Program-made: the position numbers and the translations under genes
NCBI RefSeq assembly: GCF_001278705.1
Contig: NZ_CP012600.1
Location: 3,101,917-3,165,916, forward strand
Reading direction: 5' to 3'
DNA: 64,000 bases
DNA from: Bacillus gobiensis
GTDB taxonomy: Bacteria > Bacillota > Bacilli > Bacillales > Bacillaceae
Part shown: positions 1-64,000 of the stretch, in pieces
Layout: the number at the start of each line of letters is the position of its first letter
How positions within the stretch are numbered: position 1 is the stretch's first letter
Notes under the pieces: model-generated
What the model was told of the DNA's origin: nothing
The model's database searches: none
What the model saw: the letters and a program-made list of their open reading frames with translations, nothing else

Positions 1-635
1 GCGCTATCCACCTCATTATTTATGCCATGCATTTTTTCATCTAAATAGTTTGCGATATTTGCCGCTTCCTTTAAATCTTCGGTTAGAAGTTCAGGAACAG
101 CGTTGTTAAGCTTATAATGAATTTTGTGCTCCAAGCTTGCCCAAAAATCCATAGCAATCGTTCGAATCTGAATTTCCACCTTTACTCTTTCGACTCCGTT
201 CGTTAAATAAACAGGTGTTTCAATCAGCAAATGCAAGCTTCTATAGCCGTTTTCCTTCGGGTTTTTAATATAATCCTTGATCCCTAGAATCTCCAGGTCA
301 TTATGCTGTTTCAATATATCAACTACGTTATAAATATCAGAAAGAAACGAACAAATGATTCGAACCCCTGCAATATCATGAATATGTTCTTTCGCATGAG
401 CCGTGGTCACTTCTAAATTTTTTCTTGCCAATTTATTCACGATGCTTTCAAAGCTCTTTACTCTTGATTTTGTATGCTCTATCGGATTATGACCATGTAT
501 CAGATTGTATTCCTGACTGATGATCGAAAATTTTGTATTCATTTGATCAAGGGCAAATTTGTACACGAGAAGCTCGTTTTTCCAGTTCTCCATTACATCT
601 TTTAAGTTTGCCATATCTTCTTTGGTAAGCTGCAT
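1..635 (-). CDS. ywaC: Small alarmone (ppGpp) synthetase, YwaC/RelP-like, 3' end cut by window
   Basis: The minus strand reads open from an ATG at 635 to the window edge. The translation begins MQLTKEDMANLKDVMENWK and carries the RelA/SpoT synthetase core, with GYRSLHLLIE near residue 125 and the EIQIRT motif near residue 145. There is no HD hydrolase or TGS domain, which is the layout of the ~210-residue stand-alone synthetases YwaC (SasA/RelP) and YjbM. The wording matches YwaC best from memory. The family makes (p)ppGpp from ATP and GDP/GTP in the cytoplasm; YwaC responds to cell-envelope stress in B. subtilis. An AAGGAG site sits 9 bases before the start. The visible part ends near the expected C-terminus, so only a few residues are missing. 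Confidence 0.9.
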   Translation of the reverse strand, partial: MQLTKEDMANLKDVMENWKNELLVYKFALDQMNTKFSIISQEYNLIHGHNPIEHTKSRVKSFESIVNKLARKNLEVTTAHAKEHIHDIAGVRIICSFLSDIYNVVDILKQHNDLEILGIKDYIKNPKENGYRSLHLLIETPVYLTNGVERVKVEIQIRTIAMDFWASLEHKIHYKLNNAVPELLTEDLKEAANIANYLDEKMHGINNEVDS

Positions 636-717
636 TCGTGTCAACTCCTTCACAATGTAAGACGCACATCACCTGGTTGCGGTTGCACCGAACTTTTTTT
701 AGAGAAGGGGATAAAAT

Positions 718-1146
718 CTATCTTAAAGTTTTCCTGAATAAATAGCTTGATTTTTCATACTCCATTTTATCCTCATAAAATCGATGGGCATTCTCTCGCT
801 GCAATCCGGAAGAGAGAGAAATCGTACCGAGCCCATTCTCGATTCCCCACTTTTCAACTTCTGTTAACAGCAGCTGTCCGTACCCTTTTGAACGATGGTT
901 CTCGTCTGTGACTAAATCCTCTACCCATACATGATCGCCTTGGTTAATTGAAAATCTCGGCAAAAACCCAACAGCTGCCACTGGTTTTCATTCCTCATAA
1001 AGGGCGAGTAAACGGTAATTCATCAATTGAGCGGCACGTTCCACTCGCGCTAAATATTCTTCTTTGCTTAAATGAGGTCTCAGCTGTTTCATTACCGGAT
1101 AAGCTTCCGCCACTTGTGCTTTTGTTTTCAATTCTTTGATTTTCAT
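718..1146 (-). pseudogene. GNAT-family N-acetyltransferase interrupted by an in-frame TGA
   Basis: One reading frame gives a complete GNAT-like protein of about 142 codons, but TGA at 988-990 breaks it after ...LLALYEE. The reading resumes with KPVAAVGFLPRF and then the acetyl-CoA loop (SKGYGQLL), an LSSG strand and AHRFYE. At this turn GNAT proteins commonly have Gly, so a single GGA-to-TGA change is the simplest explanation. The upstream part starts at ATG 1146 with a good AGGAG site. A GTG just after the stop could start an 87-residue C-terminal half, but no ribosome binding site was noticed there. Substrate unknown. Confidence 0.75.
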
Positions 1147-1183
1147 CGGTCTCTTCTCCTCTCGCCTCCTATCTTAGCATGAT

Positions 1184-1221
1184 TAAAAGAAAAAAACTGG
1201 ATACGGAAGAACCATATCCAG
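1184..1221 (-). terminator. Rho-independent terminator for the YckD transcript
   Basis: Reading the minus strand, CTGGATA pairs with TATCCAG across a short loop and is followed by a run of T. It ends the transcript carrying the YckD-like gene and the small ORF below it. Confidence 0.75.
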
Positions 1222-1226
1222 CTAGC

Positions 1227-1367
1227 TTAGTAATAAGACATTGACAGCGTCATCATATTTACAGCTTGGACCATTGTGCTAACATAGCTGCTTGGCCCGC
1301 TGCATTTTTGGTAACCGCAGGCGCAAAGGTAAGTGATTCGTTCAAGTAAATTCTTAGTTGTCTTCAT
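1227..1367 (-). CDS. Small protein of 46 residues, unrecognised
   Basis: An ATG at 1367 opens a 46-residue frame ending in TAA, 6 bases after the stop of the YckD-like gene and followed directly by a terminator. The sequence starts MKTTKNLLERITYLCACGYQ and is rich in Ser, Met and Tyr toward the end, with three Cys in the first half. The ribosome binding site is weak (GGTAAG). Its position between gene and terminator favours co-expression with YckD, but no family is recognised and it could be a chance frame. Confidence 0.4.
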   Translation of the reverse strand: MKTTKNLLERITYLCACGYQKCSGPSSYVSTMVQAVNMMTLSMSYY

Positions 1368-1373
1368 GTTCGC

Positions 1374-1700
1374 TTACCGGTCGCGATAATGATGGTGATG
1401 GCGGGAGTGCTTATAGGCAAATCCGTTTTCTTCAAGCTCTTTAAACCGTCTCTCCATCATTGAAATGATAACCTTTCCTTTCTCCTCTTTCATCAAGCCG
1501 TATTCAATTTGTTTGTTAATAATTTGCTTGTTTTTTTCTAACACTTCCTTATGTAAAACAGACAATTCATTGAGTTGTTTTTCTGTCAGTTCTACTTTTT
1601 TCTCAGAGTTTTCCTTTGGGGGTGCTGCTTGTGCAGGGGCAGACAATATGAGTGAAGCACCTAAAATCCAGGCAGCAGCTATTCCTTTTTGAATGTTCAT
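1374..1700 (-). CDS. yckD: YckD-like secreted protein (DUF2680)
   Basis: A 108-residue protein with an N-terminal signal peptide (hydrophobic residues 8-22, likely cleavage after AQA). A charged helical region follows, typical of DUF2680: ELTEKQLNELSVLHKEVLEKNKQIINKQIEYG in outline, then GKVIISMMERR. The C-terminus is histidine-rich. YckD of B. subtilis is a small exported protein without a known function. It shares a transcript with the downstream 46-residue frame. Confidence 0.75.
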   Translation of the reverse strand: MNIQKGIAAAWILGASLILSAPAQAAPPKENSEKKVELTEKQLNELSVLHKEVLEKNKQIINKQIEYGLMKEEKGKVIISMMERRFKELEENGFAYKHSRHHHHYRDR

Positions 1701-1808
1701 GATGTTAACTCACTCCTTTTCAAATTAGGAATATCTTTCCCCTTATTCAATAAATTATGTGTCGGAAAGGAAATTTTTTCATAAAAATAGCAGCCGGTCG
1801 ATTTTACA

Positions 1809-2264
1809 TCAATCCATTCCGGCCGCTGTCATTTTTTTCGTCATCTTTCTAACTGCTTTTTTCTCAATTTCCTCCGCCTTATTTGCGGGGATGGATAGAA
1901 TGTTTTCTGTTTCCTCGTAAGTAAGCTTTAATATATGTATACAAATAATCACCTGCTGCTCAATAAAACGGCATGATGAAAGAGAGTGGTAAATGTCCGC
2001 CTCCTCTAGAGCCGAATCATCTGTTGGGTGCAGCCGGAAAATGCTCTTCAACCTATAATAAAAACATAAATTTCTTGCGTAGACAAAGAGTGCGGACCTG
2101 CTCGTCTCTTTTTCCATTAGAAACAGCTTTTTATCCAATGCTTTTTCATAAATTCGATGAAGGACTTCTTCAGCCGATTCCCTGTCTTTGATAAGATAAT
2201 AGACAAAAGGATATAGAAGATGATGATTTGTATCATAAAGATATTGAAAGTTTTCTTGATCCAT
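1809..2264 (-). CDS. Sigma-70-like small protein (divergent ECF-type)
   Basis: A 151-residue protein with a helical N-terminus (NFQYLYDTNHHLLYPFVYYLI..AEEVLHRIYEKAL) that resembles sigma region 2. A C-terminal segment with the region-4 pattern (KLTYEETENILSIPANKAEEIEKKAVRKM) resembles a helix-turn-helix. Promoter-melting residues of region 2 are poorly kept, so it may be a degenerate sigma factor or accessory regulator. No anti-sigma gene lies beside it. The start has a GGAGGG-type site. Function inferred from overall pattern only. Confidence 0.55.
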   Translation of the reverse strand: MDQENFQYLYDTNHHLLYPFVYYLIKDRESAEEVLHRIYEKALDKKLFLMEKETSRSALFVYARNLCFYYRLKSIFRLHPTDDSALEEADIYHSLSSCRFIEQQVIICIHILKLTYEETENILSIPANKAEEIEKKAVRKMTKKMTAAGMD

Positions 2265-2433
2265 ATCATCCCTCCGGTCATTAGTAATATTTACCTACAA
2301 TATTACTATTATGTTACCATTATATTTCAAATTATTTCAATTGTCAGCCAAAACCGTTCGACAGCTTATTCGTTTGTTACTTCTAGTGAATAGGGAAAAA
2401 GAGAATATAAAACGTATAAGGAGATGACCAATT

Positions 2434-3231
2434 ATGACAATTTTTTCTTCATCAGCATTAGAGGGGAAACATGTGTTAATCACCGGAGCTACAGGGGGAA
2501 TTGGATTTGAAACCGCGAAAGTTACAGCGGCAATGGGCGCACGGCTGACCGTTACAGGAAGAAATGAATCGAAGCTTTCTGAATTAGCAACCGAGCTATC
2601 AGCAATGACAGACAAACAAAAAATCTTTGTGAGAGCCACGGACATAACAAAAGAAGAAGATCGGGCTCAGCTTCTCGAGGAAGCCGAGGCCATCCACGGG
2701 AATATTACCGGTTTGGTCAACAGTGCCGCTATTGCCGGTGGTACGACAGTCGATGAGCTGAAGGAAGAAGACTTAGATCGCATGATGCATCTTAATCTGA
2801 CGTCGACAATCATGCTAACAAAAGCTGTGTATAAAAAAATGCTCGAAATAAAGAACGGAACAATTGTTAATGTTTCTTCTTTATCCGGTCTAAGGGGCAC
2901 CTATGGAAACGCTGCCTATTCTTCAAGCAAGTTCGCACTGATCGGCTTTACCCAATCTCTTTCTGTCGAAGCCATTCCAGCAAACATTCGAGTAAATGCT
3001 GTCTGCCCTGGCTATGTCGATACAAAGATGGGTCGAGATGTGATCGAAAGAAATGCAAAACAAAATGGAGTTTCCTTTGAAGAACAACTCGCTGAAATTG
3101 AAAAAGGAATTCCATCCGGACGAATTACCACTCCCGCCGAAGTCGCAAATACCATTGCATTTCTACTAACAGACGCAGCTCCTAATATTGTCGGCGAATC
3201 GATTAAAATTTCCGGCGGAAGCGTACTGTAA
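2434..3231 (+). CDS. Short-chain dehydrogenase/reductase (FabG-like)
   Basis: This 265-residue SDR has the dinucleotide-binding motif GATGGIGFE near residue 19, NSAAIAG in the NNAG position, the catalytic Ser of NVSSLSG and the YSSSK active-site motif (Tyr-x-x-x-Lys). The C-terminus ends GESIKISGGSVL as in 3-oxoacyl-ACP reductase relatives. It acts in the cytoplasm with NAD(P)H on an unknown carbonyl or alcohol. A GGAG site precedes the ATG. The GNAT gene starts 7 bases after its stop and a DapA-like aldolase follows, so the three probably form one transcript. Confidence 0.85.
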   Translation: MTIFSSSALEGKHVLITGATGGIGFETAKVTAAMGARLTVTGRNESKLSELATELSAMTDKQKIFVRATDITKEEDRAQLLEEAEAIHGNITGLVNSAAIAGGTTVDELKEEDLDRMMHLNLTSTIMLTKAVYKKMLEIKNGTIVNVSSLSGLRGTYGNAAYSSSKFALIGFTQSLSVEAIPANIRVNAVCPGYVDTKMGRDVIERNAKQNGVSFEEQLAEIEKGIPSGRITTPAEVANTIAFLLTDAAPNIVGESIKISGGSVL

Positions 3232-3237
3232 ATTCAG

Positions 3238-3732
3238 ATGGATATCAGACCCGTTCAGCCGGAAGACGCGAAGGCATTCGCCGAGCTTCTTTTTGAAATT
3301 GACCAGTCAGGATTTATGCTTTTTGAACCGAATGAAAGAGCTGCAGATGCCGAAAGAGAAAAAAGACGTATCGACGCGTTTGTTAATGACAAACATTCCG
3401 CTCTTTTTGTAGCCGAAGAAAATGGACAGCTTGGCGGATATATGATGGCACTCGGAGGTAAAGCAAACAGGAACAAACACTCCGCTTATTTGGTCTTAGG
3501 CGTCCACGAACAATTTCAGAGGCAGGGCATTGCTTCGAGACTATTCAACAAAACGTTTCAATGGGCTAAAAACAACGGGATCACAAGGCTTGAATTAACT
3601 GTGATCAAAAACAATGAAAAAGCCCTTCGCCTCTACAAAAAGGTGGGCTTTAATATTGAAGGTGAAAAAATCAACTCGCTTTTCATAGATGGAAAGCCGG
3701 TAAACGAGTATTATATGTATAAGCTTATTTAA
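3238..3732 (+). CDS. GNAT-family N-acetyltransferase
   Basis: A 164-residue single-domain acetyltransferase. The acetyl-CoA pyrophosphate loop appears as QRQGIASRLF (about residue 97), followed by the typical ELTVIKNNEKALRLYKKVGF segment. The start overlaps no clear ribosome binding site, so translation may be coupled to the SDR gene just upstream. Substrate unknown; proteins of this shape modify amines or the N-termini of small molecules or proteins. Confidence 0.85.
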   Translation: MDIRPVQPEDAKAFAELLFEIDQSGFMLFEPNERAADAEREKRRIDAFVNDKHSALFVAEENGQLGGYMMALGGKANRNKHSAYLVLGVHEQFQRQGIASRLFNKTFQWAKNNGITRLELTVIKNNEKALRLYKKVGFNIEGEKINSLFIDGKPVNEYYMYKLI

Positions 3733-3757
3733 TGAGTGAAAAGGAGAGGAAGTTAGA

Positions 3758-4645
3758 ATGGCTTTTGTTCCGTACAGCGTTGCGATGGTGACTCCATTCA
3801 CCCGATCTGGAAGTATAGATGAAGATGCAATTTCATCATTAATCGATTTTTATCAAAAAAAGAAGGTTCCCGCACTGCTTATTTGCGGCTCGACGGGAGA
3901 ACAGCATTCCATGACAGTTGAGGAAAGAAAAATGCTGTACCGATTGGCGAGGAAGCATTCCAGCCGAGAATTGCAGTTATATGCAGGAGTTGCTGCAGTT
4001 CAAACAAAAGACTCTGTTGAGCTGGCGAGCGCTGCTGAACAAGCAGGAATGAACGGCATCATGCTCGGCATGCCTCCTTACGTACGTGTTTCTCAGGAAG
4101 AGGCTCTCTCGTACATAAAGAAAATCGCCGAGGTTTGTTCACTGCCGATTCTTTTGTACAATAATCCGTTACGAACAGCGGTTGATCTTCACGCAGAAAC
4201 GATTGCAAAAATAATGAAAGAAGTTCCGCAGGTCATTGCAGTCAAAGAAACAGGCGATCCTAATAAAGCTCGCGTTATTAAACAGCTTACTGGAGAAAAA
4301 ACAGCCGTCTTTTCCGGGATTGACTTGGAAATTTCCGCTCATTTTTCAATTGGGTATGACGGACTCACAAGCGTGATCGGCAATCTGTTTCCTGAAGAAA
4401 TGAATGAGGTTGTGAAATTTCTGATGCAAGGGAACAAAGAGGAAGCCGAGCAGCTTTTGGAGCGAGTAAAGCCTGTGGCACAAGCACTAACTGGTATGTC
4501 TTCCCCGACTGGAATGAAATACGCAATGCGAAAGCTGGGGATTGCAGGCGGATATGCGCGAGAGCCCCTCGGCTGCGAGCCAATTGAAGGGATGGAAGCC
4601 ATCGACCTTGCATTGTCCGCTTATTTCAAGGCTGCTTCTTCATGA
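3758..4645 (+). CDS. Dihydrodipicolinate synthase family lyase (DapA/NanA superfamily)
   Basis: The 295-residue protein has the features of the class I aldolase TIM barrel: GSTGE near residue 45, LLYNNP with the catalytic Tyr near residue 135, and the Schiff-base Lys in IAVKETGD near residue 165. It may be a pyruvate-dependent lyase of the DapA superfamily rather than housekeeping DapA, because it sits beside an SDR and a GNAT gene and not among lysine genes. An AAAGGAGAGG site precedes the start. A perfect 8-bp hairpin overlaps its stop codon. Confidence 0.85.
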   Translation: MAFVPYSVAMVTPFTRSGSIDEDAISSLIDFYQKKKVPALLICGSTGEQHSMTVEERKMLYRLARKHSSRELQLYAGVAAVQTKDSVELASAAEQAGMNGIMLGMPPYVRVSQEEALSYIKKIAEVCSLPILLYNNPLRTAVDLHAETIAKIMKEVPQVIAVKETGDPNKARVIKQLTGEKTAVFSGIDLEISAHFSIGYDGLTSVIGNLFPEEMNEVVKFLMQGNKEEAEQLLERVKPVAQALTGMSSPTGMKYAMRKLGIAGGYAREPLGCEPIEGMEAIDLALSAYFKAASS

Positions 4646-4658
4646 GGCAGCCTTGGAT

Positions 4659-4718
4659 ATCGTCGCTTTTTTCATTTTATCGACGAAAATAGAAATATAT
4701 CGATTTTTCGATAAAATT
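4659..4718 (+). repeat. Intergenic 20-bp-period array, ATCGnCG/ATCGATT core (copy 1)
   Basis: The word ATCG recurs at 4659, 4679 and 4699, exactly 20 bases apart, within AT-rich spacers. A second copy of the same array lies at 15520. It sits between the DapA-like gene and a terminator. Confidence 0.7.
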
Positions 4719-4724
4719 CGGCAT

Positions 4725-4752
4725 AAAAAAGAGCGGGAATTCCGCTCTTTTT
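4725..4752. terminator. Bidirectional terminator
   Basis: A GAGCGG stem closes on CCGCTC with A-run on the left and T-run on the right, so it can stop both the upstream plus-strand cluster and the minus-strand SDR, whose stop codon it touches. Confidence 0.85.
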
Positions 4753-5470
4753 AAGGATTTGTTGACCACAGTCCCGCAGTTTTTATAAAAACGCGTGAAT
4801 TCATTTTCAGTTGGGCAACCATGAATTCGGCAAGATCCTCCGGCTGCATTACACTTTCCGGATTGCCGTCTGTCAGGTTCAAATCCTTCGCCATATCGGT
4901 TGCGACTGTGCTTGGTGTTAGTGCACTTACTCGAATATTATGCTTTCTTACTTCCTGCATCAGTGATTCAGTCAAGCCAAGAACAGCAAACTTCGATGCG
5001 CTGTATGCGCTTGTTGCAGGTGCTCCTTTTTGTCCGGCTGTGGAAGAAATATTGATAATGTCCCCGCTTTTTCTTTCAATCATGCCAGGCAGCACGGCTC
5101 TTGTGACATTGTATACTCCCATCACGTTGACCTGGATAATCGATTCCCATTCCTCAGGAGTAAGATCAAGAAAGCCGCCAAATTTACTGATTCCAGCATT
5201 ATTGATTAAAATGTCGATTTCGCCAAGCTCTTCCTTTATCGTCTGTACAGCTTTTTCTACAGAAGCCAAATCCTGAACATCAGCAGATACCGAAAGTGTT
5301 TTAACCCCGTAAGAAGCTAATTGCTTTTCTACATCCTCTAAGTTAGCGAGCGATCTGCCAACTAGACCGACATTGATTCCTTCTTGTGCAAATGCAATTG
5401 CAGCTGCTTTTCCAATTCCTCTTCCTGCCCCAGTAATAATGGCAGTCTTTCCTTGCAATGATGATGGCAT
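4751..5470 (-). CDS. Short-chain dehydrogenase/reductase (3-oxoacyl-ACP reductase-like)
   Basis: A 239-residue SDR with TGAGRGIGK near residue 11, [10 protein letters not shown], the catalytic Ser in NISSTAG and YSASK. It lacks the usual GG..xDGG C-terminal signature and ends in [12 protein letters not shown]. The ATG at 5470 is preferred over the one at 5479, because AGAGGAG directly abuts the upstream ATG and lies 9 bases from this one. Cytoplasmic NAD(P)H oxidoreductase of unknown substrate, monocistronic, divergent from the aminotransferase gene. Confidence 0.85.
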
Positions 5471-5581
5471 TAATAACATCTCCTCTTAATTATGTATATA
5501 AAAAGTATAAAAAAACTCTTCCCCTTAAATCAACCAAGAGCAATTATCTAAAAATTCCCTTAACTTTTCGGCCAAAACCTA

Positions 5582-5609
5582 TTGCTTATATTTTTTGAAG
5601 GTATACAAT
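5582..5609 (+). promoter_or_regulatory. Candidate sigma-A promoter of ilvE
   Basis: TTGCTT and TACAAT lie 16 bases apart, about 60 bases upstream of the aminotransferase start. Spacing is slightly short, so this is a suggestion only. Confidence 0.4.
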
Positions 5610-5671
5610 AGAGTATAAAACATTTTCGTTCAATAACGATTAATCAATTTATAGCAGGGAGTTTTCTTATT

Positions 5672-6769
5672 ATGGAAAAAAGTTCAATCAGCATTCAGCT
5701 CACCTCATCTAAAAAACCAAAGCCTCAATCTGACGAGCTGGCGTTTGGCAGAGTTTTTACTGACCATATGTTTGTCATGGATTATTCTGTTGAAGAAAAT
5801 TGGCACAGCCCCAGAATCGTACCTTATCAAGCAATCGCCATGGAACCGGCAGCGATGGTTTACCACTATGGGCAAACCGTGTTTGAAGGCCTAAAAGCAT
5901 ATTTGACAAAAGAAGGAAAGGTTCTTTTGTTCAGACCTGAAAAAAATATGGAACGCCTAAACAAATCAAATGACAGGCTCTGTATTCCACGTGTGGATGA
6001 AGAGTTTGTTTTAGAGGCATTGAAGCAGCTTATTACTGTTGATAAAGAATGGATTCCAGAAAAAGAAGGAACATCGCTGTATATTCGCCCGTTCATCATT
6101 TCAACTGAATCCTATCTTGGTGTAGCTCCTTCAAAAACCTATAAACTGATCATTATTCTTTCTCCAGTTGGATCTTACTATAAAGAAGGAATTGCTCCAG
6201 TGAAAATCGCAGTAGAAAGCGAATTTGTACGTGCCGTAGCTGGAGGCACCGGTACTGCGAAAACAGCCGGAAACTACGCGTCAAGCTTGAAAGCACAAGA
6301 AGTAGCAGAAGCCAGCGGATTTTCCCAGGTGCTATGGCTTGACGGACTTGAGAAAAAATACATTGAAGAAGTCGGAAGCATGAATATCTTCTTTAAAATT
6401 AATGGTGAAATTATCACTCCAGCATTGAACGGCAGCATTCTTGAAGGGGTCACACGCAACTCTGTTCTTCAGCTATTGAAGCATTGGGGACTCCCTGTTA
6501 CTGAGCGGAAAATTTCGGTCGAAGAAATTGCGGAAGCCCACAAAGAAGGCAAACTTGAAGAAGCATTCGGAACCGGAACAGCAGCTGTCATCTCACCTGT
6601 TGGAGAGCTTATCTGGAAAAACGAAAGCCTCGTAATCAATAACGGAGAAACCGGCCCAATTTCGAAAAAATTGTACAGCACGATTACAAGCATTCAACGA
6701 GGCGACCAGTCTGACGAATTCGGCTGGACCACAGAAGTCAGCACCGTTGAAAAAGAAAAAGTGAATTAA
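5672..6769 (+). CDS. ilvE: Branched-chain amino acid aminotransferase
   Basis: The 365-residue class IV PLP enzyme has the family wording from start to end: [26 protein letters not shown], the PLP-binding Lys in [13 protein letters not shown], and EVGSMNIFF. Length matches the longer bacterial IlvE/YwaA type. It interconverts Leu, Ile and Val with their 2-oxo acids using glutamate/2-oxoglutarate in the cytoplasm. The gene stands alone between a candidate promoter and a strong terminator. No T-box was seen in the 190-base leader. Confidence 0.93.
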
Positions 6770-6782
6770 TTGTAGAAAGAAT

Positions 6783-6813
6783 GCCGATCCCATAGTCTGG
6801 ATCGGCTTTTTTT
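6783..6813 (+). terminator. Terminator of ilvE
   Basis: GCCGATCC pairs with GGATCGGC and is followed by seven T residues. Confidence 0.85.
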
Positions 6814-6823
6814 CATTTGAATT

Positions 6824-6883
6824 CGGTTTTATTTGCGATGTTCTACATTTACTTGCGATCTTCCGACTTTATTTGCGATATAG
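6824..6883. repeat. Intergenic 20-bp-period array, TTTATTTGCGAT core
   Basis: Three units with TGCGAT at 6834, 6854 and 6874, exactly 20 bases apart. Each unit keeps TTTA(T/C)TTGCGAT, with variable flanks. It lies between the ilvE terminator and fosB. Confidence 0.75.
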
Positions 6884-6938
6884 TAATTTCTGCTATTACC
6901 CGTTTAACAAAATACCAACTTTATCAAAAGGAGCCCGC

Positions 6939-7358
6939 ATGATAAAAGGAATCAATCATCTTCTGTTTTCTGTGTCCAATTTGGATCAGTCTATTGCATT
7001 TTATCAGAGCGTATTTGATGCCAAGCTATTGGTAAAAGGGAGAACAACAGCTTATTTTGACCTAAATGGGCTTTGGCTCGCACTTAATCTTGAGGAAAAG
7101 ATTCCACGAAATGAGATTCACCAGTCATATACCCATCTCGCGTTTTCCATAGATGAACAGGATTTCAATTCGATGCTGAATAAGTTAAAGCAGTTGGAAG
7201 TCAATATCCTTCTAGGACGAGAACGGGACGTTAAGGATAAAAAATCAATCTACTTCACAGATCCGGACGGACATAAATTCGAATTTCATACCGGAACTCT
7301 TCAAAATCGTATGGAGTACTACAAAAAAGATAAGCCTCATATGGATTTTTTTGTTTAA
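6939..7358 (+). CDS. fosB: Metallothiol transferase FosB (fosfomycin resistance)
   Basis: 139 residues starting [19 protein letters not shown], with metal ligands expected from the glyoxalase/VOC fold: His7, His in YTHLAFS near residue 65, and Glu in KFEFHTGTL near residue 115. The C-terminus ends [12 protein letters not shown] as in Bacillus FosB. FosB opens the epoxide of fosfomycin with bacillithiol in the cytoplasm. The ATG at 6939 was chosen because AAAAGGAG lies 5 bases upstream and the family starts here. An upstream in-frame start would add an AT-rich tail that the family lacks. Confidence 0.93.
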
Positions 7359-7424
7359 CTTGTTTTCCTACCAGCATAGTATGATAATCTAGATTTATAC
7401 TCGCACCATATAAAGGAGACCTTT

Positions 7425-7679
7425 ATGGAATTATCTTTAGGTTTTATAGTTTCTGTTGCAATAGCTGTCTTTCTAGCAATCGATGCCCCGAAGCATAACC
7501 GTAATCCATGGATATGGGGAATTTTAGGATTTTTCTTCAGTTTGATTACGTTAGGAGTTTACTTGCTGGTTACGAACAGAACAGCTGCGGGCTGCATTGT
7601 CCTCGCTGTCTCCCTTTTAGGAGGTCTCATAATTCTTTTTCTTATGATTATTGGAGTCCTCGTATTTTTCGCTATATAA
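7425..7679 (+). CDS. Small membrane protein, two to three TM segments
   Basis: This 84-residue protein is almost entirely hydrophobic, with segments at residues 3-20, 28-48 and 55-83 separated by HNRNP and TNRTAAG turns. A clear GGAG site precedes the ATG and a strong terminator follows. No family recognised; composition resembles small Bacillus membrane proteins of unknown function. Confidence 0.65.
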   Translation: MELSLGFIVSVAIAVFLAIDAPKHNRNPWIWGILGFFFSLITLGVYLLVTNRTAAGCIVLAVSLLGGLIILFLMIIGVLVFFAI

Positions 7680-7683
7680 AAAA

Positions 7684-7719
7684 GCACTCTGCTGCCTTTC
7701 TTCAGCAGGGTGTTTTTTT
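7684..7719 (+). terminator. Terminator of the small membrane protein gene
   Basis: ACTCTGCTG pairs with CAGCAGGGT, followed by seven T residues. Confidence 0.85.
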
Positions 7720-7938
7720 ACTTTTTCAAGGCCTACTGAAAAAGGTTTCTTCAACATCACTGATTCCAGTATGCTCCACCTTTCCCCCTATTCGCAGATC
7801 CCCCAAATGCCCTTTTGTTTAATACATCAAAAAAAACTAAAAAATTTGTTCAAATTGACCAGTGTAATAATCAGACAATTCAATTATATTATATAACATT
7901 AGACGTTAAATAACCTTACATGGGAAAGGAGATTATAT

Positions 7939-9417
7939 ATGAGTCGCTGGTCAATTTTAAAAGATGGGGAGAAATCAAATTCTTTAAGCAATGAAGATTT
8001 ACTTCCTATCAAACAAGAGGAACGAACATGGAAAGCTGTTAACTTTGCTTCCATTTGGATGGGCTGCATTCATAATATCCCAACATATGCAACAGTTGGC
8101 GGAATGATCGCGATCGGACTGTCTCCGTGGCAGGTGTTAGCTATTATTACAATCGCGTCCCTCATACTATACGCGGCACTTGCATTAAATGGACATGCTG
8201 GAGCAAAATACGGTGTACCGTTTCCAGTATTGATTCGTTCATCTTTCGGGGTATACGGCGCTAACATTCCGGCATTAATTCGCGGTTTTGTTGCAATCAT
8301 GTGGTTCGGTATCCAAACATTTGCCGGGAGTACGGCAATCAACATTTTATTATTAAATATTTGGCCAGGCTGGGGTAACATTGGCGGAGAGTGGAATTTA
8401 TTCGGGCTTCATTTATCCGGTCTCTTATCATTCGTATTTTTCTGGGCGATTCATTTATTAGTTTTAAATCATGGAATGGAATCGATTAAAAAATTCGAAG
8501 TATGGGCGGGACCTCTCGTCTATCTCGTCTTCGGCGGAATGGTATGGTGGGCGATCGATATCGCCGGCGGTTTAGGACCAATTTATGAGCAACCGGGAAA
8601 ATTCCAAACCTTTGAAGAAGCATTTTGGCCGTTTGTCGGAGGAATAACTGGAATTATCGGGATTTGGGCTACACTGATTCTGAACATACCTGACTTTACC
8701 CGCTTTGCAAAATCACAAAAAGAGCAAATCAGAGGTCAATTTTACGGATTGCCAGGTACGTTTGCGTTATTTGCTTTCGCAAGTATCACTGTAACTTCTG
8801 GTTCACAAGTTGCATTTGGCGAACCAATATGGGATGTTGTTGATATTTTGGCGCAATTTGATAATCCGTTTGTTATTGCATTATCGGTTATTACCCTTTG
8901 TGTTGCTGCAATATCCGTTAACGTCGCAGCAAACATAGTTTCTCCAGCATATGACTTAGCAAATGCATTGCCTAAATTTATCAATTTTAAACGAGGCTGC
9001 TATATTACCGCAATGATCGCGTTGTTTACTGTTCCGTGGAAGCTGATGGAGAATGAAACAAGTGTGTTTTCATTTCTCGGATTAGTTGGAGGAATGCTGG
9101 GACCAGTCGCTGGCGTCATGATTGCAGATTACTTTATCATTAGAAAACGAGAGTTAAATGTCGACGAGTTATACAAAGTAGATGGGCAGTATACGTACTA
9201 TAAAGGCTACAATTATCGTGCGTTCCTCGCTACTTTACTCGGTGCGTTTATATCATTAATTGGTTTCTATGTACCCGCATTTAAAGGCTTGTATGATATT
9301 TCTTGGTTTGTTGGTGTGTTTGTTTCATTTGTAGGGTATGTTGCATTGATGAGGCTTCACCCTCCAGAAAATGCTGCTGTCAGTACCGAATACGAACAAA
9401 AAGTTGCAAGCAAGTGA
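7939..9417 (+). CDS. NCS1-family nucleobase/allantoin:cation symporter (PucI-like)
   Basis: A 492-residue protein with about twelve membrane segments and NCS1 wording: NEDLLPIKQEERTWKAVNF at the start, GAKYGVPFPVLIRSSFG, MWFGIQTFAGSTAI, LNIPDFTRFAK and GVMIADYFIIRKR. NCS1 carriers import allantoin, hydantoins, uracil or cytosine with Na+ or H+. The closest B. subtilis relative by wording is PucI (allantoin), but no purine-catabolic gene is nearby, so substrate is open. AAAGGAG precedes the ATG. Confidence 0.88.
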   Translation: MSRWSILKDGEKSNSLSNEDLLPIKQEERTWKAVNFASIWMGCIHNIPTYATVGGMIAIGLSPWQVLAIITIASLILYAALALNGHAGAKYGVPFPVLIRSSFGVYGANIPALIRGFVAIMWFGIQTFAGSTAINILLLNIWPGWGNIGGEWNLFGLHLSGLLSFVFFWAIHLLVLNHGMESIKKFEVWAGPLVYLVFGGMVWWAIDIAGGLGPIYEQPGKFQTFEEAFWPFVGGITGIIGIWATLILNIPDFTRFAKSQKEQIRGQFYGLPGTFALFAFASITVTSGSQVAFGEPIWDVVDILAQFDNPFVIALSVITLCVAAISVNVAANIVSPAYDLANALPKFINFKRGCYITAMIALFTVPWKLMENETSVFSFLGLVGGMLGPVAGVMIADYFIIRKRELNVDELYKVDGQYTYYKGYNYRAFLATLLGAFISLIGFYVPAFKGLYDISWFVGVFVSFVGYVALMRLHPPENAAVSTEYEQKVASK

Positions 9418-9569
9418 TTCACTCATGGATCATATCAACATATTATTGAAAAATAACATTGTTAAAACATTGTTAAATTTTTGTAAATTTCTATTCTATT
9501 TTGCAGATACTCATACGAGTTTCTGCTATTTTTTATGTACAGCAATTTTTTCAGCTTAGGATGTGTACA

Positions 9570-12155
9570 ATGAATCAAACAAAAAGATCTTTCTTACTTT
9601 CGATTTCTGTTTTTGCACTATTTGCTGTATTCATACATTTTTATTTCTTATTTTCAAGCCATTCTTACTTTACAGGGACTGGTGATTCCTTGCATCAGGG
9701 CGGGGCTTTTTTGCTTCTGTTATCAAAGATGTTTACAAGCGGCGACTTTTTTTGGTCGTGGCAATACGGCATCGGCGGGGATTTATTCGGGGAATTCGGC
9801 TATTATTATACAACTTCAATCTTTTTTTGGATCAGTTTGATCTTTAAGCAAACAAACCTTCAAGATGTATTTACGATAAAGCTGTGGATGAGCGTGTACA
9901 AATCATTTCTTTCCATGCTCTTCATGTATTTACTTTTAATAAAAGGAAACAGGAGCCAGGCTGCCGCCATCATATCCCCGCTTATATACGGCGGATCGAT
10001 CATCTTTTTACGGCATTCCATGCTATGGGATTTCATGGCTGATGCGATCGTTTGGCTGCCGTTGGTCATTCTCGGTTATGAACGGCTTGCCCGGGATCGA
10101 AAGCCCTTACTTTTTGTCTTGGCTGCGGCTCTTATGATTTCTTCCAACTTTTATTTCGCTTTTATGTCTAGCGTCTTTTTGTTTTTGTATGCGATATTCA
10201 CGTATCACCACCGCAAGCTGATATTGGTTGTTAGAGACATCCTTTATTTATCCGGTCATTACTTGTTGGCGCTTGGTCTTGCGGCCTTTGCATTTCTCCC
10301 TGCTGTTAATTCATTGTTTCACGCTGATCGAAGCTTCGGATCACCAAATGTTCCATTGTTTTTCACAAGCGATTATTACGTTTCTGCCTTGCATAAAACG
10401 TTTTTTATAGACGATCCGTATTACGTTCTTGGCCTGCCGATTGCTACTTTGTTTCTCATTGTTCTTTCCTTTTCACGACTTTCAATCGAGGGGAAAAGAA
10501 TCACCGTTTTAGCTCTGTTTATGTACGGTCTGTATTTTATCCCTTTTAGTTTCTCTTTTTTCAATGGTCTATCAGACATGCAATCGAGATGGGTTTATCT
10601 GTTGGTTTTTACTGTCTCCCTTGCTGCTTCATATAGCTTTGATACGATCGTAAAATACCATCAGTCTATGAATCTTTTATTGGTCGGATTATGCGCTGCA
10701 GCACTCATTGGTACGATCCAGATGAAGCCAGCAATTATGAACGGAACGGCGATTTCCGGGTCGGATCGCTTACTATTGATCGGAACGCTGCTTGTGACAG
10801 CTGTCTTCTTTTCGATTCGATATTTAAAGACAACATGGGTTAGCCTTCTGCTATGTTTACTTATTGCAGGCAATATCCTGATGATTGATTATTTTTATTC
10901 TAAAACCACCTTAGCCGGCCATTACGGACAAAATAACATTACATCTTCCTACTTTGACTCACAGGATTTAGAGAATAAAGAAGCAGCTGAAGCTATCCGC
11001 CAGATCCAAGCAAATGACCCAGGCTTCTACAGAATTATGAGTGAGGCTGGAGCAAAAAACACACCAATGATTCAGGACTTTAATGGAACGAGCGCCTATC
11101 AAAGCATGATAAATAAGAAAGTGCACCGTTTTTTCAAAGAAGACTATTCAATCTTGCACTCGTCAAACAGCGTCAACATCTTTCGCAATTTTGATGACCG
11201 TTTTCATCTGCACAATGCGCTCGGAGTGAAATACATGATTTACGATAAGGATTACTCACCTATTCCGTTCGGTGCGAAGAAAATACGTGAGACCGAAAAT
11301 CTAAGCATTTATGAAAATCCTTATGCACTGCCGATTGCTTATATGCAGTACAACTATGTGACGCAGCAAGAGTTTGATCAGCTTGCAACCCCTTACAGAG
11401 ATTCACTGCTCGCAAAAGCTGCAGTTATCGATGAAAAACATACCGACGGCCTTCATCGCTATTCAGTAAAGGATCTTCCTGTCTCTAAGGTTTCTGTGAA
11501 TGTATCTTATGAAAATATTGAGACACATGGCAATCGACTTACAGCCGACAAAAATGCCGCCATTCATATTCCAGTAAACAAAAGCGATTCTGCAGAAGAA
11601 ACGATGGTTAAAATTAAAATAAACGAGGTAAACGGAAATTCCTTTGAGATCCGTGCAGGCGGCAAACAAACGATTCGAAATTCTGAAAGTAATATCTACA
11701 CCTTCCCTGTGAAAGAGACTCTTTTTAACTTAGGGATGTATGACGAAGACGAAATTACCGTCCGTCTGTCTCCCGGCACCTATCAATTGGATCGGATTGA
11801 AGTATACCGTGTGCCGCCGGATGACCAGGAGACTCTCGAATTAAAAACTAAAGGGATGGAGAATGCAACTGTTACCGAAGGAAAAGTGAGTGGAACAATA
11901 GAGTCGACGCAAAAAGGAATTTTAACGACCTCTATCCCATTCAGCAACGGCTGGACCGTGCACGTAAATGGAGAGAAAATAGATCCTATTATCGTGAACA
12001 AAGCATTTATAGGTGTCCCTTTAGAAAAAGGATCCTATCAAATCGAAATGACGTATACAACACCTTATTTCTTTATTGGCCTATACATTTCAATTGCATC
12101 CTTGCTTTTGCTGATCGGATATCAAATAATGCTTACGAGAAAAAAACGAGGATGA
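9570..12155 (+). CDS. yfhO: YfhO-family membrane glycosyltransferase
   Basis: 861 residues from the ATG at 9570, the same length as B. subtilis YfhO as remembered. The N-terminal half holds about a dozen membrane segments with GTGDSLHQGG and YGIGGDLFGEFGYYY motifs in the first outer loop. Residues ~480-820 form a large extracytoplasmic domain, and a last membrane helix ends at the lysine-rich C-terminus. YfhO is known to act with CsbB and GtcA in adding GlcNAc to lipoteichoic acid; here those genes are not adjacent. The ribosome binding site is weak (TTAGG). Confidence 0.88.
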   Translation: MNQTKRSFLLSISVFALFAVFIHFYFLFSSHSYFTGTGDSLHQGGAFLLLLSKMFTSGDFFWSWQYGIGGDLFGEFGYYYTTSIFFWISLIFKQTNLQDVFTIKLWMSVYKSFLSMLFMYLLLIKGNRSQAAAIISPLIYGGSIIFLRHSMLWDFMADAIVWLPLVILGYERLARDRKPLLFVLAAALMISSNFYFAFMSSVFLFLYAIFTYHHRKLILVVRDILYLSGHYLLALGLAAFAFLPAVNSLFHADRSFGSPNVPLFFTSDYYVSALHKTFFIDDPYYVLGLPIATLFLIVLSFSRLSIEGKRITVLALFMYGLYFIPFSFSFFNGLSDMQSRWVYLLVFTVSLAASYSFDTIVKYHQSMNLLLVGLCAAALIGTIQMKPAIMNGTAISGSDRLLLIGTLLVTAVFFSIRYLKTTWVSLLLCLLIAGNILMIDYFYSKTTLAGHYGQNNITSSYFDSQDLENKEAAEAIRQIQANDPGFYRIMSEAGAKNTPMIQDFNGTSAYQSMINKKVHRFFKEDYSILHSSNSVNIFRNFDDRFHLHNALGVKYMIYDKDYSPIPFGAKKIRETENLSIYENPYALPIAYMQYNYVTQQEFDQLATPYRDSLLAKAAVIDEKHTDGLHRYSVKDLPVSKVSVNVSYENIETHGNRLTADKNAAIHIPVNKSDSAEETMVKIKINEVNGNSFEIRAGGKQTIRNSESNIYTFPVKETLFNLGMYDEDEITVRLSPGTYQLDRIEVYRVPPDDQETLELKTKGMENATVTEGKVSGTIESTQKGILTTSIPFSNGWTVHVNGEKIDPIIVNKAFIGVPLEKGSYQIEMTYTTPYFFIGLYISIASLLLLIGYQIMLTRKKRG

Positions 12156-12175
12156 AAGAGCATCCTCGTTTTTTA
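12141..12175. terminator. Bidirectional terminator between yfhO and the ABC exporter
   Basis: ACGAGGATG pairs with CATCCTCGT, flanked by A-run and T-run, so it works on both strands. It covers the end of both convergent genes. Confidence 0.88.
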
Positions 12176-13891
12176 TACTTTCTGAAATTGTATGTTATAC
12201 AGGTCTGCAAATAGTCCGCCCTTTTTAATCAGTTCATCATGCCGTCCTTCTTCCAAAACTCCTTTTTCCGTAATGACCATGATGCGGTCAGCATTTCGGA
12301 TTGTGGCGAGGCGGTGCGCAATTACAAGAGTCGTTCTGTTTTTTGAAAGCTCCGTCAGCGCTCGTTGAATGATCAGCTCTGATTCTGTATCGAGAGCTGA
12401 GGTCGCTTCGTCTAAAATTAAGATCGGCGGATTTTTCAGAAACATTCTGGCGATTGCGATTCTCTGTTTCTGGCCGCCTGATAGCTTCAATCCCTTTTGG
12501 CCGATTTGCGTATCGTATCCATTCGGCAAGGAAGCAATAAAGCTCTCAAGATGAGCCAATTTTGCCGCTTTTTCTATTTCATCGTTCGAGGCATTCAGGC
12601 TTCCGTAAGCAATATTTTCACGAAGGGTTCCGGTGAACAAAAAGACGTCCTGCTGAACGATTCCAATTTGTGAACGCAGCGACTCCTTTGTCATGTCTCT
12701 AATGTCTATTCCGTCAATTGTGATTTGACCGCCGTTAACATCATAAAAACGCGGAATCAGTGAGCTGATGGTTGTTTTTCCAGCTCCTGAAGGGCCGACA
12801 AACGCGATCGTCTCACCGACACGGATATTCATACTCAATCCGTTAAGCACTCGTTTGCTCTTGTCGTAGCCAAAGCTTACGTTGGCAAACTTAATATCCC
12901 CTTTTAACGAAGTAATTTCTATAGCGTCTTCGCGATTTTTCACATCTGGCTCTGAATCCATCAGCTCGATAAATCGTTTAAAGCCGGCCATTCCTTTCGG
13001 ATAGAGCTCCATCAATGCACTGATTTTATCAATCGGCTTCAATAGCACATTCACGTAAAGGATAAACCCGACGAGCTCCCCGTAGCTCAAGTTTCCAGTA
13101 TAGCTAAGCCAAGCTCCGTACACAAGGACAAGCAGCGTAATCAAGCGGGTCATAATGTAGATACCTGACAGCCCGATTGACATGGTTCGGTAGCCAAACA
13201 GCTTGGCCCGGCGGTAATTTTGATTATCCTTTACAAAACGGGTAACTTCATGTTTTTCATTCGTAAAGGATTGAACGACTCGTGCGCCAGACACACTGTC
13301 TTCCACTCGCGCATTGATGTCTGCGATATCGCTGTACATTTGTTTCCACGCCTTGTTCATTTTTAAATTACTGTAAATAATCAGCCAAATTAAAAACGGA
13401 ACAACTAAAATGGAGGCTAACGCGAGCTGAACATTAATGCTCAACATGATACAAAAAGCGCCAATGAAGGTCATAATAGAAATAAACAGATCTTCCGGAC
13501 CATGGTGGGCAAGCTCTCCGACGTCATTTAAATCATTGGTGATCCGGCTGATAATATGACCGGTCTTCGTATTATCAAAAAAACGAAAGGATTGCCGTTG
13601 GACATGGCTGAACAGTGCTTTTCGCATATCGGTCTCGATATTGATGCCGAGCTTGTGGCCTAAATAATTCACCACGTATTGAAGACCCGTACTTAGCAAA
13701 TAAAGCAGCAGCAAACCAATGCTGACCCAAACAATGGCCGGCCAGTTTTCGCTTGGCAGAAGCTTGTCAATGAACCACTGAACCGTCAGCGGAAAAGCGA
13801 GCTCCAATAACGCAACGATAACGGCGCTGGTAAAATCGATAAAAAACAATTTTTTATGAGGGATATAATAAGTAAAAAAACGGCGGATCAT
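12173..13891 (-). CDS. ABC exporter, fused permease-ATPase (MsbA/BmrA type)
   Basis: A 572-residue half-transporter. Residues 1-310 form six membrane helices (IDFTSAVIVALLELAFPL and onward). The C-terminal ATPase shows Walker A GPSGAGKTT near residue 370, Q-loop IGIVQQDVFLF, signature LSGGQKQR, Walker B ILILDEATSALD and the H-loop IAHRLAT. It should homodimerise and export lipids, drugs or peptides across the membrane. The gene is alone on its strand with no partner half-transporter, which favours a homodimer. Substrate unknown. Confidence 0.9.
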   Translation of the reverse strand: MIRRFFTYYIPHKKLFFIDFTSAVIVALLELAFPLTVQWFIDKLLPSENWPAIVWVSIGLLLLYLLSTGLQYVVNYLGHKLGINIETDMRKALFSHVQRQSFRFFDNTKTGHIISRITNDLNDVGELAHHGPEDLFISIMTFIGAFCIMLSINVQLALASILVVPFLIWLIIYSNLKMNKAWKQMYSDIADINARVEDSVSGARVVQSFTNEKHEVTRFVKDNQNYRRAKLFGYRTMSIGLSGIYIMTRLITLLVLVYGAWLSYTGNLSYGELVGFILYVNVLLKPIDKISALMELYPKGMAGFKRFIELMDSEPDVKNREDAIEITSLKGDIKFANVSFGYDKSKRVLNGLSMNIRVGETIAFVGPSGAGKTTISSLIPRFYDVNGGQITIDGIDIRDMTKESLRSQIGIVQQDVFLFTGTLRENIAYGSLNASNDEIEKAAKLAHLESFIASLPNGYDTQIGQKGLKLSGGQKQRIAIARMFLKNPPILILDEATSALDTESELIIQRALTELSKNRTTLVIAHRLATIRNADRIMVITEKGVLEEGRHDELIKKGGLFADLYNIQFQKV

Positions 13892-13952
13892 GCTGCACTT
13901 CCTTTTTACAGAATATAATAGATCATATCATAATCTTGGAAGAATATGTTTT

Positions 13953-13984
13953 TAAATAAAAAAAACAGCTGAAGATTTTCAGCC
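13953..13984 (-). terminator. Terminator of the 36-residue small gene
   Basis: On the minus strand GCTGAA-AATC-TTCAGC is a perfect hairpin followed by a T-run. Confidence 0.75.
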
Positions 13985-13991
13985 GCTCTAG

Positions 13992-14102
13992 TTAATTAAA
14001 ATTCGATCTTGTTTTCTTCTTTTTCCTCTCGTTGAGAATTTTTTTGACGACCGGATAAATAACCGGAGCCCACTTAATCACATTTCGGATGAATTTTTTC
14101 AT
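13992..14102 (-). CDS. Small basic protein of 36 residues
   Basis: An ATG at 14102 with a well-placed AAAGGAT site opens a 36-residue frame (MKKFIRNVIKWAPVIYPVVKK, then ERKKKKTRSNFN) followed by its own terminator. A short hydrophobic stretch (WAPVIYPVV) lies between basic ends, so membrane association is possible. Own ribosome binding site plus own terminator make it a likely real gene. Function unknown. Confidence 0.6.
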   Translation of the reverse strand: MKKFIRNVIKWAPVIYPVVKKILNERKKKKTRSNFN

Positions 14103-14224
14103 TGATGACCGATCCTTTCCGTTCAAGGTAGTTTATCCCGAATTGTGCAGGATGAATTAGGGATACGTACTTCTTTTACTCTACCCTATCACTTTCATTT
14201 AAAAACCTGATACTAGTGTGCCAT

Positions 14225-14824
14225 TTACCTTCTGGATACATACGTATTTCCAGTGATCCAATAGCGCCAAGGATAGTCGCGGGCTTCCCCCGTATTGTCG
14301 ATGCCGATCCGAGGTCCGGAAGAGATATGGGTTGGTAGATAGCCTGCAGTAATATATACGGGCCACTCCGTGAAAAGTTTTCCGTAATCATCAGAAGTAA
14401 TTCCAAGAGCCTTCGTCAGCTTTCCGGGCCCGTTTGTCCATTCTCGCGGTTGTCTCCCGGGCCTTCTAGTTTCCATCAAATCCAGTCCTTCATATGGTTC
14501 GACAGCACGGATTAAGATGGCTTCTGGTATATTAACGTCAGCAGAAACGACGTTGATAAGCGTATGGGTGTGCATCGTATACGTATAAACTCTTCCAGCT
14601 TCAGCAAACATCACTTCTGTCCGTTTTGTCCTCCGGTTGCCAAAGCTGTGTGCCGCACGATCATGGGGACCACGATAAGCTTCTGTTTCTACGATATATC
14701 CTGAACAAATACCTTCATCCGTTTCTTTTACTAGCAGACAGCCCAGCAGAGCCTTCGCCAGCTCCAATGTGGGCTTATTATAAAATTGTATCGGAAGAGG
14801 TTCATAGGCGGGTTTCTTACTCAC
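14225..14824 (-). CDS. 3-methyladenine DNA glycosylase (AAG/MPG family, YxlJ-like)
   Basis: 199 residues from a GTG at 14824, chosen because AAAGGAG lies 8 bases upstream and the length then fits the family (~195). Motifs: LAKALLG, the ETEAYRGPHDRAAHSF active-site segment with the catalytic Glu, RAVEPYEGLDLM and NGPGKLTKALGI. The enzyme removes alkylated purines (3-methyladenine, hypoxanthine) in base excision repair. In B. subtilis the YxlJ gene lies close to the sigY operon; here sigY is 1.3 kb away on the same strand, suggesting partly conserved gene order. Confidence 0.9.
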   Translation of the reverse strand: MSKKPAYEPLPIQFYNKPTLELAKALLGCLLVKETDEGICSGYIVETEAYRGPHDRAAHSFGNRRTKRTEVMFAEAGRVYTYTMHTHTLINVVSADVNIPEAILIRAVEPYEGLDLMETRRPGRQPREWTNGPGKLTKALGITSDDYGKLFTEWPVYITAGYLPTHISSGPRIGIDNTGEARDYPWRYWITGNTYVSRR

Positions 14825-15032
14825 AAATGGCACTCCTTTAATTGTTCTTTTTACCTGACTGCTATGCCCTGTGTCACAGATCATTATGTCCAATTTTCTC
14901 TTTTTTTTTGATAACCGTCTAATACTCTATTTTAACCCTTGTAGTGATAAACTTTCATTATCAACGAGAGACGTGGATAGCTGTTTAATTTCATCTCCCT
15001 ATGTATTGATATTAAAAACGAGGAGGTTCATT

Positions 15033-15506
15033 ATGCACATTCGTAACGTTCAATCTTCTGATTATTATATTATTTCCCCGTTAATCAACGATTGGTGGGG
15101 CGGCAGACAGATGTCTGATATGCTGCCAAAATTATTCTTCGATCATTTTCAGAATACTAGTTTTATCGCCGAAAAGAAAGGTGAAATCATCGGTTTCCTC
15201 ATAGGGTTCTTGTCCCAATCGAGTCCCACAGAAGCCTACATTCACTTTGTCGGTGTTCATCCCGACTACCGAAAACAGCAAATCGGCAAGCAGTTATATG
15301 TTGAATTTTTTCGCGAAGTAAAGGAAAACGGCCGCTCAATCGTTCGCTGTATTACGTCACCAGTAAATAAGGCATCGATCGATTATCATACCAGGATGGG
15401 TTTTATAATTGAGAAAGGCGATAAAACGGTAGATGGAATTTCTGTCAAATCCAATTATGACGGACAAAATCACGATCGAGTGTTGTTTTTGAAGCAATTG
15501 GGGTAA
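15033..15506 (+). CDS. GNAT-family N-acetyltransferase
   Basis: 157 residues from the ATG at 15033, which follows a strong GAGGAGG site. Typical GNAT order: [39 protein letters not shown], then [22 protein letters not shown] with the acetyl-CoA loop, and a final [15 protein letters not shown]. Resembles the Bacillus ~155-residue group with an N-terminal WWGGR signature. Substrate unknown. It is transcribed toward the sigY operon. Confidence 0.85.
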
Positions 15507-15519
15507 AGTTCAAAATGAT

Positions 15520-15579
15520 ATCGGCGATTTTTTTATTTTATCGACGGAAATTCTAATATATCGATTATTCGACAAATTT
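15520..15579 (+). repeat. Intergenic 20-bp-period array, ATCGnCG/ATCGATT core (copy 2)
   Basis: ATCG words at 15520, 15540 and 15560, exactly 20 bases apart. The order ATCGnCG, ATCGACG, ATCGATT and even the A/T-rich spacers match the array at 4659 closely, so the two are copies of one element 10.9 kb apart. Confidence 0.7.
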
Positions 15580-15585
15580 CTTATA

Positions 15586-15617
15586 AAGAAAAACACCGGC
15601 AGCAGCTGCATGCCGGT
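15586..15617 (-). terminator. Terminator of the sigY operon
   Basis: On the minus strand ACCGGCA and TGCCGGT form a stem followed by GTTTTTC, immediately after the last gene of the operon. Confidence 0.8.
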
Positions 15618-15621
15618 ATCC

Positions 15622-15822
15622 TTAGCTCTTTTTCCGGTAAGGGCGAACCACAAAAAAATAGTAAAAGATAGAAGGCCACGGAAATTGAATCAGTGCCCAA
15701 AGCCCCCAAAACCACGCATACGCCCCTTTTTTCTTCGCATCCAAAAACAGAAAAATGCTTTGTGTAAGTAAAATTGGCGCTACAAGCAGAATCGCAAGTA
15801 TTACATGTTGATCATGTGTCAA
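15622..15822 (-). CDS. YxlD/YxlE-like small membrane protein (PLDc_N type)
   Basis: A 66-residue protein with two membrane helices: residues 9-28 and 37-57, ending FFVVRPYRKKS. The AWFWGLWALIQFPWPSIFYYF pattern is that of the phospholipase-D nuclease N-terminal (PLDc_N) family. Its start overlaps the stop of yxlC by 4 bases (ATGA), so it is translationally coupled. In B. subtilis small membrane proteins in this position help hold SigY inactive. Which of YxlD or YxlE it matches cannot be settled by eye. Confidence 0.7.
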   Translation of the reverse strand: MTHDQHVILAILLVAPILLTQSIFLFLDAKKKGAYAWFWGLWALIQFPWPSIFYYFFVVRPYRKKS

Positions 15823-16142
15823 AGCTTGGTCACCTCATCCTGCTTGCTCCTGCGTTTTTTTTCGGCTAGAAAAATGATCGGAATGAAAAAAAGCGCCAAG
15901 CCTTGAATCCATAGAAAAGCCGTTGTTACTTTCAAGCTAATTAATACGAGCATGGCAAGAACCAGAATCGCGGTGAGTAAAAATGCGACAATTTCACGTT
16001 TAAATGTTTTTTGTCGGCGGGCTTTATATTCTTGTAAGACATTCATCAGCTGATATTGCTCCGGAACCTCTACTTCCTGCATGTCTTCTAATTTGTTGAG
16101 CTCTGATTTAAATTGTTCTGTCCACTCTTTGCTTTCCTTCAT
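15819..16142 (-). CDS. yxlC: Negative regulator of SigY (YxlC-like)
   Basis: 107 residues with ATG at 16142 overlapping the TAA of sigY (TAATG) and preceded by AAAGGAG inside sigY. The N-terminal half is charged and cytoplasmic ([22 protein letters not shown]); two hydrophobic helices at about residues 50-70 and 73-90 anchor it. Length, layout and position match YxlC, which antagonises SigY in B. subtilis. Confidence 0.8.
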   Translation of the reverse strand: MKESKEWTEQFKSELNKLEDMQEVEVPEQYQLMNVLQEYKARRQKTFKREIVAFLLTAILVLAMLVLISLKVTTAFLWIQGLALFFIPIIFLAEKKRRSKQDEVTKL

Positions 16143-16672
16143 TACGACCACTCCTTTCGAATCCGCTTCAACCCATGGTGAACACGGGTTTTTACCGTTC
16201 CTTCCTTCAGTCCGAGCATTTTCGCAATTTCCGGATAGGTAAAGCCGTAATAATGCCTCAGCAATATTGGCGTACGGACATCTGGATCGATTCCGGCAAA
16301 CAACTCCAATATTTCCGTCCATTCCTCTCCATTAGCCGTTACCTTCCATTGTGCCTTTCGAATGACGTCTTCCTTTGCTTTTTCGTAACGTTTCTTCTCT
16401 CTTTTTTTCTTACGCTCTTGATCAATAAATAAGCGGGATGCGATAGAAATGAGCCAAGTAGAAAACTTTGAATTCACTTGAAAGCTTTGAAGGTGGACGT
16501 ATGCCTTCAGCATAGTTTCCTGAATCAGATCCTCCGTCAGATCAGGCTGAAGGGTAAGCTTCATTACATATTTATATAAAAACATATAGTTGGATTGAAA
16601 CAGCTTCGTAAAAGCCGAATCTTCCCCATTTTTTGCTCTCGCAACCAATTCTCTTTCTTCCGCCTGATCCAA
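16142..16672 (-). CDS. sigY: ECF sigma factor SigY
   Basis: 176 residues, TTG start at 16672 with AAAGGGGG 9 bases upstream. Region 2 reads [53 protein letters not shown]; region 4 reads [38 protein letters not shown]. Gene order sigY-yxlC-small membrane protein and a matching autoregulatory promoter identify it as SigY. The B. subtilis operon continues with yxlF, yxlG (ABC transporter) and yxmA; here a terminator ends it after three genes. Confidence 0.88.
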
Positions 16673-16712
16673 CCGGTGATACGCCCCCTTTTTGAGTATG
16701 CTCTACTTATAT

Positions 16713-16738
16713 GACGAAAGATATCGGTTAATCGTTCA
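16713..16738 (-). promoter_or_regulatory. SigY-type autoregulatory promoter
   Basis: On the minus strand TGAACG and CGTC are separated by exactly 16 bases, matching the reported SigY consensus (TGAAC...CGTC). It lies about 40 bases before the sigY TTG start, as expected for autoregulation. Confidence 0.75.
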
Positions 16739-16740
16739 TA

Positions 16741-16770
16741 CAAAAAAACAAAGGAACCGATGTCCTTTGT
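16741..16770 (-). terminator. Terminator of ldh
   Basis: On the minus strand CAAAGGA and TCCTTTG form a stem followed by seven T residues, just past the ldh stop and just upstream of the sigY promoter. Confidence 0.85.
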
Positions 16771-16801
16771 CTATATTATCGTACCGCTATAAAAAATATC
16801 C

Positions 16802-17767
<966 letters not shown>

Positions 17768-17793
17768 TCATCATTCCTTTTTGATGATTTGGT

Positions 17794-17811
17794 ATGTGAA
17801 ACATTTCACAT
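17794..17811. promoter_or_regulatory. Rex operator 1 of ldh
   Basis: ATGTGAAACATTTCACAT is an almost perfect palindrome of the Rex type (TTGTGAA-N4-TTCACAA), starting 27 bases upstream of the ldh start. Confidence 0.8.
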
Positions 17812-17816
17812 TTATA

Positions 17817-17834
17817 TTGTGCAATACTTCACAA
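17817..17834. promoter_or_regulatory. Rex operator 2 of ldh
   Basis: TTGTGCAATACTTCACAA keeps both Rex half-sites (TTGTG and CACAA) and is centred 23 bases from operator 1, about two helical turns, allowing two Rex dimers on the same face. Confidence 0.75.
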
Positions 17835-17896
17835 ACTTTTTCAAGTGTTTTCCGTCTATTTTTTTCAAGAAATAAACATTTTGTGAACACCCCTAT

Positions 17897-18022
17897 GGTC
17901 GCAGGCGAAAAATTTCGATAAAGGACAGAAAAAAACGAAAAGTGGTCGCAATAATTTCAGCAACGGGCAGAAAAAACTTATGTAAGGTCACAAAAAACCC
18001 CGGTCAGGAAAGAAATCCAGTT
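17897..18022. repeat. Intergenic array of ~21-bp units, GGTCGCA/GGACAGAAAAAA cores
   Basis: Starts of the units are at 17897, 17923, 17944, 17965, 17986, 18002 and 18023; most steps are 21 bases, with one of 26 and one of 16. Units alternate GGTCGCA or GGTCACA with GG(A/G)CAGAAAAAA. The array runs into the terminator of the next gene. Confidence 0.6.
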
Positions 18023-18027
18023 AGCTA

Positions 18028-18070
18028 CAAAAAAATGCTCCGGCAGAAACAGCAAGTCCCAACCGGAGCA
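18028..18070 (-). terminator. Terminator of the EIIC-like gene
   Basis: On the minus strand TGCTCCGG pairs with CCGGAGCA, followed by a T7 run. The loop contains the last GGCAGAAA unit of the neighbouring array. Confidence 0.8.
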
Positions 18071-18079
18071 TGTATACTA

Positions 18080-19642
18080 TTACGCTTTACTTTTCATCGA
18101 ATACACTCGATTCACAACAAAAGTAATGACAAAAGCGGAAATTAGCGCAGCTGCCATCGCCAAAATCAAGCCTGTTACGTGATTGGTTAAAAGCGGCGCT
18201 GTAACTGAAGGAACGTAAGCTGTCGCACGGACTTGGAACAATCCGACGATCGCTCCACCGACTCCCCCGGATACTAGAGCTCCCGCAAAAACAAGCTTGT
18301 TGGAAAACATGAACGGATACGCAGATTCCACAAAGGTTCCAAATCCAACGTTAATCAAAAAGCCTGGAGCTGCCACTGCAGCTTCTCCCTTATCGCGCGG
18401 GCTGATAATATTGGCCAAGTTAATGCCTGCTGCCACCATGACTAAGCTAACCAAATCTACTGCTCCTAAAAAGCTGTTTCCCGTTTTCTCCATTTCAAGC
18501 AAAACGACGGGCAGAATCGCCGCATGATATATCCCGCCCAACATCGCCGGCCAAATAAGAAGCCCGGCCAGAAGCCCGGCCAGCAACGGATTGAAGGCGA
18601 TCGCTTGCTCTATTACTTGTTTGATCAGATCCCCGGCAGCTAGAGCAACCGGGCCGATAAAGAAATAAACCAAGAGCCCCGATAGCAGCCCGGCAAACCC
18701 TCCTGCTGCGATGTTGACGGTTGTCATCGGAAACTTCCATTCCACGAATTTTCGAAACAAAAACTTAACCATAAGCCCGGCACAGATCCCGCCGATGATG
18801 CCTCCGATAATTCCCCCGTTCACAGAAAGAACCCCTGCGACTACGCCTGCTACGATCGAGACTTCATCCAGCTCGGAAACCTGCTTTGCAGCAATAACAG
18901 AAAGAATAACAGGCAATGCGCCGATCAAAGTTTCAAACACTTTGTCAAAAGCGGACAAGCCAGGAATTTGGCTTAAGGCCAAAATAATCGCCATCGCAAT
19001 AAATCCCGGGAGCCCCGCCATCATGATTCCGCGAATATTGATATTTTTCAAGCCAGTACCCTTTGATGATCCATTCACTTGAGATGCATTTCCGAGAACA
19101 GGACGATAACTCAACCCCCAGTGCTTGCTTAACGAGGTGACAAAGGATACGGCTCTCGTTCGATTTGTCGTTCCAGTCGTACCTGATGTGGCAATAACCT
19201 TACCGCCTGATGAGCTAATAAGCGCCATTGACGTGCCTCCGGTCCCTACAATCGGAATTTGCTTCTCGCTTGCCGCCTTTATCGCAAGTGAATTAGCTCC
19301 CTTTGGATCAGCACTCATACAAATTAACGCGTCAATCGTTCCCGCCAGAATTTCTTGTTCTATTTTTCTATCAATAATGGATGCTTCGTGATTAACGTCA
19401 TTCAGCGTTCCTTCCATTTGTTTTTCAACTTCCCAGAATTGATTCAGGTGCCAAAGCCCGGCTTTTGTCGCAGCTTTTGCTGAATCCATAGATTCTGCTG
19501 CTTCTACAAATTGCACAGCAGAAATCTCCAGCCCGGCTGCTTTACATTGCGATTCTATTTCTTGAAGGAGGAGTTTTGGCTGTTTCCCGCCCAAATTAAA
19601 CAAGTTCCCTCCGCTGCTGCCAATGATTGCTACACGCTTCAT
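18080..19642 (-). CDS. PTS-EIIC-like membrane protein with N-terminal soluble domain
   Basis: 520 residues from the ATG at 19642. Residues 1-190 are soluble and begin MKRVAIIGSSGGNLFNLGG; glycine-rich loops (VGTGGTSMALISSSGGKVIATSGTTGTT) suggest a nucleotide or phosphate-binding fold. Residues 205-515 hold about ten membrane helices with GGIIGGIIGGICAG and GLLAGLLIWPAMLGGIYHA, like PTS EIIC domains. No phosphorylation-site Cys (EIIB) or His (EIIA) domain is evident, so this may not be a classical PTS sugar permease. Bacillus homologues are annotated as PTS sugar transporters; the substrate is unknown. AAGGGA lies 10 bases before the start. Confidence 0.6.
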   Translation of the reverse strand: MKRVAIIGSSGGNLFNLGGKQPKLLLQEIESQCKAAGLEISAVQFVEAAESMDSAKAATKAGLWHLNQFWEVEKQMEGTLNDVNHEASIIDRKIEQEILAGTIDALICMSADPKGANSLAIKAASEKQIPIVGTGGTSMALISSSGGKVIATSGTTGTTNRTRAVSFVTSLSKHWGLSYRPVLGNASQVNGSSKGTGLKNINIRGIMMAGLPGFIAMAIILALSQIPGLSAFDKVFETLIGALPVILSVIAAKQVSELDEVSIVAGVVAGVLSVNGGIIGGIIGGICAGLMVKFLFRKFVEWKFPMTTVNIAAGGFAGLLSGLLVYFFIGPVALAAGDLIKQVIEQAIAFNPLLAGLLAGLLIWPAMLGGIYHAAILPVVLLEMEKTGNSFLGAVDLVSLVMVAAGINLANIISPRDKGEAAVAAPGFLINVGFGTFVESAYPFMFSNKLVFAGALVSGGVGGAIVGLFQVRATAYVPSVTAPLLTNHVTGLILAMAAALISAFVITFVVNRVYSMKSKA

Positions 19643-19742
19643 GAAGTCTCTTTCCCTTCGTTCGATAGTTTCTATCATTTTAACATACTACCATGATAAA
19701 GCGAGAAAGAGTTTTTTGTTTTCTATTTTTATGAGGGTCAGT

Positions 19743-19767
19743 GTAAATAGATTTAAGGTCTATTTAC
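19743..19767. promoter_or_regulatory. Candidate operator of the D-amino-acid locus
   Basis: GTAAATAGA and TCTATTTAC are a perfect 9-bp inverted repeat with a 7-base spacer, 85 bases upstream of the regulator start. It is the only strong palindrome in this gap and is a natural binding site for the regulator encoded next to it. Confidence 0.5.
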
Positions 19768-19852
19768 GGACATTGATTTTAATTCCAGTACCCAGTTATT
19801 ATTAAGCAAAGCAGAAAATTCAGAATTGATTAAAAATTAAGGAGATAAAACC

Positions 19853-21160
19853 ATGCCTCTAACTATCTTGGTAATCGGTCCACAAGATACAGTCTCTCTT
19901 ATTTTAAATATTGGACATACCTATCCTGAATTAACATTGATTCCCGCTTCATATACGACAGAAAAAGAGACATTAACGATTCTAGATAGGCATAAAAACA
20001 ATGCCGATATCATTTTATTTGCAGGGCTCATCCCTTACCAGATAGTGAAACAGGAACTTAATGGATTCACAAAACCAATGGTTTATGTTCCTGTTACAGG
20101 TACCACATTATATCGGGTTCTTTTCAAAATGATTAATGAAACCGGACGTAATCTTATGAATAATACTCCTCGAATCAGCATTGACACACTAGAAAAAAAT
20201 GATGTTCAAGAATCTCTTGATGAACTTGAAATTAACGTGGCTGAATTGTTTGTTAAAGACTTTAATATAAGAGAGGGAACTGAACAGCTCGTATACTTTC
20301 ACTATAATCTCTGGATCAAACAAGCAATAGATGTTGCTATCACTTGCGTAAGATCTGTATATGACAGGTTAATAGAACTTGGTGTTCCTGCTTTTCAAGT
20401 CGTCCCAACCAGATCCTCCATTTATTCAAGCTTAGAACAAGTGCTTTTAGAAGGGAAAACCCTTGAACAGGCTAACACCCAACTCGCGATAGGCATTATA
20501 AGATTCAGCAATTTATCAGACCGGCTTACCGCTTACGATAAACAAAGAAAACGTGTTGTACTGCAAAATATTCTTATTGATTTTGGTGAAAAAGCTCAAG
20601 CGTTACTCGACTGGTCGAACCGTGAAGAGATGCGGTTCGTAACTACTAGAGGAGCCATGGAAGAGGCTACAAATCATTTCTCTCATATTAGTCTTCTAAA
20701 TGACATTGCCGTCAAAACAGGGATTCAAGCATGTTTAGGTATTGGATTTGGCCGAACAGCAAACGAAGGAGAGATAAAAGCCAGAGAAGCTTTAAACAAA
20801 GCAAAATTAAATATGGGCAGTTGTTACGCTGCAGATATCGATGGAACGATCCATGGACCAATTGGAGAATTTTTTCATCTTGAATACTCGATTAGAAGTG
20901 ATAACCCGCGAAAAGTTTCTCTGGCTAAAAAAGCAAGATTGAGCGTAGCAACTATTAATAAGCTTCTTTCTTATTGCAGCAGCATTGGGAACACAAGTAT
21001 CACAGCGCTAGAATTATCAAACGGCCTCGGCATTACAGTAAGAAGTGCAAGAAGAATTCTATCTATTCTTGAAAAAAACGAACTCGCTAAAGTAGTAGGT
21101 GAGGAGCAGCCTATTAACCGAGGAAGACCCCGTCAATTGTACAGAATTAATTTAGCATAG
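19853..21160 (+). CDS. Transcriptional regulator with degenerate GGDEF/nucleotidyl-cyclase-like domain and C-terminal winged helix
   Basis: 435 residues. Residues 1-100 form an alpha/beta sensor-like domain (ILVIGPQDTVSLIL..ADIILFAGLIPYQIV) faintly like PrpR-N. Residues ~210-340 contain AIGIIRFSNLSDR and CLGIGFGRTANEGEIKAREALNKAKL, the pattern at the end of GGDEF/GTP-cyclohydrolase-III-like folds but without a GGDEF catalytic motif. Residues 365-435 are a winged helix (TALELSNGLGITVRSARRILSILEKNELAKVV) ending GRPRQLYRI. AAGGAG precedes the ATG. It sits 16 bases upstream of the M81 peptidase gene, so it very likely controls this locus. Ligand unknown, perhaps a D-amino acid or nucleotide. Confidence 0.7.
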   Translation: MPLTILVIGPQDTVSLILNIGHTYPELTLIPASYTTEKETLTILDRHKNNADIILFAGLIPYQIVKQELNGFTKPMVYVPVTGTTLYRVLFKMINETGRNLMNNTPRISIDTLEKNDVQESLDELEINVAELFVKDFNIREGTEQLVYFHYNLWIKQAIDVAITCVRSVYDRLIELGVPAFQVVPTRSSIYSSLEQVLLEGKTLEQANTQLAIGIIRFSNLSDRLTAYDKQRKRVVLQNILIDFGEKAQALLDWSNREEMRFVTTRGAMEEATNHFSHISLLNDIAVKTGIQACLGIGFGRTANEGEIKAREALNKAKLNMGSCYAADIDGTIHGPIGEFFHLEYSIRSDNPRKVSLAKKARLSVATINKLLSYCSSIGNTSITALELSNGLGITVRSARRILSILEKNELAKVVGEEQPINRGRPRQLYRINLA

Positions 21161-21176
21161 AAAAGGAGGTGAGTTA

Positions 21177-22637
21177 ATGAGGGTTGCTATTGGGCAGTTA
21201 GTACATGAAACAAACACATTTTCAACAATAAAAACTACAATAGAACTATTTAAGCTATGGGAGTGGGATATTGGAGCCGATCTTATAAAAAAGCACAAGG
21301 GTGTCAACGATTTTCTGGGTGGGATGATCGATAAAGGTGAAGAACTCAAAGTTGAACTCATACCAACTTTTAGTGCCTTTACTGTGCCATCTGGAATCAT
21401 TACAAAAGAAACCTATCTTGCGGCAAAAGATAACTTGCTGAAATCGCTGGAAAAAGCAGGTCCGATTGATGCTGTATGTTTCTATTTGCATGGAGCAGGT
21501 GTAGCTGAGGAGACGGAGGATATAGAAGGAGACCTTGTAGCAGCCATTAGAGAACTAGTTGGAGAAAAGACTCCAATAGTCGTAAATTTAGACCTTCATG
21601 CAAACGTAACAGACAAAATGATAAAAGCTGCAAATCTTTATATCGGGAACAATTTATATCCCCATACAGATTCATATGAAAGAGGAATGGAAGCCATGGA
21701 CCTTGCTTTTCAGCTTGTTCAAGGAACAGTAAAGGTGTCTGCTGCTTACAAAAAGCTTCCGTTAATGATCCCTACATCTACTACGTATCTATCTCCTGTA
21801 AAGGAATTAAATGACCTTTGCCGTACATTTGAAGACCTTCCTGATGTAATCGATTGTACATTTTACCATGGATTTCCATATTCAGATTTTGCTGAAAATG
21901 GCGCAAGTGTAATTGTTACAACCAATAACAATGTCGAGCTTGCTAGAAAACTTTGTGAGGAGATAGTTAAAAACATTTGGGAGGCAAGAGAACGTTTTTT
22001 CAAAACCTATTACAGTCCGAAAGAAGCTATTCAGTATGCCATGTCAAGGAATGATTTTCCGATTGTAATTAATGAAGCATCTGACAATCCTGGCGCCGGA
22101 ACTTCTGGAGACGGAACATGTTTATTAAAGGCTATGCTGGAGGCAAATGTACCTGGAACTTGTTTTGGCTTTATTTATGATCCTGAAGCAGCATTTGCCG
22201 CACACAAAGCAGGGGCAGGCAGTACTATTTCTATTAAACTTGGTGGCAAAACCGATTCCTTTCATGGAAGCCCTCTCTCTGTTACAGCCTATGTAAAATG
22301 CTTGACAGATGGATCTTTTCACCAAACCTCTCCCATGTGGAAGGGCAGTAAAGTAAATCTTGGAAAGTCGGCTCGTTTACAAATTGGAAATGTCGATGTG
22401 ATTGTCACCTCTATTCGCTCGCAAACATTTGACGATCAGGTGTTCTTGTTACATGGAATTGATGTAACTACCTATAAGGCTGTTGCCCTAAAATCAAGCC
22501 ATCATTTCCGTGCAGCTTTTCAAACCATTGCCAAAGAAATCATTACCGTTGATTCGCCTGGTTTAAGCACCTCTGACTTGAGTACATTTCAGTTTAAAAA
22601 CATTAAAGAATCTATCTATCCATTGCACTTAGCGTGA
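21177..22637 (+). CDS. M81-family metallopeptidase (MlrC-like)
   Basis: 486 residues. Zinc-ligand motifs of the MlrC family are visible: VHETNTFS near residue 10 and NLDLHANVTD near residue 140, followed by IGNNLYPHTDSYERG and the C-terminal domain with EASDNPGAGTSGDGT. MlrC of microcystin degraders cleaves linear peptides containing D- or beta-linked residues. The neighbouring D-aminoacylase and D-serine ammonia-lyase suggest an amide or peptide carrying a D-amino acid as substrate. AAAAGGAGGTG precedes the ATG. Cytoplasmic, no signal peptide. Confidence 0.85.
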   Translation: MRVAIGQLVHETNTFSTIKTTIELFKLWEWDIGADLIKKHKGVNDFLGGMIDKGEELKVELIPTFSAFTVPSGIITKETYLAAKDNLLKSLEKAGPIDAVCFYLHGAGVAEETEDIEGDLVAAIRELVGEKTPIVVNLDLHANVTDKMIKAANLYIGNNLYPHTDSYERGMEAMDLAFQLVQGTVKVSAAYKKLPLMIPTSTTYLSPVKELNDLCRTFEDLPDVIDCTFYHGFPYSDFAENGASVIVTTNNNVELARKLCEEIVKNIWEARERFFKTYYSPKEAIQYAMSRNDFPIVINEASDNPGAGTSGDGTCLLKAMLEANVPGTCFGFIYDPEAAFAAHKAGAGSTISIKLGGKTDSFHGSPLSVTAYVKCLTDGSFHQTSPMWKGSKVNLGKSARLQIGNVDVIVTSIRSQTFDDQVFLLHGIDVTTYKAVALKSSHHFRAAFQTIAKEIITVDSPGLSTSDLSTFQFKNIKESIYPLHLA

Positions 22638-22667
22638 AATTTTGTAACCTGAGAAAGGAATGATATT

Positions 22668-24248
22668 TTGCTAGATACTGTAATAAAAAACGGCAGGGTA
22701 GTTGATGGAAGCGGCAATCCATGGTTTAAAGCAGATATTGGTATAAAAGGTGAAATCATTAAAAAAATCGGCGACCTTACAAGCATTGAATCAAGGAAGA
22801 GCATTGATGCAGGAGGAAATATTATTTCTCCCGGTTTTATTGATCCACACGTCCATTCAGATTTATTGTGCACTATTCCTGACATTCACAAAATAAAAGT
22901 ATTGCAGGGTGTAACTACAGAGCTGTTTGGTCAGGATGGCATTTCGGTTGCCCCTGTTTCTGAAGTAACCAAGCCTATCTGGCAAAAGCAGTTGAGCGGA
23001 CTTAATGGGGATATTGGTGATTGGAATTGGTTAAGTATTGATGAGTATTTATCATTTTTGGAAAACTCAGATATAATCGGCAACGCCGCCTACTTAGTGC
23101 CACACGGCGGAGTTCGTACGCTTGTGATGGGATTTGAGGGCAGAGAAGCTACACAAGAAGAATGCGTGAAAATGCGTGAGCTCGTGGAAAAAGGGATGAG
23201 ACAAGGAGCAATTGGGATATCAACAGGTCTCGTTTATCCACCAAATGTTTTTTCAAATAAAGAAGAGCTGATTGAAATTTGTAAGGGTGCTGCTGCCTAC
23301 AATGGATGCTTTGTGGTACATATTCGCAATGAAAGTATTCACTCACTGGAAGCTTTGGAGGAAGTCATTGATATATCAAGGCAATCTGGAGCCAGACTTC
23401 ATGTCTCACACTTCAAAATAATTGGCCATAAGAATCGTGACAAGTTTTCAATGGCTCTTGAAAAAATGGAAATGGCAAGAAATGAAGGGATTGAGGTGAC
23501 GTTTGACCAATATCCTTATTCTGCAGCCTCCACTGTTTTTCAAGCTATTCTTCCCCCTTGGGTCCATGCTGGAGGATCCCTAAAAATGCTAGAGAGGCTT
23601 AGAGATTCAGAAAATAGAAAACGAATTGAAGAAGATTTCGCAAGCAATACCACTTTTGAGAATTGGGTATTAAGCTGCGGATGGGAAAACATTGTCATTA
23701 CCTCTGTTATGACAGATCAGAACAAACCGCTCGAAGGAAAAACGATGGTAGAAATCGCTAGATCCAGAGAGCAAAAACCCGCTGATGCCGCTTTTGATCT
23801 GTTGTTAGAGGAAAGGGGCAACGTTGCAATGACCATTCACTGGGGATATGAAGAAGACGTTGAACTGGGACTTCGCCACCCGCTACAATCGGTTGGGTCA
23901 GACGGGATATTCGGCGGGAAGCCCCACCCAAGATTATACGGAACATTTCCAAAAGTTTTAAGCGAATACGTCCGAAAGAAAAAGATTTTGACTATTGAAC
24001 AAGCAGTTCGCAGGATGACTAGTGCTCCCGCTCAAATGATGCGTCTGAAAAACCGTGGGTTAATAAAAGAAAGTTATTTTGCTGATCTCGTCATCTTTGA
24101 CCCAAATAAGATTGAGGATAAAGCGACTTTTGATCACCCTCTTCAACGTCCTATTGGAATTCACGATGTGTTTATCAATGGAGTTCATACCGTCTCACAA
24201 GGTAATTATACTGGCACAGCCGCAGGAAAAGTAATCAGGAGGGATTAA
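22668..24248 (+). CDS. N-acyl-D-amino-acid deacylase (D-aminoacylase, amidohydrolase superfamily)
   Basis: 526 residues from a TTG start with AAAGGA upstream. Family markers: NGRVVDGSGNPWFKADIGI at the N-terminus, the HxH metal motif in GFIDPHVHSDL near residue 64, LFGQDGISVAP, HIRNES, LHVSHFKIIG, and the C-terminal HPRLYGTFPKVL and FADLVIFDPNKI. The enzyme releases free D-amino acid from N-acyl-D-amino acids in the cytoplasm. It is the second gene of the locus, 30 bases after the M81 gene and 1 base before the transporter gene. Confidence 0.9.
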   Translation: MLDTVIKNGRVVDGSGNPWFKADIGIKGEIIKKIGDLTSIESRKSIDAGGNIISPGFIDPHVHSDLLCTIPDIHKIKVLQGVTTELFGQDGISVAPVSEVTKPIWQKQLSGLNGDIGDWNWLSIDEYLSFLENSDIIGNAAYLVPHGGVRTLVMGFEGREATQEECVKMRELVEKGMRQGAIGISTGLVYPPNVFSNKEELIEICKGAAAYNGCFVVHIRNESIHSLEALEEVIDISRQSGARLHVSHFKIIGHKNRDKFSMALEKMEMARNEGIEVTFDQYPYSAASTVFQAILPPWVHAGGSLKMLERLRDSENRKRIEEDFASNTTFENWVLSCGWENIVITSVMTDQNKPLEGKTMVEIARSREQKPADAAFDLLLEERGNVAMTIHWGYEEDVELGLRHPLQSVGSDGIFGGKPHPRLYGTFPKVLSEYVRKKKILTIEQAVRRMTSAPAQMMRLKNRGLIKESYFADLVIFDPNKIEDKATFDHPLQRPIGIHDVFINGVHTVSQGNYTGTAAGKVIRRD

Positions 24249-24249
24249 T

Positions 24250-25484
24250 ATGGATTATACAATTGGAAAACAGCGTAATAAACATGTCATTTTAATTCTT
24301 TTGTTTATAGGGTATCTAGTGGACTATCTTGATCGGATGGTCATGAGCGTTGCCGTTGTATCAATTAAAGAGGAGCTTAGCTTATCACCTTCCGCAGTAG
24401 GAATGATCCTTAGCAGCTTCTTTTTCTCCTATGCCCTTATGCAGATTCCAGGAGGATGGCTGACAGACAAATTCGGCTCAAGAAAAATTATACTTTGGTC
24501 AGTCGTTGTATGGTCTGTATTTACTGTTTTAACAGGTTTAGTATGGTCATTGGCTTCGTTACTCATCATTCGCTTCCTGTTCGGAATTGGTCAAGGTGGG
24601 TATCCGTCTGCCACTCAAAAAGGAATCGCCGACTTTTATCCGAAAAACGAACGGTCAAATGCGTCCTCTATTCTTATGTCTTCCAATTATTTCGGTATTG
24701 CTCTTGCTCCGCTTGTAGCCGCACCAATGATCTTATGGATGGGCTGAGAAATATGTTTATCGTCCTTGGACTGTTGGGTGTAATAATGACTGCCGTCTTT
24801 TGGGTTTATTACAAAGTGCCGAGGCAAGAAAGAGAGAGTAATGAAACAAACAAGGTACCTTTAAAAGAGGTTTTGGCTAATCTTGAACTTTGGAAAATAA
24901 CAATCATGTGGTTTGCAGCAGGTATTGTCAATTGGGGACTCGCCTCTTGGATTCCTTCTTATTTAATGGATTCCAGGGGTATGGACATGATGTCGATGGG
25001 TTTTTTCGCAGCTCTTCCAGGTATTTCAACCGGAGTTGCAATGTTATTTAGCGGCTGGCTTATCCAGCGATTTATACCGAACCACGAAAAGTATTATGCC
25101 GCCATTGGAATGCTTGTGTCTGCTGTCTTTCTCTATTTTATGTTTACCACTCAATCGTTAGTTACAGCCATGATTTGTATGAACATTTGCATGGTGTTCA
25201 AAAGCTTTGCTTTTACTGTAGCCTTTTCTCTCCCACATAAAATGATGCCAAACAGAGTTATTGGATCTGCAATGGGTATTATTAATATGGGAGCACAAGC
25301 TGCAGGGTTTATCTCTCCTTTAGTAATGGGATTTATGATTGATTCTTTCGGAACTTATGATGCAGCTTTTTGGTTTTTAATTGGAGTCTCTGTCCTTTCA
25401 ATTGTAATGGCACTTTCTATTAAAAAACCTTCAAAAGTAATATCTCAAAATCAAGAAATTGTGATCCATAGGAGGAGCCTATGA
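24250..25484 (+). pseudogene. MFS transporter (anion:cation symporter group), frameshifted
   Basis: The first 165 codons encode five membrane helices (LLFIGYLVDYLDRMVMSV, RFLFGIGQGGYPSATQKG) and run into TGA at 24745 after ILWMG. In the next frame the protein continues without loss as RNMFIVLGLLGVIMTAVFWVYYK to the end of a normal ~410-residue ACS-family carrier. Insertion of one G (GGCTGGAGAAAT for GGCTGAGAAAT) restores the Trp-Arg that normally joins the parts. So a 1-base deletion at about 24746 is the likely cause, unless it is a sequencing error. The stop overlaps the dsdA start (ATGA). Intact, it would import an organic anion, probably the N-acyl-D-amino acid. Confidence 0.8.
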
Positions 25485-26821
25485 AACACCTTGCAGGAAA
25501 ATCGATACCAGACTGGAAAAAAGAACATCCGATTTTACAGGATGTGAGTGATAAAAAAGAGGTGTTCTGGACTAATCCAGATTATAGAGGTCAGCATAAA
25601 CCCGAAAATTTGCATCCAGATGCCATTGAGGCTGCCGAAAAGAGACTAGAGCGTTTCGCACCGCTAATTCAAACGATTTTTCCAGAAACCAAGGCTGAAA
25701 ATGGACTGATCGAGTCTCCTTTACGGAACATTCCCGCTTTGAAAGCAGCAATAGAAGATCAATACGAAACGAAGATTGACGGGAGACTGCTCGTTAAATG
25801 TGATCATGACCTGCCCATTTCCGGATCAATAAAAGCACGGGGCGGGATCTATGAAGTCTTGAAGTTTGCAGAGGAAACAGCAATTGCAGGCGGGATGTTA
25901 GCACTATCGGATAATTATTCTGTTTTGAACACAGACCCTTTTAAAAAATTGTTTTCCCGCTATCAGTTATCTGTCGGTTCTACGGGCAATTTAGGACTAA
26001 GCATCGGAATTATGGGTGCCGCTCTTGGCTTTCAAGTCACCGTTCACATGTCCATGGATGCCAAGCAGTGGAAAAAGGATTTACTGAGGAATAAGGGTGT
26101 CACTGTGAAAGAGTACGAGGACGACTACAGCAAAGCAGTTGAAGAAGGCAGAAAACAGGCACTAACTGACAGCCGCTGCCACTTTATAGACGATGAAAAT
26201 TCCGAAGATCTTTTTCTTGGCTACGCAACAGCGGCCTCTCGATTAAAAAGACAGCTGAAGGAAAAAGGCATCTTGGTTGATCATGACCACCCTTTATTTG
26301 TCTATCTCCCTTGCGGTGTTGGCGGTGGTCCGGGTGGAGTTGCTTTTGGCTTAAAACAGATTTTTCAAGAGAATGTTCACTGCTTCTTCGCTGAGCCGAC
26401 CCACTCCCCTTGTTTCTTGCTTGGACTCGTGACAGGCCTTCATAACGGCGTATCTGTTCAGGATTTTGATTTGGACAATAGAACGGCAGCTGACGGCCTT
26501 GCTGTAGGCCGGGCATCAGGCTTTGTCGGAAAAACTGTTGGCCAAATGCTAAGCGGAAGCTACACGATAAACGACGACCGCCTGTTTTCTTTATTAAAAA
26601 CAACCGCAGATACGGAAAACATCTACTTAGAGCCTTCCGCTTTAGCTGGCTTCTATGGACCTGTACAATTGTTCAACGAAGCATCAGGCAAGCAATTCTT
26701 AAACGAACAAGGCCTGAATGAGAAAATGAAAAACGCTACGCATATTGTCTGGGCCACCGGCGGAAGCATGGTCCCTAAGGAAGAAATAGAAAGGTATTAT
26801 TTGAGAGGCTCGGAAATTTAG
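25481..26821 (+). CDS. dsdA: D-serine ammonia-lyase
   Basis: 446 residues, the normal DsdA length. PLP Lys lies in [14 protein letters not shown] near residue 115, with the phosphate-binding loop [11 protein letters not shown] near residue 167, [14 protein letters not shown], and a C-terminal [13 protein letters not shown]. It converts D-serine (and D-threonine) to 2-oxo acid and ammonia. Translation is coupled to the transporter by an ATGA overlap with GGAGG upstream. As the last gene of the locus it gives the pathway an outlet to pyruvate. Confidence 0.93.
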
Positions 26822-26856
26822 TTAACGGGGAGGGAAAACCCCTGTCGAGGGAATTG

Positions 26857-27003
26857 TTCAATAAAATCGTGCATCTGAGCAATTATGAGGCGGATCCGTG
26901 CAAAAATGGTACAGAACTGTGCAATTATTATGGGTATCTATGCAATTATGAGTCAGAACTGTGCAATTACTTGGGATATCTGTGTAATTAACCACAGCTC
27001 ATT
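26857..27003. repeat. Intergenic 21-bp array, TGCAATTAT core, seven units
   Basis: Units start at 26857, 26878, 26899, 26920, 26941, 26962 and 26983, exactly 21 bases apart throughout. Consensus TGCAATTAT followed by nine variable bases and CTG; the outermost units are more degraded. It fills the gap between dsdA and the tRNA gene. Confidence 0.85.
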
Positions 27004-27100
27004 TACAAAATAAGAGGAGGATTCGGCCTATTGCAGAAAACCCCTGAATTCGATTGATTTTTTGACCTTTTCTTAGAAATCAGTTAAAATATAGTTCTGT

Positions 27101-27174
27101 GTCCCAGTAGCTCAGCAGGATAGAGCGACAGCCTCCTAAGCTGTAGGTCGTAGGTTCGATTCCTATCTGGGACG
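27101..27174 (+). tRNA. tRNA-Arg (anticodon CCT)
   Basis: A 74-base cloverleaf: acceptor GTCCCAG pairs with CTGGGAC, D-arm GCTC..GAGC, anticodon stem ACAGC/GCTGT with loop CTCCTAA (anticodon CCT, reading AGG), T-arm TAGGTTCGATTCCTA, discriminator G. CCA is not encoded. Followed closely by a strong terminator. Confidence 0.95.
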
Positions 27175-27184
27175 TCAAATGAGT

Positions 27185-27229
27185 AAGAGCCGGAAACCTT
27201 GATATATAAGGTTTTCCGGCTCTTTTTTC
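27185..27229 (+). terminator. Terminator of the tRNA gene
   Basis: AAGAGCCGGAAACC pairs with GGTTTTCCGGCTCTT and a T6 run follows, 10 bases after the tRNA. Confidence 0.88.
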
Positions 27230-27263
27230 TTTATGAATTAAACGTTCGCATCGGATTAAAAAT

Positions 27264-27377
27264 ATGCATAGGACTGTACAAAAATTGAGATCCAATGAAT
27301 TAGATGAAGAATGGAAAGAATTGATTTTGGAAGCATTGGCAGCTGGCTTTTCCCCTATTAGATACGAAAATTTCTAA
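27264..27377 (+). pseudogene. SinI-family anti-repressor remnant, apparently frameshifted
   Basis: A 37-residue frame contains ELDEEWKELILEALAAGFSP, the helix by which SinI/SlrA-type proteins bind SinR. Right after it the frame gives IRYENF and stops, but the +1 frame gives EIRKFLSNNLQNK, the expected continuation (SinI proteins read xEEIRKFL). One lost G (ATTGAGATA to ATTAGATA near 27359) would explain this. The ribosome binding site is weak. As it stands the peptide keeps only the first half of the SinR-binding hook. Confidence 0.5.
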
Positions 27378-27472
27378 GCAATAATTTGCAAAATAAAAAA
27401 GACTCGATTGTATTGCTCTATACTTGTGTAAGTTCAACAAGAATCACTTCAAGGAGTGCTCCTAAACTACTA

Positions 27473-27883
27473 TTACGCAGGACCAGAAATGGAAGTTACT
27501 GCACCTAATCCTGCACTAATAACTATGCCGGCGGTTGCTGATTCTCTAGTGACAATGAGTCTGAAAATATGATGACCCGGGGTTACGTTTTGTAGTCGAG
27601 CACCAACATCTACGGTAATACCTTCTGTCAGTTGGGATCCGGTGCTTAACAGACTGATGGATTTTGAGTCGGTGGAGGAATTATCCATTGTGAGATCCAC
27701 TGCAACTATACTTGTGCCTTCACCAGAACTTTGTAGTGCGAAACCACCATTGACCATTAACAGGTTAGGAGTATTTTCAATAAAATGCCCCCATTCAAAT
27801 AGAAGAGTAGGAGTATTGTCGTCTAGGACAGTTGTAGTCGTATTACCGGAACCTTGCAAGTTATCAGGTATATAAACTGGCAT
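27473..27883 (-). CDS. Beta-rich small protein without signal peptide, unrecognised
   Basis: 136 residues from the ATG at 27883, which follows AAAGGGGGG. The sequence alternates polar and hydrophobic residues (TTTTVLDDNTPTLLFEW, MVNGGFALQSSGEGTSIVAVDLTM, GITVDVGARLQNVTPGHHIFRLIV) and has no Cys, signal or membrane helix, suggesting a single beta-sandwich. Ser/Thr richness and the Gly-rich tail recall spore-surface or exosporium proteins, but no family is recognised. The plus-strand protein at 31488 has a similar order of strand-like segments. Confidence 0.6.
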   Translation of the reverse strand: MPVYIPDNLQGSGNTTTTVLDDNTPTLLFEWGHFIENTPNLLMVNGGFALQSSGEGTSIVAVDLTMDNSSTDSKSISLLSTGSQLTEGITVDVGARLQNVTPGHHIFRLIVTRESATAGIVISAGLGAVTSISGPA

Positions 27884-28289
27884 ATTGTTTCCCCCCTTTC
27901 GTTCTAAAGTTAATATATTCCATGTATTTCCTTTCATAAGTTATGGACAACTTATTCACGTCCGTATAATATCCGCAATGGTTGATAAATTTGATATCAG
28001 GTTTCAAGAATATAAAACTATACCTTGGTTATTTCAGCCATTCGTCGGGAGAGTTAACTTTTTTCATAACAATTCCCTCAAGATTTTTCACTATGAGGAA
28101 GTTGAAATAAGCTGCTCCGTTCCCTCTTATCCCTTCAATCACAACCACAATTCAAAGAACATATTTAATTTTTGTTAGGGCTTATGTTAAATTGAAATTA
28201 TATACATTTTTTCTCAAAATATGTATAGTATCATTAAATCAAGCTTTAAAGGACAGGAGTGGGTGAGTTTGTTTCAAAGGAAGAATTTT
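27884..28289. other. AT-rich gap without a recognised gene
   Basis: About 400 bases between the divergent beta-rich protein and the DUF5316 gene. Apart from the promoters presumably needed for both, nothing convincing was seen. Confidence 0.5.
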
Positions 28290-28589
28290 ATGAAGAAATA
28301 CTTATTGATTGGTATTATTATATTAATCGTAGACTTTATTGCTCTTGTATGGTTGCAAGATATAAATTTTATTCCTAAAATAACTGGAATTACAGGTGGT
28401 TTATTTTTAGTACTTGCTATAATTATGACTGGCGGAACTTTTAATGATCCAGACTCCAGAAGACTTGATATAGCGGTTGAATCAAGAGAGTCATTGAAAA
28501 GAAGAGTAACTTGGTCAACCAGATTCCTTCTTATTTCTGCTCCTAGTATGTTTGTTTGCATTTTGTCCTTCATTTTATTATTTTGGTAA
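28290..28589 (+). CDS. DUF5316-like small membrane protein
   Basis: 99 residues from the ATG at 28290, preceded by AAAGGAAG. Membrane helices at residues 4-22, 26-47 and 78-98, with TGGTFNDPDSRRLDIAVESRESLKRR in the cytoplasmic loop, a wording seen in the DUF5316 family. A GTG at 28263 is an alternative start with an AGGAG site. Function unknown. Confidence 0.65.
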   Translation: MKKYLLIGIIILIVDFIALVWLQDINFIPKITGITGGLFLVLAIIMTGGTFNDPDSRRLDIAVESRESLKRRVTWSTRFLLISAPSMFVCILSFILLFW

Positions 28590-28831
28590 AAAGCAGCGAA
28601 ACTGATTCCCAAATTAAAGTTTTTATCAATAGTTTATTCGAGTTTTCCTGTCGAATCTCCTCCTTCTCATCACCTCAGATATCGAAATCTCTTTTGCCTT
28701 TCACTCCGTATAGACCTTAGTAAAATACTAATTGATTAACTGTCAATGTAGTAATGAATCATTCAAAAACCACTCATAAAATAAATGAATAAGACCTTAA
28801 CCGACATTCTGATACTCCCCAAAAATTTTTT
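28590..28831. other. Gap upstream of the ECF sigma operon
   Basis: No gene was recognised. The stretch is AT-rich and leads into the ECF-type promoter described next. Confidence 0.5.
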
Positions 28832-28858
28832 TGAAGCCAATTCCCAATTTGCATCGTC
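28832..28858 (+). promoter_or_regulatory. Candidate ECF-type autoregulatory promoter
   Basis: TGAAGC and CGTC are 17 bases apart and end 32 bases before the sigma gene start, close to the TGAAAC...CGTC pattern of Bacillus ECF sigma factors. Confidence 0.5.
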
Positions 28859-28890
28859 AAAATTATTAATAAGAAAAGGGGGTACTGCTT

Positions 28891-29430
28891 TTGACCAATC
28901 ATAATAATTCTCGCGAAGATCGGGTAAAGACGATTGAGAAGCTAATGGATGAGCATGGTACTTCGATCAAACGGCTGATTTTTACATATGTAAAGCATTG
29001 GGAAACAGCTAGTGATTTAACTCAAGATGTCTTTTTAACTGTCTTTGAAAAACTTGACACGTTTCAAGGCCGATCATCATTAAAAACATGGGTATTTTCT
29101 ATAGCGATTAATAAGTCGAAAGATTATTTGAAGAGTTGGCATTTTAATCATATTTTATTACACAAAATTTCTAATAAAGATACAAATAAAACTCCAGAAG
29201 AAGAAATAATGTCCCAGCATGATAGAAAGGAACTTTACAATAATATTTTGACTCTCCCCCCTAAATATCGGGAACTTATTTTCCTTCACTATTATAACGA
29301 TATGACAGTTAAGGAAATTTCTGAAGTAACGGGTCTGCCAGCAGCAACAATAAAAACCAGGTTGTATCGAGGGAAGGAAAAGCTGAAGAAAAAGCTAAAC
29401 CTAAAAGAAAGCGGTGAGCTTTATGGGTAA
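28891..29430 (+). CDS. ECF RNA polymerase sigma factor
   Basis: 179 residues from a TTG with AAAGGGGG upstream. Region 2: IKRLIFTYVKHWETASDLTQDVFLTVFEKLDTFQGRSSLKTWVFSIAINKSKDYLK in outline. Region 4: LPPKYRELIFLHYYNDMTVKEISEVTGLPAATIKTRLYRGKEKLKKKL. It resembles the SigV/SigX/SigM-like Bacillus group rather than SigY. The next gene starts inside its last codons and encodes a single-pass membrane protein, a typical anti-sigma arrangement. Target regulon unknown. Confidence 0.9.
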   Translation: MTNHNNSREDRVKTIEKLMDEHGTSIKRLIFTYVKHWETASDLTQDVFLTVFEKLDTFQGRSSLKTWVFSIAINKSKDYLKSWHFNHILLHKISNKDTNKTPEEEIMSQHDRKELYNNILTLPPKYRELIFLHYYNDMTVKEISEVTGLPAATIKTRLYRGKEKLKKKLNLKESGELYG

Positions 29431-30451
29431 ATATAATAAAGAAATAAAAAAGACTCTTGAAAATGAAATGGCCGCTCAACCCGTTTTTACAAATTTTGAA
29501 AAGCAACAAGTGCTGCATAAAATTAATACCAATCAATTTAATGCTAAGAAAAAAAGTCCTATTCTTCCTATCCTTATTACGGTCGTTACTTCAGCAGCAA
29601 TATGTGCATTTGGATTAATAATTAATAACAGTTCTGAAAATGAGAACAACACTAATGTTTACAAAAATAATGAGGTGGGAGAAAAGACAAAGGGATGGAC
29701 ACTAATAGAAGATAATTCAAAAATGAAAACATTCTCCGGTAACACCAAAATCACTGGTAAACTTTATTTAGATAATGATAAGAACATTCTTTTTGAACCA
29801 ACAGAGAATTCACAAAAACTTTTCCCGGTTGAGCGTGGCATGATTAAGGTGATAACTTTTACAGAAAAAGATCAAAACCAATTAATTAAATACGTTAAAG
29901 AGAAAGAACCCTTTCCTAATTTATCAATTTCCATTGATAAATTAAGCATTCAGCACGCAACTAATTACTCTGCTGAAGTTCATATAAAAGAAATCCTTAC
30001 TGACTTAAGATCTACGGAAAGTATTGACGACTCTCAAAAGTTCTCACTGTTAACAGACGATAAAAATGGTATTCGGTTACCGGATAATCTAATGCGTATT
30101 TACGAGAAATACTCTATCTCCTTAGATGATGAATTGCTCAAAAACCTTAAACCGTCGGATATTTTTTATCTTTATTATTATTGTGACGATCAAAAAGATT
30201 ATAAGACCCAATACGCTCTTCATAACAATGATCCAAACTATGAAAAACCAAATTATAATGAATATATCCAAGCTGTTCAGTCAGAGAACAATCCAAGTTC
30301 TCGTGAAGGGTTTTTGTCAAAAACATTGTATGAAACCATTACCGATGACAAATACGCTGTTATCACCTCTAAAGAGACTGAGGGACCTGCATTTGCGCTA
30401 TCAAAAAACGCAGAAGGTATCTGGAAAGTTAATTGGTTACCTATACAATAA
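29423..30451 (+). CDS. Probable membrane-bound anti-sigma factor
   Basis: 342 residues from the ATG at 29423, overlapping the sigma gene by 8 bases. Residues 1-45 are cytoplasmic and basic (KEIKKTLENEMAAQPVFTNFEKQQVLHKINTNQ), one helix spans about residues 48-68 (PILPILITVVTSAAICAFGLII), and the remaining ~270 residues are outside and hydrophilic. No zinc-binding HxxxCxxC motif is visible, so it is not a classical ZAS anti-sigma. Role inferred from position and topology. Confidence 0.7.
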   Translation: MGKYNKEIKKTLENEMAAQPVFTNFEKQQVLHKINTNQFNAKKKSPILPILITVVTSAAICAFGLIINNSSENENNTNVYKNNEVGEKTKGWTLIEDNSKMKTFSGNTKITGKLYLDNDKNILFEPTENSQKLFPVERGMIKVITFTEKDQNQLIKYVKEKEPFPNLSISIDKLSIQHATNYSAEVHIKEILTDLRSTESIDDSQKFSLLTDDKNGIRLPDNLMRIYEKYSISLDDELLKNLKPSDIFYLYYYCDDQKDYKTQYALHNNDPNYEKPNYNEYIQAVQSENNPSSREGFLSKTLYETITDDKYAVITSKETEGPAFALSKNAEGIWKVNWLPIQ

Positions 30452-30540
30452 TGATCTGATATCAGCACACTAAAAATTCGAAACGTTTTCGAGATACCTT
30501 TCCATTGCGCTAAATTTAAATTTATTATTCGGGGGACCAG

Positions 30541-31026
30541 ATGTTTAATACACGAATAAAAATAACAATGTTCGTTTTCAGTGGAATTGCGATAGTAATT
30601 ATACTTGGATATGTCTTGCTATTCTTATTAGCAGTAGCTCAAGAAGGAGAATTTATCAAATATGATGATGGAGTTACAATAAAAGTTAATAATACGAGCA
30701 ACCAACCTACTCCAAAAATAAAATTCACTTTAGGTTACTCCGAAAATCCAGATTTTCAGGACATTGGAGAAATTACACCATTAGACTCAGAAAATGCAGC
30801 GAAAATAAGAAATGATGATATTAAAACAGCGAATGACGATTTAAGTTTATATATAGAATATAAACTTAAAAACGGAGATACAAAAAAAGAAGATTTGTTT
30901 TATTCACCGGCTGCAGTACCTCAAAAAATAGTTGCTGTCATAGACATAACTGATATCGACAAATATGGAGATATAAAATTAAAATATAAAGGATTTGATG
31001 GATTCGGTACAATAAACGGGGAATAA
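30541..31026 (+). CDS. Membrane-anchored extracytoplasmic protein, unrecognised
   Basis: 161 residues with one N-terminal helix (residues 8-31) and an outer domain of ~125 residues with alternating strands (FIKYDDGVTIKVNNTSNQ, KIKFTLGYSE, LSLYIEYKLKNGDTKKEDLFY, KIVAVIDITDIDKYGDIKLKYKGF). It lies 90 bases after the probable anti-sigma gene behind a GGGGG site and may belong to the same operon. Function unknown; sensing or inhibition of an outside signal are possible roles. Confidence 0.6.
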   Translation: MFNTRIKITMFVFSGIAIVIILGYVLLFLLAVAQEGEFIKYDDGVTIKVNNTSNQPTPKIKFTLGYSENPDFQDIGEITPLDSENAAKIRNDDIKTANDDLSLYIEYKLKNGDTKKEDLFYSPAAVPQKIVAVIDITDIDKYGDIKLKYKGFDGFGTINGE

Positions 31027-31487
31027 GCGGAACTTTAACTAGTGGGGTATCCCAAACCCCACTAACTGTTAGAAACCCATAATTGCTATTACTTCTCAGC
31101 CAACTGCTCCATTTGAAAAAATACTTTTTTATCATTTTTCTAGTAAATAACTCATTGTTCAGTAAACAACTTTTTCGTTATGCAACACTTTCTCAGTCAT
31201 ATATGACCTAAGTTATGAAACCTCTCGATGCCTTGACGTAAAGCATTTTAAAAACAGTGTCTATACTCTTAAGTTTTGGTAATGGTTAGCAACTTGAGAA
31301 AGATATTCGTTCAGGAATAAAATAATTTAATACCAATTTTATATTCTACTACCACGATTTAGTATCGGTTTGTCCAATTCTTAGAGATTGTTTGCAAGTA
31401 TCTTGAAATTTTTGGACCAGAACCTTGAGGCAGACAGACAAGCACTCTTTCAATTAAATGAATAATATATAGAAAATCTATGAAAAG
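31027..31487. other. AT-rich gap with one hairpin
   Basis: AGTGGGGT at 31041 pairs with ACCCCACT at 31056, a strong stem without T-run that may end or protect the upstream transcript. The rest shows no convincing gene. Confidence 0.5.
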
Positions 31488-31961
31488 GTGATTAAAATAA
31501 AAAAATATAATCGTCATGATCGTAAAAAAGGAGAGTACTTTGAATTTAAATTTGATGAAAAAAACACAGATATTATTATACCAATACCACCAGAGCCAGC
31601 ACCTCCAGTTCCAATCCTTCAAGTGAATTTTCGTAAAATCAATGCAGGAGACAGAGTATGGTTAAATGGTATTATTACAGCAAATAATAATAATATTAAT
31701 ACTTTCTCGGAAGTAACCCTAACTATTACAAGAACCTCTCCTCAAACAGGTACTCAGGTAATTTATTCACAATTCTTTGAAGTTGATGACGAGGATGCTG
31801 GAAAAGGAAATGATGATGTAACTACAGTGCCATTTTCACACGTAGATGTGCCAACTACCAAACTTAATAATGTTAGATATCAAGTTCGAGTAACCGTGAA
31901 TAATCCTAATTTTTTTGTGCAAAATCCACTTACTCTTACAGCTTCCAGGATTAATGAATAG
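31488..31961 (+). CDS. Beta-rich small protein, unrecognised, uncertain start
   Basis: 157 residues. After a charged N-terminus and a proline stretch (PIPPEPAPPVPI) comes a beta-rich domain: LQVNFRKINAGDRVWLNGIITANN, EVTLTITRTSPQTGTQVIYSQFF, VPTTKLNNVRYQVRVTVNNP. No signal peptide or membrane helix. The GTG at 31488 lies inside the GAAAAGGTG that should be its ribosome binding site, so a non-standard ATT or ATA a few codons later may be used, or the true start has been lost. It resembles spore-surface proteins in composition only. Confidence 0.5.
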   Translation: MIKIKKYNRHDRKKGEYFEFKFDEKNTDIIIPIPPEPAPPVPILQVNFRKINAGDRVWLNGIITANNNNINTFSEVTLTITRTSPQTGTQVIYSQFFEVDDEDAGKGNDDVTTVPFSHVDVPTTKLNNVRYQVRVTVNNPNFFVQNPLTLTASRINE

Positions 31962-32292
31962 GGGGCCCGGTAGCAAAATCCACTACATTGACATAAAACA
32001 TAGAGTTTCTTGATAAATATACTTTTGCCCAAGCTAACTATTCCATTTTTTTCTATTAACCCCTACAATGGGAACAACCTTTCAAGCAGCAAGGTAGGTT
32101 TCCATCCCCTCAATAACGTATCTAAAAAATGCTACAGTCTTTTTTGATATTTGTTTTTTTAGAAGTGATGAAAATCCACTCTACAACTACAATAAACCCG
32201 AAAAGCACTTCATTTTATTTACCCTCAGTACTACAAGTCGGCATCACCTTTGTTAGTTACATTCATATTCCAATTTAGTTGCTTAAATCGTA
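31962..32292. other. Gap without a recognised gene
   Basis: About 330 bases of AT-rich sequence between the beta-rich protein and a convergent lipoprotein terminator. Nothing convincing was seen. Confidence 0.5.
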
Positions 32293-32334
32293 ACAAAACA
32301 AGCCAGACTCCTTGACATATCTAGGCATCTGGCT
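32293..32334 (-). terminator. Terminator of the lipoprotein gene
   Basis: On the minus strand AGCCAGA and TCTGGCT form a stem followed by TTGTTTTGTT. Confidence 0.6.
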
Positions 32335-32352
32335 CCTTCCAATCCATTTCAA

Positions 32353-32571
32353 TTATTCATCTTTTCGATCTCTATCGCCCATATCCTCTGGGTCCTCAGC
32401 AGGGTCTTCCGGGTCTCTTTCTTTATCTTTTTCATCATCTTTATTCATTGTGTCGTTTTCATCTACTCCCGGAGCATCGTTATCGTTATCTTCATTTGCA
32501 GCATTACAACCCGTAACCATCAAAATGGACAGAAAAAGTACTGACAGGATCCGCAGCCATTTTATCTTCAC
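32353..32571 (-). CDS. Small acidic lipoprotein
   Basis: 72 residues from a GTG at 32571, chosen because AAAGGAGGG lies 7 bases upstream. Signal peptide KIKWLRILSVLFLSILMVTGCNA with lipobox VTGC; the rest is almost all Asp, Glu, Asn, Lys and Pro (NEDNDNDAPGVDE, DPEDPAEDPEDMGDRDRKDE), so likely unstructured or calcium-binding on the cell surface. Function unknown. Confidence 0.7.
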   Translation of the reverse strand: MKIKWLRILSVLFLSILMVTGCNAANEDNDNDAPGVDENDTMNKDDEKDKERDPEDPAEDPEDMGDRDRKDE

Positions 32572-32674
32572 GTATCTTCCCTCCTTTGTTAGTGATTTCA
32601 CTGTTATCCTGTCCAATCGATGGTGAAAAATGCATATAACCTTTTTTCACTTTTTAGATCTAAAAATCTTTCTA

Positions 32675-33181
32675 CTACTTCGGTTGATTCGCGTACCAAA
32701 ACACTGCGTAGTCGGTCATTACGGAGGAATGGTCTAATTGACGCAGCATGGCTGCAATATTGCCTCGGTGATACGTTCCGTGATTTGCAATGTGGATAAT
32801 CATGTCAGAAAGGCTGACTGCAGTCGGTCCGGCCCACGGGTTATCAAATTCGATGATTTTTTCCATATCAGGCTGACTATTAAGAAACGCGTTGAATCGC
32901 TCATATAAGTTGGAAAAAATCACTTCGATTTCATGAATACCCATATTTTTAGTTAAATTACTTACCTGCTCCTCCAATTGCAAAGCTTCCTCAAAGCTTT
33001 TTCCAGACATCACTTCGAGCCACCCTGAGTCGACAAGGTAAATGTGAGAGAGCGTTTTGGCTATGGAAGGAAACACACTCTTTATTTCTTTATCATAAAT
33101 GCTCTCCGGAAGTTCTTTTAAGCGGTCAATCACTTGTTTGTTCGCCCATTGGTGGTAGTCGTACATTTTTAATGAATTCAT
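32675..33181 (-). CDS. DinB/YfiT-family putative metalloenzyme
   Basis: 168 residues with a four-helix-bundle pattern: YDYHQWANKQVIDRLKEL, SIAKTLSHIYLVDSGWLEV, and the metal-ligand helix IIHIANHGTYHRGNIAAMLRQL. The expected three His ligands are His49 or nearby plus His in NHGTYHRG. The family includes bacillithiol-dependent transferases and uncharacterised DNA-damage-inducible proteins. A GGAGG site precedes the ATG. Monocistronic. Confidence 0.85.
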   Translation of the reverse strand: MNSLKMYDYHQWANKQVIDRLKELPESIYDKEIKSVFPSIAKTLSHIYLVDSGWLEVMSGKSFEEALQLEEQVSNLTKNMGIHEIEVIFSNLYERFNAFLNSQPDMEKIIEFDNPWAGPTAVSLSDMIIHIANHGTYHRGNIAAMLRQLDHSSVMTDYAVFWYANQPK

Positions 33182-33271
33182 TACTCATTTCCTCCTTGTA
33201 ATCTGGTTTCCTTCATCATAAACGAACTACACTGTCATCTGCTGTCAGTGAAAATGATAAGATTGTTTTAG

Positions 33272-33790
33272 AAACAAAAAATTACTCAACGGTGGTCGGG
33301 AAAGTTCAGTTCATTAGAGGAAAAGCTAAGGGGTTTAGGTGTGAATGTCATGAGAAATACTCATGGTTCTATACAAATTGGCCAGGAGGAAATTTACATT
33401 CTTGGGATTGATGATCCTTCTATGGGAAACGAATCGATTACAGAATACATCGCTGCTGAAGAAGCGATAAAGAATTCACTTCAAGGTATCAAGAAAGAAG
33501 GTTCATTTAAAATCTTATTATCACACCGCCCGGAACTGTTTTCACTATATACGCAATTCGATATGGACTTGATTCTTTCCGGTCATGCTCACGGCGGGCA
33601 ATTTAGAATTCCCTTTATCAGAGGTGTGATCGCTCCAAATCAAGGCTTTTTTCCACAATACACTTCCGGGAAGTATAACATGAACCATTCTTCAATGATT
33701 GTCAGCAGAGGGCTTGGAAACAGCGTGATTCCGCAAAGGGTCTTGAACCGTCCTGAAATTATTTCAATAACGCTGTCACCTTTAAATTGA
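33272..33790 (+). pseudogene. Metallophosphoesterase, 5' half deleted
   Basis: The open frame starts without a ribosome binding site in TQRWSGKFSSLEEKLRGLGVNVMRN, the segment that follows the GNHE motif in calcineurin-like phosphoesterases. It continues through LLSHRPELF, the metal-binding LSGHAHGGQFRIPF and a normal C-terminus. The N-terminal metal motifs (DxH, GDxxD, GNHE) and any membrane anchor are absent upstream, so the enzyme cannot be active. A stop lies just before 33272. The break is near 33285. Confidence 0.75.
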
Positions 33791-33887
33791 TAACTGCAGG
33801 AGTAATTCGTACGCCAACAGTAGTTGCTCTTAGTGCAACTGGAGATAATACTTTATTCGCGCGTTTTTCTACCTTTTCCTTTTCTTA

Positions 33888-35555
33888 TCATTGGTTAACC
33901 GCAACCTTTAACCAAGATCTTGTCATATTTCTAATGAGTCGTGGTACTGTATCGAAGGAATACGGTTTATATACACGTTCTGTCCAACGATGAGCATCAA
34001 ATCCGTATACACCAACATTAATAGAAGGGATATTTAATTTTCGTATATTTTTAATTGGCACTGGGTAAATCTTGTTCCATTCCGGAAAGTTGTCCACAAG
34101 ATAGTCTACTTCCTCATCTGTATCATGAAGTGATAAATAACTGCTATCTGTTAAATAGGGGAAAAATTTCTTCACTAAAAACGTATCACTCGTACGGGCA
34201 GAAGTTCTCGCTGTTGCTTCCTCAATAGTTTGTAAAATTTCGCGATCTCTTGCATCTTTTCCCGTTAAATAATTATGTGGACAATATGGCGGTGCATAGA
34301 AAACAATAACACATGGCGTTACTGCTTGATCTAACTCTCGCAATCGATCAACTACTTTAAAGCAGAGGTCACGTAACTCAAGCGCCGGATTTTCCTTGAG
34401 CACTTGTGATGCAGCAGCTTTCACATCTATTCCTTGTACAGAGAGCTTCTCACAATATTCTGCATAACTATACACATTTATATCCCAATTTGGACGATCA
34501 GATGGGAACTGATTCACACGGGCAAAGGCCTTATAATTCTCTTCATAATAGGCTTTTATCTCCGCTGCCGCTGCCTTTGCTTCCACTTTTAACTTCTCCA
34601 TAATATCCTTTGGAGAAGCTTCCAGTACCATAAAGTTAAAATATAAATGACTTGTTACTGCTGTTTGTACATTGTAAAATTCTTTTGTATCTCTATGGTA
34701 GAGAGCAGAAGGAGGTGTAATCAATTCACCTTCAATGTGTTCCGTTAATTTCATATTGTTATTGATACGTTTATTTAATTCAGAAGTTATCAGCGTTGGA
34801 TCGAGACCATTCAGCGTTTGTCCTGCATGGGTTTCGCGGCCATACACATAAAAACAAGGTAATAGCTTTCCTCCAGCACCAGTGAAAATATACTTGTTTG
34901 TATCACCAGGGTATAAGGCAGAAATATAGTCAGTGTTGACCGCTACTACATAATCCAAACCTTCTTCCACGCGGAGTCGCAACAACTCATCTACAGCAGC
35001 AATGACACCTGAATGTTGATTTTCTTCGACTGGATTTGCCATAAAAATGATATCTCCATCCCAATCTTCAAGATGCTCACTGAAGTGGAGAACATTCATC
35101 AAATGAACCGCAACACCACTTTTCATATCTAATGCTCCGCGTCCAAACATCCAATCCCCAGTCAAAGCCTGTGTCTGTATCTCTTCATCATTTGAATATG
35201 TTTGAAAATACTTCAATAATTCTGCTGGATCATTGGCAATCGACTGTTGCGCACCAAAATCTTCAATCCCGACTGTATCAATATGGGCATGAAATACGAC
35301 CGTTTTCTTCGAATTTACATTCCCTTTAATATGTGCAAAAACATTCTTTCTGCCAATTGCATCATTCGGTAATTCTTGAGTCCATACTTGATCAGGACGT
35401 TGTTTGAAGTAAGGAAAGCTGCGTAAAATTTGTTCAATCTTCTCTGCAATTTTAACTTCTCCATCTGTCCCATTTATACTTAATGTTTGGACAAGAGATG
35501 CTGTTAGGGCTTCTACTTGATCAGTTAATGGTAGGTTTTTTAATTTTTTATACAT
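33888..35555 (-). CDS. rocB: RocB-like M20-family peptidase
   Basis: 555 residues from the ATG at 35555 (GAGGGGTG upstream). M20 metal-ligand motifs are visible: VVFHAHIDTVG near residue 88, GRGALDMKSGVAVHL near residue 140, and ANPVEENQHSG near residue 180 with the catalytic Glu. The length and C-terminal RWTERVYKPYSFDTVPRLIRNM match Bacillus RocB, linked to arginine catabolism by its operon in B. subtilis. No other roc gene is near. Upstream lies a decayed dehydrogenase gene on the same strand, so the original operon partner may be lost. Confidence 0.85.
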   Translation of the reverse strand: MYKKLKNLPLTDQVEALTASLVQTLSINGTDGEVKIAEKIEQILRSFPYFKQRPDQVWTQELPNDAIGRKNVFAHIKGNVNSKKTVVFHAHIDTVGIEDFGAQQSIANDPAELLKYFQTYSNDEEIQTQALTGDWMFGRGALDMKSGVAVHLMNVLHFSEHLEDWDGDIIFMANPVEENQHSGVIAAVDELLRLRVEEGLDYVVAVNTDYISALYPGDTNKYIFTGAGGKLLPCFYVYGRETHAGQTLNGLDPTLITSELNKRINNNMKLTEHIEGELITPPSALYHRDTKEFYNVQTAVTSHLYFNFMVLEASPKDIMEKLKVEAKAAAAEIKAYYEENYKAFARVNQFPSDRPNWDINVYSYAEYCEKLSVQGIDVKAAASQVLKENPALELRDLCFKVVDRLRELDQAVTPCVIVFYAPPYCPHNYLTGKDARDREILQTIEEATARTSARTSDTFLVKKFFPYLTDSSYLSLHDTDEEVDYLVDNFPEWNKIYPVPIKNIRKLNIPSINVGVYGFDAHRWTERVYKPYSFDTVPRLIRNMTRSWLKVAVNQ

Positions 35556-35571
35556 TGGAACACCCCTCACT

Positions 35572-35767
35572 TTAGTGTTCTTTACTCGTATCTATAACAT
35601 TGATCATTGGTTCGCCTGTTTTCCAGGCGTTCACATTATCAACAATGATATCAACACAGCGATCAATGCACTAAATTGATTTTGCGGATATGCGGGGAGT
35701 CAGAATGAGATTCTCACATTTCCCAAAGCAGACTTTCATCGGGGAGTGGTTCTTATTGAAACACATC
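35572..35767 (-). pseudogene. Remnant of a D-isomer-specific 2-hydroxyacid dehydrogenase (C-terminus)
   Basis: On the minus strand the sequence reads DVF-stop-EPLPDESLLWE, then after a 1-base shift CENLILTPRISAKS, a TAG, and CIDRCVDIIVDNVNAWKTGEPMINVID. This is the C-terminal end of the D-2-hydroxyacid dehydrogenase family (DVFxxEPLP...LTPHIS...NV). At least two stops and one frameshift are present and the N-terminal two thirds are gone. The stop lies 14 bases before the rocB start, as if both were once one operon. Confidence 0.75.
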
Positions 35768-35773
35768 CATCAC

Positions 35774-35801
35774 CGCTTCTATATATTCGCTTCTATATAT
35801 T
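35774..35801. repeat. Tandem duplication of 14 bases
   Basis: CGCTTCTATATATT occurs twice in direct succession just outside the dehydrogenase remnant, near its breakpoint. Confidence 0.6.
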
Positions 35802-36030
35802 GCTTATATTTATTAGCTTTGTAAATATTATTGCAAGAATTTCTCACAGGATTTATATCCGCTTCCTTCAGATTCCTGGTCTTCCCCAAACACCCTGGAT
35901 TCTTTTTTCGTATGGTACTTATATTAAGAGAATCTAACGTAAGGATGGATATTCTTCCAGATTACCCCTAAAGTTTACTTCCATATTTTTCTTATGGCGA
36001 TAATTCAGATACGAGCTGTAAATTTCATCT

Positions 36031-36066
36031 AAAATTAAAAAGCCACTCCCGATAAAGGGAATGGCT
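36031..36066 (-). terminator. Terminator reading leftward, downstream of the structured elements
   Basis: On the minus strand AGCCAtTCCC and GGGAgTGGCT form a stem followed by TTTTTAATTTT. No minus-strand protein gene lies between it and nnrD, so it would end a transcript covering the two elements at 36085-36511. A weaker T-run also follows on the plus strand. Confidence 0.65.
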
Positions 36067-36084
36067 GATTGTTTTTGAGTTAAG

Positions 36085-36262
36085 AAGCTGCATTTGCCGT
36101 ATCTAAATAAGAAAGTTTTAGACCACACTCCTCAAAGTGGGTGCTCGCAGAAACGTTCCTGTCGTCCTCTCATAATGGAGGCATGACATTCCGGTTTCGA
36201 TTTAAAACTCCCTATTACAGCTTAAAGGTTAAAACTTAATTATCATACGCGCAAAGCAGCTT
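36085..36262 (-). ncRNA. Structured element, copy 1 (candidate RNA; strand inferred)
   Basis: A 178-base element whose outer arms pair: AAGCTGC, TTTGC, GTAT, GTTTTA and ACC on the left match the right arm in order, about 25 pairs with small bulges. The core holds a hairpin around CCACACT/AGTGG and a longer imperfect stem with GAAAC, TGTC and CCTC pairing to GAGG, GACA and GTTTC. Copy 2 shares the core at about 95% by eye. Long closing stem, open middle with a side hairpin, and an apical stem recall the 6S RNA layout, but this is a resemblance only. A minus-strand terminator lies just beyond. Confidence 0.45.
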
Positions 36263-36334
36263 ATGAACATAGTCTACTCAATTATCAGATGAAAAACAAG
36301 TGAAATGCACTTTATTTTCATCCATTTTTAGGAA

Positions 36335-36511
36335 AGCTCCAATTGCCGTACTTCCATAAGAAAGTTTTAGACCACACTTCTAAAAAGTGGGTGCTCGCAG
36401 AAACGTTCCTGTCGTCCTCTCATAATGGAGGCATGACATTCCGGCTTCGATTTAAAACTCCCTATTACAGCTTAAAGGTTAAAACTTAATTATCGTACGC
36501 ACATTGTAGCT
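36335..36511 (-). ncRNA. Structured element, copy 2 (candidate RNA; strand inferred)
   Basis: Same core as copy 1, offset by 249 bases. The closing stem pairs AGCT, CAAT, TGC, GTAC, GTTTTA and ACC between arms. Relative to copy 1 both arms have changed together (GTAT/ATAC to GTAC/GTAC, TTT/AAA to AAT/ATT), so pairing is kept although sequence differs. It lies 44 bases beyond the nnrD stop on that gene's downstream side. Confidence 0.45.
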
Positions 36512-36554
36512 CACCTATCGTATTGTAACAAATCTGCACAAGAATTCAAGGGAA

Positions 36555-37388
36555 TTATTCTTCAAATTGTTTCCATACTTCTGGGAGCACATCTGTCAGC
36601 TGATGGGCTAGCATTGTATGGTTGGATCTGTTTTCTGTCCACTTTGCAGCACATGCACCGTGAAGATAGACTGCGTTCAAAACAGCTGTTTTCGGATTAC
36701 TATGGCAGCAAAGCATGCCAAGCAGCATTCCTGTTAATGTATCCCCAGTTCCTCCTTTGGCGAGCGCCGCGTTTCCTGTTGGATTTTTTCTACAATTTCC
36801 ATCGGGGAACGCAATCACGGTTTCTTCTCCTTTTAGTACAATCGTGACACCTAGCTTTTTTGCCCAATACGTGACAGAGCCGACTCGGTCTTGTTGCAGC
36901 TCTTTGATTTCCATACCGGTGATGCGGGAAAACTCGCCGGGATGAGGCGTTAAAACAATCGGAGCTTTCCGCTTTGGATAGGAACGTTCAGACAGCGCTC
37001 CAGCATCAAGTACCAGCGGCTGATTTCCTTTTAATAGCAATTCAATCGCCTTATTTACAGTTTCTGAAGCTTCAAGCCCAGGGCCAATAGCAATCGCCTG
37101 GTAGCCTTCCTCTGCTGTATCTTCTGTTACGTTAGCCCATCCATCCCGCCAATAGGTCGCTTCAGGCAGCACAGGAACAATTAACGGGATCACACTGGCA
37201 GATGTTCCGATCACGAGCTTCCCGAGTCCGCTTCTCATCGCTCCAAGTCCGGCAAGCAGAGCAGCACCTGGCATATCATCGCTTCCAGCCAGGAGAAGAG
37301 CAGTGCCGTAAGTTCCTTTATGACCTTTTGCATCCCTTATCGGCAAAGTCGCTTTTACATCATCTTCTGTCCAATACTTTGGTTCCAA
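36555..37388 (-). CDS. nnrD: ADP-dependent NAD(P)H-hydrate dehydratase
   Basis: 277 residues from a TTG with GGAGGTG upstream. Motifs: KGTYGTALLLAGSDDMPGAALLAGLGAMRSG at residues 22-55, IGPGL, VLDAGAL, the LTPHPGEFSRI substrate segment and the catalytic GGTGDTLTGML near residue 220. It repairs hydrated NADH/NADPH with ADP. Stand-alone C-terminal domain, like B. subtilis YxkO; no fused NnrE epimerase. Followed by the structured elements. Confidence 0.92.
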   Translation of the reverse strand: MEPKYWTEDDVKATLPIRDAKGHKGTYGTALLLAGSDDMPGAALLAGLGAMRSGLGKLVIGTSASVIPLIVPVLPEATYWRDGWANVTEDTAEEGYQAIAIGPGLEASETVNKAIELLLKGNQPLVLDAGALSERSYPKRKAPIVLTPHPGEFSRITGMEIKELQQDRVGSVTYWAKKLGVTIVLKGEETVIAFPDGNCRKNPTGNAALAKGGTGDTLTGMLLGMLCCHSNPKTAVLNAVYLHGACAAKWTENRSNHTMLAHQLTDVLPEVWKQFEE

Positions 37389-37442
37389 CTGTACACCTCC
37401 AACACACCATTCTATTTAAAATATACCGAAAAACGGAGCCTC

Positions 37443-38654
37443 TTAAACCTTCACCTGATTTGATTGCTCCGGCAGCATCCTTCTCTTACGCCTTAATTCC
37501 GGTACCTTCAAATGAGTGACCCCTCGCCACAGCCATTCGAATAACCCCATTTTAAAATGCTTCAGCCACCAGACGCTGATTATCAGCTGCACGGCATAAC
37601 AAGCAAAGGCTAAGCATATCCCTGCGAGAACTCCTATTCTGCCATATAAACCTAAGCCGTAACCATAAAAGATGGTCGTCATAATGACACTTTGCATCAG
37701 GTAATTTGATAAGGAAAGACGTCCGAGTGCGCCGAATGGCTTTAGCATCTTCTTCCATGCTCTTGATTGCGCCAATAGTACAATAGAAGTAATATAAAAA
37801 ACAGTTAATGCCAGCGGTCCGATTCCCTCGCTCAGCATATATACAATCGGTTCATCCCAGATGAGTGTAAGTGATTTTAGCGAAAAGCCGAGAAATAAGG
37901 AAAGCCAAAAAGCTTTTTTGATCCCTTTCAAATGATTTTCCGGCTTATGCAGCCACCGTTTTTTTGCAACATACAAACCAAGCAAAAATGGCGGAAATGA
38001 AAAAAACGGCATTATAATCAACATGACGACGAGAAGCCCGGTGTCATTGAAAATTGGCGGAAGGTCATTTACACGATGGTCAACGATTTCTTGATAGCTT
38101 CCATATTGCATAATCTGCTGGGATTGTTCTAAAAAGTTTTTCATCTCTTGGTCCGGTGCTTCAGGTGCTCCTCCATATGTCAGAAGGGTTGATAAAGCCA
38201 TAAATATGATAAACCAGACCAATAACGTTTTTGGCTTCCTGTTTAAAAAGAGAAAGAGTAAAATTAGACCGATCACACTGTAGCTTAATAAAATATCTCC
38301 ATCCCAAATATAGGTGCCGTGTAGATAGCCTACGATTCCCAAAAATAAAAATCTGCGAAAAAAAACCCTTCGAAATTTAGAATTTCCTTTTTGGTTCATA
38401 TGATCCTTCATAATGACCATTCCGAACGCAAACAAAAAAGCAAATAAGGGCATAAAGCTGTGTACTGCGAAAATATTGGTCCATTCAAAGGCTGCCCGAT
38501 CATACCAATTTAATGGCCTAAAGGTTAAATCCTCCCACATTCCATACTGAAACAGCAGCATGTTCGCAAGCAGGATACCTAATAATGCAAAGCCTCTTGC
38601 CTGATCTAGCCAAACAATTCGGTTATTAATGTCTAACGATTTATATTCGCTCAC
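37443..38654 (-). CDS. DUF418-family membrane protein (YeiB/YxaH-like)
   Basis: 403 residues with about ten membrane helices. Family features: NNRIVWLDQARGFALLGILLANML at the start, MPLFAFLFAFGMVI, FLGIVGYLHGTYIWDGDILLSYSVIGLI, and the C-terminal DUF418 part LGRLSLSNYLMQSVIMTTIFYGYGLGLYG. These proteins are acyltransferase-3-like in layout; their function is not established. A GGAGA site precedes the start. Divergent from the TetR-SMR operon. Confidence 0.85.
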   Translation of the reverse strand: MSEYKSLDINNRIVWLDQARGFALLGILLANMLLFQYGMWEDLTFRPLNWYDRAAFEWTNIFAVHSFMPLFAFLFAFGMVIMKDHMNQKGNSKFRRVFFRRFLFLGIVGYLHGTYIWDGDILLSYSVIGLILLFLFLNRKPKTLLVWFIIFMALSTLLTYGGAPEAPDQEMKNFLEQSQQIMQYGSYQEIVDHRVNDLPPIFNDTGLLVVMLIIMPFFSFPPFLLGLYVAKKRWLHKPENHLKGIKKAFWLSLFLGFSLKSLTLIWDEPIVYMLSEGIGPLALTVFYITSIVLLAQSRAWKKMLKPFGALGRLSLSNYLMQSVIMTTIFYGYGLGLYGRIGVLAGICLAFACYAVQLIISVWWLKHFKMGLFEWLWRGVTHLKVPELRRKRRMLPEQSNQVKV

Positions 38655-38776
38655 TGTTTGTGTCTCTCCTTATTCCTATGAATAAGCCCACTATATCAAG
38701 CTGAGCTTAATTAAAAAGAATGCCCGGCTTAAATTAAGTTAAATTTTACATATAATATAACAAATTGTTTAATATT

Positions 38777-38785
38777 TGCTATAAT
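38777..38785 (+). promoter_or_regulatory. Extended -10 promoter of the TetR-SMR operon
   Basis: TTGCTATAAT contains TG-N-TATAAT, an extended -10 element. Transcription would start at about 38792, inside the left arm of the palindrome next to it. No good -35 is present, which extended -10 promoters tolerate. Confidence 0.6.
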
Positions 38786-38787
38786 CA

Positions 38788-38821
38788 TTTTGGTACTAAT
38801 GAAAATAAATAAGTACCAAAA
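38788..38821. promoter_or_regulatory. Operator of the TetR repressor
   Basis: TTTTGGTACT and AGTACCAAAA form a perfect 10-bp inverted repeat with a 14-base spacer, covering the predicted transcription start. Its place directly upstream of a tetR gene indicates autoregulation. Confidence 0.75.
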
Positions 38822-38843
38822 GTTCAAGGAGGCGGAAGACAAA

Positions 38844-39410
38844 TTGAAAAATAGAATTGTTGATGAGACGATCCATCTCATTCACAAAAAAGGGATTTCT
38901 TTTACAATCAGTGATTTAGCGAGCCGTCTGTCTGTAAGCAGGCGGACGATATACGAGCATTTTTCCTCAAAGGATGAAATTGTCGAGGAAGTCATCAACC
39001 GGTTCATTTATCAAATCCAAGCTAAGGAACAGGAAATTGCTTGTCACGCACAATTAAATTCATTGGAGAAGATTAAACTGATTCTCACCTATGTTCCAGA
39101 GGATTTTCAGCTGATGGACCCGCAATTGATATCTAATATAAAAAAATCACACTACAATCAATGGGTAAAGCTTGATCGTTTTATTAAAGAAGAATGGTCT
39201 GAGGTTCTTTTCTTGCTGGAGAAAGGGATAGAAGAAGGAAAAATCAAGCGAGTGAACCCAGAGCTGTTTATTCAAATGTATCTAAGCGGAATAAACAAGA
39301 TATTTGATTCAAAATTTATCCTTGGAAATCAATTATCCATTCAAAGCGCTCTGAACGAAATGATCGATATTCTGCTAAACGGCATTTCTATGAAAGGAGA
39401 AGAGAAATGA
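38844..39410 (+). CDS. TetR-family repressor (YvaF-like)
   Basis: 188 residues from a TTG at 38844, preferred because AAGGAGG lies upstream and the upstream ATG at 38799 lies inside the operator. HTH: FTISDLASRLSVSRRTIYEHFSSKDEIVEEV. The C-terminal part is a helical ligand domain. Its stop overlaps the start of the SMR gene (ATGA). B. subtilis has the same trio (yvaF-yvaE-yvaD), so it likely represses the efflux genes until a drug or cation binds. Confidence 0.85.
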   Translation: MKNRIVDETIHLIHKKGISFTISDLASRLSVSRRTIYEHFSSKDEIVEEVINRFIYQIQAKEQEIACHAQLNSLEKIKLILTYVPEDFQLMDPQLISNIKKSHYNQWVKLDRFIKEEWSEVLFLLEKGIEEGKIKRVNPELFIQMYLSGINKIFDSKFILGNQLSIQSALNEMIDILLNGISMKGEEK

Positions 39411-39730
39411 ACTGGTTCTATTTGTTATTAGCAATTTTACTTGAAGTCGCAGGGACAGCGTCTATGAAGTTTTCAGACGGGTTAACGAAAATCGTTCCCT
39501 CTATTCTCATGGTTCCTTTTTATGCTGCAAGCTTTACATTTCTTGCTTTTTCATTAAAAAGCCTCGATGTTTCAGTGGCCTATGCGATCTGGTCGGGAAT
39601 GGGAATCATCCTTATCACAATCATTGGCTTTTTTTACTTCGGGGAGCAATTGAGCGGTTTAAAAATCATCGCTATTCTGTTAATTGTGACCGGAGTTGTT
39701 ATATTAAACTTTACTGGAGAGGCTCACTAA
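39407..39730 (+). CDS. Small multidrug resistance (SMR) efflux protein, YvaE-like
   Basis: 107 residues, four membrane helices. The essential membrane Glu lies in LLLAILLEVAGTASMKFSDG near residue 13, and the helix-3/4 signatures AYAIWSGMGIILITIIGFFYFGEQLS are intact. SMR proteins exchange protons for quaternary ammonium or other organic cations. A single SMR gene with no paired subunit suggests a homodimer, or pairing with the next gene product. Confidence 0.9.
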   Translation: MNWFYLLLAILLEVAGTASMKFSDGLTKIVPSILMVPFYAASFTFLAFSLKSLDVSVAYAIWSGMGIILITIIGFFYFGEQLSGLKIIAILLIVTGVVILNFTGEAH

Positions 39731-39731
39731 A

Positions 39732-40151
39732 ATGGAAAGGCTAAAATACTTTTTTCTTGTGACAGACATTGGATTTTTGCTTTACTGGACAATCACATTT
39801 TTCGGATGGATTCCGGAAGAATATTTGTTTAAGGATTATCACAATCCGATTTTAGTCTCATGGAACTGGTCCTTTCTTCCGCTCGATTTACTCGTATCTG
39901 CAACAGGTTTTTTAAGCCTGTATTTCTATGCAAGAAAAAATCCACTTTGGCGCAGCTATGCGTTAATTTCTTTAGTACTGACCTTTTGCGCAGGACTTCA
40001 GGCGATTGCTTTTTGGACCATACGTCTGGACTTTGATTGGTCCTGGTGGCTCGTTAATCTTTACCTTCTTGTCTATCCTTGTTTTTTTATTAAATCGGTT
40101 ATGGTTAAGAGGACGAATGGTATGGACGACGCCTCAACTCTCAAATTATAA
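39732..40151 (+). CDS. DUF5360 membrane protein, YvaD-like
   Basis: 139 residues with four membrane helices: residues 5-25, 45-67, 75-98 and 105-125. Aromatic-rich wording (FLLYWTITFFGWIPEEYLFKDYHNPILVSWNWSF) is that of YvaD/DUF5360. It begins 1 base after the SMR stop, the same neighbour as in B. subtilis, so a role in the same efflux system is plausible though unproven. Confidence 0.8.
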   Translation: MERLKYFFLVTDIGFLLYWTITFFGWIPEEYLFKDYHNPILVSWNWSFLPLDLLVSATGFLSLYFYARKNPLWRSYALISLVLTFCAGLQAIAFWTIRLDFDWSWWLVNLYLLVYPCFFIKSVMVKRTNGMDDASTLKL

Positions 40152-40181
40152 AGTATTTATAAACATTCAAATTCCCAATGG

Positions 40182-40514
40182 ATGGAGGTTCGCGCTGATC
40201 ATTTAGGATCGTCCTTTCTTCCCGGCGGTACACAGCAAATGGCTGAAAGCCTCTCCTGTATTGCCTTGCGCCAAGACGAGGCCATAGCTAAATCCATGGA
40301 ATACAGCATAGCTGTTAATGAGAAGAAAAAAAGTTCATCAAATTCTCTTGAACGGGAGGAGTGGTGGCTCTTTCGAATACTGGAATTTCAATTTATGCCG
40401 CATCCGCCCATGTACTGGAGAGTACAAGCGTTAAAACGTAATCACACAGGCTGGAGTAAAAAAATAGTCCGGCGCTGGATGATTGACCGCATGAAGGAAT
40501 CTTGGATTAGGTAA
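40182..40514 (+). CDS. Hypothetical protein, doubtful
   Basis: A 110-residue frame (MEVRADHLGSSFLPGGTQQMAES to WMIDRMKESWIR) starting 30 bases after the YvaD-like gene. It has no recognised family; TGGAGG overlaps its ATG rather than preceding it. The tryptophan-rich C-terminal half looks protein-like, but a remnant or chance frame is as likely. Confidence 0.25.
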   Translation: MEVRADHLGSSFLPGGTQQMAESLSCIALRQDEAIAKSMEYSIAVNEKKKSSSNSLEREEWWLFRILEFQFMPHPPMYWRVQALKRNHTGWSKKIVRRWMIDRMKESWIR

Positions 40515-40605
40515 TAGGAAATAAATAAATGAAGCTATTGGAATAGCTTCTAAAAAAAGATAATATAAAATAGTAGAAAAAGATTATTATAGGAGGAACA
40601 AACTA

Positions 40606-41034
40606 GTGAAACGTACAGCTGAAATTACATTGGGTATAATCGGAGCTGTCTGCTCAGGGATTATGTTACTTTTTGGGGTTTTATTACTCTCATTAAATGG
40701 AAATGCAGATTTCCAGCAAGGATTGGAGGATGTTGCTGCAGAAGATCCAACCTTAAACCCGGGTGATACTGATATGATGGCGGCAATGATAAGCAGCGGA
40801 GGATGGGCGTTTACAATTGCAGCTCTCATCGGGCTGATTCTCGGATTGATTGCTGTATTCAATATTAAAGGGAATAAAAAGCCGAAATTGGCTGGCATTT
40901 TATACATTGCAGGCGCGGTTTTAACGGGACTCATTTCTTTCGGATTCGGATTTTTGCCCGCCATTCTTTACCTTATTGCCGGCATTATGAGCTTAGTAAG
41001 AAAACCGAAAGCTTATACTGATATCACTGGGTAA
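40606..41034 (+). CDS. DUF4064-family membrane protein
   Basis: 142 residues from a GTG with TAGGAGG upstream. Helices at residues 5-27, 66-86, 95-117 and 120-132. An outer loop carries NADFQQGLEDVAAEDPTLNPGDTDMM, a pattern of DUF4064 proteins of Firmicutes. Function unknown. A second small membrane gene follows 30 bases later. Confidence 0.75.
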   Translation: MKRTAEITLGIIGAVCSGIMLLFGVLLLSLNGNADFQQGLEDVAAEDPTLNPGDTDMMAAMISSGGWAFTIAALIGLILGLIAVFNIKGNKKPKLAGILYIAGAVLTGLISFGFGFLPAILYLIAGIMSLVRKPKAYTDITG

Positions 41035-41064
41035 GCAGGCAGATCTCAAAGGGGAGCGGAAAAA

Positions 41065-41271
41065 ATGAACGTTATCCATTGGTATGATTTTTTAACCCCA
41101 ACCACGCCAATGGCTTCGATAACATTCGGGCTGGTGTTTACTTTACTCGCTACTATAATTATAGGATTTCAATTTAAAAGCATGCGAGTGGCAGTATTCA
41201 TATTCGTTATTTGTCTGATCGTTACCTTTGGGGGAACTGCTTTTCTCAATTTTATTGGTTATTACGGATAA
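41065..41271 (+). CDS. Small membrane protein, two TM helices
   Basis: 68 residues with helices at 18-36 and 42-64 and a short periplasm-like N-terminus (MNVIHWYDFLTPTTPM). AAAGGGGAG precedes the ATG, and a strong terminator follows the stop. Probably co-transcribed with the DUF4064 gene. No family recognised. Confidence 0.65.
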   Translation: MNVIHWYDFLTPTTPMASITFGLVFTLLATIIIGFQFKSMRVAVFIFVICLIVTFGGTAFLNFIGYYG

Positions 41272-41272
41272 C

Positions 41273-41321
41273 AAAAAAGGGACTCGGGAGAAGCAAGTAT
41301 GCTTTCCCGATTCCCTTTTTA
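41273..41321. terminator. Bidirectional terminator
   Basis: AAAAAGGGA..TCGGGA pairs with TCCCGA..TCCCTTTTT with A- and T-runs on both sides; it serves the small membrane gene and the convergent EIIC-like gene. Confidence 0.85.
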
Positions 41322-41325
41322 TATG

Positions 41326-42339
41326 CTATCGAACTTCCATGTGCAAGTCGCCGGATTTCACTAATCCAGCTTTCTTTAAAAGGAAATAAAGCGAAAGAGT
41401 GATAATAACCGGCAAGACCATTCCAATACCTACATAAATCATGATTCCGGTGATTCCTTGATTTGCTAATATATTCAGTGGTGCAATCAATGAATTTAAT
41501 CCCAGACCAGCAAGCTCGTATGATACTTGAAAATTAAAAACGAGCGTTGCGATCGGAGCACAAATGACAGCTGCGACAAACGGCGGCACGACAAGAATCG
41601 GCCGTTTAATTAAGTTCGGAAATTGAACCTTTGGCGTAACGATCGACTGCGCCAAAAACCCGCCCAAGTCATTTTGGCGGATTGACATTGCTGTAAAGCC
41701 GACAAACTGAACGGTACAACCAATTAATGCAGCTGCACTAGAAACAGGATCCATCTGTAAAGCAATAGCCAAGGCAGCAGATGACGCAGGTGTCATTAGC
41801 AATATGCTCCAAACCAAAGATATGACCATTGAAGAGACAAGCGGAGATCCGTTTACTGATGTTGCAATCGATCCGCTAATCCATTGCAGAAGCGGCGTAG
41901 TTATTGCAGCAAGTACGACTCCGCTTAATCCTCCTACAAAAATTGCTGCAACTGGTATCGCCATCATATCTAGCTTCGTACGGCCAGTCAGTCGTTTTCC
42001 AACCCAGGTTGCAATAACGGCTGCAAGCACCGCACTAACCGGCTGTCCGGGAACAATCGTCATTGCGCCATCGACAAGTTTAATCGAATTTCCCCCAATT
42101 GAACTACACGCTATTGCACTGAAAATTACCAACGTGTTTCCTCCAAGTACATGTGCAATCCCTGCTCCAATAGCCGGTCCTAACAAGACTTTTGTGACTC
42201 CGCCAATTATTAATAATGCCTCAAAACCTGTAAGCTTGCCAAAGGTTTCGAAAAGCAGACCAATTCCAAGAGTAACCAACACTGCGTTTGCAATGGCGGC
42301 TGATGCTTTATACATTCGTTCGACTACGTAATTCTTCAT
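41326..42339 (-). CDS. PTS EIIC type-2 / PfoR-like membrane protein
   Basis: 337 residues with about nine membrane helices and repeated glycine-rich turns (GVTKVLLGPAIGAGIAHVLGGNTLVIFSAIACSSIGGNSI, FVGFTAMSIRQNDLGGFLAQS). Wording matches the PTS_EIIC_2 family, including PfoR from Clostridium, with no EIIA or EIIB part. GAGGAG precedes the ATG. A structured leader with a terminator hairpin directly upstream suggests control by attenuation. Transport substrate unknown. Confidence 0.75.
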   Translation of the reverse strand: MKNYVVERMYKASAAIANAVLVTLGIGLLFETFGKLTGFEALLIIGGVTKVLLGPAIGAGIAHVLGGNTLVIFSAIACSSIGGNSIKLVDGAMTIVPGQPVSAVLAAVIATWVGKRLTGRTKLDMMAIPVAAIFVGGLSGVVLAAITTPLLQWISGSIATSVNGSPLVSSMVISLVWSILLMTPASSAALAIALQMDPVSSAAALIGCTVQFVGFTAMSIRQNDLGGFLAQSIVTPKVQFPNLIKRPILVVPPFVAAVICAPIATLVFNFQVSYELAGLGLNSLIAPLNILANQGITGIMIYVGIGMVLPVIITLSLYFLLKKAGLVKSGDLHMEVR

Positions 42340-42382
42340 CTCGTAAGCTCCTCTAACTAAATTAATTTATATGACTGCAAAT

Positions 42383-42500
42383 AAAAAACCCGTCCTTTTC
42401 GGATGGGCGCTTCTCACATGTATGCTTGAGCGCCTGGTTTAGTAACCATAAACAGGACTCAAACAATTCCATTTTAAGAATGGCTTTGTTTCAGTCCGCT
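42383..42500 (-). promoter_or_regulatory. Structured leader with attenuator (candidate riboswitch)
   Basis: Read on the minus strand: hairpin 1 pairs GGACT, AAACAA, CCATT with AATGG, TTGTTT, AGTCC around symmetric internal loops. Hairpin 2 is CCTGTTTA..TAAACCAGG, and hairpin 3 is GGCGCTC..GAGAAGCGCC. Finally GGATGGG/CCCGTCC followed by TTTTTT forms a terminator 45 bases before the EIIC-like start. Hairpin 3 and the terminator share two to three G residues, so they compete. No known riboswitch class is recognised. Confidence 0.55.
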
Positions 42501-42787
42501 CAGCATAATATGAGAATAATAGAAAAATTTGTATAAGTGCAGGTATTCATTTCAGAATGTCTCCTCTCTTTGCTATGTAGATATCCTATACTAGTATTTT
42601 CAATTTGTAAATAATAATTTTACAATTTTGAATTTAAAGCGTATTTAAAAATATGGAAATTGCTCCGCAACACAGGCTGCTCTAAGCTTATCAGGAATAA
42701 GACAGGCTTCCCATTGCCTCTCTCTTAAACTTATTCCATTATTTCCACTCTTTGTTACAATAATAAAAGGAGAAGGGAGGAAAGAAT

Positions 42788-43235
42788 TTGAAAGAAAAAG
42801 AACCTTCGTATAAAGAAATGGCGATCGGAGAAAAATTGATTGTCATTGGCGGTATAGGCATTATTATCATTGTCTCGTTAGCAATATTGTCTGGAGTTAC
42901 TTTTTTTTGGCATCACCGGAGTTTTTCGTATTTTTGGTGTCACTTATGATTCTTATACATCCATTCTACTTTTCATATTGTTTACCTATCTTGTAGGAAT
43001 TCCGACAGAACTCATCTTAAGCAAAGCTTTAATTCTAGTGATCAAAAGCTATATTTCCCTTCCCGGCAGTCTTATTACGTTTTTAGTAGAGTGCTTTTGT
43101 AATTGGATGGTGTTTTCGATCGTCGATTCATTCATGACTAGTATAGATATTCCTTTAGAAATAGAATTACTGTGAGCCATCTTATTTTCACTGGTTGAGC
43201 TTGCAGCCGATGTGAAAAAACGGACCGGCGCTTAA
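42788..43235 (+). pseudogene. YrvL-family regulatory membrane protein, frameshifted and truncated
   Basis: TTG start with GGAGAAGGGAGG upstream. The frame runs ...LAILSGVTFF and leaves the correct frame at a T8 tract (42901-42908). With seven T residues the protein continues GITGVFRIFGVTYDSYTSILLFILFTYLVGIPTELILSKAL and matches YrvL. A second lesion, TGA after IPLEIELL, precedes AILFSLVELAADVKKR. Several membrane helices are present. YrvL-type proteins include the negative regulator of SigO in B. subtilis; no sigO-like gene is in this window. Confidence 0.7.
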
Positions 43236-43314
43236 TAAAGTACCGAATATTCGTCATCGTTCATTCAATTTGCAAATATAATTTAAAAAGTCATTTTTAT
43301 TCGGGAAGGAATGG

Positions 43315-44244
43315 ATGCTTATGGCCATCCGGCCCCCAATTTTACGACGAGGCGACACTGTGGGAATTGTAACGTTAGGGAGTCCGTTGGGTGAAGCAGA
43401 GATTAATGCGCGGATACAGTTTTTAAGAAACATAGGGTTTCAAGTTATTTTGGGCAACAATGTCTATGCCAGTAACGGGTATTTGGCAGGTACAGATGAA
43501 GAGCGTGCCGCAGATTTGATGAGAATGTTTGAAAATAATCAAGTCAAAATGATTCTTCCTACAAGAGGCGGCGTGGGTGTAGCGGGAATTCTTCCTTACT
43601 TGAATTTCCAAACCATTCAAAGCAACCCGAAAATCGTGACTGGCTACAGTGATATCACCGTCTTGTTAAATGCACTGCATCAATTCGCGAATTTACTCTC
43701 CTTCCAAAGTCTTCTGCTTATTGATTTCACGCCGGAAACTCCCGCCTATAATTTTAACCAGTTTTTTTCGTCGACGTCTGTGTTTTCGTGGATGAGGCAG
43801 ATCCAAAATCCACCGGATATTCAATTAGTAAGCAGAGTTCAAGGCAACGTGACAGGAACGCTTGTCGGCGGCAATATAGCCTCATTTGTCGGCACACTTG
43901 GAACGCCTTTTGAAACCGATACTAGGGGGAAAATTATAGTTCTTGAAGAAACACATGAACCGATAAATACCGTTTTTCGGTATATGAACCATTTAAAGAT
44001 GGCTGGAAAATTTAATGATTGCATCGGCATCATTATGGGGGAATGCACGAACTGCCAGGCTGCATACGGCAAAACTTACGAGGATTTGATCAACGAATTC
44101 GTTGTCCCCCTCGGAAAACCGCTAATGACAAACCTGGCAACGGCACACGGCTATTATAAAGCTGCTGTTCCTATAGGCGCGATGGTAAATATGAATACCT
44201 TCAATAACACATTAACAGTTCTTGAACCGACAGTAAGTGCTTAA
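43315..44244 (+). CDS. LD-carboxypeptidase (peptidase S66, LdcA/MccF-like)
   Basis: 309 residues. Catalytic Ser lies in VTGYSDITVLLNAL near residue 110, Glu in IVLEETHEP near residue 216, and His in TAHGYYKAAVPIGA near residue 285; substrate loop TRGGVGVAGILPYL. S66 enzymes cleave the L-to-D bond of muropeptides in the cytoplasm or, in MccF, inactivate microcin C-type nucleotides. Solitary gene with its own GGAAGG site, ending 6 bases from the convergent LysR gene. Peptidoglycan recycling is the likelier role. Confidence 0.88.
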   Translation: MLMAIRPPILRRGDTVGIVTLGSPLGEAEINARIQFLRNIGFQVILGNNVYASNGYLAGTDEERAADLMRMFENNQVKMILPTRGGVGVAGILPYLNFQTIQSNPKIVTGYSDITVLLNALHQFANLLSFQSLLLIDFTPETPAYNFNQFFSSTSVFSWMRQIQNPPDIQLVSRVQGNVTGTLVGGNIASFVGTLGTPFETDTRGKIIVLEETHEPINTVFRYMNHLKMAGKFNDCIGIIMGECTNCQAAYGKTYEDLINEFVVPLGKPLMTNLATAHGYYKAAVPIGAMVNMNTFNNTLTVLEPTVSA

Positions 44245-44250
44245 GCATGC

Positions 44251-45138
44251 CTATTTATTTGCCCCCTGCAATTCGGAAAAGTACTGGACAACAAAATCCG
44301 AAAATTTGCGAGCTGCCAAAGAAAGGTATCGTTTCTTGTGCCATATCAGTTGAAAATTACGCTGACAAACAGGAGTTTTAATAGAAACAAGTGTAAGCGG
44401 GGAATCTCCGCCTCTTCCGCATCCCCCAACCAGTGCAACACCCAGCCCTGCACGAACAAGACTTGCAATAGCTGCAGGTTCGTCTACCCGACAGACAAAA
44501 TTAGGCATTATCCCAGCCTTCCGAAAAAAAGAATCATTCAGTTTTTGAAAAAGGAAGCCTTCTTTGTATCCGATAAATGGTTCATCAGCCACCTCGCTTA
44601 AAGAGACGCTGCTGCGCCCCGCTAATCGATGGCCGGGAGGGACAGCCAGATAAAGATCTTCGTTTAGTACAGGCATTGCGCTAAAATCTGGCTTTTCGAT
44701 CGGAAGCGCTGTAAAACCAAAATCAACCTTACCCGCTTCAACCAGCTCTTCCATTTCTTCCATTGAAACTTGCGTAATGCGAAAATTGACTTCCGGATGA
44801 AGAGAAAGAAAATGTCCCAAAGGCTCCGACAGGCGATCTAAAGTCGAAGTTGCCAAATGAATGCTCCCATGCTCAAGCCCTGCGAGTTCATTCACCTCTT
44901 TCTTTCCCTCTTCAAGTGCATCGAGTGCTGTCTCTACTTTTTTCAAAAATACCTCTCCAAACGTATTAAGCCGGATTTGCCGTCCCTGCCGGTCAAACAA
45001 TGGTACACCCACATCCTCTTCCAGCCGGGCAATTGTCTTGCTCAGGGCCGGCTGTGCGATATGCAGTTCTTGAGATGCTTTCGTCATATGCTCCATTCTG
45101 GCAACCGTTCGAAAATACTTTAATTGAAGCAACTCCAC
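44251..45138 (-). CDS. LysR-family transcriptional regulator
   Basis: 295 residues from a GTG. HTH at residues 1-60: LLQLKYFRTVARMEHMTKASQELHIAQPALSKTIARLEEDVGVPLFDR. The effector domain begins HLATSTLDRLSEPL, with GLGVALVGGCGRGG near residue 245. Divergent from the MFS transporter gene across 167 bases, the usual layout for a regulator and its target. Confidence 0.9.
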   Translation of the reverse strand: MELLQLKYFRTVARMEHMTKASQELHIAQPALSKTIARLEEDVGVPLFDRQGRQIRLNTFGEVFLKKVETALDALEEGKKEVNELAGLEHGSIHLATSTLDRLSEPLGHFLSLHPEVNFRITQVSMEEMEELVEAGKVDFGFTALPIEKPDFSAMPVLNEDLYLAVPPGHRLAGRSSVSLSEVADEPFIGYKEGFLFQKLNDSFFRKAGIMPNFVCRVDEPAAIASLVRAGLGVALVGGCGRGGDSPLTLVSIKTPVCQRNFQLIWHKKRYLSLAARKFSDFVVQYFSELQGANK

Positions 45139-45305
45139 CTTTTCTCCACTCCATTCATATATTGAAAGTTATGTATTATATGCAAAAAGATATATTATTA
45201 TTTATTTATATTTGATTGTAAAATAATTCTTGTTTACTGACAATATTCTTTCGAGAGGATGGTTTAAGTTAATGCCACCCGTTACTTAGACAGGGAGGGA
45301 AAGAA

Positions 45306-46703
45306 GTGGAAACCGGAATCCAGCAGCAATCACGAGAAAAAATCATTCGTCTTCTCGCATTCACACTTGTCATTTCTGTCATGAGCGCGACGATGTTCAA
45401 TATCGTATTACCCGAGATTAGCGCAGATTATCATCTTTCATACTCGCAAGTAAGCTGGGTATCGTCAGCCTTTTTACTGATCTATGCGATTGGAACCGTT
45501 ATCTACGGGAAACTGGCTGATTCCTACAAACTCAAAAATCTGCTGACATTCGGATTGATCTTTTTTGCTATCGGATCCATGATAGGGCTTGCCTCCCAAG
45601 ACTACTGGATGGTGCTTCTCGGCCGGATATTGCAGGCCATGGGTGCCGCAGTCATTCCAGCAACGGCTTCAATTATTCCGGTTCGCTACTTTCCGCCGGA
45701 GAGTCGGGGACGCGCTTTAGGGATATCGATGACCGGTTTAGCGATCGGAAATGCATTGGGCCCTGTCGTCGCCGCTTTAATGGTCAGCGTTCTTCATTGG
45801 CGATGGCTGTTCTGTATGCCGCTCCTTACGTTGTTTACCTTGCCTTATTACCGAAAATATTTAGTCGAAGAAATTGGTAAGAAAGAGAAAATCGATTGGA
45901 TTGGGGGCGGGCTGCTCGCTGGAACAATAGCTTTACTGCTTCTGGCCATCACAAATAATTCATTGCTGTCTGGCACAGGGTGCTTGTTTTTATTTGTTTT
46001 GTTTCTCGTGAGAATACGTTCAATCAAGGAGCCTTTTATTAAGCCGGCACTGTTCAGAAATAAGGGTTATTCTCTTGGGTTGATAATTGCATTCCTGGCA
46101 ACTGGAGTCGGATACTCGCTCCCTTTCTTAAGTCCGCAATTGTTGAGCGATGTCAATCATCTGGCTCCGGGGCTCGTCGGTTTCGCAATGGTTCCTGCTG
46201 CTGTCGCCACCGCTTTTTTGGGACAAAAAGGCGGCAAACTGGCCGATGTTAAAGGGAATTCATTTCTTTTATACATGGCATCGGTCCTGTTATTGATCTG
46301 CTTTGTACTGCTGTCTTCCTTTGCGGGAATCTTGCCGGTGTTCATTGCTTTCTTTCTTGTCTTCGGCAATGTGGGGCAATCGTTCATGTACATCGCCCTG
46401 TCCAATTCGATTTCCCGGACGTTACCAAAAGACCAGAGCGGGGTTGGCATGGGACTGCTGGCGATGCTGAACTTTCTTGCCGGGGCTGTATCAGCCGGGA
46501 TATACAGCAAGGTTGTTGACCAGGGAGCAAATTTTCATTGGAATCCGGTAAATTTACATCGAGACGCGTTTGTATACAGCAATATCTATATTGTTCTTGT
46601 GATTTTACATGTAAGTATTCTATTACTCTATTATTTTCAATTCGGCAAAGCAGAAAGAAAAAACAAGTACACGAAAAAACTGAACCATGAGCCGAATACA
46701 TGA
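45306..46703 (+). CDS. MFS drug efflux transporter, 14-TM (DHA2) type
   Basis: 465 residues from a GTG with GGGAGGG upstream. The N-terminal half shows the DHA motifs: IVLPEISADYHLSYSQVSWVSSAFLLIYAIGTVIYGKLADSY (motif A) and LQAMGAAVIPATASIIPVRYFPPESRGRALGI. About 14 helices, similar to the TetL/QacA layout. Exports drugs in exchange for protons. Probably controlled by the divergent LysR regulator. An FMN reductase gene follows 53 bases later. Confidence 0.88.
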   Translation: METGIQQQSREKIIRLLAFTLVISVMSATMFNIVLPEISADYHLSYSQVSWVSSAFLLIYAIGTVIYGKLADSYKLKNLLTFGLIFFAIGSMIGLASQDYWMVLLGRILQAMGAAVIPATASIIPVRYFPPESRGRALGISMTGLAIGNALGPVVAALMVSVLHWRWLFCMPLLTLFTLPYYRKYLVEEIGKKEKIDWIGGGLLAGTIALLLLAITNNSLLSGTGCLFLFVLFLVRIRSIKEPFIKPALFRNKGYSLGLIIAFLATGVGYSLPFLSPQLLSDVNHLAPGLVGFAMVPAAVATAFLGQKGGKLADVKGNSFLLYMASVLLLICFVLLSSFAGILPVFIAFFLVFGNVGQSFMYIALSNSISRTLPKDQSGVGMGLLAMLNFLAGAVSAGIYSKVVDQGANFHWNPVNLHRDAFVYSNIYIVLVILHVSILLLYYFQFGKAERKNKYTKKLNHEPNT

Positions 46704-46744
46704 GCTTTATACGGATTGCTATGAAAAACAAGTACAGGGAGTAG

Positions 46745-47290
<546 letters not shown>

Positions 47291-47396
47291 ACTTAGAAAT
47301 AACACGGATGATCTCTAGTGTAATCCAGCTTTGGTAGCAAGCAATCAATCATGACTGTTAATGAATCGTTAAATCATCGGAAAGGAATGATATTCA

Positions 47397-48308
47397 ATGA
47401 AAGCAGCAGCGTTTTCCTCCTTTGGACCTCCCGAGGTTCTGCAGATATTGGAGGTTGATACACCACAAGCCGGTCCCGGTGAGGTAAGGGTCCGCGTCAA
47501 GGCCGCAGGCGTACAGCCGGTTGACTGCGCTGTTCGCAAAGGATGGTCTCCCTCTGGGGCGACAGTGCGTTTCCCGCAAATTCCGGGCAATGAGTTTACA
47601 GGAGTTATTGATCAAATTGGTAACGGTGTAACAGGATTTTCTGTCGGCAGTAAGGTGCTCGGCTTCCAAGTTCTCGGATGCTATGCTGAATATGTTGTGG
47701 TGAGTGCCGACCAAGTCGTTTCCAAGCCGCAGGATATGCCTTGGGAAAAAGCATGTGCAATGTCAGCTTCCGGGCAGACGGCTCACACCGCATTGCAGGA
47801 GCTCGGAGTTAGCCAAGGAGACACCGTTTTGATTCATGCCGCTGCAGGCGGTGTCGGTACCGTTGCCGTGCAGCTGGCCAAGGAATGGGGTGCAACAGTC
47901 ATCGGCACCGCCAGCGAACAAAACAATAACTACCTGCGCTCACTCGGCGCAATCCCGGTCTCATATGGGGATGGTCTGGTTGAAAGGGTTCGTGCCCTTG
48001 CACCTGATGGTATTGACGCCGCATTTGATGCCGCTGGAGGGGATGCCTTGCATGCCTCGGTGGAATTGGTAAGGGATAAATCCCGTATCGGAACGATCGT
48101 CGCTTACGATCTTGCCGATCAACTTGGAGTTCGCTGGATTCGCAGCAATCGTTCCTCTTCCCGACTCGCCGAACTGATTGACCTCTACTCCCAGGGTAAG
48201 TTGGACATTCACATAAGACAGACCTTCCCTCTCAATCAAGCTGCTGAGGCGCACCGAGAGATTGAGACAGGACACGGCAGAGGAAAAGTCGTACTCATGG
48301 TCAAATAA
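47397..48308 (+). CDS. Zinc-independent NADPH:quinone oxidoreductase (MDR family)
   Basis: 303 residues. N-terminal FSSFGPPEVLQILEVDTPQAGPGEVRVRVKAAGVQPVDCAVRKG, PGNEFTGVIDQIG, and the nucleotide-binding AAAGGVGTVAVQLAKEWGATVIGTAS. No catalytic or structural zinc Cys cluster, as in quinone reductase-type MDR enzymes. Ends FPLNQAAEAHREIETGHGRGKVVLMV. AAAGGAATG precedes the ATG. Ends at a strong terminator. Confidence 0.9.
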   Translation: MKAAAFSSFGPPEVLQILEVDTPQAGPGEVRVRVKAAGVQPVDCAVRKGWSPSGATVRFPQIPGNEFTGVIDQIGNGVTGFSVGSKVLGFQVLGCYAEYVVVSADQVVSKPQDMPWEKACAMSASGQTAHTALQELGVSQGDTVLIHAAAGGVGTVAVQLAKEWGATVIGTASEQNNNYLRSLGAIPVSYGDGLVERVRALAPDGIDAAFDAAGGDALHASVELVRDKSRIGTIVAYDLADQLGVRWIRSNRSSSRLAELIDLYSQGKLDIHIRQTFPLNQAAEAHREIETGHGRGKVVLMVK

Positions 48309-48319
48309 GTTTAATAGAT

Positions 48320-48348
48320 AAAACAGACTCGGTCATTGAGTCTGTTTT
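48320..48348. terminator. Bidirectional terminator
   Basis: AAAACAGACTC pairs with GAGTCTGTTTT around a 7-base loop between convergent genes. Confidence 0.85.
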
Positions 48349-48355
48349 GTCTTTC

Positions 48356-48760
48356 TTAAATTGAAATGAACGATCTTGATGCAGCATCAATCGTGTCCCA
48401 AATCATCCGGTTTTCGTCCTTACCCCGTTCTCCGCAATCAATCACGCTTGCTTTGTCATGTAGCATATTAATAAACTCTTTTGCTTTTTCAGGCATAGGT
48501 ACAGACCTTGTGGCATCAATGATTTTATTTGGATACACATGTCCGAGAATTTCTATCGCCAGTGAATTGGTTTCAATATCCAACTCCTTCCCAAAAATGG
48601 CTTGATATTTATTTTTTACGACAGCAGCTATCGTACTTGCGCCAGATTTCTCGTTATCAAGCAATGAGTAAAGATTTTCATCGGAATTTATTCGAACAAG
48701 TCCAACCTCATATGCAACTTGAAGTTCGTATTCTCCTACCTTCGTTATAATAAAGTTCAT
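48356..48760 (-). CDS. Hypothetical protein, 134 residues
   Basis: Begins MNFIITKVGEYELQVAYEVGLV; mixed alpha/beta with no signal peptide or membrane helix and one Cys near residue 109. AAAGGGGAC precedes the ATG and a terminator lies at its 3' end, so the gene looks real. No family recognised. Confidence 0.6.
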   Translation of the reverse strand: MNFIITKVGEYELQVAYEVGLVRINSDENLYSLLDNEKSGASTIAAVVKNKYQAIFGKELDIETNSLAIEILGHVYPNKIIDATRSVPMPEKAKEFINMLHDKASVIDCGERGKDENRMIWDTIDAASRSFISI

Positions 48761-49124
48761 GTTTTTAGTCCCCTTTTCTCATATGGTTACATGTAACATA
48801 CCCGTTTTTCATTGCATTTAATAATCTTATGAAGTTTTTCACCCTATTCGATTTTAACTTTCGCCTTACTTCGTCATCCTGCTATAATTTTGAATGTATA
48901 TCTTCCCAATATCATGCTTTTTATGGCGAAGGGTGTTATAATTTTGAAAAATCACACATTTATATAAAACGAGACATTGTCAATATTTAGATATCGAAAT
49001 AAATAATAGTCCACAGTATCTCCACCTAGACATCTTCAATTCCGTAAAACTTAAACCCGTTTATCGGGGTAAGTTTCTAAATAATAAATAAGAGACATTT
49101 CCATTAGAAGCGGGGGAAATCACA
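48761..49124. other. Intergenic region upstream of the amylase gene
   Basis: About 360 bases. TATAATTTTGAA occurs twice, near 48885 and 48937, each a possible -10 region, so tandem promoters are likely. No clear CcpA (cre) box was seen. Confidence 0.4.
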
Positions 49125-50582
49125 TTGAAAAGAAACCATACAATGATGCAATTCTTTGAGTGGCATGTCTCAAGCGATGGATCTCATTGGCAGCTGTTAA
49201 AAAAGCTGGCTCCTGAATTAAAAAAGAGAGGCATTGATTCTGTCTGGATCCCGCCTGTTACAAAAGCACAATCCGTTGAAGATACCGGATACGGGGTTTA
49301 TGATGTTTATGATATCGGCGAATTTGATCAAAAAGGTGCGGTGAGAACAAAATACGGAACTAAACAAGAACTGCTGGATGCAATTGCCGCTTGCAAAAAT
49401 AATGGAATCAACGTGTATATTGATGTCGTAATGAATCACAAAGCCGGGGCAGATGAAACAGAAGTATTCAAGGTTATCGAAGTCGACCAATTTGATCGAA
49501 CGAAGGAAATTTCAGACCCTTTCGATATTGAAGGATGGACAAAATTCAATTTTACTAACCGTAAAGACACATACTCTTCTTTCAAGTGGAGCTTTGAGCA
49601 TTTTAATGGTACCGATTATGACGCAAAACGAGACAAGACCGGCATTTATAAAATTATCGGTGATTATAAAGATTGGAATAAAAACGTCACAGATGAATTT
49701 GGAAATTATGATTACCTGATGTTCGCCAACATTGATTATAATCATCCCGGGGTAAAAAAAGAAATGATTCAATGGGGAAAATGGCTGGCGGACACAACGA
49801 AGTGCAATGGCTTCAGGCTCGATGCGATTAAACATATTAATCATGATTTTATTAAAGAATTTGTTACGGAAATGATTCGTTATCGCGGCCGTAATTTCTA
49901 TTTTGTCGGAGAGTTTTGGAATCCCGAACTAAAAGCGTGCCAGGAGTTTTTAAATCACATCGATTACAGTATCGACCTATTTGATGTATCCCTGCATTAT
50001 AAGCTCCATGAAGCATCAGTGTCCGGAAGTGAATTTGACCTTTCAACCATTTTTAATGATACCCTGGTTCAAACCCATCCGCTTCACGCCGTAACCTTTG
50101 TAGATAATCATGACTCACAGCCAAACGAATCTCTTGAATCATGGGTGGAGGATTGGTTTAAACAAAGTGCCTATGCCCTTATTTTGCTTCGCCAGGATGG
50201 ATATCCTTGCGTTTTTTACGGCGACTATTTCGGAATTGGCGGAGAAGAACAGGTAGATGGAAAGAAAGAAGCCATCGATCCTCTCCTTTACGCGCGGTAT
50301 CACAAAGCATATGGAGAACAAACCGATTACTTCGACCACCCGAATACGATCGGATGGGTTCGCCACGGCCATCCGGAGATCCTGCATTCAGGCTGTGCAG
50401 TTGTTATTTCTAATGGAAAAGACGGACAGAAGCGAATGTATGTTGGAGAAGAACGTGCGGGAGAAGTATGGGTCGATTTCACCCGGACGAGATCGGACCA
50501 AATAACAATTCAAGAGGACGGGACAGCTGTCTTTCCCGTCAATGAAAAAAGCGTTTCGGTGTGGGCGCTTCCTGAGGTATAA
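49125..50582 (+). CDS. Intracellular alpha-amylase (GH13)
   Basis: 485 residues without a signal peptide, starting NHTMMQFFEWHVSSDGSHWQLL as in the GH13 subfamily of liquefying and cytosolic Bacillus/E. coli AmyA-type amylases. The four GH13 regions are present: DVVMNHKAG, GFRLDAIKHI with the nucleophile Asp near residue 232, FVGEFW with the acid/base Glu, and FVDNHDSQ with the third Asp. TTG start with GGGGGAA upstream. It should hydrolyse internal alpha-1,4-glucan or imported maltodextrins to malto-oligosaccharides. Confidence 0.92.
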   Translation: MKRNHTMMQFFEWHVSSDGSHWQLLKKLAPELKKRGIDSVWIPPVTKAQSVEDTGYGVYDVYDIGEFDQKGAVRTKYGTKQELLDAIAACKNNGINVYIDVVMNHKAGADETEVFKVIEVDQFDRTKEISDPFDIEGWTKFNFTNRKDTYSSFKWSFEHFNGTDYDAKRDKTGIYKIIGDYKDWNKNVTDEFGNYDYLMFANIDYNHPGVKKEMIQWGKWLADTTKCNGFRLDAIKHINHDFIKEFVTEMIRYRGRNFYFVGEFWNPELKACQEFLNHIDYSIDLFDVSLHYKLHEASVSGSEFDLSTIFNDTLVQTHPLHAVTFVDNHDSQPNESLESWVEDWFKQSAYALILLRQDGYPCVFYGDYFGIGGEEQVDGKKEAIDPLLYARYHKAYGEQTDYFDHPNTIGWVRHGHPEILHSGCAVVISNGKDGQKRMYVGEERAGEVWVDFTRTRSDQITIQEDGTAVFPVNEKSVSVWALPEV

Positions 50583-50639
50583 TACGCAGGGAAACAACTG
50601 TTCAAAACATTCATTCCAATAGAATCACAGGAGGCCGTC

Positions 50640-51413
50640 ATGTTCACTGAGACTGAAATAAAATATTATCAATATATGAATCAGCCGCAGCCTGCCGAGC
50701 CGCCTGTATACCTATATAGAAATCCATTAGTTCCATTAATGTACGATCATAATTTTATTTATTTTGAAAGGATGCCCGATGTTTCTTTTTTTCAAAACGT
50801 GCATGAGGATGAGAAAAACCGGAATCTAAAGGATGGCATGGGGCATACGAGGTACTACTTTCCTGTAGGGGAAGAGGCTGGGCCGCAATTAAAAAACTTT
50901 CTTTCCGAGAATGGGTTCACCCAGGACCGAATGCTGTATTACAAAGTCGATCAAGAAGCGGTTTCGAAATGGCTTTCGCGGGAAGACAATACAACTCTAG
51001 AAGTAACAAATGAATTACTGCTCGATCAGTATCTTTCCATAAACAAAGCGTATGACCTGCAAATTTCCGAGCGTTTTGCCGATCAAAAGCAGATATTAAA
51101 TAAAACGATCTATCAACTGCCGAAAATCAAGCAGTATCTTGCCTTTTGCGGCGGAAAACCTGCGGGATCCGGCGAATTATTTATTGATGATGAGAATGGC
51201 ATAGCGAAGGCGGAAAATTTGTTTATCAGCGAAAGCTTTCGAAACACGGGCCTTGCAAGACAGCTGTTGAAAACGATGTTTATTGATAACAAAGAAGAAA
51301 TCTCTTCCATGTATGCTGTCACATATGAGGAGGATACAGCCAAGCATTTCTATGAAAAACTTGGCTTCACATATGTCTATTCTCAGCATTCGGCATTACA
51401 AATTATAAAATAA
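50640..51413 (+). CDS. GNAT-family acetyltransferase with N-terminal extra domain
   Basis: 257 residues. Residues 1-130 form a degenerate first domain (NQPQPAEPPVYLYRNPLVPLMYDHNFIYFER). The C-terminal GNAT domain has AENLFISESFRNTGLARQLLKTMFI with the CoA loop and AKHFYEKLGFTYVYSQHSAL. AGGAGGC precedes the ATG. Tandem-GNAT proteins of this type are common in Bacillus; substrate unknown. Confidence 0.85.
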   Translation: MFTETEIKYYQYMNQPQPAEPPVYLYRNPLVPLMYDHNFIYFERMPDVSFFQNVHEDEKNRNLKDGMGHTRYYFPVGEEAGPQLKNFLSENGFTQDRMLYYKVDQEAVSKWLSREDNTTLEVTNELLLDQYLSINKAYDLQISERFADQKQILNKTIYQLPKIKQYLAFCGGKPAGSGELFIDDENGIAKAENLFISESFRNTGLARQLLKTMFIDNKEEISSMYAVTYEEDTAKHFYEKLGFTYVYSQHSALQIIK

Positions 51414-51444
51414 AACACTCGGGCAATTTTTGCTCGAGTGTTTT
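51412..51444 (+). terminator. Terminator of the GNAT gene
   Basis: AAAACACTCG pairs with CGAGTGTTTT; it overlaps the stop codon region. Confidence 0.85.
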
Positions 51445-51502
51445 CTACACATAATTATGAATTCTGTCCTTGAAATAAGAAATCAAATCCATTACGGCTG
51501 CC

Positions 51503-52051
51503 TTAATGAATTTTCTGAATCTGATCCTCTTGCAAAAACGCATGCAAAAGAGACGGCTTCATTTTCAGGTCAATCTGTCCAGTCACCGCATCTAAAGGCA
51601 GAATATCGTATTCCTTCCCTTGTAAGTAACCAATCCAATAAGGGACATAAATAAGAAATGGCTCCTCAATTTTCAAAGAAATTGTTTTGCGGTCTTTTTC
51701 TTTTTGAAACAGATCCCAATAAACAGCTTCATATGCCTGTTCCTTCGATATCAACTGCTTAAAGGGGAGAAACGTCAAGTGCTCCTCTATCTCAAGTAAT
51801 GGATGATTCACGGGCAAAATGGCAGAAATCCCTTCATAGGTTTCAATGGCGATTAGTCCCACGATCTCACCATTTAATGATCTGCTATCCAGGCGATAAG
51901 GAAAACAGAAATAAGGTAAGTAAACCTTTTCAATTGATTTCAAGCGTTTCTTTTTATAAATGAATTTTGCCAGCCAATTGTCCAAGTGCCCATTTAGCGC
52001 GCGAACTGCCTCTTCTTTACTGACAACTGGTTCGAGCAGTTTACGTGTCAT
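51503..52051 (-). CDS. Hypothetical protein linked to the SSS symporter
   Basis: 182 residues with no signal or clear membrane helix: EEAVRALNGHLDNWLAKFIYKKKRLKSIEKVYLPYFCFPYRL, then a central VGLIAIETYEGISAILPVNHPLLEIEE and PYWIGYLQGKEYDILPLDAVTGQ. It starts 19 bases after the symporter stop on the same strand, so it is probably co-expressed. GAAGGAG sits very close to the ATG. No family recognised. Confidence 0.65.
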   Translation of the reverse strand: MTRKLLEPVVSKEEAVRALNGHLDNWLAKFIYKKKRLKSIEKVYLPYFCFPYRLDSRSLNGEIVGLIAIETYEGISAILPVNHPLLEIEEHLTFLPFKQLISKEQAYEAVYWDLFQKEKDRKTISLKIEEPFLIYVPYWIGYLQGKEYDILPLDAVTGQIDLKMKPSLLHAFLQEDQIQKIH

Positions 52052-52070
52052 TCTCCTTCAGATCCTCTCT

Positions 52071-53699
52071 TTACACTGATTGCAGCCAGAAAAGGAAAGC
52101 CATGATCAAAATAAAGTATCCGATTAAAAGAAATGGCCATTTTCCCATGCTGCGTTCTGCCTGTTCTACTTCAATTTCTTCAGCTGTTTTTGCCCTTTTC
52201 TCCACTGCTTCATCAATTTCTTTTTTGTACATGGTTAAGCCTGCAAGCTTAGCTTTATCAGGTTTTTCTCCAGCTAAGCTGATTAAATACCCAACTACGA
52301 CTGAGACTATGGTGCCAATCATGCTGTAATAAAGCCAGGAGATTTCAACAAGCTGCTCTGTGAGAAAAACGGCGGCCATCCCTGCCAAAATTCCGATAAA
52401 TGCACCCCAGCCGTTCGCCCGTTTCGTAAATAAGGCAAGTAGGAATGCTCCGAGAAGAGATCCATAAAAATAGGAACCAATTTGATTAATAACTTCAATA
52501 AGCGGACCAAGGCTGCCAGCGAAAAAAGCAAACACCATCGCATAAGCGCCCCAAAAAATCGTAGCCCAGCGTGAGGCTTTCAAGTAATGAGCTTCGGATG
52601 CTTTTTTCTTAAAAAATTTCTTATAAATGTCGTGAACGGTGACAGCTGAGAGTGAGTTAAGCGCTGAATCAAGACTGGACATTGCTGCCGCAAATACACC
52701 GGCTATAATTAAACCAGTAATGCCTGTGGGAAGTTCATTGACGATAAATCTTAGAAACAGTTCATTTATGTCATTATAGTGAGGAGCACCGTGGTAGCTG
52801 TAAAACACATACAGAAGAACGCCAATAAACAAGAATAACAGCATTTGCGGAACCATTATGATCCCTGTAAAGATAAGCGAAAACTGGCTTTCTTTCACAG
52901 ATTTGCTTGTAAGAACACGCTGGATCTGACTTTGATCTGCACCAAAATAGGCTGCATGAAAGAAAACTCCTCCGATAACGCCTGCCCATACAGTGTATTC
53001 TGCTGACGAATCTAGCGAAAAATTAAAGGAATTCAATAGATTCGCTTCCGATGCAACTGTCATTGCAGCTCCAAGACCTCCCGGAAGCAAAGTGAAAATG
53101 GTCCATAAACTGACTACCGCGCCAAACCAGAGGACAATCATCTGAATAACGTCCGACCAAATAACCGCACGAATACCGCCAAAAACCGTATAGGCAATCG
53201 ACAGCACGGCCATTAAAACAATCGTGATTGTCGTGCTCCATCCAGTTATCACTGATAATACAAGGGCTGGAGCATATAGCGTAATCCCCGTTGCCAGGCC
53301 TCGTGAAATCAAAAATAATAAAGAGGTCAGCGTGCTCGTTTTTTGGTCAAACCTTCGTTCAAGATATTCATAGGCAGTATAAATTTCAGATTTATAGAAG
53401 AAAGGAACAAATGTGACTATTAAAAACGCCATGACGAGCGGAACATTGATGAACGTTACGATCTGCTCCAATCCGCCTTCATAGCCCCAGCCAGGAGTTC
53501 CGATAAAAGTGATGGCTCCCGCCTGGGTAGCCATGACCGAAATTCCGATGGCCCACCATGTTATTTTTCTTCCGCCAAGAAAATAATCCTTCGTCGATCG
53601 TTGATTCTTTCCTACGTATGTCGCAAACACTCCTACAAGAATCAGGTACACAATGAGAATTCCATAGTCTAAATAAGTAAAATTATTCAGTATGTACAT
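52071..53699 (-). CDS. Sodium:solute symporter family transporter
   Basis: 542 residues, about 13 membrane helices. SSS markers: TYVGKNQRSTKDYFLGGRKITWWAIGISVMATQAGAITFIGTPGWGYEGG, WSDVIQMIVLWFGAVVSL, ADQSQIQRVLTSKSVKESQFSLI, GVFAAAMSSLDSALNSLSAVTVHDIYKKF. These import a sugar, carboxylate or amino acid with Na+. Substrate is not decidable by eye. Confidence 0.9.
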   Translation of the reverse strand: MYILNNFTYLDYGILIVYLILVGVFATYVGKNQRSTKDYFLGGRKITWWAIGISVMATQAGAITFIGTPGWGYEGGLEQIVTFINVPLVMAFLIVTFVPFFYKSEIYTAYEYLERRFDQKTSTLTSLLFLISRGLATGITLYAPALVLSVITGWSTTITIVLMAVLSIAYTVFGGIRAVIWSDVIQMIVLWFGAVVSLWTIFTLLPGGLGAAMTVASEANLLNSFNFSLDSSAEYTVWAGVIGGVFFHAAYFGADQSQIQRVLTSKSVKESQFSLIFTGIIMVPQMLLFLFIGVLLYVFYSYHGAPHYNDINELFLRFIVNELPTGITGLIIAGVFAAAMSSLDSALNSLSAVTVHDIYKKFFKKKASEAHYLKASRWATIFWGAYAMVFAFFAGSLGPLIEVINQIGSYFYGSLLGAFLLALFTKRANGWGAFIGILAGMAAVFLTEQLVEISWLYYSMIGTIVSVVVGYLISLAGEKPDKAKLAGLTMYKKEIDEAVEKRAKTAEEIEVEQAERSMGKWPFLLIGYFILIMAFLFWLQSV

Positions 53700-53883
53700 C
53701 CCCTTTCGAAGTCTGGTGGAATTTAAATTACCCGAACTTCCGAAAAAGTAAACGCTTTACAGAATAACCACCTTAATCCTACTTCACTCTCAAAACGATT
53801 CACAACACTTTTGACTCACTGATGTAAAAGCATAATGTAGCCGCAAAGAAGAGGACGTGGCGCTTTCTCCCTAAAAAAGCGCC

Positions 53884-55215
53884 TTACGCAAACAATTTTT
53901 TAGTTTTCCATTTTCCATAGCGATAATAGAGAACTGCGAAAAAACTGCTGATGAAAAAGCTTACGCCCATGCCCAAAGCAATTCCGTTTTCTCCGATCAT
54001 GGAAGAAAAGAGATACGTCATCGGATAACGGAGCACCCAAAAAGAAATGATATTCAATATGAGTACTGCATACATCGCCCCCGCAGCTCGTACCGTTCCG
54101 TTTAAAATAAAATTAATGCCGAGAAACGGATAAAAAAAGGCGATTATTTTTAAATAATCGGTCCCGAATTGCACGGCGGCCTCCTCCTGTAAAAACAGCC
54201 GGACCCCGAATTCAGCAAAAAACACCAGCAGCAAAGCAATTGTGATCATGATGCAAAAATTATAAATCACGGCATACCAGGAGATTTTATGTACTCGTTC
54301 GAAGCGGTGTGCCCCCATGTTTTGCCCAGCCATGCTGTTAACAGCTGTCCCAAGGGCCATCGCCGGAAGCAGGATCAGGCTGTCTAAGCGCTGTGCCGCG
54401 CCAAATCCAGACACCGCATCCTCTCCAAATGAATTCACTACACTCATAATCGCAGTACTACCCGCCGCTATAACTGTCATTTGCAAGCCGGATGGAATGC
54501 CCAGCTTCATGATTAACAGAACCTCTTCTTTTTTCGGCAAGGATGGCATGACAAAAGAAATCAGGCCTTTTTTTATCGAAACAATCATACCGTAAACAAA
54601 TGCTAAACCCTGAGAAAGAACCGTCGCAATTGCCGCTCCTTCCACTCCCCAAGTAAACCCGGAGATAAAAATTGGCGCCAAAATGATGTTTAACACGACC
54701 GCGATGATAACAAAACGCAGCGGCGTCTTACTGTCACCAAGCGCGCGGAGCACAGTAGCAATAAAGTTATATCCAAACAAAAACAAAATCCCAAGAAAAT
54801 TAATTTTTAAGAAGGCAGCTGCTTCCGGAAGCATTGCTAGCGGAGTTTGTAATAGCATAAGAATAAATTCGGCAAACACAAAACCAATAATTCCAAGACA
54901 AACAGCTAAAATCGTAAGGATTACGACAAACGCATTTAAATAGCTTTTTAATCCATCTATGTTGTTCTTTCCCTTTTGCTGAGACAATATCGTAAGAGTC
55001 GCATTATTCAGGCCTATGATAAAGGACAAAACCGTAAACAAGACAACACTGGCAACCGATACCGCCCCGAGTGCACGGCTTCCGATCAGGTTGCCCACCC
55101 ACAAACTGTCGATGAATTGATAGGACACCTGCAGCAAATTGGTCAGCATAATCGGTGCAGAAAACAACATCAGCTGCTTTATCAAATTTCCTTCTGTAAA
55201 GTCATGCTGCTTCAT
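53884..55215 (-). CDS. MATE-family efflux transporter
   Basis: 443 residues in twelve helices with the two-fold MATE pattern: LIKQLMLFSAPIMLTNLLQVSYQFIDSLWVGNLIGSRALGAVSVA and the repeat KLGIPSGLQMTVIAAGSTAIMSVVNSFGEDAVSGFGAAQRLDSL. Exports cationic drugs in exchange for H+ or Na+. Monocistronic, with GGAG before the ATG. Confidence 0.92.
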   Translation of the reverse strand: MKQHDFTEGNLIKQLMLFSAPIMLTNLLQVSYQFIDSLWVGNLIGSRALGAVSVASVVLFTVLSFIIGLNNATLTILSQQKGKNNIDGLKSYLNAFVVILTILAVCLGIIGFVFAEFILMLLQTPLAMLPEAAAFLKINFLGILFLFGYNFIATVLRALGDSKTPLRFVIIAVVLNIILAPIFISGFTWGVEGAAIATVLSQGLAFVYGMIVSIKKGLISFVMPSLPKKEEVLLIMKLGIPSGLQMTVIAAGSTAIMSVVNSFGEDAVSGFGAAQRLDSLILLPAMALGTAVNSMAGQNMGAHRFERVHKISWYAVIYNFCIMITIALLLVFFAEFGVRLFLQEEAAVQFGTDYLKIIAFFYPFLGINFILNGTVRAAGAMYAVLILNIISFWVLRYPMTYLFSSMIGENGIALGMGVSFFISSFFAVLYYRYGKWKTKKLFA

Positions 55216-55282
55216 TGAACTTTCTCCTTTTTTTGTCTCAGTTTACCACAGGAACCCTCAGCTCCTATGTCGTCAACATGTG

Positions 55283-55320
55283 AATCCCCCTGCATGCCGG
55301 TACAGGGGGATTCATTTTTT
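55283..55320 (+). terminator. Strong hairpin with T-run, no obvious gene
   Basis: AATCCCCCTG pairs with CAGGGGGATT, followed by CATTTTTT on the plus strand. No plus-strand gene ends here, since both neighbours are on the minus strand. It may end an unrecognised small transcript. Confidence 0.5.
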
Positions 55321-55376
55321 ATGAATGAAATCAGAATGAGCTGAATATATATCAAATTATAGATATACATATAAGA

Positions 55377-56063
55377 TTATTGACGGTACTGCTTAGGGGT
55401 TACACCTGCGTAGCTTCTGAACCACCTTGTGAACGAAGAAGAGTGCTCAAACTGAAATTCTTCACTAATGCGTGTGATGGTCCAATCAGTTTCCCGTAAC
55501 AGGCGCATCGCTTCTTTTACTCGCAATTCGGAAAGGTATGCTTTTAGGCTTTTTCCTGTTTTTTGCTTAAACCAAGCGGAATAATAAGTCGGATGATAGT
55601 GCTCGATGTTTGCTAATTCTTCCACCGAAATCGACTTTAGAAAATGCCGATGGATGTACTCAATGGAAGAGGAAGGCGACTTCGTTAACTTTCGGCTGAC
55701 ATAACCGGTCAATTCCGTCAATGCTGAAGAAGAGGATCGTTGTAAAGCTGCCTCCTCCAAAAGTAAAAAACGTATGGAAGACCATTGCTGATCGATTGGA
55801 ATAAACATGCTTGATGTGTTTTTCGTTAAAAACCGCTCTGGAATATCTAGCACGAGGCATTCGTTTCGAGTGGATGAACGGAAGGTATGGGTGCATGCTG
55901 GCGGCAAATAAAGGCCATGGTCTCGATCAAGTTCGATTTTTTGCTCCTTTGTTAGCAAATCCATATTGCCTTTAAGCGGAAAAAGAAATTGTCCATAGCT
56001 ATGTTCATGGGAATCATATTCTCGGGAGTATGTTCTTTTTTCACAGATGGCTTCCATTAGCAT
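55377..56063 (-). CDS. AraC-family regulator with cupin sensor
   Basis: 228 residues. The N-terminal cupin keeps HEHSYGQFLFPLKG and YLPPACTHTFRS; the C-terminal double HTH reads HFLKSISVEELANIEHYHPTYYSAWFKQKTGKSLKAYLSELRVKEAMRLL and ITRISEEFQFEHSSSFTRWFRSYAGVTPKQYRQ. The MATE gene downstream on the same strand could be its target, though a gap with a hairpin separates them. Confidence 0.88.
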   Translation of the reverse strand: MLMEAICEKRTYSREYDSHEHSYGQFLFPLKGNMDLLTKEQKIELDRDHGLYLPPACTHTFRSSTRNECLVLDIPERFLTKNTSSMFIPIDQQWSSIRFLLLEEAALQRSSSSALTELTGYVSRKLTKSPSSSIEYIHRHFLKSISVEELANIEHYHPTYYSAWFKQKTGKSLKAYLSELRVKEAMRLLRETDWTITRISEEFQFEHSSSFTRWFRSYAGVTPKQYRQ

Positions 56064-56579
56064 TCATTGCATCCTCCCAAACAATTGTAGTATTAATTCA
56101 AATGTTGCGGCGGTGTAAAAGAACGGTATTAGCTTATTCTGGGTTAAGAGTATAATACCTATTGTCTTTTTAGCCATTTCATATGCTCTCGAAACTCTTA
56201 AATCGGCACACGTAGGCTATTTCCAGATGAAATACTGTGATACATTTAAATTAAGGTCCTGTTCTCTTTATAGATTTTTAAGTTCGCCAAGGTTTTCATT
56301 ATGTAAAGCTGATGTCGAAGAAGACAAGCTTGTTGTCTCTGGCTGATTCACCATTTTAGACAGATTTTGATCACAACCAACAAGGCTTACGCTCTAACAA
56401 TAAGGTAAATAAGGACAGCATAATACCATAACCTGCTTCCGTAGTTCTTTTGCTCATTATAGCAAATATTTACTGCTTATCCACTGATAATTGTTTTATT
56501 TTTTGGAGAAACTAGGTGCAAACACCAATAAGTATGAGATGATAAAGAGTGACAAAAAATCTTAACTAGGAAGTGAATC
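56064..56579. other. Gap of 516 bases without a recognised gene
   Basis: Holds the upstream regions of the divergent AraC and YdjO genes. No coding remnant, repeat or clear structured RNA was noticed. Confidence 0.5.
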
Positions 56580-56792
56580 ATGGCTTATTATAATAAAGCA
56601 AATCAAGAGCCCTTGCCGACAGATGACATTAATACATGGGAATGTTCTCAGGAAAACTGCAATGGTTGGATGAGAAAAAATTTCACCAGCAGCAGCCAGC
56701 CATCCTGCCCTCTTTGCGGAAATGAAATGATAAGCGGAATACGTCACATCACTGTCCTAGCCAACGGCATTATGGATAAAGAGAAAAAGTAG
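56580..56792 (+). CDS. ydjO: Cold-inducible protein YdjO-like
   Basis: 70 residues with two Cys pairs placed to bind zinc: WECSQENCNGWM and CPLCGNEM, typical of YdjO. AGGAAG precedes the ATG. Function is unknown beyond cold induction reported for the family. Followed by its own terminator. Confidence 0.85.
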   Translation: MAYYNKANQEPLPTDDINTWECSQENCNGWMRKNFTSSSQPSCPLCGNEMISGIRHITVLANGIMDKEKK

Positions 56793-56825
56793 GCCTTACA
56801 GATGAATAATAGCTGCTTTCAAATG

Positions 56826-56864
56826 AGGAAATCCGGTGATTATGTAGCCTGGTTTCCTTTTTTG
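56826..56864 (+). terminator. Terminator of ydjO
   Basis: AGGAAATCC pairs imperfectly with GGTTTCCT, followed by six T residues. Confidence 0.7.
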
Positions 56865-56976
56865 TCGAAAAACGATTCTTTTTACCTAGTTCATCCACGA
56901 CCTTTTTCCCTACTATTATCTCCAGTAGACATGGTATAATAAGGTAAAATCAGAAAATTTCAAAAGGGGCAGATCT

Positions 56977-58101
56977 ATGGGAGAATCTGAAACAGTTGCG
57001 AATGAAAATATCTCAACTATAGACATTGCCGATCTATTAAACGAATGGTATTTACGTATCCGAAAGCATGACGGTGAGGGAGCTTTTGACTTAAAAGATA
57101 AGATAGACGAAATAATCCCTAATATCGAGTTAAAAGAAGATTTGAAGTACTATTATTCACTTTTGTCGTACAAGCACGACTCTACTTTTCCATCCTTTCA
57201 TACTCAAAAAGCAGAATTTGTGTTTGATCAATCACTTTTAAATACTTCTCTGGATGAAATCGATAATATGCTTTCATACTATTTTTATTTAAATAAAGGC
57301 ACAATAGAGTTTAATAAAAATAATTTAAATACTGCGATTAATTATTACACAATTGCTGAATTGAAATTAAGAAATATCTCAAATGAAATTGAGATGGCTT
57401 TGTATCATTACAGAATCGCAAAACTTTACTTTCAAGTAAGACAAACGCTTTTTTCAATTAATCATACAAAAAAAGCACAAGGGATTTTTACAGGATATGA
57501 AAATTTTGATATGTACCTAATGGGTTGTAAACAACTTTTAGGTGCTAATTATTTAGATATCGAAGAATACGATTTAGCAGAGAAATTTTTTCTGGAAGCT
57601 CTTAATGACAGTAAAAGAGCAAAAAGTAACATTTTTATTTCTTCTTCAATGCATAATTTAGCAATTGTATATGCTCGTCAGAAAAAATTCGAAAAAAGCG
57701 TCTTTTATATTAATAAAGCTCTCGAATGCAAAGAATATTCAGAGTCTAAGCATTATATTCGCTCCATTTATTTGTTAGCCTCAAATTATAACAAAATTAA
57801 TAACCCAAATAATGCATTGATGCAAAAGGGTTTAGAATATTGTAAAGAACATAACAATATTGAATATGAAATTAAATTTAAAATTGAAAGTTTAATAGCA
57901 AATAATAGCATGGACAAGGTTGCTTTTAATAATCTATTAAACCAAATAGAAAAACAATACTTATTTTACGACTTAGAATTTCAAAGTAAAAGTATTTCAA
58001 ATTATTTCAAAAAAAATGGTGATTTAGAAAACGCCTATTATTTTTTGGAAAGATCTTCACAATCACGAAATAAACAAATGCAAAAGGAGGTGAGAAAATG
58101 A
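56977..58101 (+). CDS. rap: Rap-family response regulator aspartate phosphatase
   Basis: 374 residues. An N-terminal three-helix bundle (IADLLNEWYLRIRKHDGEGAFDLKDKIDEII) is followed by TPR repeats from residue ~95 (NKGTIEFNKNNLNTAINYYTIAELKL; GANYLDIEEYDLAEKFFLEAL; HNLAIVYARQKKFEKSVFYINKALE). Rap proteins dephosphorylate Spo0F or block ComA, and are inhibited by the peptide from the adjacent phr gene. AAAGGGGC precedes the ATG. The gene overlaps phr by 4 bases. Target regulator cannot be told by eye. Confidence 0.92.
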   Translation: MGESETVANENISTIDIADLLNEWYLRIRKHDGEGAFDLKDKIDEIIPNIELKEDLKYYYSLLSYKHDSTFPSFHTQKAEFVFDQSLLNTSLDEIDNMLSYYFYLNKGTIEFNKNNLNTAINYYTIAELKLRNISNEIEMALYHYRIAKLYFQVRQTLFSINHTKKAQGIFTGYENFDMYLMGCKQLLGANYLDIEEYDLAEKFFLEALNDSKRAKSNIFISSSMHNLAIVYARQKKFEKSVFYINKALECKEYSESKHYIRSIYLLASNYNKINNPNNALMQKGLEYCKEHNNIEYEIKFKIESLIANNSMDKVAFNNLLNQIEKQYLFYDLEFQSKSISNYFKKNGDLENAYYFLERSSQSRNKQMQKEVRK

Positions 58102-58235
58102 AAAAAATAAAAAATATCATTGCAACTGCAGCAATTATAACAGCTATTGCTGGTACATCCTTTATTGTTAACCAAGATAAAGGAACAGTGATTGCCGAAA
58201 ACCCTATTACTTATAGTGTTGATTCTTATGCATAA
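58098..58235 (+). CDS. phr: Phr pheromone precursor
   Basis: 45 residues with ATG inside the rap stop (ATGA) and a perfect AAAGGAGGTGAG site. Basic start MKKIKN, hydrophobic signal (IIATAAIITAIAGTSFIV), then the exported tail NQDKGTVIAENPITYSVDSYA. After export, a 5-6-residue peptide is cut out and re-imported to inhibit the Rap partner. The last residues (VDSYA) do not look like the usual basic pentapeptides, so the active piece may be internal, for example near ENPIT. Confidence 0.85.
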   Translation: MKKIKNIIATAAIITAIAGTSFIVNQDKGTVIAENPITYSVDSYA

Positions 58236-58342
58236 TTATTGTCAAGAGCAAATGCAAAAGTAATTTTATCTTATATTTTAATTGCAAAACATTTTTATAA
58301 GTTATGTGGATTATAGAAAAATAGCATAATCAATTTCTGTAG

Positions 58343-59143
58343 TTACTTACTTAGTTCCCCAGCCCTTTCAGGAAAATCAATAAATGGATTTCGATTACCT
58401 TGCAATTCGTAGATTGCGAGGTTTCTGTGTTTTTCGTAAACGGATACGGGAAATTTTTGGTGCCACTCTAATAGTAGCTGTTGATCTGCTTTAGAGCTGT
58501 TGATTGTGCCTTGGTATCTGATTAAAAAGTATAGGGTGGCTCTGGCTACGATTCCTTTTCCGTATTCCGGCTCGAACTTTTCATCTTCTGACTTGCCGCA
58601 GCCTTCTTTGATTCCGGAAACGCCAGCCTCTGGAGTGTAGTCTTTGAAGTCATAATAAGGACTGTTTCCGCGGCTGCTGTTACAGGTTGGTTCACAGGCA
58701 AACAGGTGATGCAGATCTCCCCTCATTGGGTTTTTCCGATCGAACCATGATTGCGGTACAACGTGTTCACAATTCAACGTGATTTCGGCTAAAGCTCCCG
58801 CCGCTCCTCTTTCAAGCATCCGAATATCTTCTTCAATGACTTCTATTGGATCCATGCCTTTTCCGGAGTATAAGCTTTTCAGCTTGCCGTTCTCCTGAAG
58901 ATCTACCCACGGATATACATAACGATGGGGAGAGTAATCCAACTGCTTTTGATGAGTTTTCTCCAACAATGTATGAAGGCTGTCCCGATCAAATGCTACA
59001 TCGCGATAATAGCTACCTTGTATTTCTTTATCCCTATTCACATCATAGTAGTCCCGACTCTTCATTGAAGCCAAATAGACAGACTTTGCCTCAGCACGTT
59101 CTTCAGAAAGCTTTTCGATTAGATTCTCTTCTTGTCCAGCCAT
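58343..59143 (-). CDS. Endonuclease I-family nuclease (EndA/YurI-like) without signal peptide
   Basis: 266 residues. The catalytic His and Asn region reads LNCEHVVPQSWFDRKNPMRGDLHHLFACEPTCNSSRGNSPYYDF, the signature of endonuclease I/Bsn nucleases. RATLYFLIRYQG and LLEWHQKFPVSVYEKHRNLAIYELQGNRNPFIDFPE complete the fold. B. subtilis YurI is secreted, but here the N-terminus MAGQEENLIEKLSEERAEAK is hydrophilic, so the enzyme may be intracellular or exported another way. AGGGGAGG precedes the ATG. Confidence 0.88.
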   Translation of the reverse strand: MAGQEENLIEKLSEERAEAKSVYLASMKSRDYYDVNRDKEIQGSYYRDVAFDRDSLHTLLEKTHQKQLDYSPHRYVYPWVDLQENGKLKSLYSGKGMDPIEVIEEDIRMLERGAAGALAEITLNCEHVVPQSWFDRKNPMRGDLHHLFACEPTCNSSRGNSPYYDFKDYTPEAGVSGIKEGCGKSEDEKFEPEYGKGIVARATLYFLIRYQGTINSSKADQQLLLEWHQKFPVSVYEKHRNLAIYELQGNRNPFIDFPERAGELSK

Positions 59144-59327
59144 TCTGATCGCCTCCCCTATGATACTTATGAATATTCTAACAATTCAATCCGACAAAAA
59201 ACAGATACATATTTCATATTTATATTGCAGGCTATTCTCATAAATCACATCGAACATTTGTTCTCTTTTATCCTATCACAAATGTAGATTACTGACAACC
59301 GAAAAAAACTTATCGAATAATAATTTC

Positions 59328-60083
59328 TCAGCTTCGTAAAAATCCCCCTTCAGAATGAATGACTTGTCCAGTTATCCACCCAGCTTCTTCACTTGCAAGG
59401 AATGCCACCAGACGAGCTGCATCATCCGGTTTTCCAACGCGTCCTAGTAAAAAATTCGGCGAAAGCACTTGCTTTATCTCTTCTGTCATCCATCCCGAAT
59501 CCGTAGGGCCAGGATTAACGGCGTTTACCGTAATACCTAATGGTGCGAGTTCTGCTGATAAGGAACGTGTAAAGGCTGAAATTGCACCTTTGGTCGCTGC
59601 ATAAGCCAATTCTTCCCTCATTGGGCCAATGTCCTGTCCTGAGGTCATATTAATAATCCTTCCAGATGATCGATTCAATTTTTTAAAACGCCGAGCAAAT
59701 TCAACGGAAAGGAGAAAAGCCGCTCTCATATTTACTGAATAATGCTCATCCAAAGTTTTCGCATCTAAATGTTCATATCCATCTCTTACAGAGTGTGCAG
59801 CGTTATTAACCAAAATAGATGGGAAATCTAATTCGGCAGTAACAGTGTCAAGTAGTTTAACAGATGCCTCAACGTCTGATAAATCAATCTCTAAACCTTC
59901 ACAGCGTACTCCCAATTCTTTTATCTCCTTTAAAAAAGATTGAGACCACTCTACCTCGCTGCTCCAATGAGTAAAGAAAATATCTGTGCCCACACTTGCT
60001 AATTTCCGGCAAATTGCGGCTCCTATTCCTTTAGGATGGCTTACACCAGTTACAACTGCTATTGATTTCTTCCCTTTATTCAT
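59328..60083 (-). CDS. Short-chain dehydrogenase/reductase
   Basis: 251 residues. TGVSHPKGIGAAICRKLA in the dinucleotide motif has a two-residue insertion, NNAAHSVRDGY in place of NNAG, catalytic Ser in NMTSGQDIG, YAATK, and the C-terminal GWITGQVIHSEGGFLRS. Cytoplasmic NAD(P)H-dependent oxidoreductase of unknown substrate. GAGGGGGAGG precedes the ATG. Confidence 0.88.
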   Translation of the reverse strand: MNKGKKSIAVVTGVSHPKGIGAAICRKLASVGTDIFFTHWSSEVEWSQSFLKEIKELGVRCEGLEIDLSDVEASVKLLDTVTAELDFPSILVNNAAHSVRDGYEHLDAKTLDEHYSVNMRAAFLLSVEFARRFKKLNRSSGRIINMTSGQDIGPMREELAYAATKGAISAFTRSLSAELAPLGITVNAVNPGPTDSGWMTEEIKQVLSPNFLLGRVGKPDDAARLVAFLASEEAGWITGQVIHSEGGFLRS

Positions 60084-60124
60084 AACAATCCTCCCCCTCT
60101 ACCCTGCAACTAATAATATTCAAT

Positions 60125-60165
60125 TAAAACAAAATAACACCTCCCCAAAAATATGGAGAGGTGTT
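60125..60165 (-). terminator. Terminator of the ABC permease gene
   Basis: On the minus strand AACACCTCtCC pairs with GGgGAGGTGTT, followed by ATTTTGTTTT. Confidence 0.75.
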
Positions 60166-60198
60166 CGCACTCCGCCAAAGACGGTTTCGATTCATCAT

Positions 60199-61008
60199 TT
60201 ACAACGACAAACTTTTCTTTCTAAACACCAATACGGCTAATCCAAACGTAACCAACGCAACTGCACCAAGAATAATCGTATTTACAGCCAGGTCATCTCT
60301 GCTTTCGATTAACTTGCTTGAATCAAACAGCGAAAAGATCGTAAAATCACGTAGCCATTCTACATCTTCCGTAATTTTTCCCATCATATCCAACCCATAG
60401 AACAACAGGGTTAAACCAGATGAAAAAGCCAGCATCTTCCTTTCATCCCCAAAAAGACTCGAGAAAAGAAAGCAGTAGCCCGACACAGCAAAGAATAACA
60501 ACAAACCTATGAAATTCAGCCGCCAAAATCCGGCGACACTGCCAAATTCAGAATCCGGAGCAAAAATAATCGAACTTAGAAAAGCCGCTCCCACAGTTGC
60601 CGCTATGATAACAAGAACTCCGCTTAGCAATACAAGAGCCTGAGTGATCGCGATTTTCGTTCTTGAGACAGGAGTGGCTAATATATAAGCCATACTTCCC
60701 CGGTCAACCAGCTTTGCCATTAAGCGATTGGACGTGAAAATCACGTAGGCACCGAGAACAAGAAGGAACATTAAGCTATAATGCTCAACAGCCAGAAATG
60801 TGACGAGTGTGTCCATCCCCAAACTTAATCCAAATGCCTCCTGCAAAGCTGGGGGATATTGTTGGATCAGTTGATCAAGCTGATTGGAGTCTGCCATTGT
60901 CGGAAATAGAGCAACAAAGGAGGCGACCAACAGGATCGCCCCTCCCGTATACCCTAAAAGCGATTTCCACCCGGTCTTCATCATAAACCAATACAATGCT
61001 CCATTCAT
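60199..61008 (-). CDS. ABC-2 type permease subunit
   Basis: 269 residues with six membrane helices, starting WFMMKTGWKSLLGYTGGAILLVASFVALFP, then an outer loop, TFLAVEHYSLMFLLVLGAYVIF, LATPVSRTKIAITQALVLLSG and a final VNTIILGAVALVTFGLAVLVFRKK. It is intact, but its ATPase partner immediately upstream on the same strand has lost its N-terminus and promoter. It is probably no longer expressed or functional as a transporter. Confidence 0.85.
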   Translation of the reverse strand: MNGALYWFMMKTGWKSLLGYTGGAILLVASFVALFPTMADSNQLDQLIQQYPPALQEAFGLSLGMDTLVTFLAVEHYSLMFLLVLGAYVIFTSNRLMAKLVDRGSMAYILATPVSRTKIAITQALVLLSGVLVIIAATVGAAFLSSIIFAPDSEFGSVAGFWRLNFIGLLLFFAVSGYCFLFSSLFGDERKMLAFSSGLTLLFYGLDMMGKITEDVEWLRDFTIFSLFDSSKLIESRDDLAVNTIILGAVALVTFGLAVLVFRKKSLSL

Positions 61009-61260
61009 TTACATAGCCTCTTTTCCATAATGGTTCATAAAAATTTTCTCCAAGCTTTCCTCTTCCATCGTAAATCCTTTGATATCGTATTTTGCAAGAG
61101 TTCTTACCATGCTGTTCGGATCACCCTGCAAGGAAACAGACACTCGGACAGGGTCAATTCGCACGGACTGATGGAATTCTTGGACGAGGGCATCAGCCGA
61201 ATTCGAATTAGCAAGGGTGATATGAAATTGCTGATGCTTATGTGCCTGTAATACCGTCAT
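61009..61260 (-). pseudogene. ABC transporter ATPase, C-terminal fragment
   Basis: About 83 codons reading MTVLQAHKHQQFHITL to DIKGFTMEEESLEKIFMNHYGKEA, the tail of BcrA/drug-type ABC ATPases. Walker A, signature and Walker B are all missing. The frame before the ATG reads into unrelated sequence and hits a stop. The fragment ends 1 base before the permease start. The break at about 61260 coincides with the break of the TetR fragment on the other strand. Confidence 0.75.
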
Positions 61261-61428
61261 CTCATCATTGAGAATAATCCGAATGTATCAATCGACACCA
61301 TCATGCTTTATTTCACCATCTGGCAAAATGCAATGGGGCAAGTCCTTGAAATGGTTGAAGAAAAGGACTTATCACGGGTAAAGCTGGAGTTAGAAACATT
61401 GATATTGCACGGCATTATGAAACAGTAA
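61261..61428 (+). pseudogene. TetR-family regulator, C-terminal fragment
   Basis: Plus-strand codons read LIIENNPNVSIDTIMLYFTIWQNAMGQVLEMVEEKDLSRVKL to LILHGIMKQ and TAA, the C-terminal helices of a TetR ligand domain. The HTH and first helices are absent. Together with the ATPase fragment it marks one deletion that removed the shared middle of a divergent pair. Confidence 0.65.
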
Positions 61429-61486
61429 TTGGTTACACTATAAGGCTGAAGAAATCTATTGAACACTTTTAGCAAACATGAAATAA

Positions 61487-61512
61487 TATATATGATCATA
61501 CATTCATATATA
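61487..61512. promoter_or_regulatory. CzrA-type operator of czcD
   Basis: TATATATGA and TCATATATA form a perfect 9-bp inverted repeat with 8 bases between, matching the TATGA-N8-TCATA pattern of ArsR/SmtB zinc repressors such as CzrA. It ends 18 bases before the czcD start and directly before its ribosome binding site. Confidence 0.75.
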
Positions 61513-61530
61513 GGAAGGAGAGTGTATTTC

Positions 61531-62451
61531 ATGGGACATTCTCACAGTCATGATCATCACCATGGTCATGGTCATCATTCTAGCACCAACAAATCAGCAT
61601 TAAGGCTTTCCTTTCTAATTATCGCCTCGTACATGATCATCGAGATCATCGGCGGACTTCTTACGAACAGCCTTGCACTGCTGTCCGATGCTGGTCATAT
61701 GCTTAGTGACGCAGCTGCCCTTGGATTGAGCTACTTTGCAATGGTCTTCGGAGAAAGAAAGGCTTCCTTCTCCAAAACCTTTGGCTACCGGCGCTTTGAG
61801 ATTGTAGCTGCTTTTCTGAATGGTTTGACGCTGCTTCTTATCTCTCTTTATATTTTTTGGGAAGCGTATCAACGAATTCTTCAGCCGGCTGAAGTGATCA
61901 GCTCCGGAATGCTTGTCGTTTCTTTCATTGGTCTTATTGTCAATGTTTGTGCCGCCTACATTTTAATGCGGGGGGACAAAGATGAGAATTTAAACGTAAG
62001 AAGTGCATTTCTCCATGTGTTAGGAGATCTGTTCGGATCTGTCGGTGCAATAGCTGCTGCCCTGCTTATTATGTTCTTCGGATGGAGTTACGCGGATCCG
62101 ATTGCTAGTGTCTTGGTTGCCCTTCTTATCGTGATCAGCGGTTATCGGGTCTTAAAGGATTCATTTCATATTCTTATGGAAGGGACGCCAATACAAATCG
62201 ATGTGGAAAAAGTGAAAAATTCCTTGCTAGCCATGGATGGAGTAAAGAGTATTCACGATTTGCATATTTGGTCGATTTCTTCAGACTTCCCAGCACTTAG
62301 CTGCCATATGGTCGTTGAAGAAAATTTCTCCCATCAGCTGCTATTAGAAAAAACTCAGGTCATGCTTTCACAGCAATTTCACCTGAAGCATACCACGATT
62401 CAGCTTGATAAAGATGGCGGGTCATGCTGCGGTGAAGATCATTGTAACTAA
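61531..62451 (+). CDS. czcD: Cation diffusion facilitator (Zn/Cd/Co efflux), CzcD-like
   Basis: 306 residues from the ATG at 61531, preceded by GGAAGGAG. His-rich N-terminus (GHSHSHDHHHGHGHHSS), six helices with the metal-site HD pairs in LLSDAGHMLSDAAALG (helix 2) and FLHVLGDLFGSVG (helix 5), and a C-terminal cytoplasmic domain ending GGSCCGEDHCN. Exports Zn2+, Cd2+ or Co2+ in exchange for H+ or K+. Regulated by the CzrA-type operator; the czrA gene itself is not nearby. Confidence 0.93.
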   Translation: MGHSHSHDHHHGHGHHSSTNKSALRLSFLIIASYMIIEIIGGLLTNSLALLSDAGHMLSDAAALGLSYFAMVFGERKASFSKTFGYRRFEIVAAFLNGLTLLLISLYIFWEAYQRILQPAEVISSGMLVVSFIGLIVNVCAAYILMRGDKDENLNVRSAFLHVLGDLFGSVGAIAAALLIMFFGWSYADPIASVLVALLIVISGYRVLKDSFHILMEGTPIQIDVEKVKNSLLAMDGVKSIHDLHIWSISSDFPALSCHMVVEENFSHQLLLEKTQVMLSQQFHLKHTTIQLDKDGGSCCGEDHCN

Positions 62452-62453
62452 GC

Positions 62454-62489
62454 GGCTGCTTTTAGTCTTATGACAATAGCAGCCTTTTT
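62454..62489 (+). terminator. Terminator of czcD
   Basis: GGCTGCT pairs with AGCAGCC and five T residues follow. Confidence 0.8.
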
Positions 62490-62588
62490 CTATTTAGAAA
62501 TGAAAACATAACTTCTTGCAGTCTAGAGGCAAAGGAATACGGCTCCCTCTCCAGCTGTGTGCGTCTAACCGAAATAATCGCGAGAACA

Positions 62589-64000
62589 CTATGAGATCGG
62601 AGGATGTGTCAAACAAAAAGCGGGATATAGCTTTTCATAAGTCTCAAACCCTTTATGATAGATCTGTTGATTCAGAGGACTGTATACATTGGTGCGATCT
62701 GCCTTTATAAACCTGTCGGCAAATTCTTCATAATTCCTGACCCAGCCGAGGTAGCAAAATCCGTTTGAAGCCGCACCGACAGCCGGAAGATATTCACTAT
62801 TTTCGGGAACATGAACCTCAGTCCCGAGCACGTCGGCTGTGATCTGGCACCACACTCTACTTCTAGCTCCGCCGCCAATTACTGTAATTGAGGCAGGACG
62901 TCTGTCGTTCATTACGAGATTCATAATTTGGCGATAGGAATAGCAGAGACCTTCGACAATAGCTCGTGCAAAATCAGCTCTTTTGGTATGTATCGTCATC
63001 CCATAAAAGATCCCTTTTGCATCTGGATCATTAACCGGACACCTTTCTCCATTTAAATAAGGTAAAAAGAACAGACCGTTAGCTCCCGGTGGTGATTCAG
63101 CAATCAATTGTTCCAGTTCATCCATTCCATTTGCGAAGGTTTTCCCCGCCCATAGGTATACATTTCCGACATTTAATAGTGGGGCAATCGATATGTAGCA
63201 ATCGGGAAGTACATGTGACAGGGTAAACATAAAATCTCCTGATTCTCCAAATTCTTTTTGTACAGTCGCTGCCCACCCTGTTGTTCCAAGGTAAAGATAG
63301 CTGTCATTTTCTCTAACGGCTCCTGCTCCGATTGTCGTAGCACCAGCATCACCACTGCCTGAGAGGACGGGCGTCCCTTCCATAAATCCAGTAAGCTCAG
63401 CGGCCCGCTTTGTCACGTGACCGGCTAATTGATCAGGATAGCGGATATCCGGCATTTTGGCGATCGGGATTTCAAATTTGCCAAGCCACTCTTTTTGCCA
63501 TTCTTTTTTTCTGAGATTCATCATCCCGGTTGTCGCAGCTGTGACAGGATCTGTTACCAGCTGATTCGTCAGCTCATAAATGCAATAATCCTTACTGCTA
63601 AACAAAAAAGCTTCGCAGCTCTCGTAAATTTCCTGCTGATGAGACTGCATCCATAAGCATTTGGCAAATGGCGAAGACGCATCAATCGGATTGTTTGCAA
63701 TCTCGGTTAACTGGTGAATTTCAAGGTTAATCCTCTCCGCTTCGGATTTCGCTCGTGTATCAGAATAAAGAATTGCACGAGGAACTCGAAGCCGCGAAGC
63801 AAAAATCAAATCCTGCATCTGGCCGCTAAATGTAATAGCTTTAATGTCTTCAGGTTCAACCTTTACATTCTGCATCCAATAACGGCAGATCTCTATGATT
63901 CCGTCCCGCCATTCTTCCGGACTCTGTTCAATCTCTCCATTCACTCCATAATACGTTTGAAGAGGATATGTTTTTTCTCCCTTTATGCTTCCGTCCTTAC
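62589..64000 (-). CDS. FGGY carbohydrate kinase (xylulokinase/gluconokinase-like), 5' end outside window
   Basis: The frame is open to the window edge; residues before the visible GTG continue as KGEKTYPLQTYYGVNGEIEQ, so the true start lies beyond 64000. FGGY signatures: FSGQMQDLIF, SDTRAKSEAE, MNLRKKEWQKEWL, GSGDAGATTIGAGAV (ATP-binding), GLFFLPYLNGERCPVNDPDAKG and VIGGGARSRVWCQITADVLG. It phosphorylates a sugar or polyol in the cytoplasm. A partner sugar transporter or isomerase may lie outside the window. Confidence 0.9.
   Translation of the reverse strand, partial: KDGSIKGEKTYPLQTYYGVNGEIEQSPEEWRDGIIEICRYWMQNVKVEPEDIKAITFSGQMQDLIFASRLRVPRAILYSDTRAKSEAERINLEIHQLTEIANNPIDASSPFAKCLWMQSHQQEIYESCEAFLFSSKDYCIYELTNQLVTDPVTAATTGMMNLRKKEWQKEWLGKFEIPIAKMPDIRYPDQLAGHVTKRAAELTGFMEGTPVLSGSGDAGATTIGAGAVRENDSYLYLGTTGWAATVQKEFGESGDFMFTLSHVLPDCYISIAPLLNVGNVYLWAGKTFANGMDELEQLIAESPPGANGLFFLPYLNGERCPVNDPDAKGIFYGMTIHTKRADFARAIVEGLCYSYRQIMNLVMNDRRPASITVIGGGARSRVWCQITADVLGTEVHVPENSEYLPAVGAASNGFCYLGWVRNYEEFADRFIKADRTNVYSPLNQQIYHKGFETYEKLYPAFCLTHPPIS

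Follow-up and report, generated by a model that had tools for sequence, protein, structure and literature searches.

Two tandem 6S-2 RNA genes are very probably what the element pair on the minus strand of the window (the whole stretch of 64,000 nucleotides analysed here) represents. Copy B (36330..36515, minus strand) comes first in the order of transcription and copy A (36081..36265, minus strand) second. Both are matched end to end (model positions 1-187 of 187) by RF00013, the covariance model of 6S RNA in Rfam release 15, and both lie above its gathering score of 46.4 bits, copy A with 77.3 bits (E = 1.7e-13) and copy B with 68.9 bits (E = 1.7e-11). The likeness to 6S RNA that an earlier note on this DNA had seen in the shape of the elements, with no claim of sequence identity, is thus borne out for the minus strand. 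The 6S RNA family and the tandem arrangement are both already of known kind; what is new is this one tandem pair of 6S-2 genes, together with the place it occupies and the uneven evolution of its copies.

Identity and subtype of the two elements

Across the entire genome, a single contig of 4,597,587 bases, RF00013 has three matches, namely copy A, copy B and one 6S-1 gene, which scores 104.6 bits and adjoins aspS. Judging by eye, we take the neighbours of this 6S-1 to be the aspartyl-tRNA synthetase gene on one side and a ThiF-family gene on the other. The 43 relatives have one 6S-2 gene each, to which copy A is 82-87% and copy B 77-83% identical, whereas A and B share 50-58% identity with a set of 30 6S-1 genes that includes the one of this genome; by this sequence comparison both copies are of the 6S-2 (bsrB) subtype, nearer to the 6S-2 genes of the genus than to 6S-1. 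In the available text of PMC7726162, one of the two B. subtilis-group 6S genes is assigned to the same aspS/ThiF place as the genome's own 6S-1; the labels ssrSA and ssrSB of that paper appear reversed relative to the usual 6S-1 and 6S-2. The 6S-2 of Bacillus subtilis (bsrB, RF00013) resembles the window pair in sequence type, length, predicted pRNA template and the partner 6S-1 at aspS. A Qrr RNA match at 36033-36140 scored 21.9 bits, below the cut-off of 50, and was taken as a chance match.

The earlier note had named a foldback (MITE-like) mobile element, instead of an RNA gene, as the main alternative. The long inverted arms, the presence of two adjacent copies and the different places in which 6S-2 genes sit across lineages would all suit such an element. 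However, both copies are identified as 6S RNA by Rfam, and the genome holds not many dispersed near-identical copies but three RF00013 matches, the third being an ordinary 6S-1. Moreover, all 43 relatives have two 6S matches only (one 6S-2 and one other), the pairing covaries across genera, and the flanks of A and B have nothing in common, no similarity remaining between them in the flank comparison. We therefore consider a mobile element highly improbable and treat the pair as 6S-2 genes below.

Genomic place and copy number

The pair lies between two minus-strand genes. Upstream is a gene for an NAD(P)H-hydrate dehydratase of the nnrD type (36555..37388; TIGR00196, 279 bits against a cut-off of 129.85), and downstream is a peptidase gene (33888..35570) with weak DapE/ArgE-type matches, all below their cut-offs; the latter is presumably M20-type and RocB-like. 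This locus is unlike the 6S-2 locus of any of the 43 relatives, 34 of which have the gene in a recQ neighbourhood and nine next to a gene that looks amidase-like (gene names assigned by eye). In 33 of the 34, recQ directly adjoins 6S-2, and the remaining locus (L066) retains only the LysM-type gene beyond recQ. The B. subtilis group has one 6S-2, which mostly lies with an azoreductase gene on one side and recQ on the other (available text of PMC7726162; L067, genes by eye), whereas the window has two tandem copies between the nnrD-type gene and the peptidase gene. The azoreductase-recQ location is typical of that group and not defining; in nine of the 43 relatives the gene also lies elsewhere.

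Eight window proteins, including both direct neighbours of the pair, gave no match in the surroundings of 6S-2 in the 43 relatives or of the genome's own 6S-1, and against the 120 pattern-scan loci listed they gave two matches only, both in L121 (32% and 57% identity). On the 4,598 kb contig, the genome's best match to recQ (61% identity) lies at 117 kb and the 6S-2 pair at 3,138 kb, a distance of about 1.6 Mb if the contig is circular. As for 6S-1, aspS and ThiF-type sequence were found within 1.5 kb at all 30 loci checked, the genome's own included, 14 further genomes of the genus being outside this sample.

In the genus sample, comprising Bacillus in the narrow sense (43 other genomes and that of the window), two RF00013 matches exist in each of the 43 others and three in the window's genome. 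No other genome with three matches was found among 80 genomes sampled from the family (those 44 included), some of which have one. Of 120 genomes sampled from the order, 12 (the window's included) have three matches, counted regardless of arrangement, and two have none; the genus, family and order counts were made with stricter filters, under which weak matches can be lost. A pattern scan of named genomes gave at least 120 loci, in stretches of up to 8 kb whose ends can split arrays. Among the matches listed, 10 of 120 loci (L095, L101, L107, L110, L119, L121, L147, L180, L190 and L192, with L147 and L190 carrying the same species name) hold tandem 6S-2 arrays of two or three copies less than 500 bases apart, so that tandem 6S-2 genes recur in Bacillales; in L116 and L155, likewise among the matches listed, the 6S-2 copies are 3-5.5 kb apart. 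The ten arrays are like the window pair in having at least two 6S-2 copies within 500 bases, but they have different neighbours and separate positions in the tree.

Two 6S genes side by side, ssrSA and ssrSB, also exist in the B. cereus group. In the available text of PMC7726162, however, these are described as a 6S-1 and a 6S-2 and as the only two of that genome, whereas in the window both tandem genes are 6S-2 and the 6S-1 is separate. We have met no published account of a tandem 6S-2 pair in a genome with a separate 6S-1, and the 2014 dissemination survey (Wehner et al.) may hold one. Lineages in which 6S-2 is duplicated and 6S-1 is kept single amount to natural dose experiments.

Several of the other loci deserve mention in their own right. 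Filibacter tadaridae (L116:1-7856) has three near-identical 6S-2 copies over 8 kb among ordinary genes, which include a phosphate-transport-like cluster (names by eye). Ureibacillus sinduriensis (L121:30-741 and L170:7766-7949) has a regular 6S-2 array with a period of 264 and promoter-like sequence ahead of the copies (by eye); this array probably comprises four copies, because, by sequence and spacing, L121 could begin where L170 ends. Two loci both named Mesobacillus maritimus have upstream neighbours in common, with two 6S-2 copies in one (L101) and one in the other (L132), a difference which is perhaps a recent gain or loss. Bacillus sp. M6-12 (L095) and Peribacillus saganii (L110) have a common tandem pair, whose duplication is older than their split, because the first copies group together (100/98) and the second copies likewise (100/99).

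Paired changes, conserved fold and uneven evolution

As the earlier note had it, the elements form a direct-copy pair in the same orientation, found at 36085-36261 and 36334-36511 with an offset of 249/250 bases, and their cores are nearly identical while their arms diverge: 15 of 70 arm columns are substituted, against 3 of 114 elsewhere, and together with three gap columns these make up the 21 of 187 alignment columns that differ. Of the two paired differences reported for the closing stem, GTAT/ATAC in copy 1 (A) and GTAC/GTAC in copy 2 (B) are present in register. The other, TTT/AAA and AAT/ATT, is also present, but it is not strict column-by-column compensation, because the 3' partner is shifted by one base. 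When the predicted pairs of copy A are followed into B, 50 are unchanged, three are kept by a change on one side, two are kept by changes on both sides and three are broken; so few broken pairs are seldom obtained by random substitution (P = 0.016), whereas strict column-wise compensation between A and B is not significant against it (P = 0.075).

Clearer than this column test was a test of duplex energy on the closing stems, with the 5' and 3' arms at 36242..36265 and 36081..36110 in copy A and at 36492..36515 and 36330..36359 in copy B (all minus strand). The own arms give -22.7 kcal/mol in A and -20.3 kcal/mol in B, against -16.8 and -10.3 kcal/mol for swapped arms. Among 5000 random mutants of A with an equal number of substitutions (substitutions only), the mean was -10.0 kcal/mol and 0.74% were as stable as B; the reverse test gave 0.58%. 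Own arms pair better than swapped arms, and the closing stem of copy B is kept despite its divergence.

The fold was followed further in an alignment of 31 6S-2 sequences, consisting of A, B, seven from the genus and 22 from the exact-pattern scan. In the consensus structure of 44 pairs, which is favoured by the test because it was derived from the same alignment, 96.8% of cells are paired, against 40-58% with partners slid; the earlier proposal that the fold is under selection is upheld by this retention of pairing. Changes on both sides exist at 11 of the 44 pairs, a number reached by two of 500 shuffles, and the covariation score of 0.166 exceeds all 500 shuffles (0.102 +/- 0.005) and all six slides (at most 0.061). 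The invariance of helices 3-5 is partly by construction, because the scan pattern that picked 22 of the 31 rows fixes their 5' sides, but the covarying pairs sit in helices 1, 2, 6 and 8, outside the pattern. The rod-shaped fold with a covarying closing stem, by which 6S RNAs are recognized, is thus conserved. Taken singly, copy A has a minimum-energy fold well below shuffles (z = -3.08); that of copy B (z = -1.27) is not clearly better than shuffles and lacks the canonical middle.

The predicted pRNA templates of copy A (36224..36237, minus strand) and copy B (36474..36487, minus strand) are identical, and from both the pRNA would read AAAGGUUAAAACUU, which fits the rule of GG at pRNA positions 4/5 given in the available text of PMC8414754. 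All 39 different sequences in the genus alignment carry AAGTTTTAACCTTT unchanged; these relatives were found via Rfam and not by pattern, and they show the constraint on the template better than the pattern-picked rows do. The 3' central hairpin, in contrast, is altered in copy B (36371..36393, minus strand), where it reads CACCCACTTTTTAGAAGTGTGGT and still pairs. Among 142 different 6S-2 sequences, CACCCACTTTGAGGAGTGGT is found in 116, the similar CACCCACTTTTAGAAGTGGT in three and CACCCACTTTTTAGAAGTGTGGT once, in copy B. The idea that the copy B hairpin is without parallel was dropped, since three other sequences have a similar form.

A tree was built from 142 different 6S-2 sequences out of 176 (identical ones merged, and three partial matches with a model span below 170, one each in L107, L119 and L190, left out). 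In it, A and B are sisters (98/94) and the window pair groups only with itself, so that 6S-2 was duplicated within this lineage. The branch of copy B (0.21) is about eight times longer than that of copy A (0.026), and the mean numbers of private changes against 36 outgroup sequences are 11.7 for B and 3.1 for A. Where a column is conserved to at least 90% within the genus, B has eight derived changes and A none, nine differences being unresolved; the P value of 0.008, calculated as if the changes were independent, is too good, because five of the eight columns are adjacent in one hairpin beside an indel and may represent one or two events. A lineage-specific duplication with uneven evolution fits these data best, and the core of A and B may be subject to gene conversion.

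The long branch, the derived changes at conserved columns, the lower Rfam score and the weak fold could also mean that copy B is a redundant 6S-2 gene decaying into a pseudogene while copy A does the work. We regard this as unlikely: 99.3% of random mutants of A have a less stable closing stem than B, the 3' hairpin of B has changed with pairing retained, its predicted pRNA template is intact, and the better of the promoter-like sites described below belongs to B. With uneven evolution of two retained genes as the preferred reading, copy A would be the conserved working copy, and copy B would be constrained in its fold and otherwise relaxed or specialising. A fast-evolving copy whose stem is preserved through matched changes distinguishes the free parts of the RNA from the constrained ones.

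Transcription signals and proposed function

A predicted sigma-A promoter lies ahead of copy B (36522..36549, minus strand), with TTGAAT-16-TACAAT, TG ahead of the -10 box and 9/12 in the consensus scan. This call rests on position and not on score or count, because the promoter-like sites of the region number four against 1.6 +/- 1.6 in shuffles, and one site, with 10/12, lies inside the nnrD-type gene (36641-36613). A possible weak promoter of copy A, TTGTTT-17-TAGACT (36271..36299, minus strand), was read by eye, and by eye it is in register with promoter-like sequence ahead of copy 2 in L095 and L110; it was missed by the consensus scan, whose sole site there (36267-36239) falls inside copy A. 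Between the copies is a hairpin (36287..36323, minus strand; -14.6 kcal/mol, z = -2.75) with an inner stem of five pairs followed by GTTTTT, possibly a processing signal or a leaky end of copy B, which the terminator scan did not pick up. An intrinsic terminator follows copy A (36041..36066, minus strand) with a 10-pair stem and a tail of TTTTAATTTT (-18.0 kcal/mol, z = -6.17). It is the only one found by the terminator scan in 35950-36700, and it agrees with the minus-strand terminator noted earlier just beyond the elements.

Going by these sequence signals, a joint transcript with some separate initiation seems most likely: transcription would start before B and stop at the terminator after A, with a possible weaker start before A. 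A variant that is compatible with two tandem 6S-2 genes, and that we rate somewhat below an even chance, is a single precursor made from the promoter before B and then cut, with the dose simply doubled. The position of the sole terminator found after A, the weakness of the promoter before A and the spacer hairpin are consistent with it, as is the finding that the tandem 6S genes of B. thuringiensis are co-transcribed; in the available text of PMC7726162, promoter activity is reported only before the first gene of the B. cereus-group ssrSAB operon, and a precursor is made and then cut apart. Against a single start stands the promoter-like sequence before A, in register with that of the tandem relatives.

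According to the available texts of PMC8876501 and PMC12005410, 6S RNA looks to the polymerase like an open promoter; it binds to holoenzyme that carries the housekeeping sigma factor, and pRNA synthesis sets the RNA free. By analogy, the two RNAs, about 185 nt each, are predicted to fold as rods with an open middle mimicking an open promoter, to bind the sigma-A holoenzyme and to restrain the polymerase in stationary phase; each would be released when the polymerase copies it as a template into a short pRNA. Two copies would mean a higher dose of 6S-2. In B. subtilis, deletion of 6S-2 reportedly affects biofilm, to go by the title of a 2021 paper. The function of 6S-2 is called unclear in the available text of PMC7726162. 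In 6S-1, a mutation disrupting the hairpin shifted pRNA lengths (PMC8876501, available text), and a role of the 3' central hairpin of 6S-2 in release may be proposed from this likeness. A bolder idea, which we hold to be rather doubtful, is that 6S-2 is itinerant in Bacillales, a self-contained transcription unit that moves and multiplies, in contrast to a stationary 6S-1, and that copy B is turning here into a third kind of 6S RNA, with fold and pRNA template kept, arms and 3' central hairpin changed, and the release of the RNA from polymerase altered.

Finally, a perfect tandem 14-mer (CGCTTCTATATATT twice) is present at 35774-35801 of the window, in the gap of about 470 bases between the terminator and the peptidase gene.
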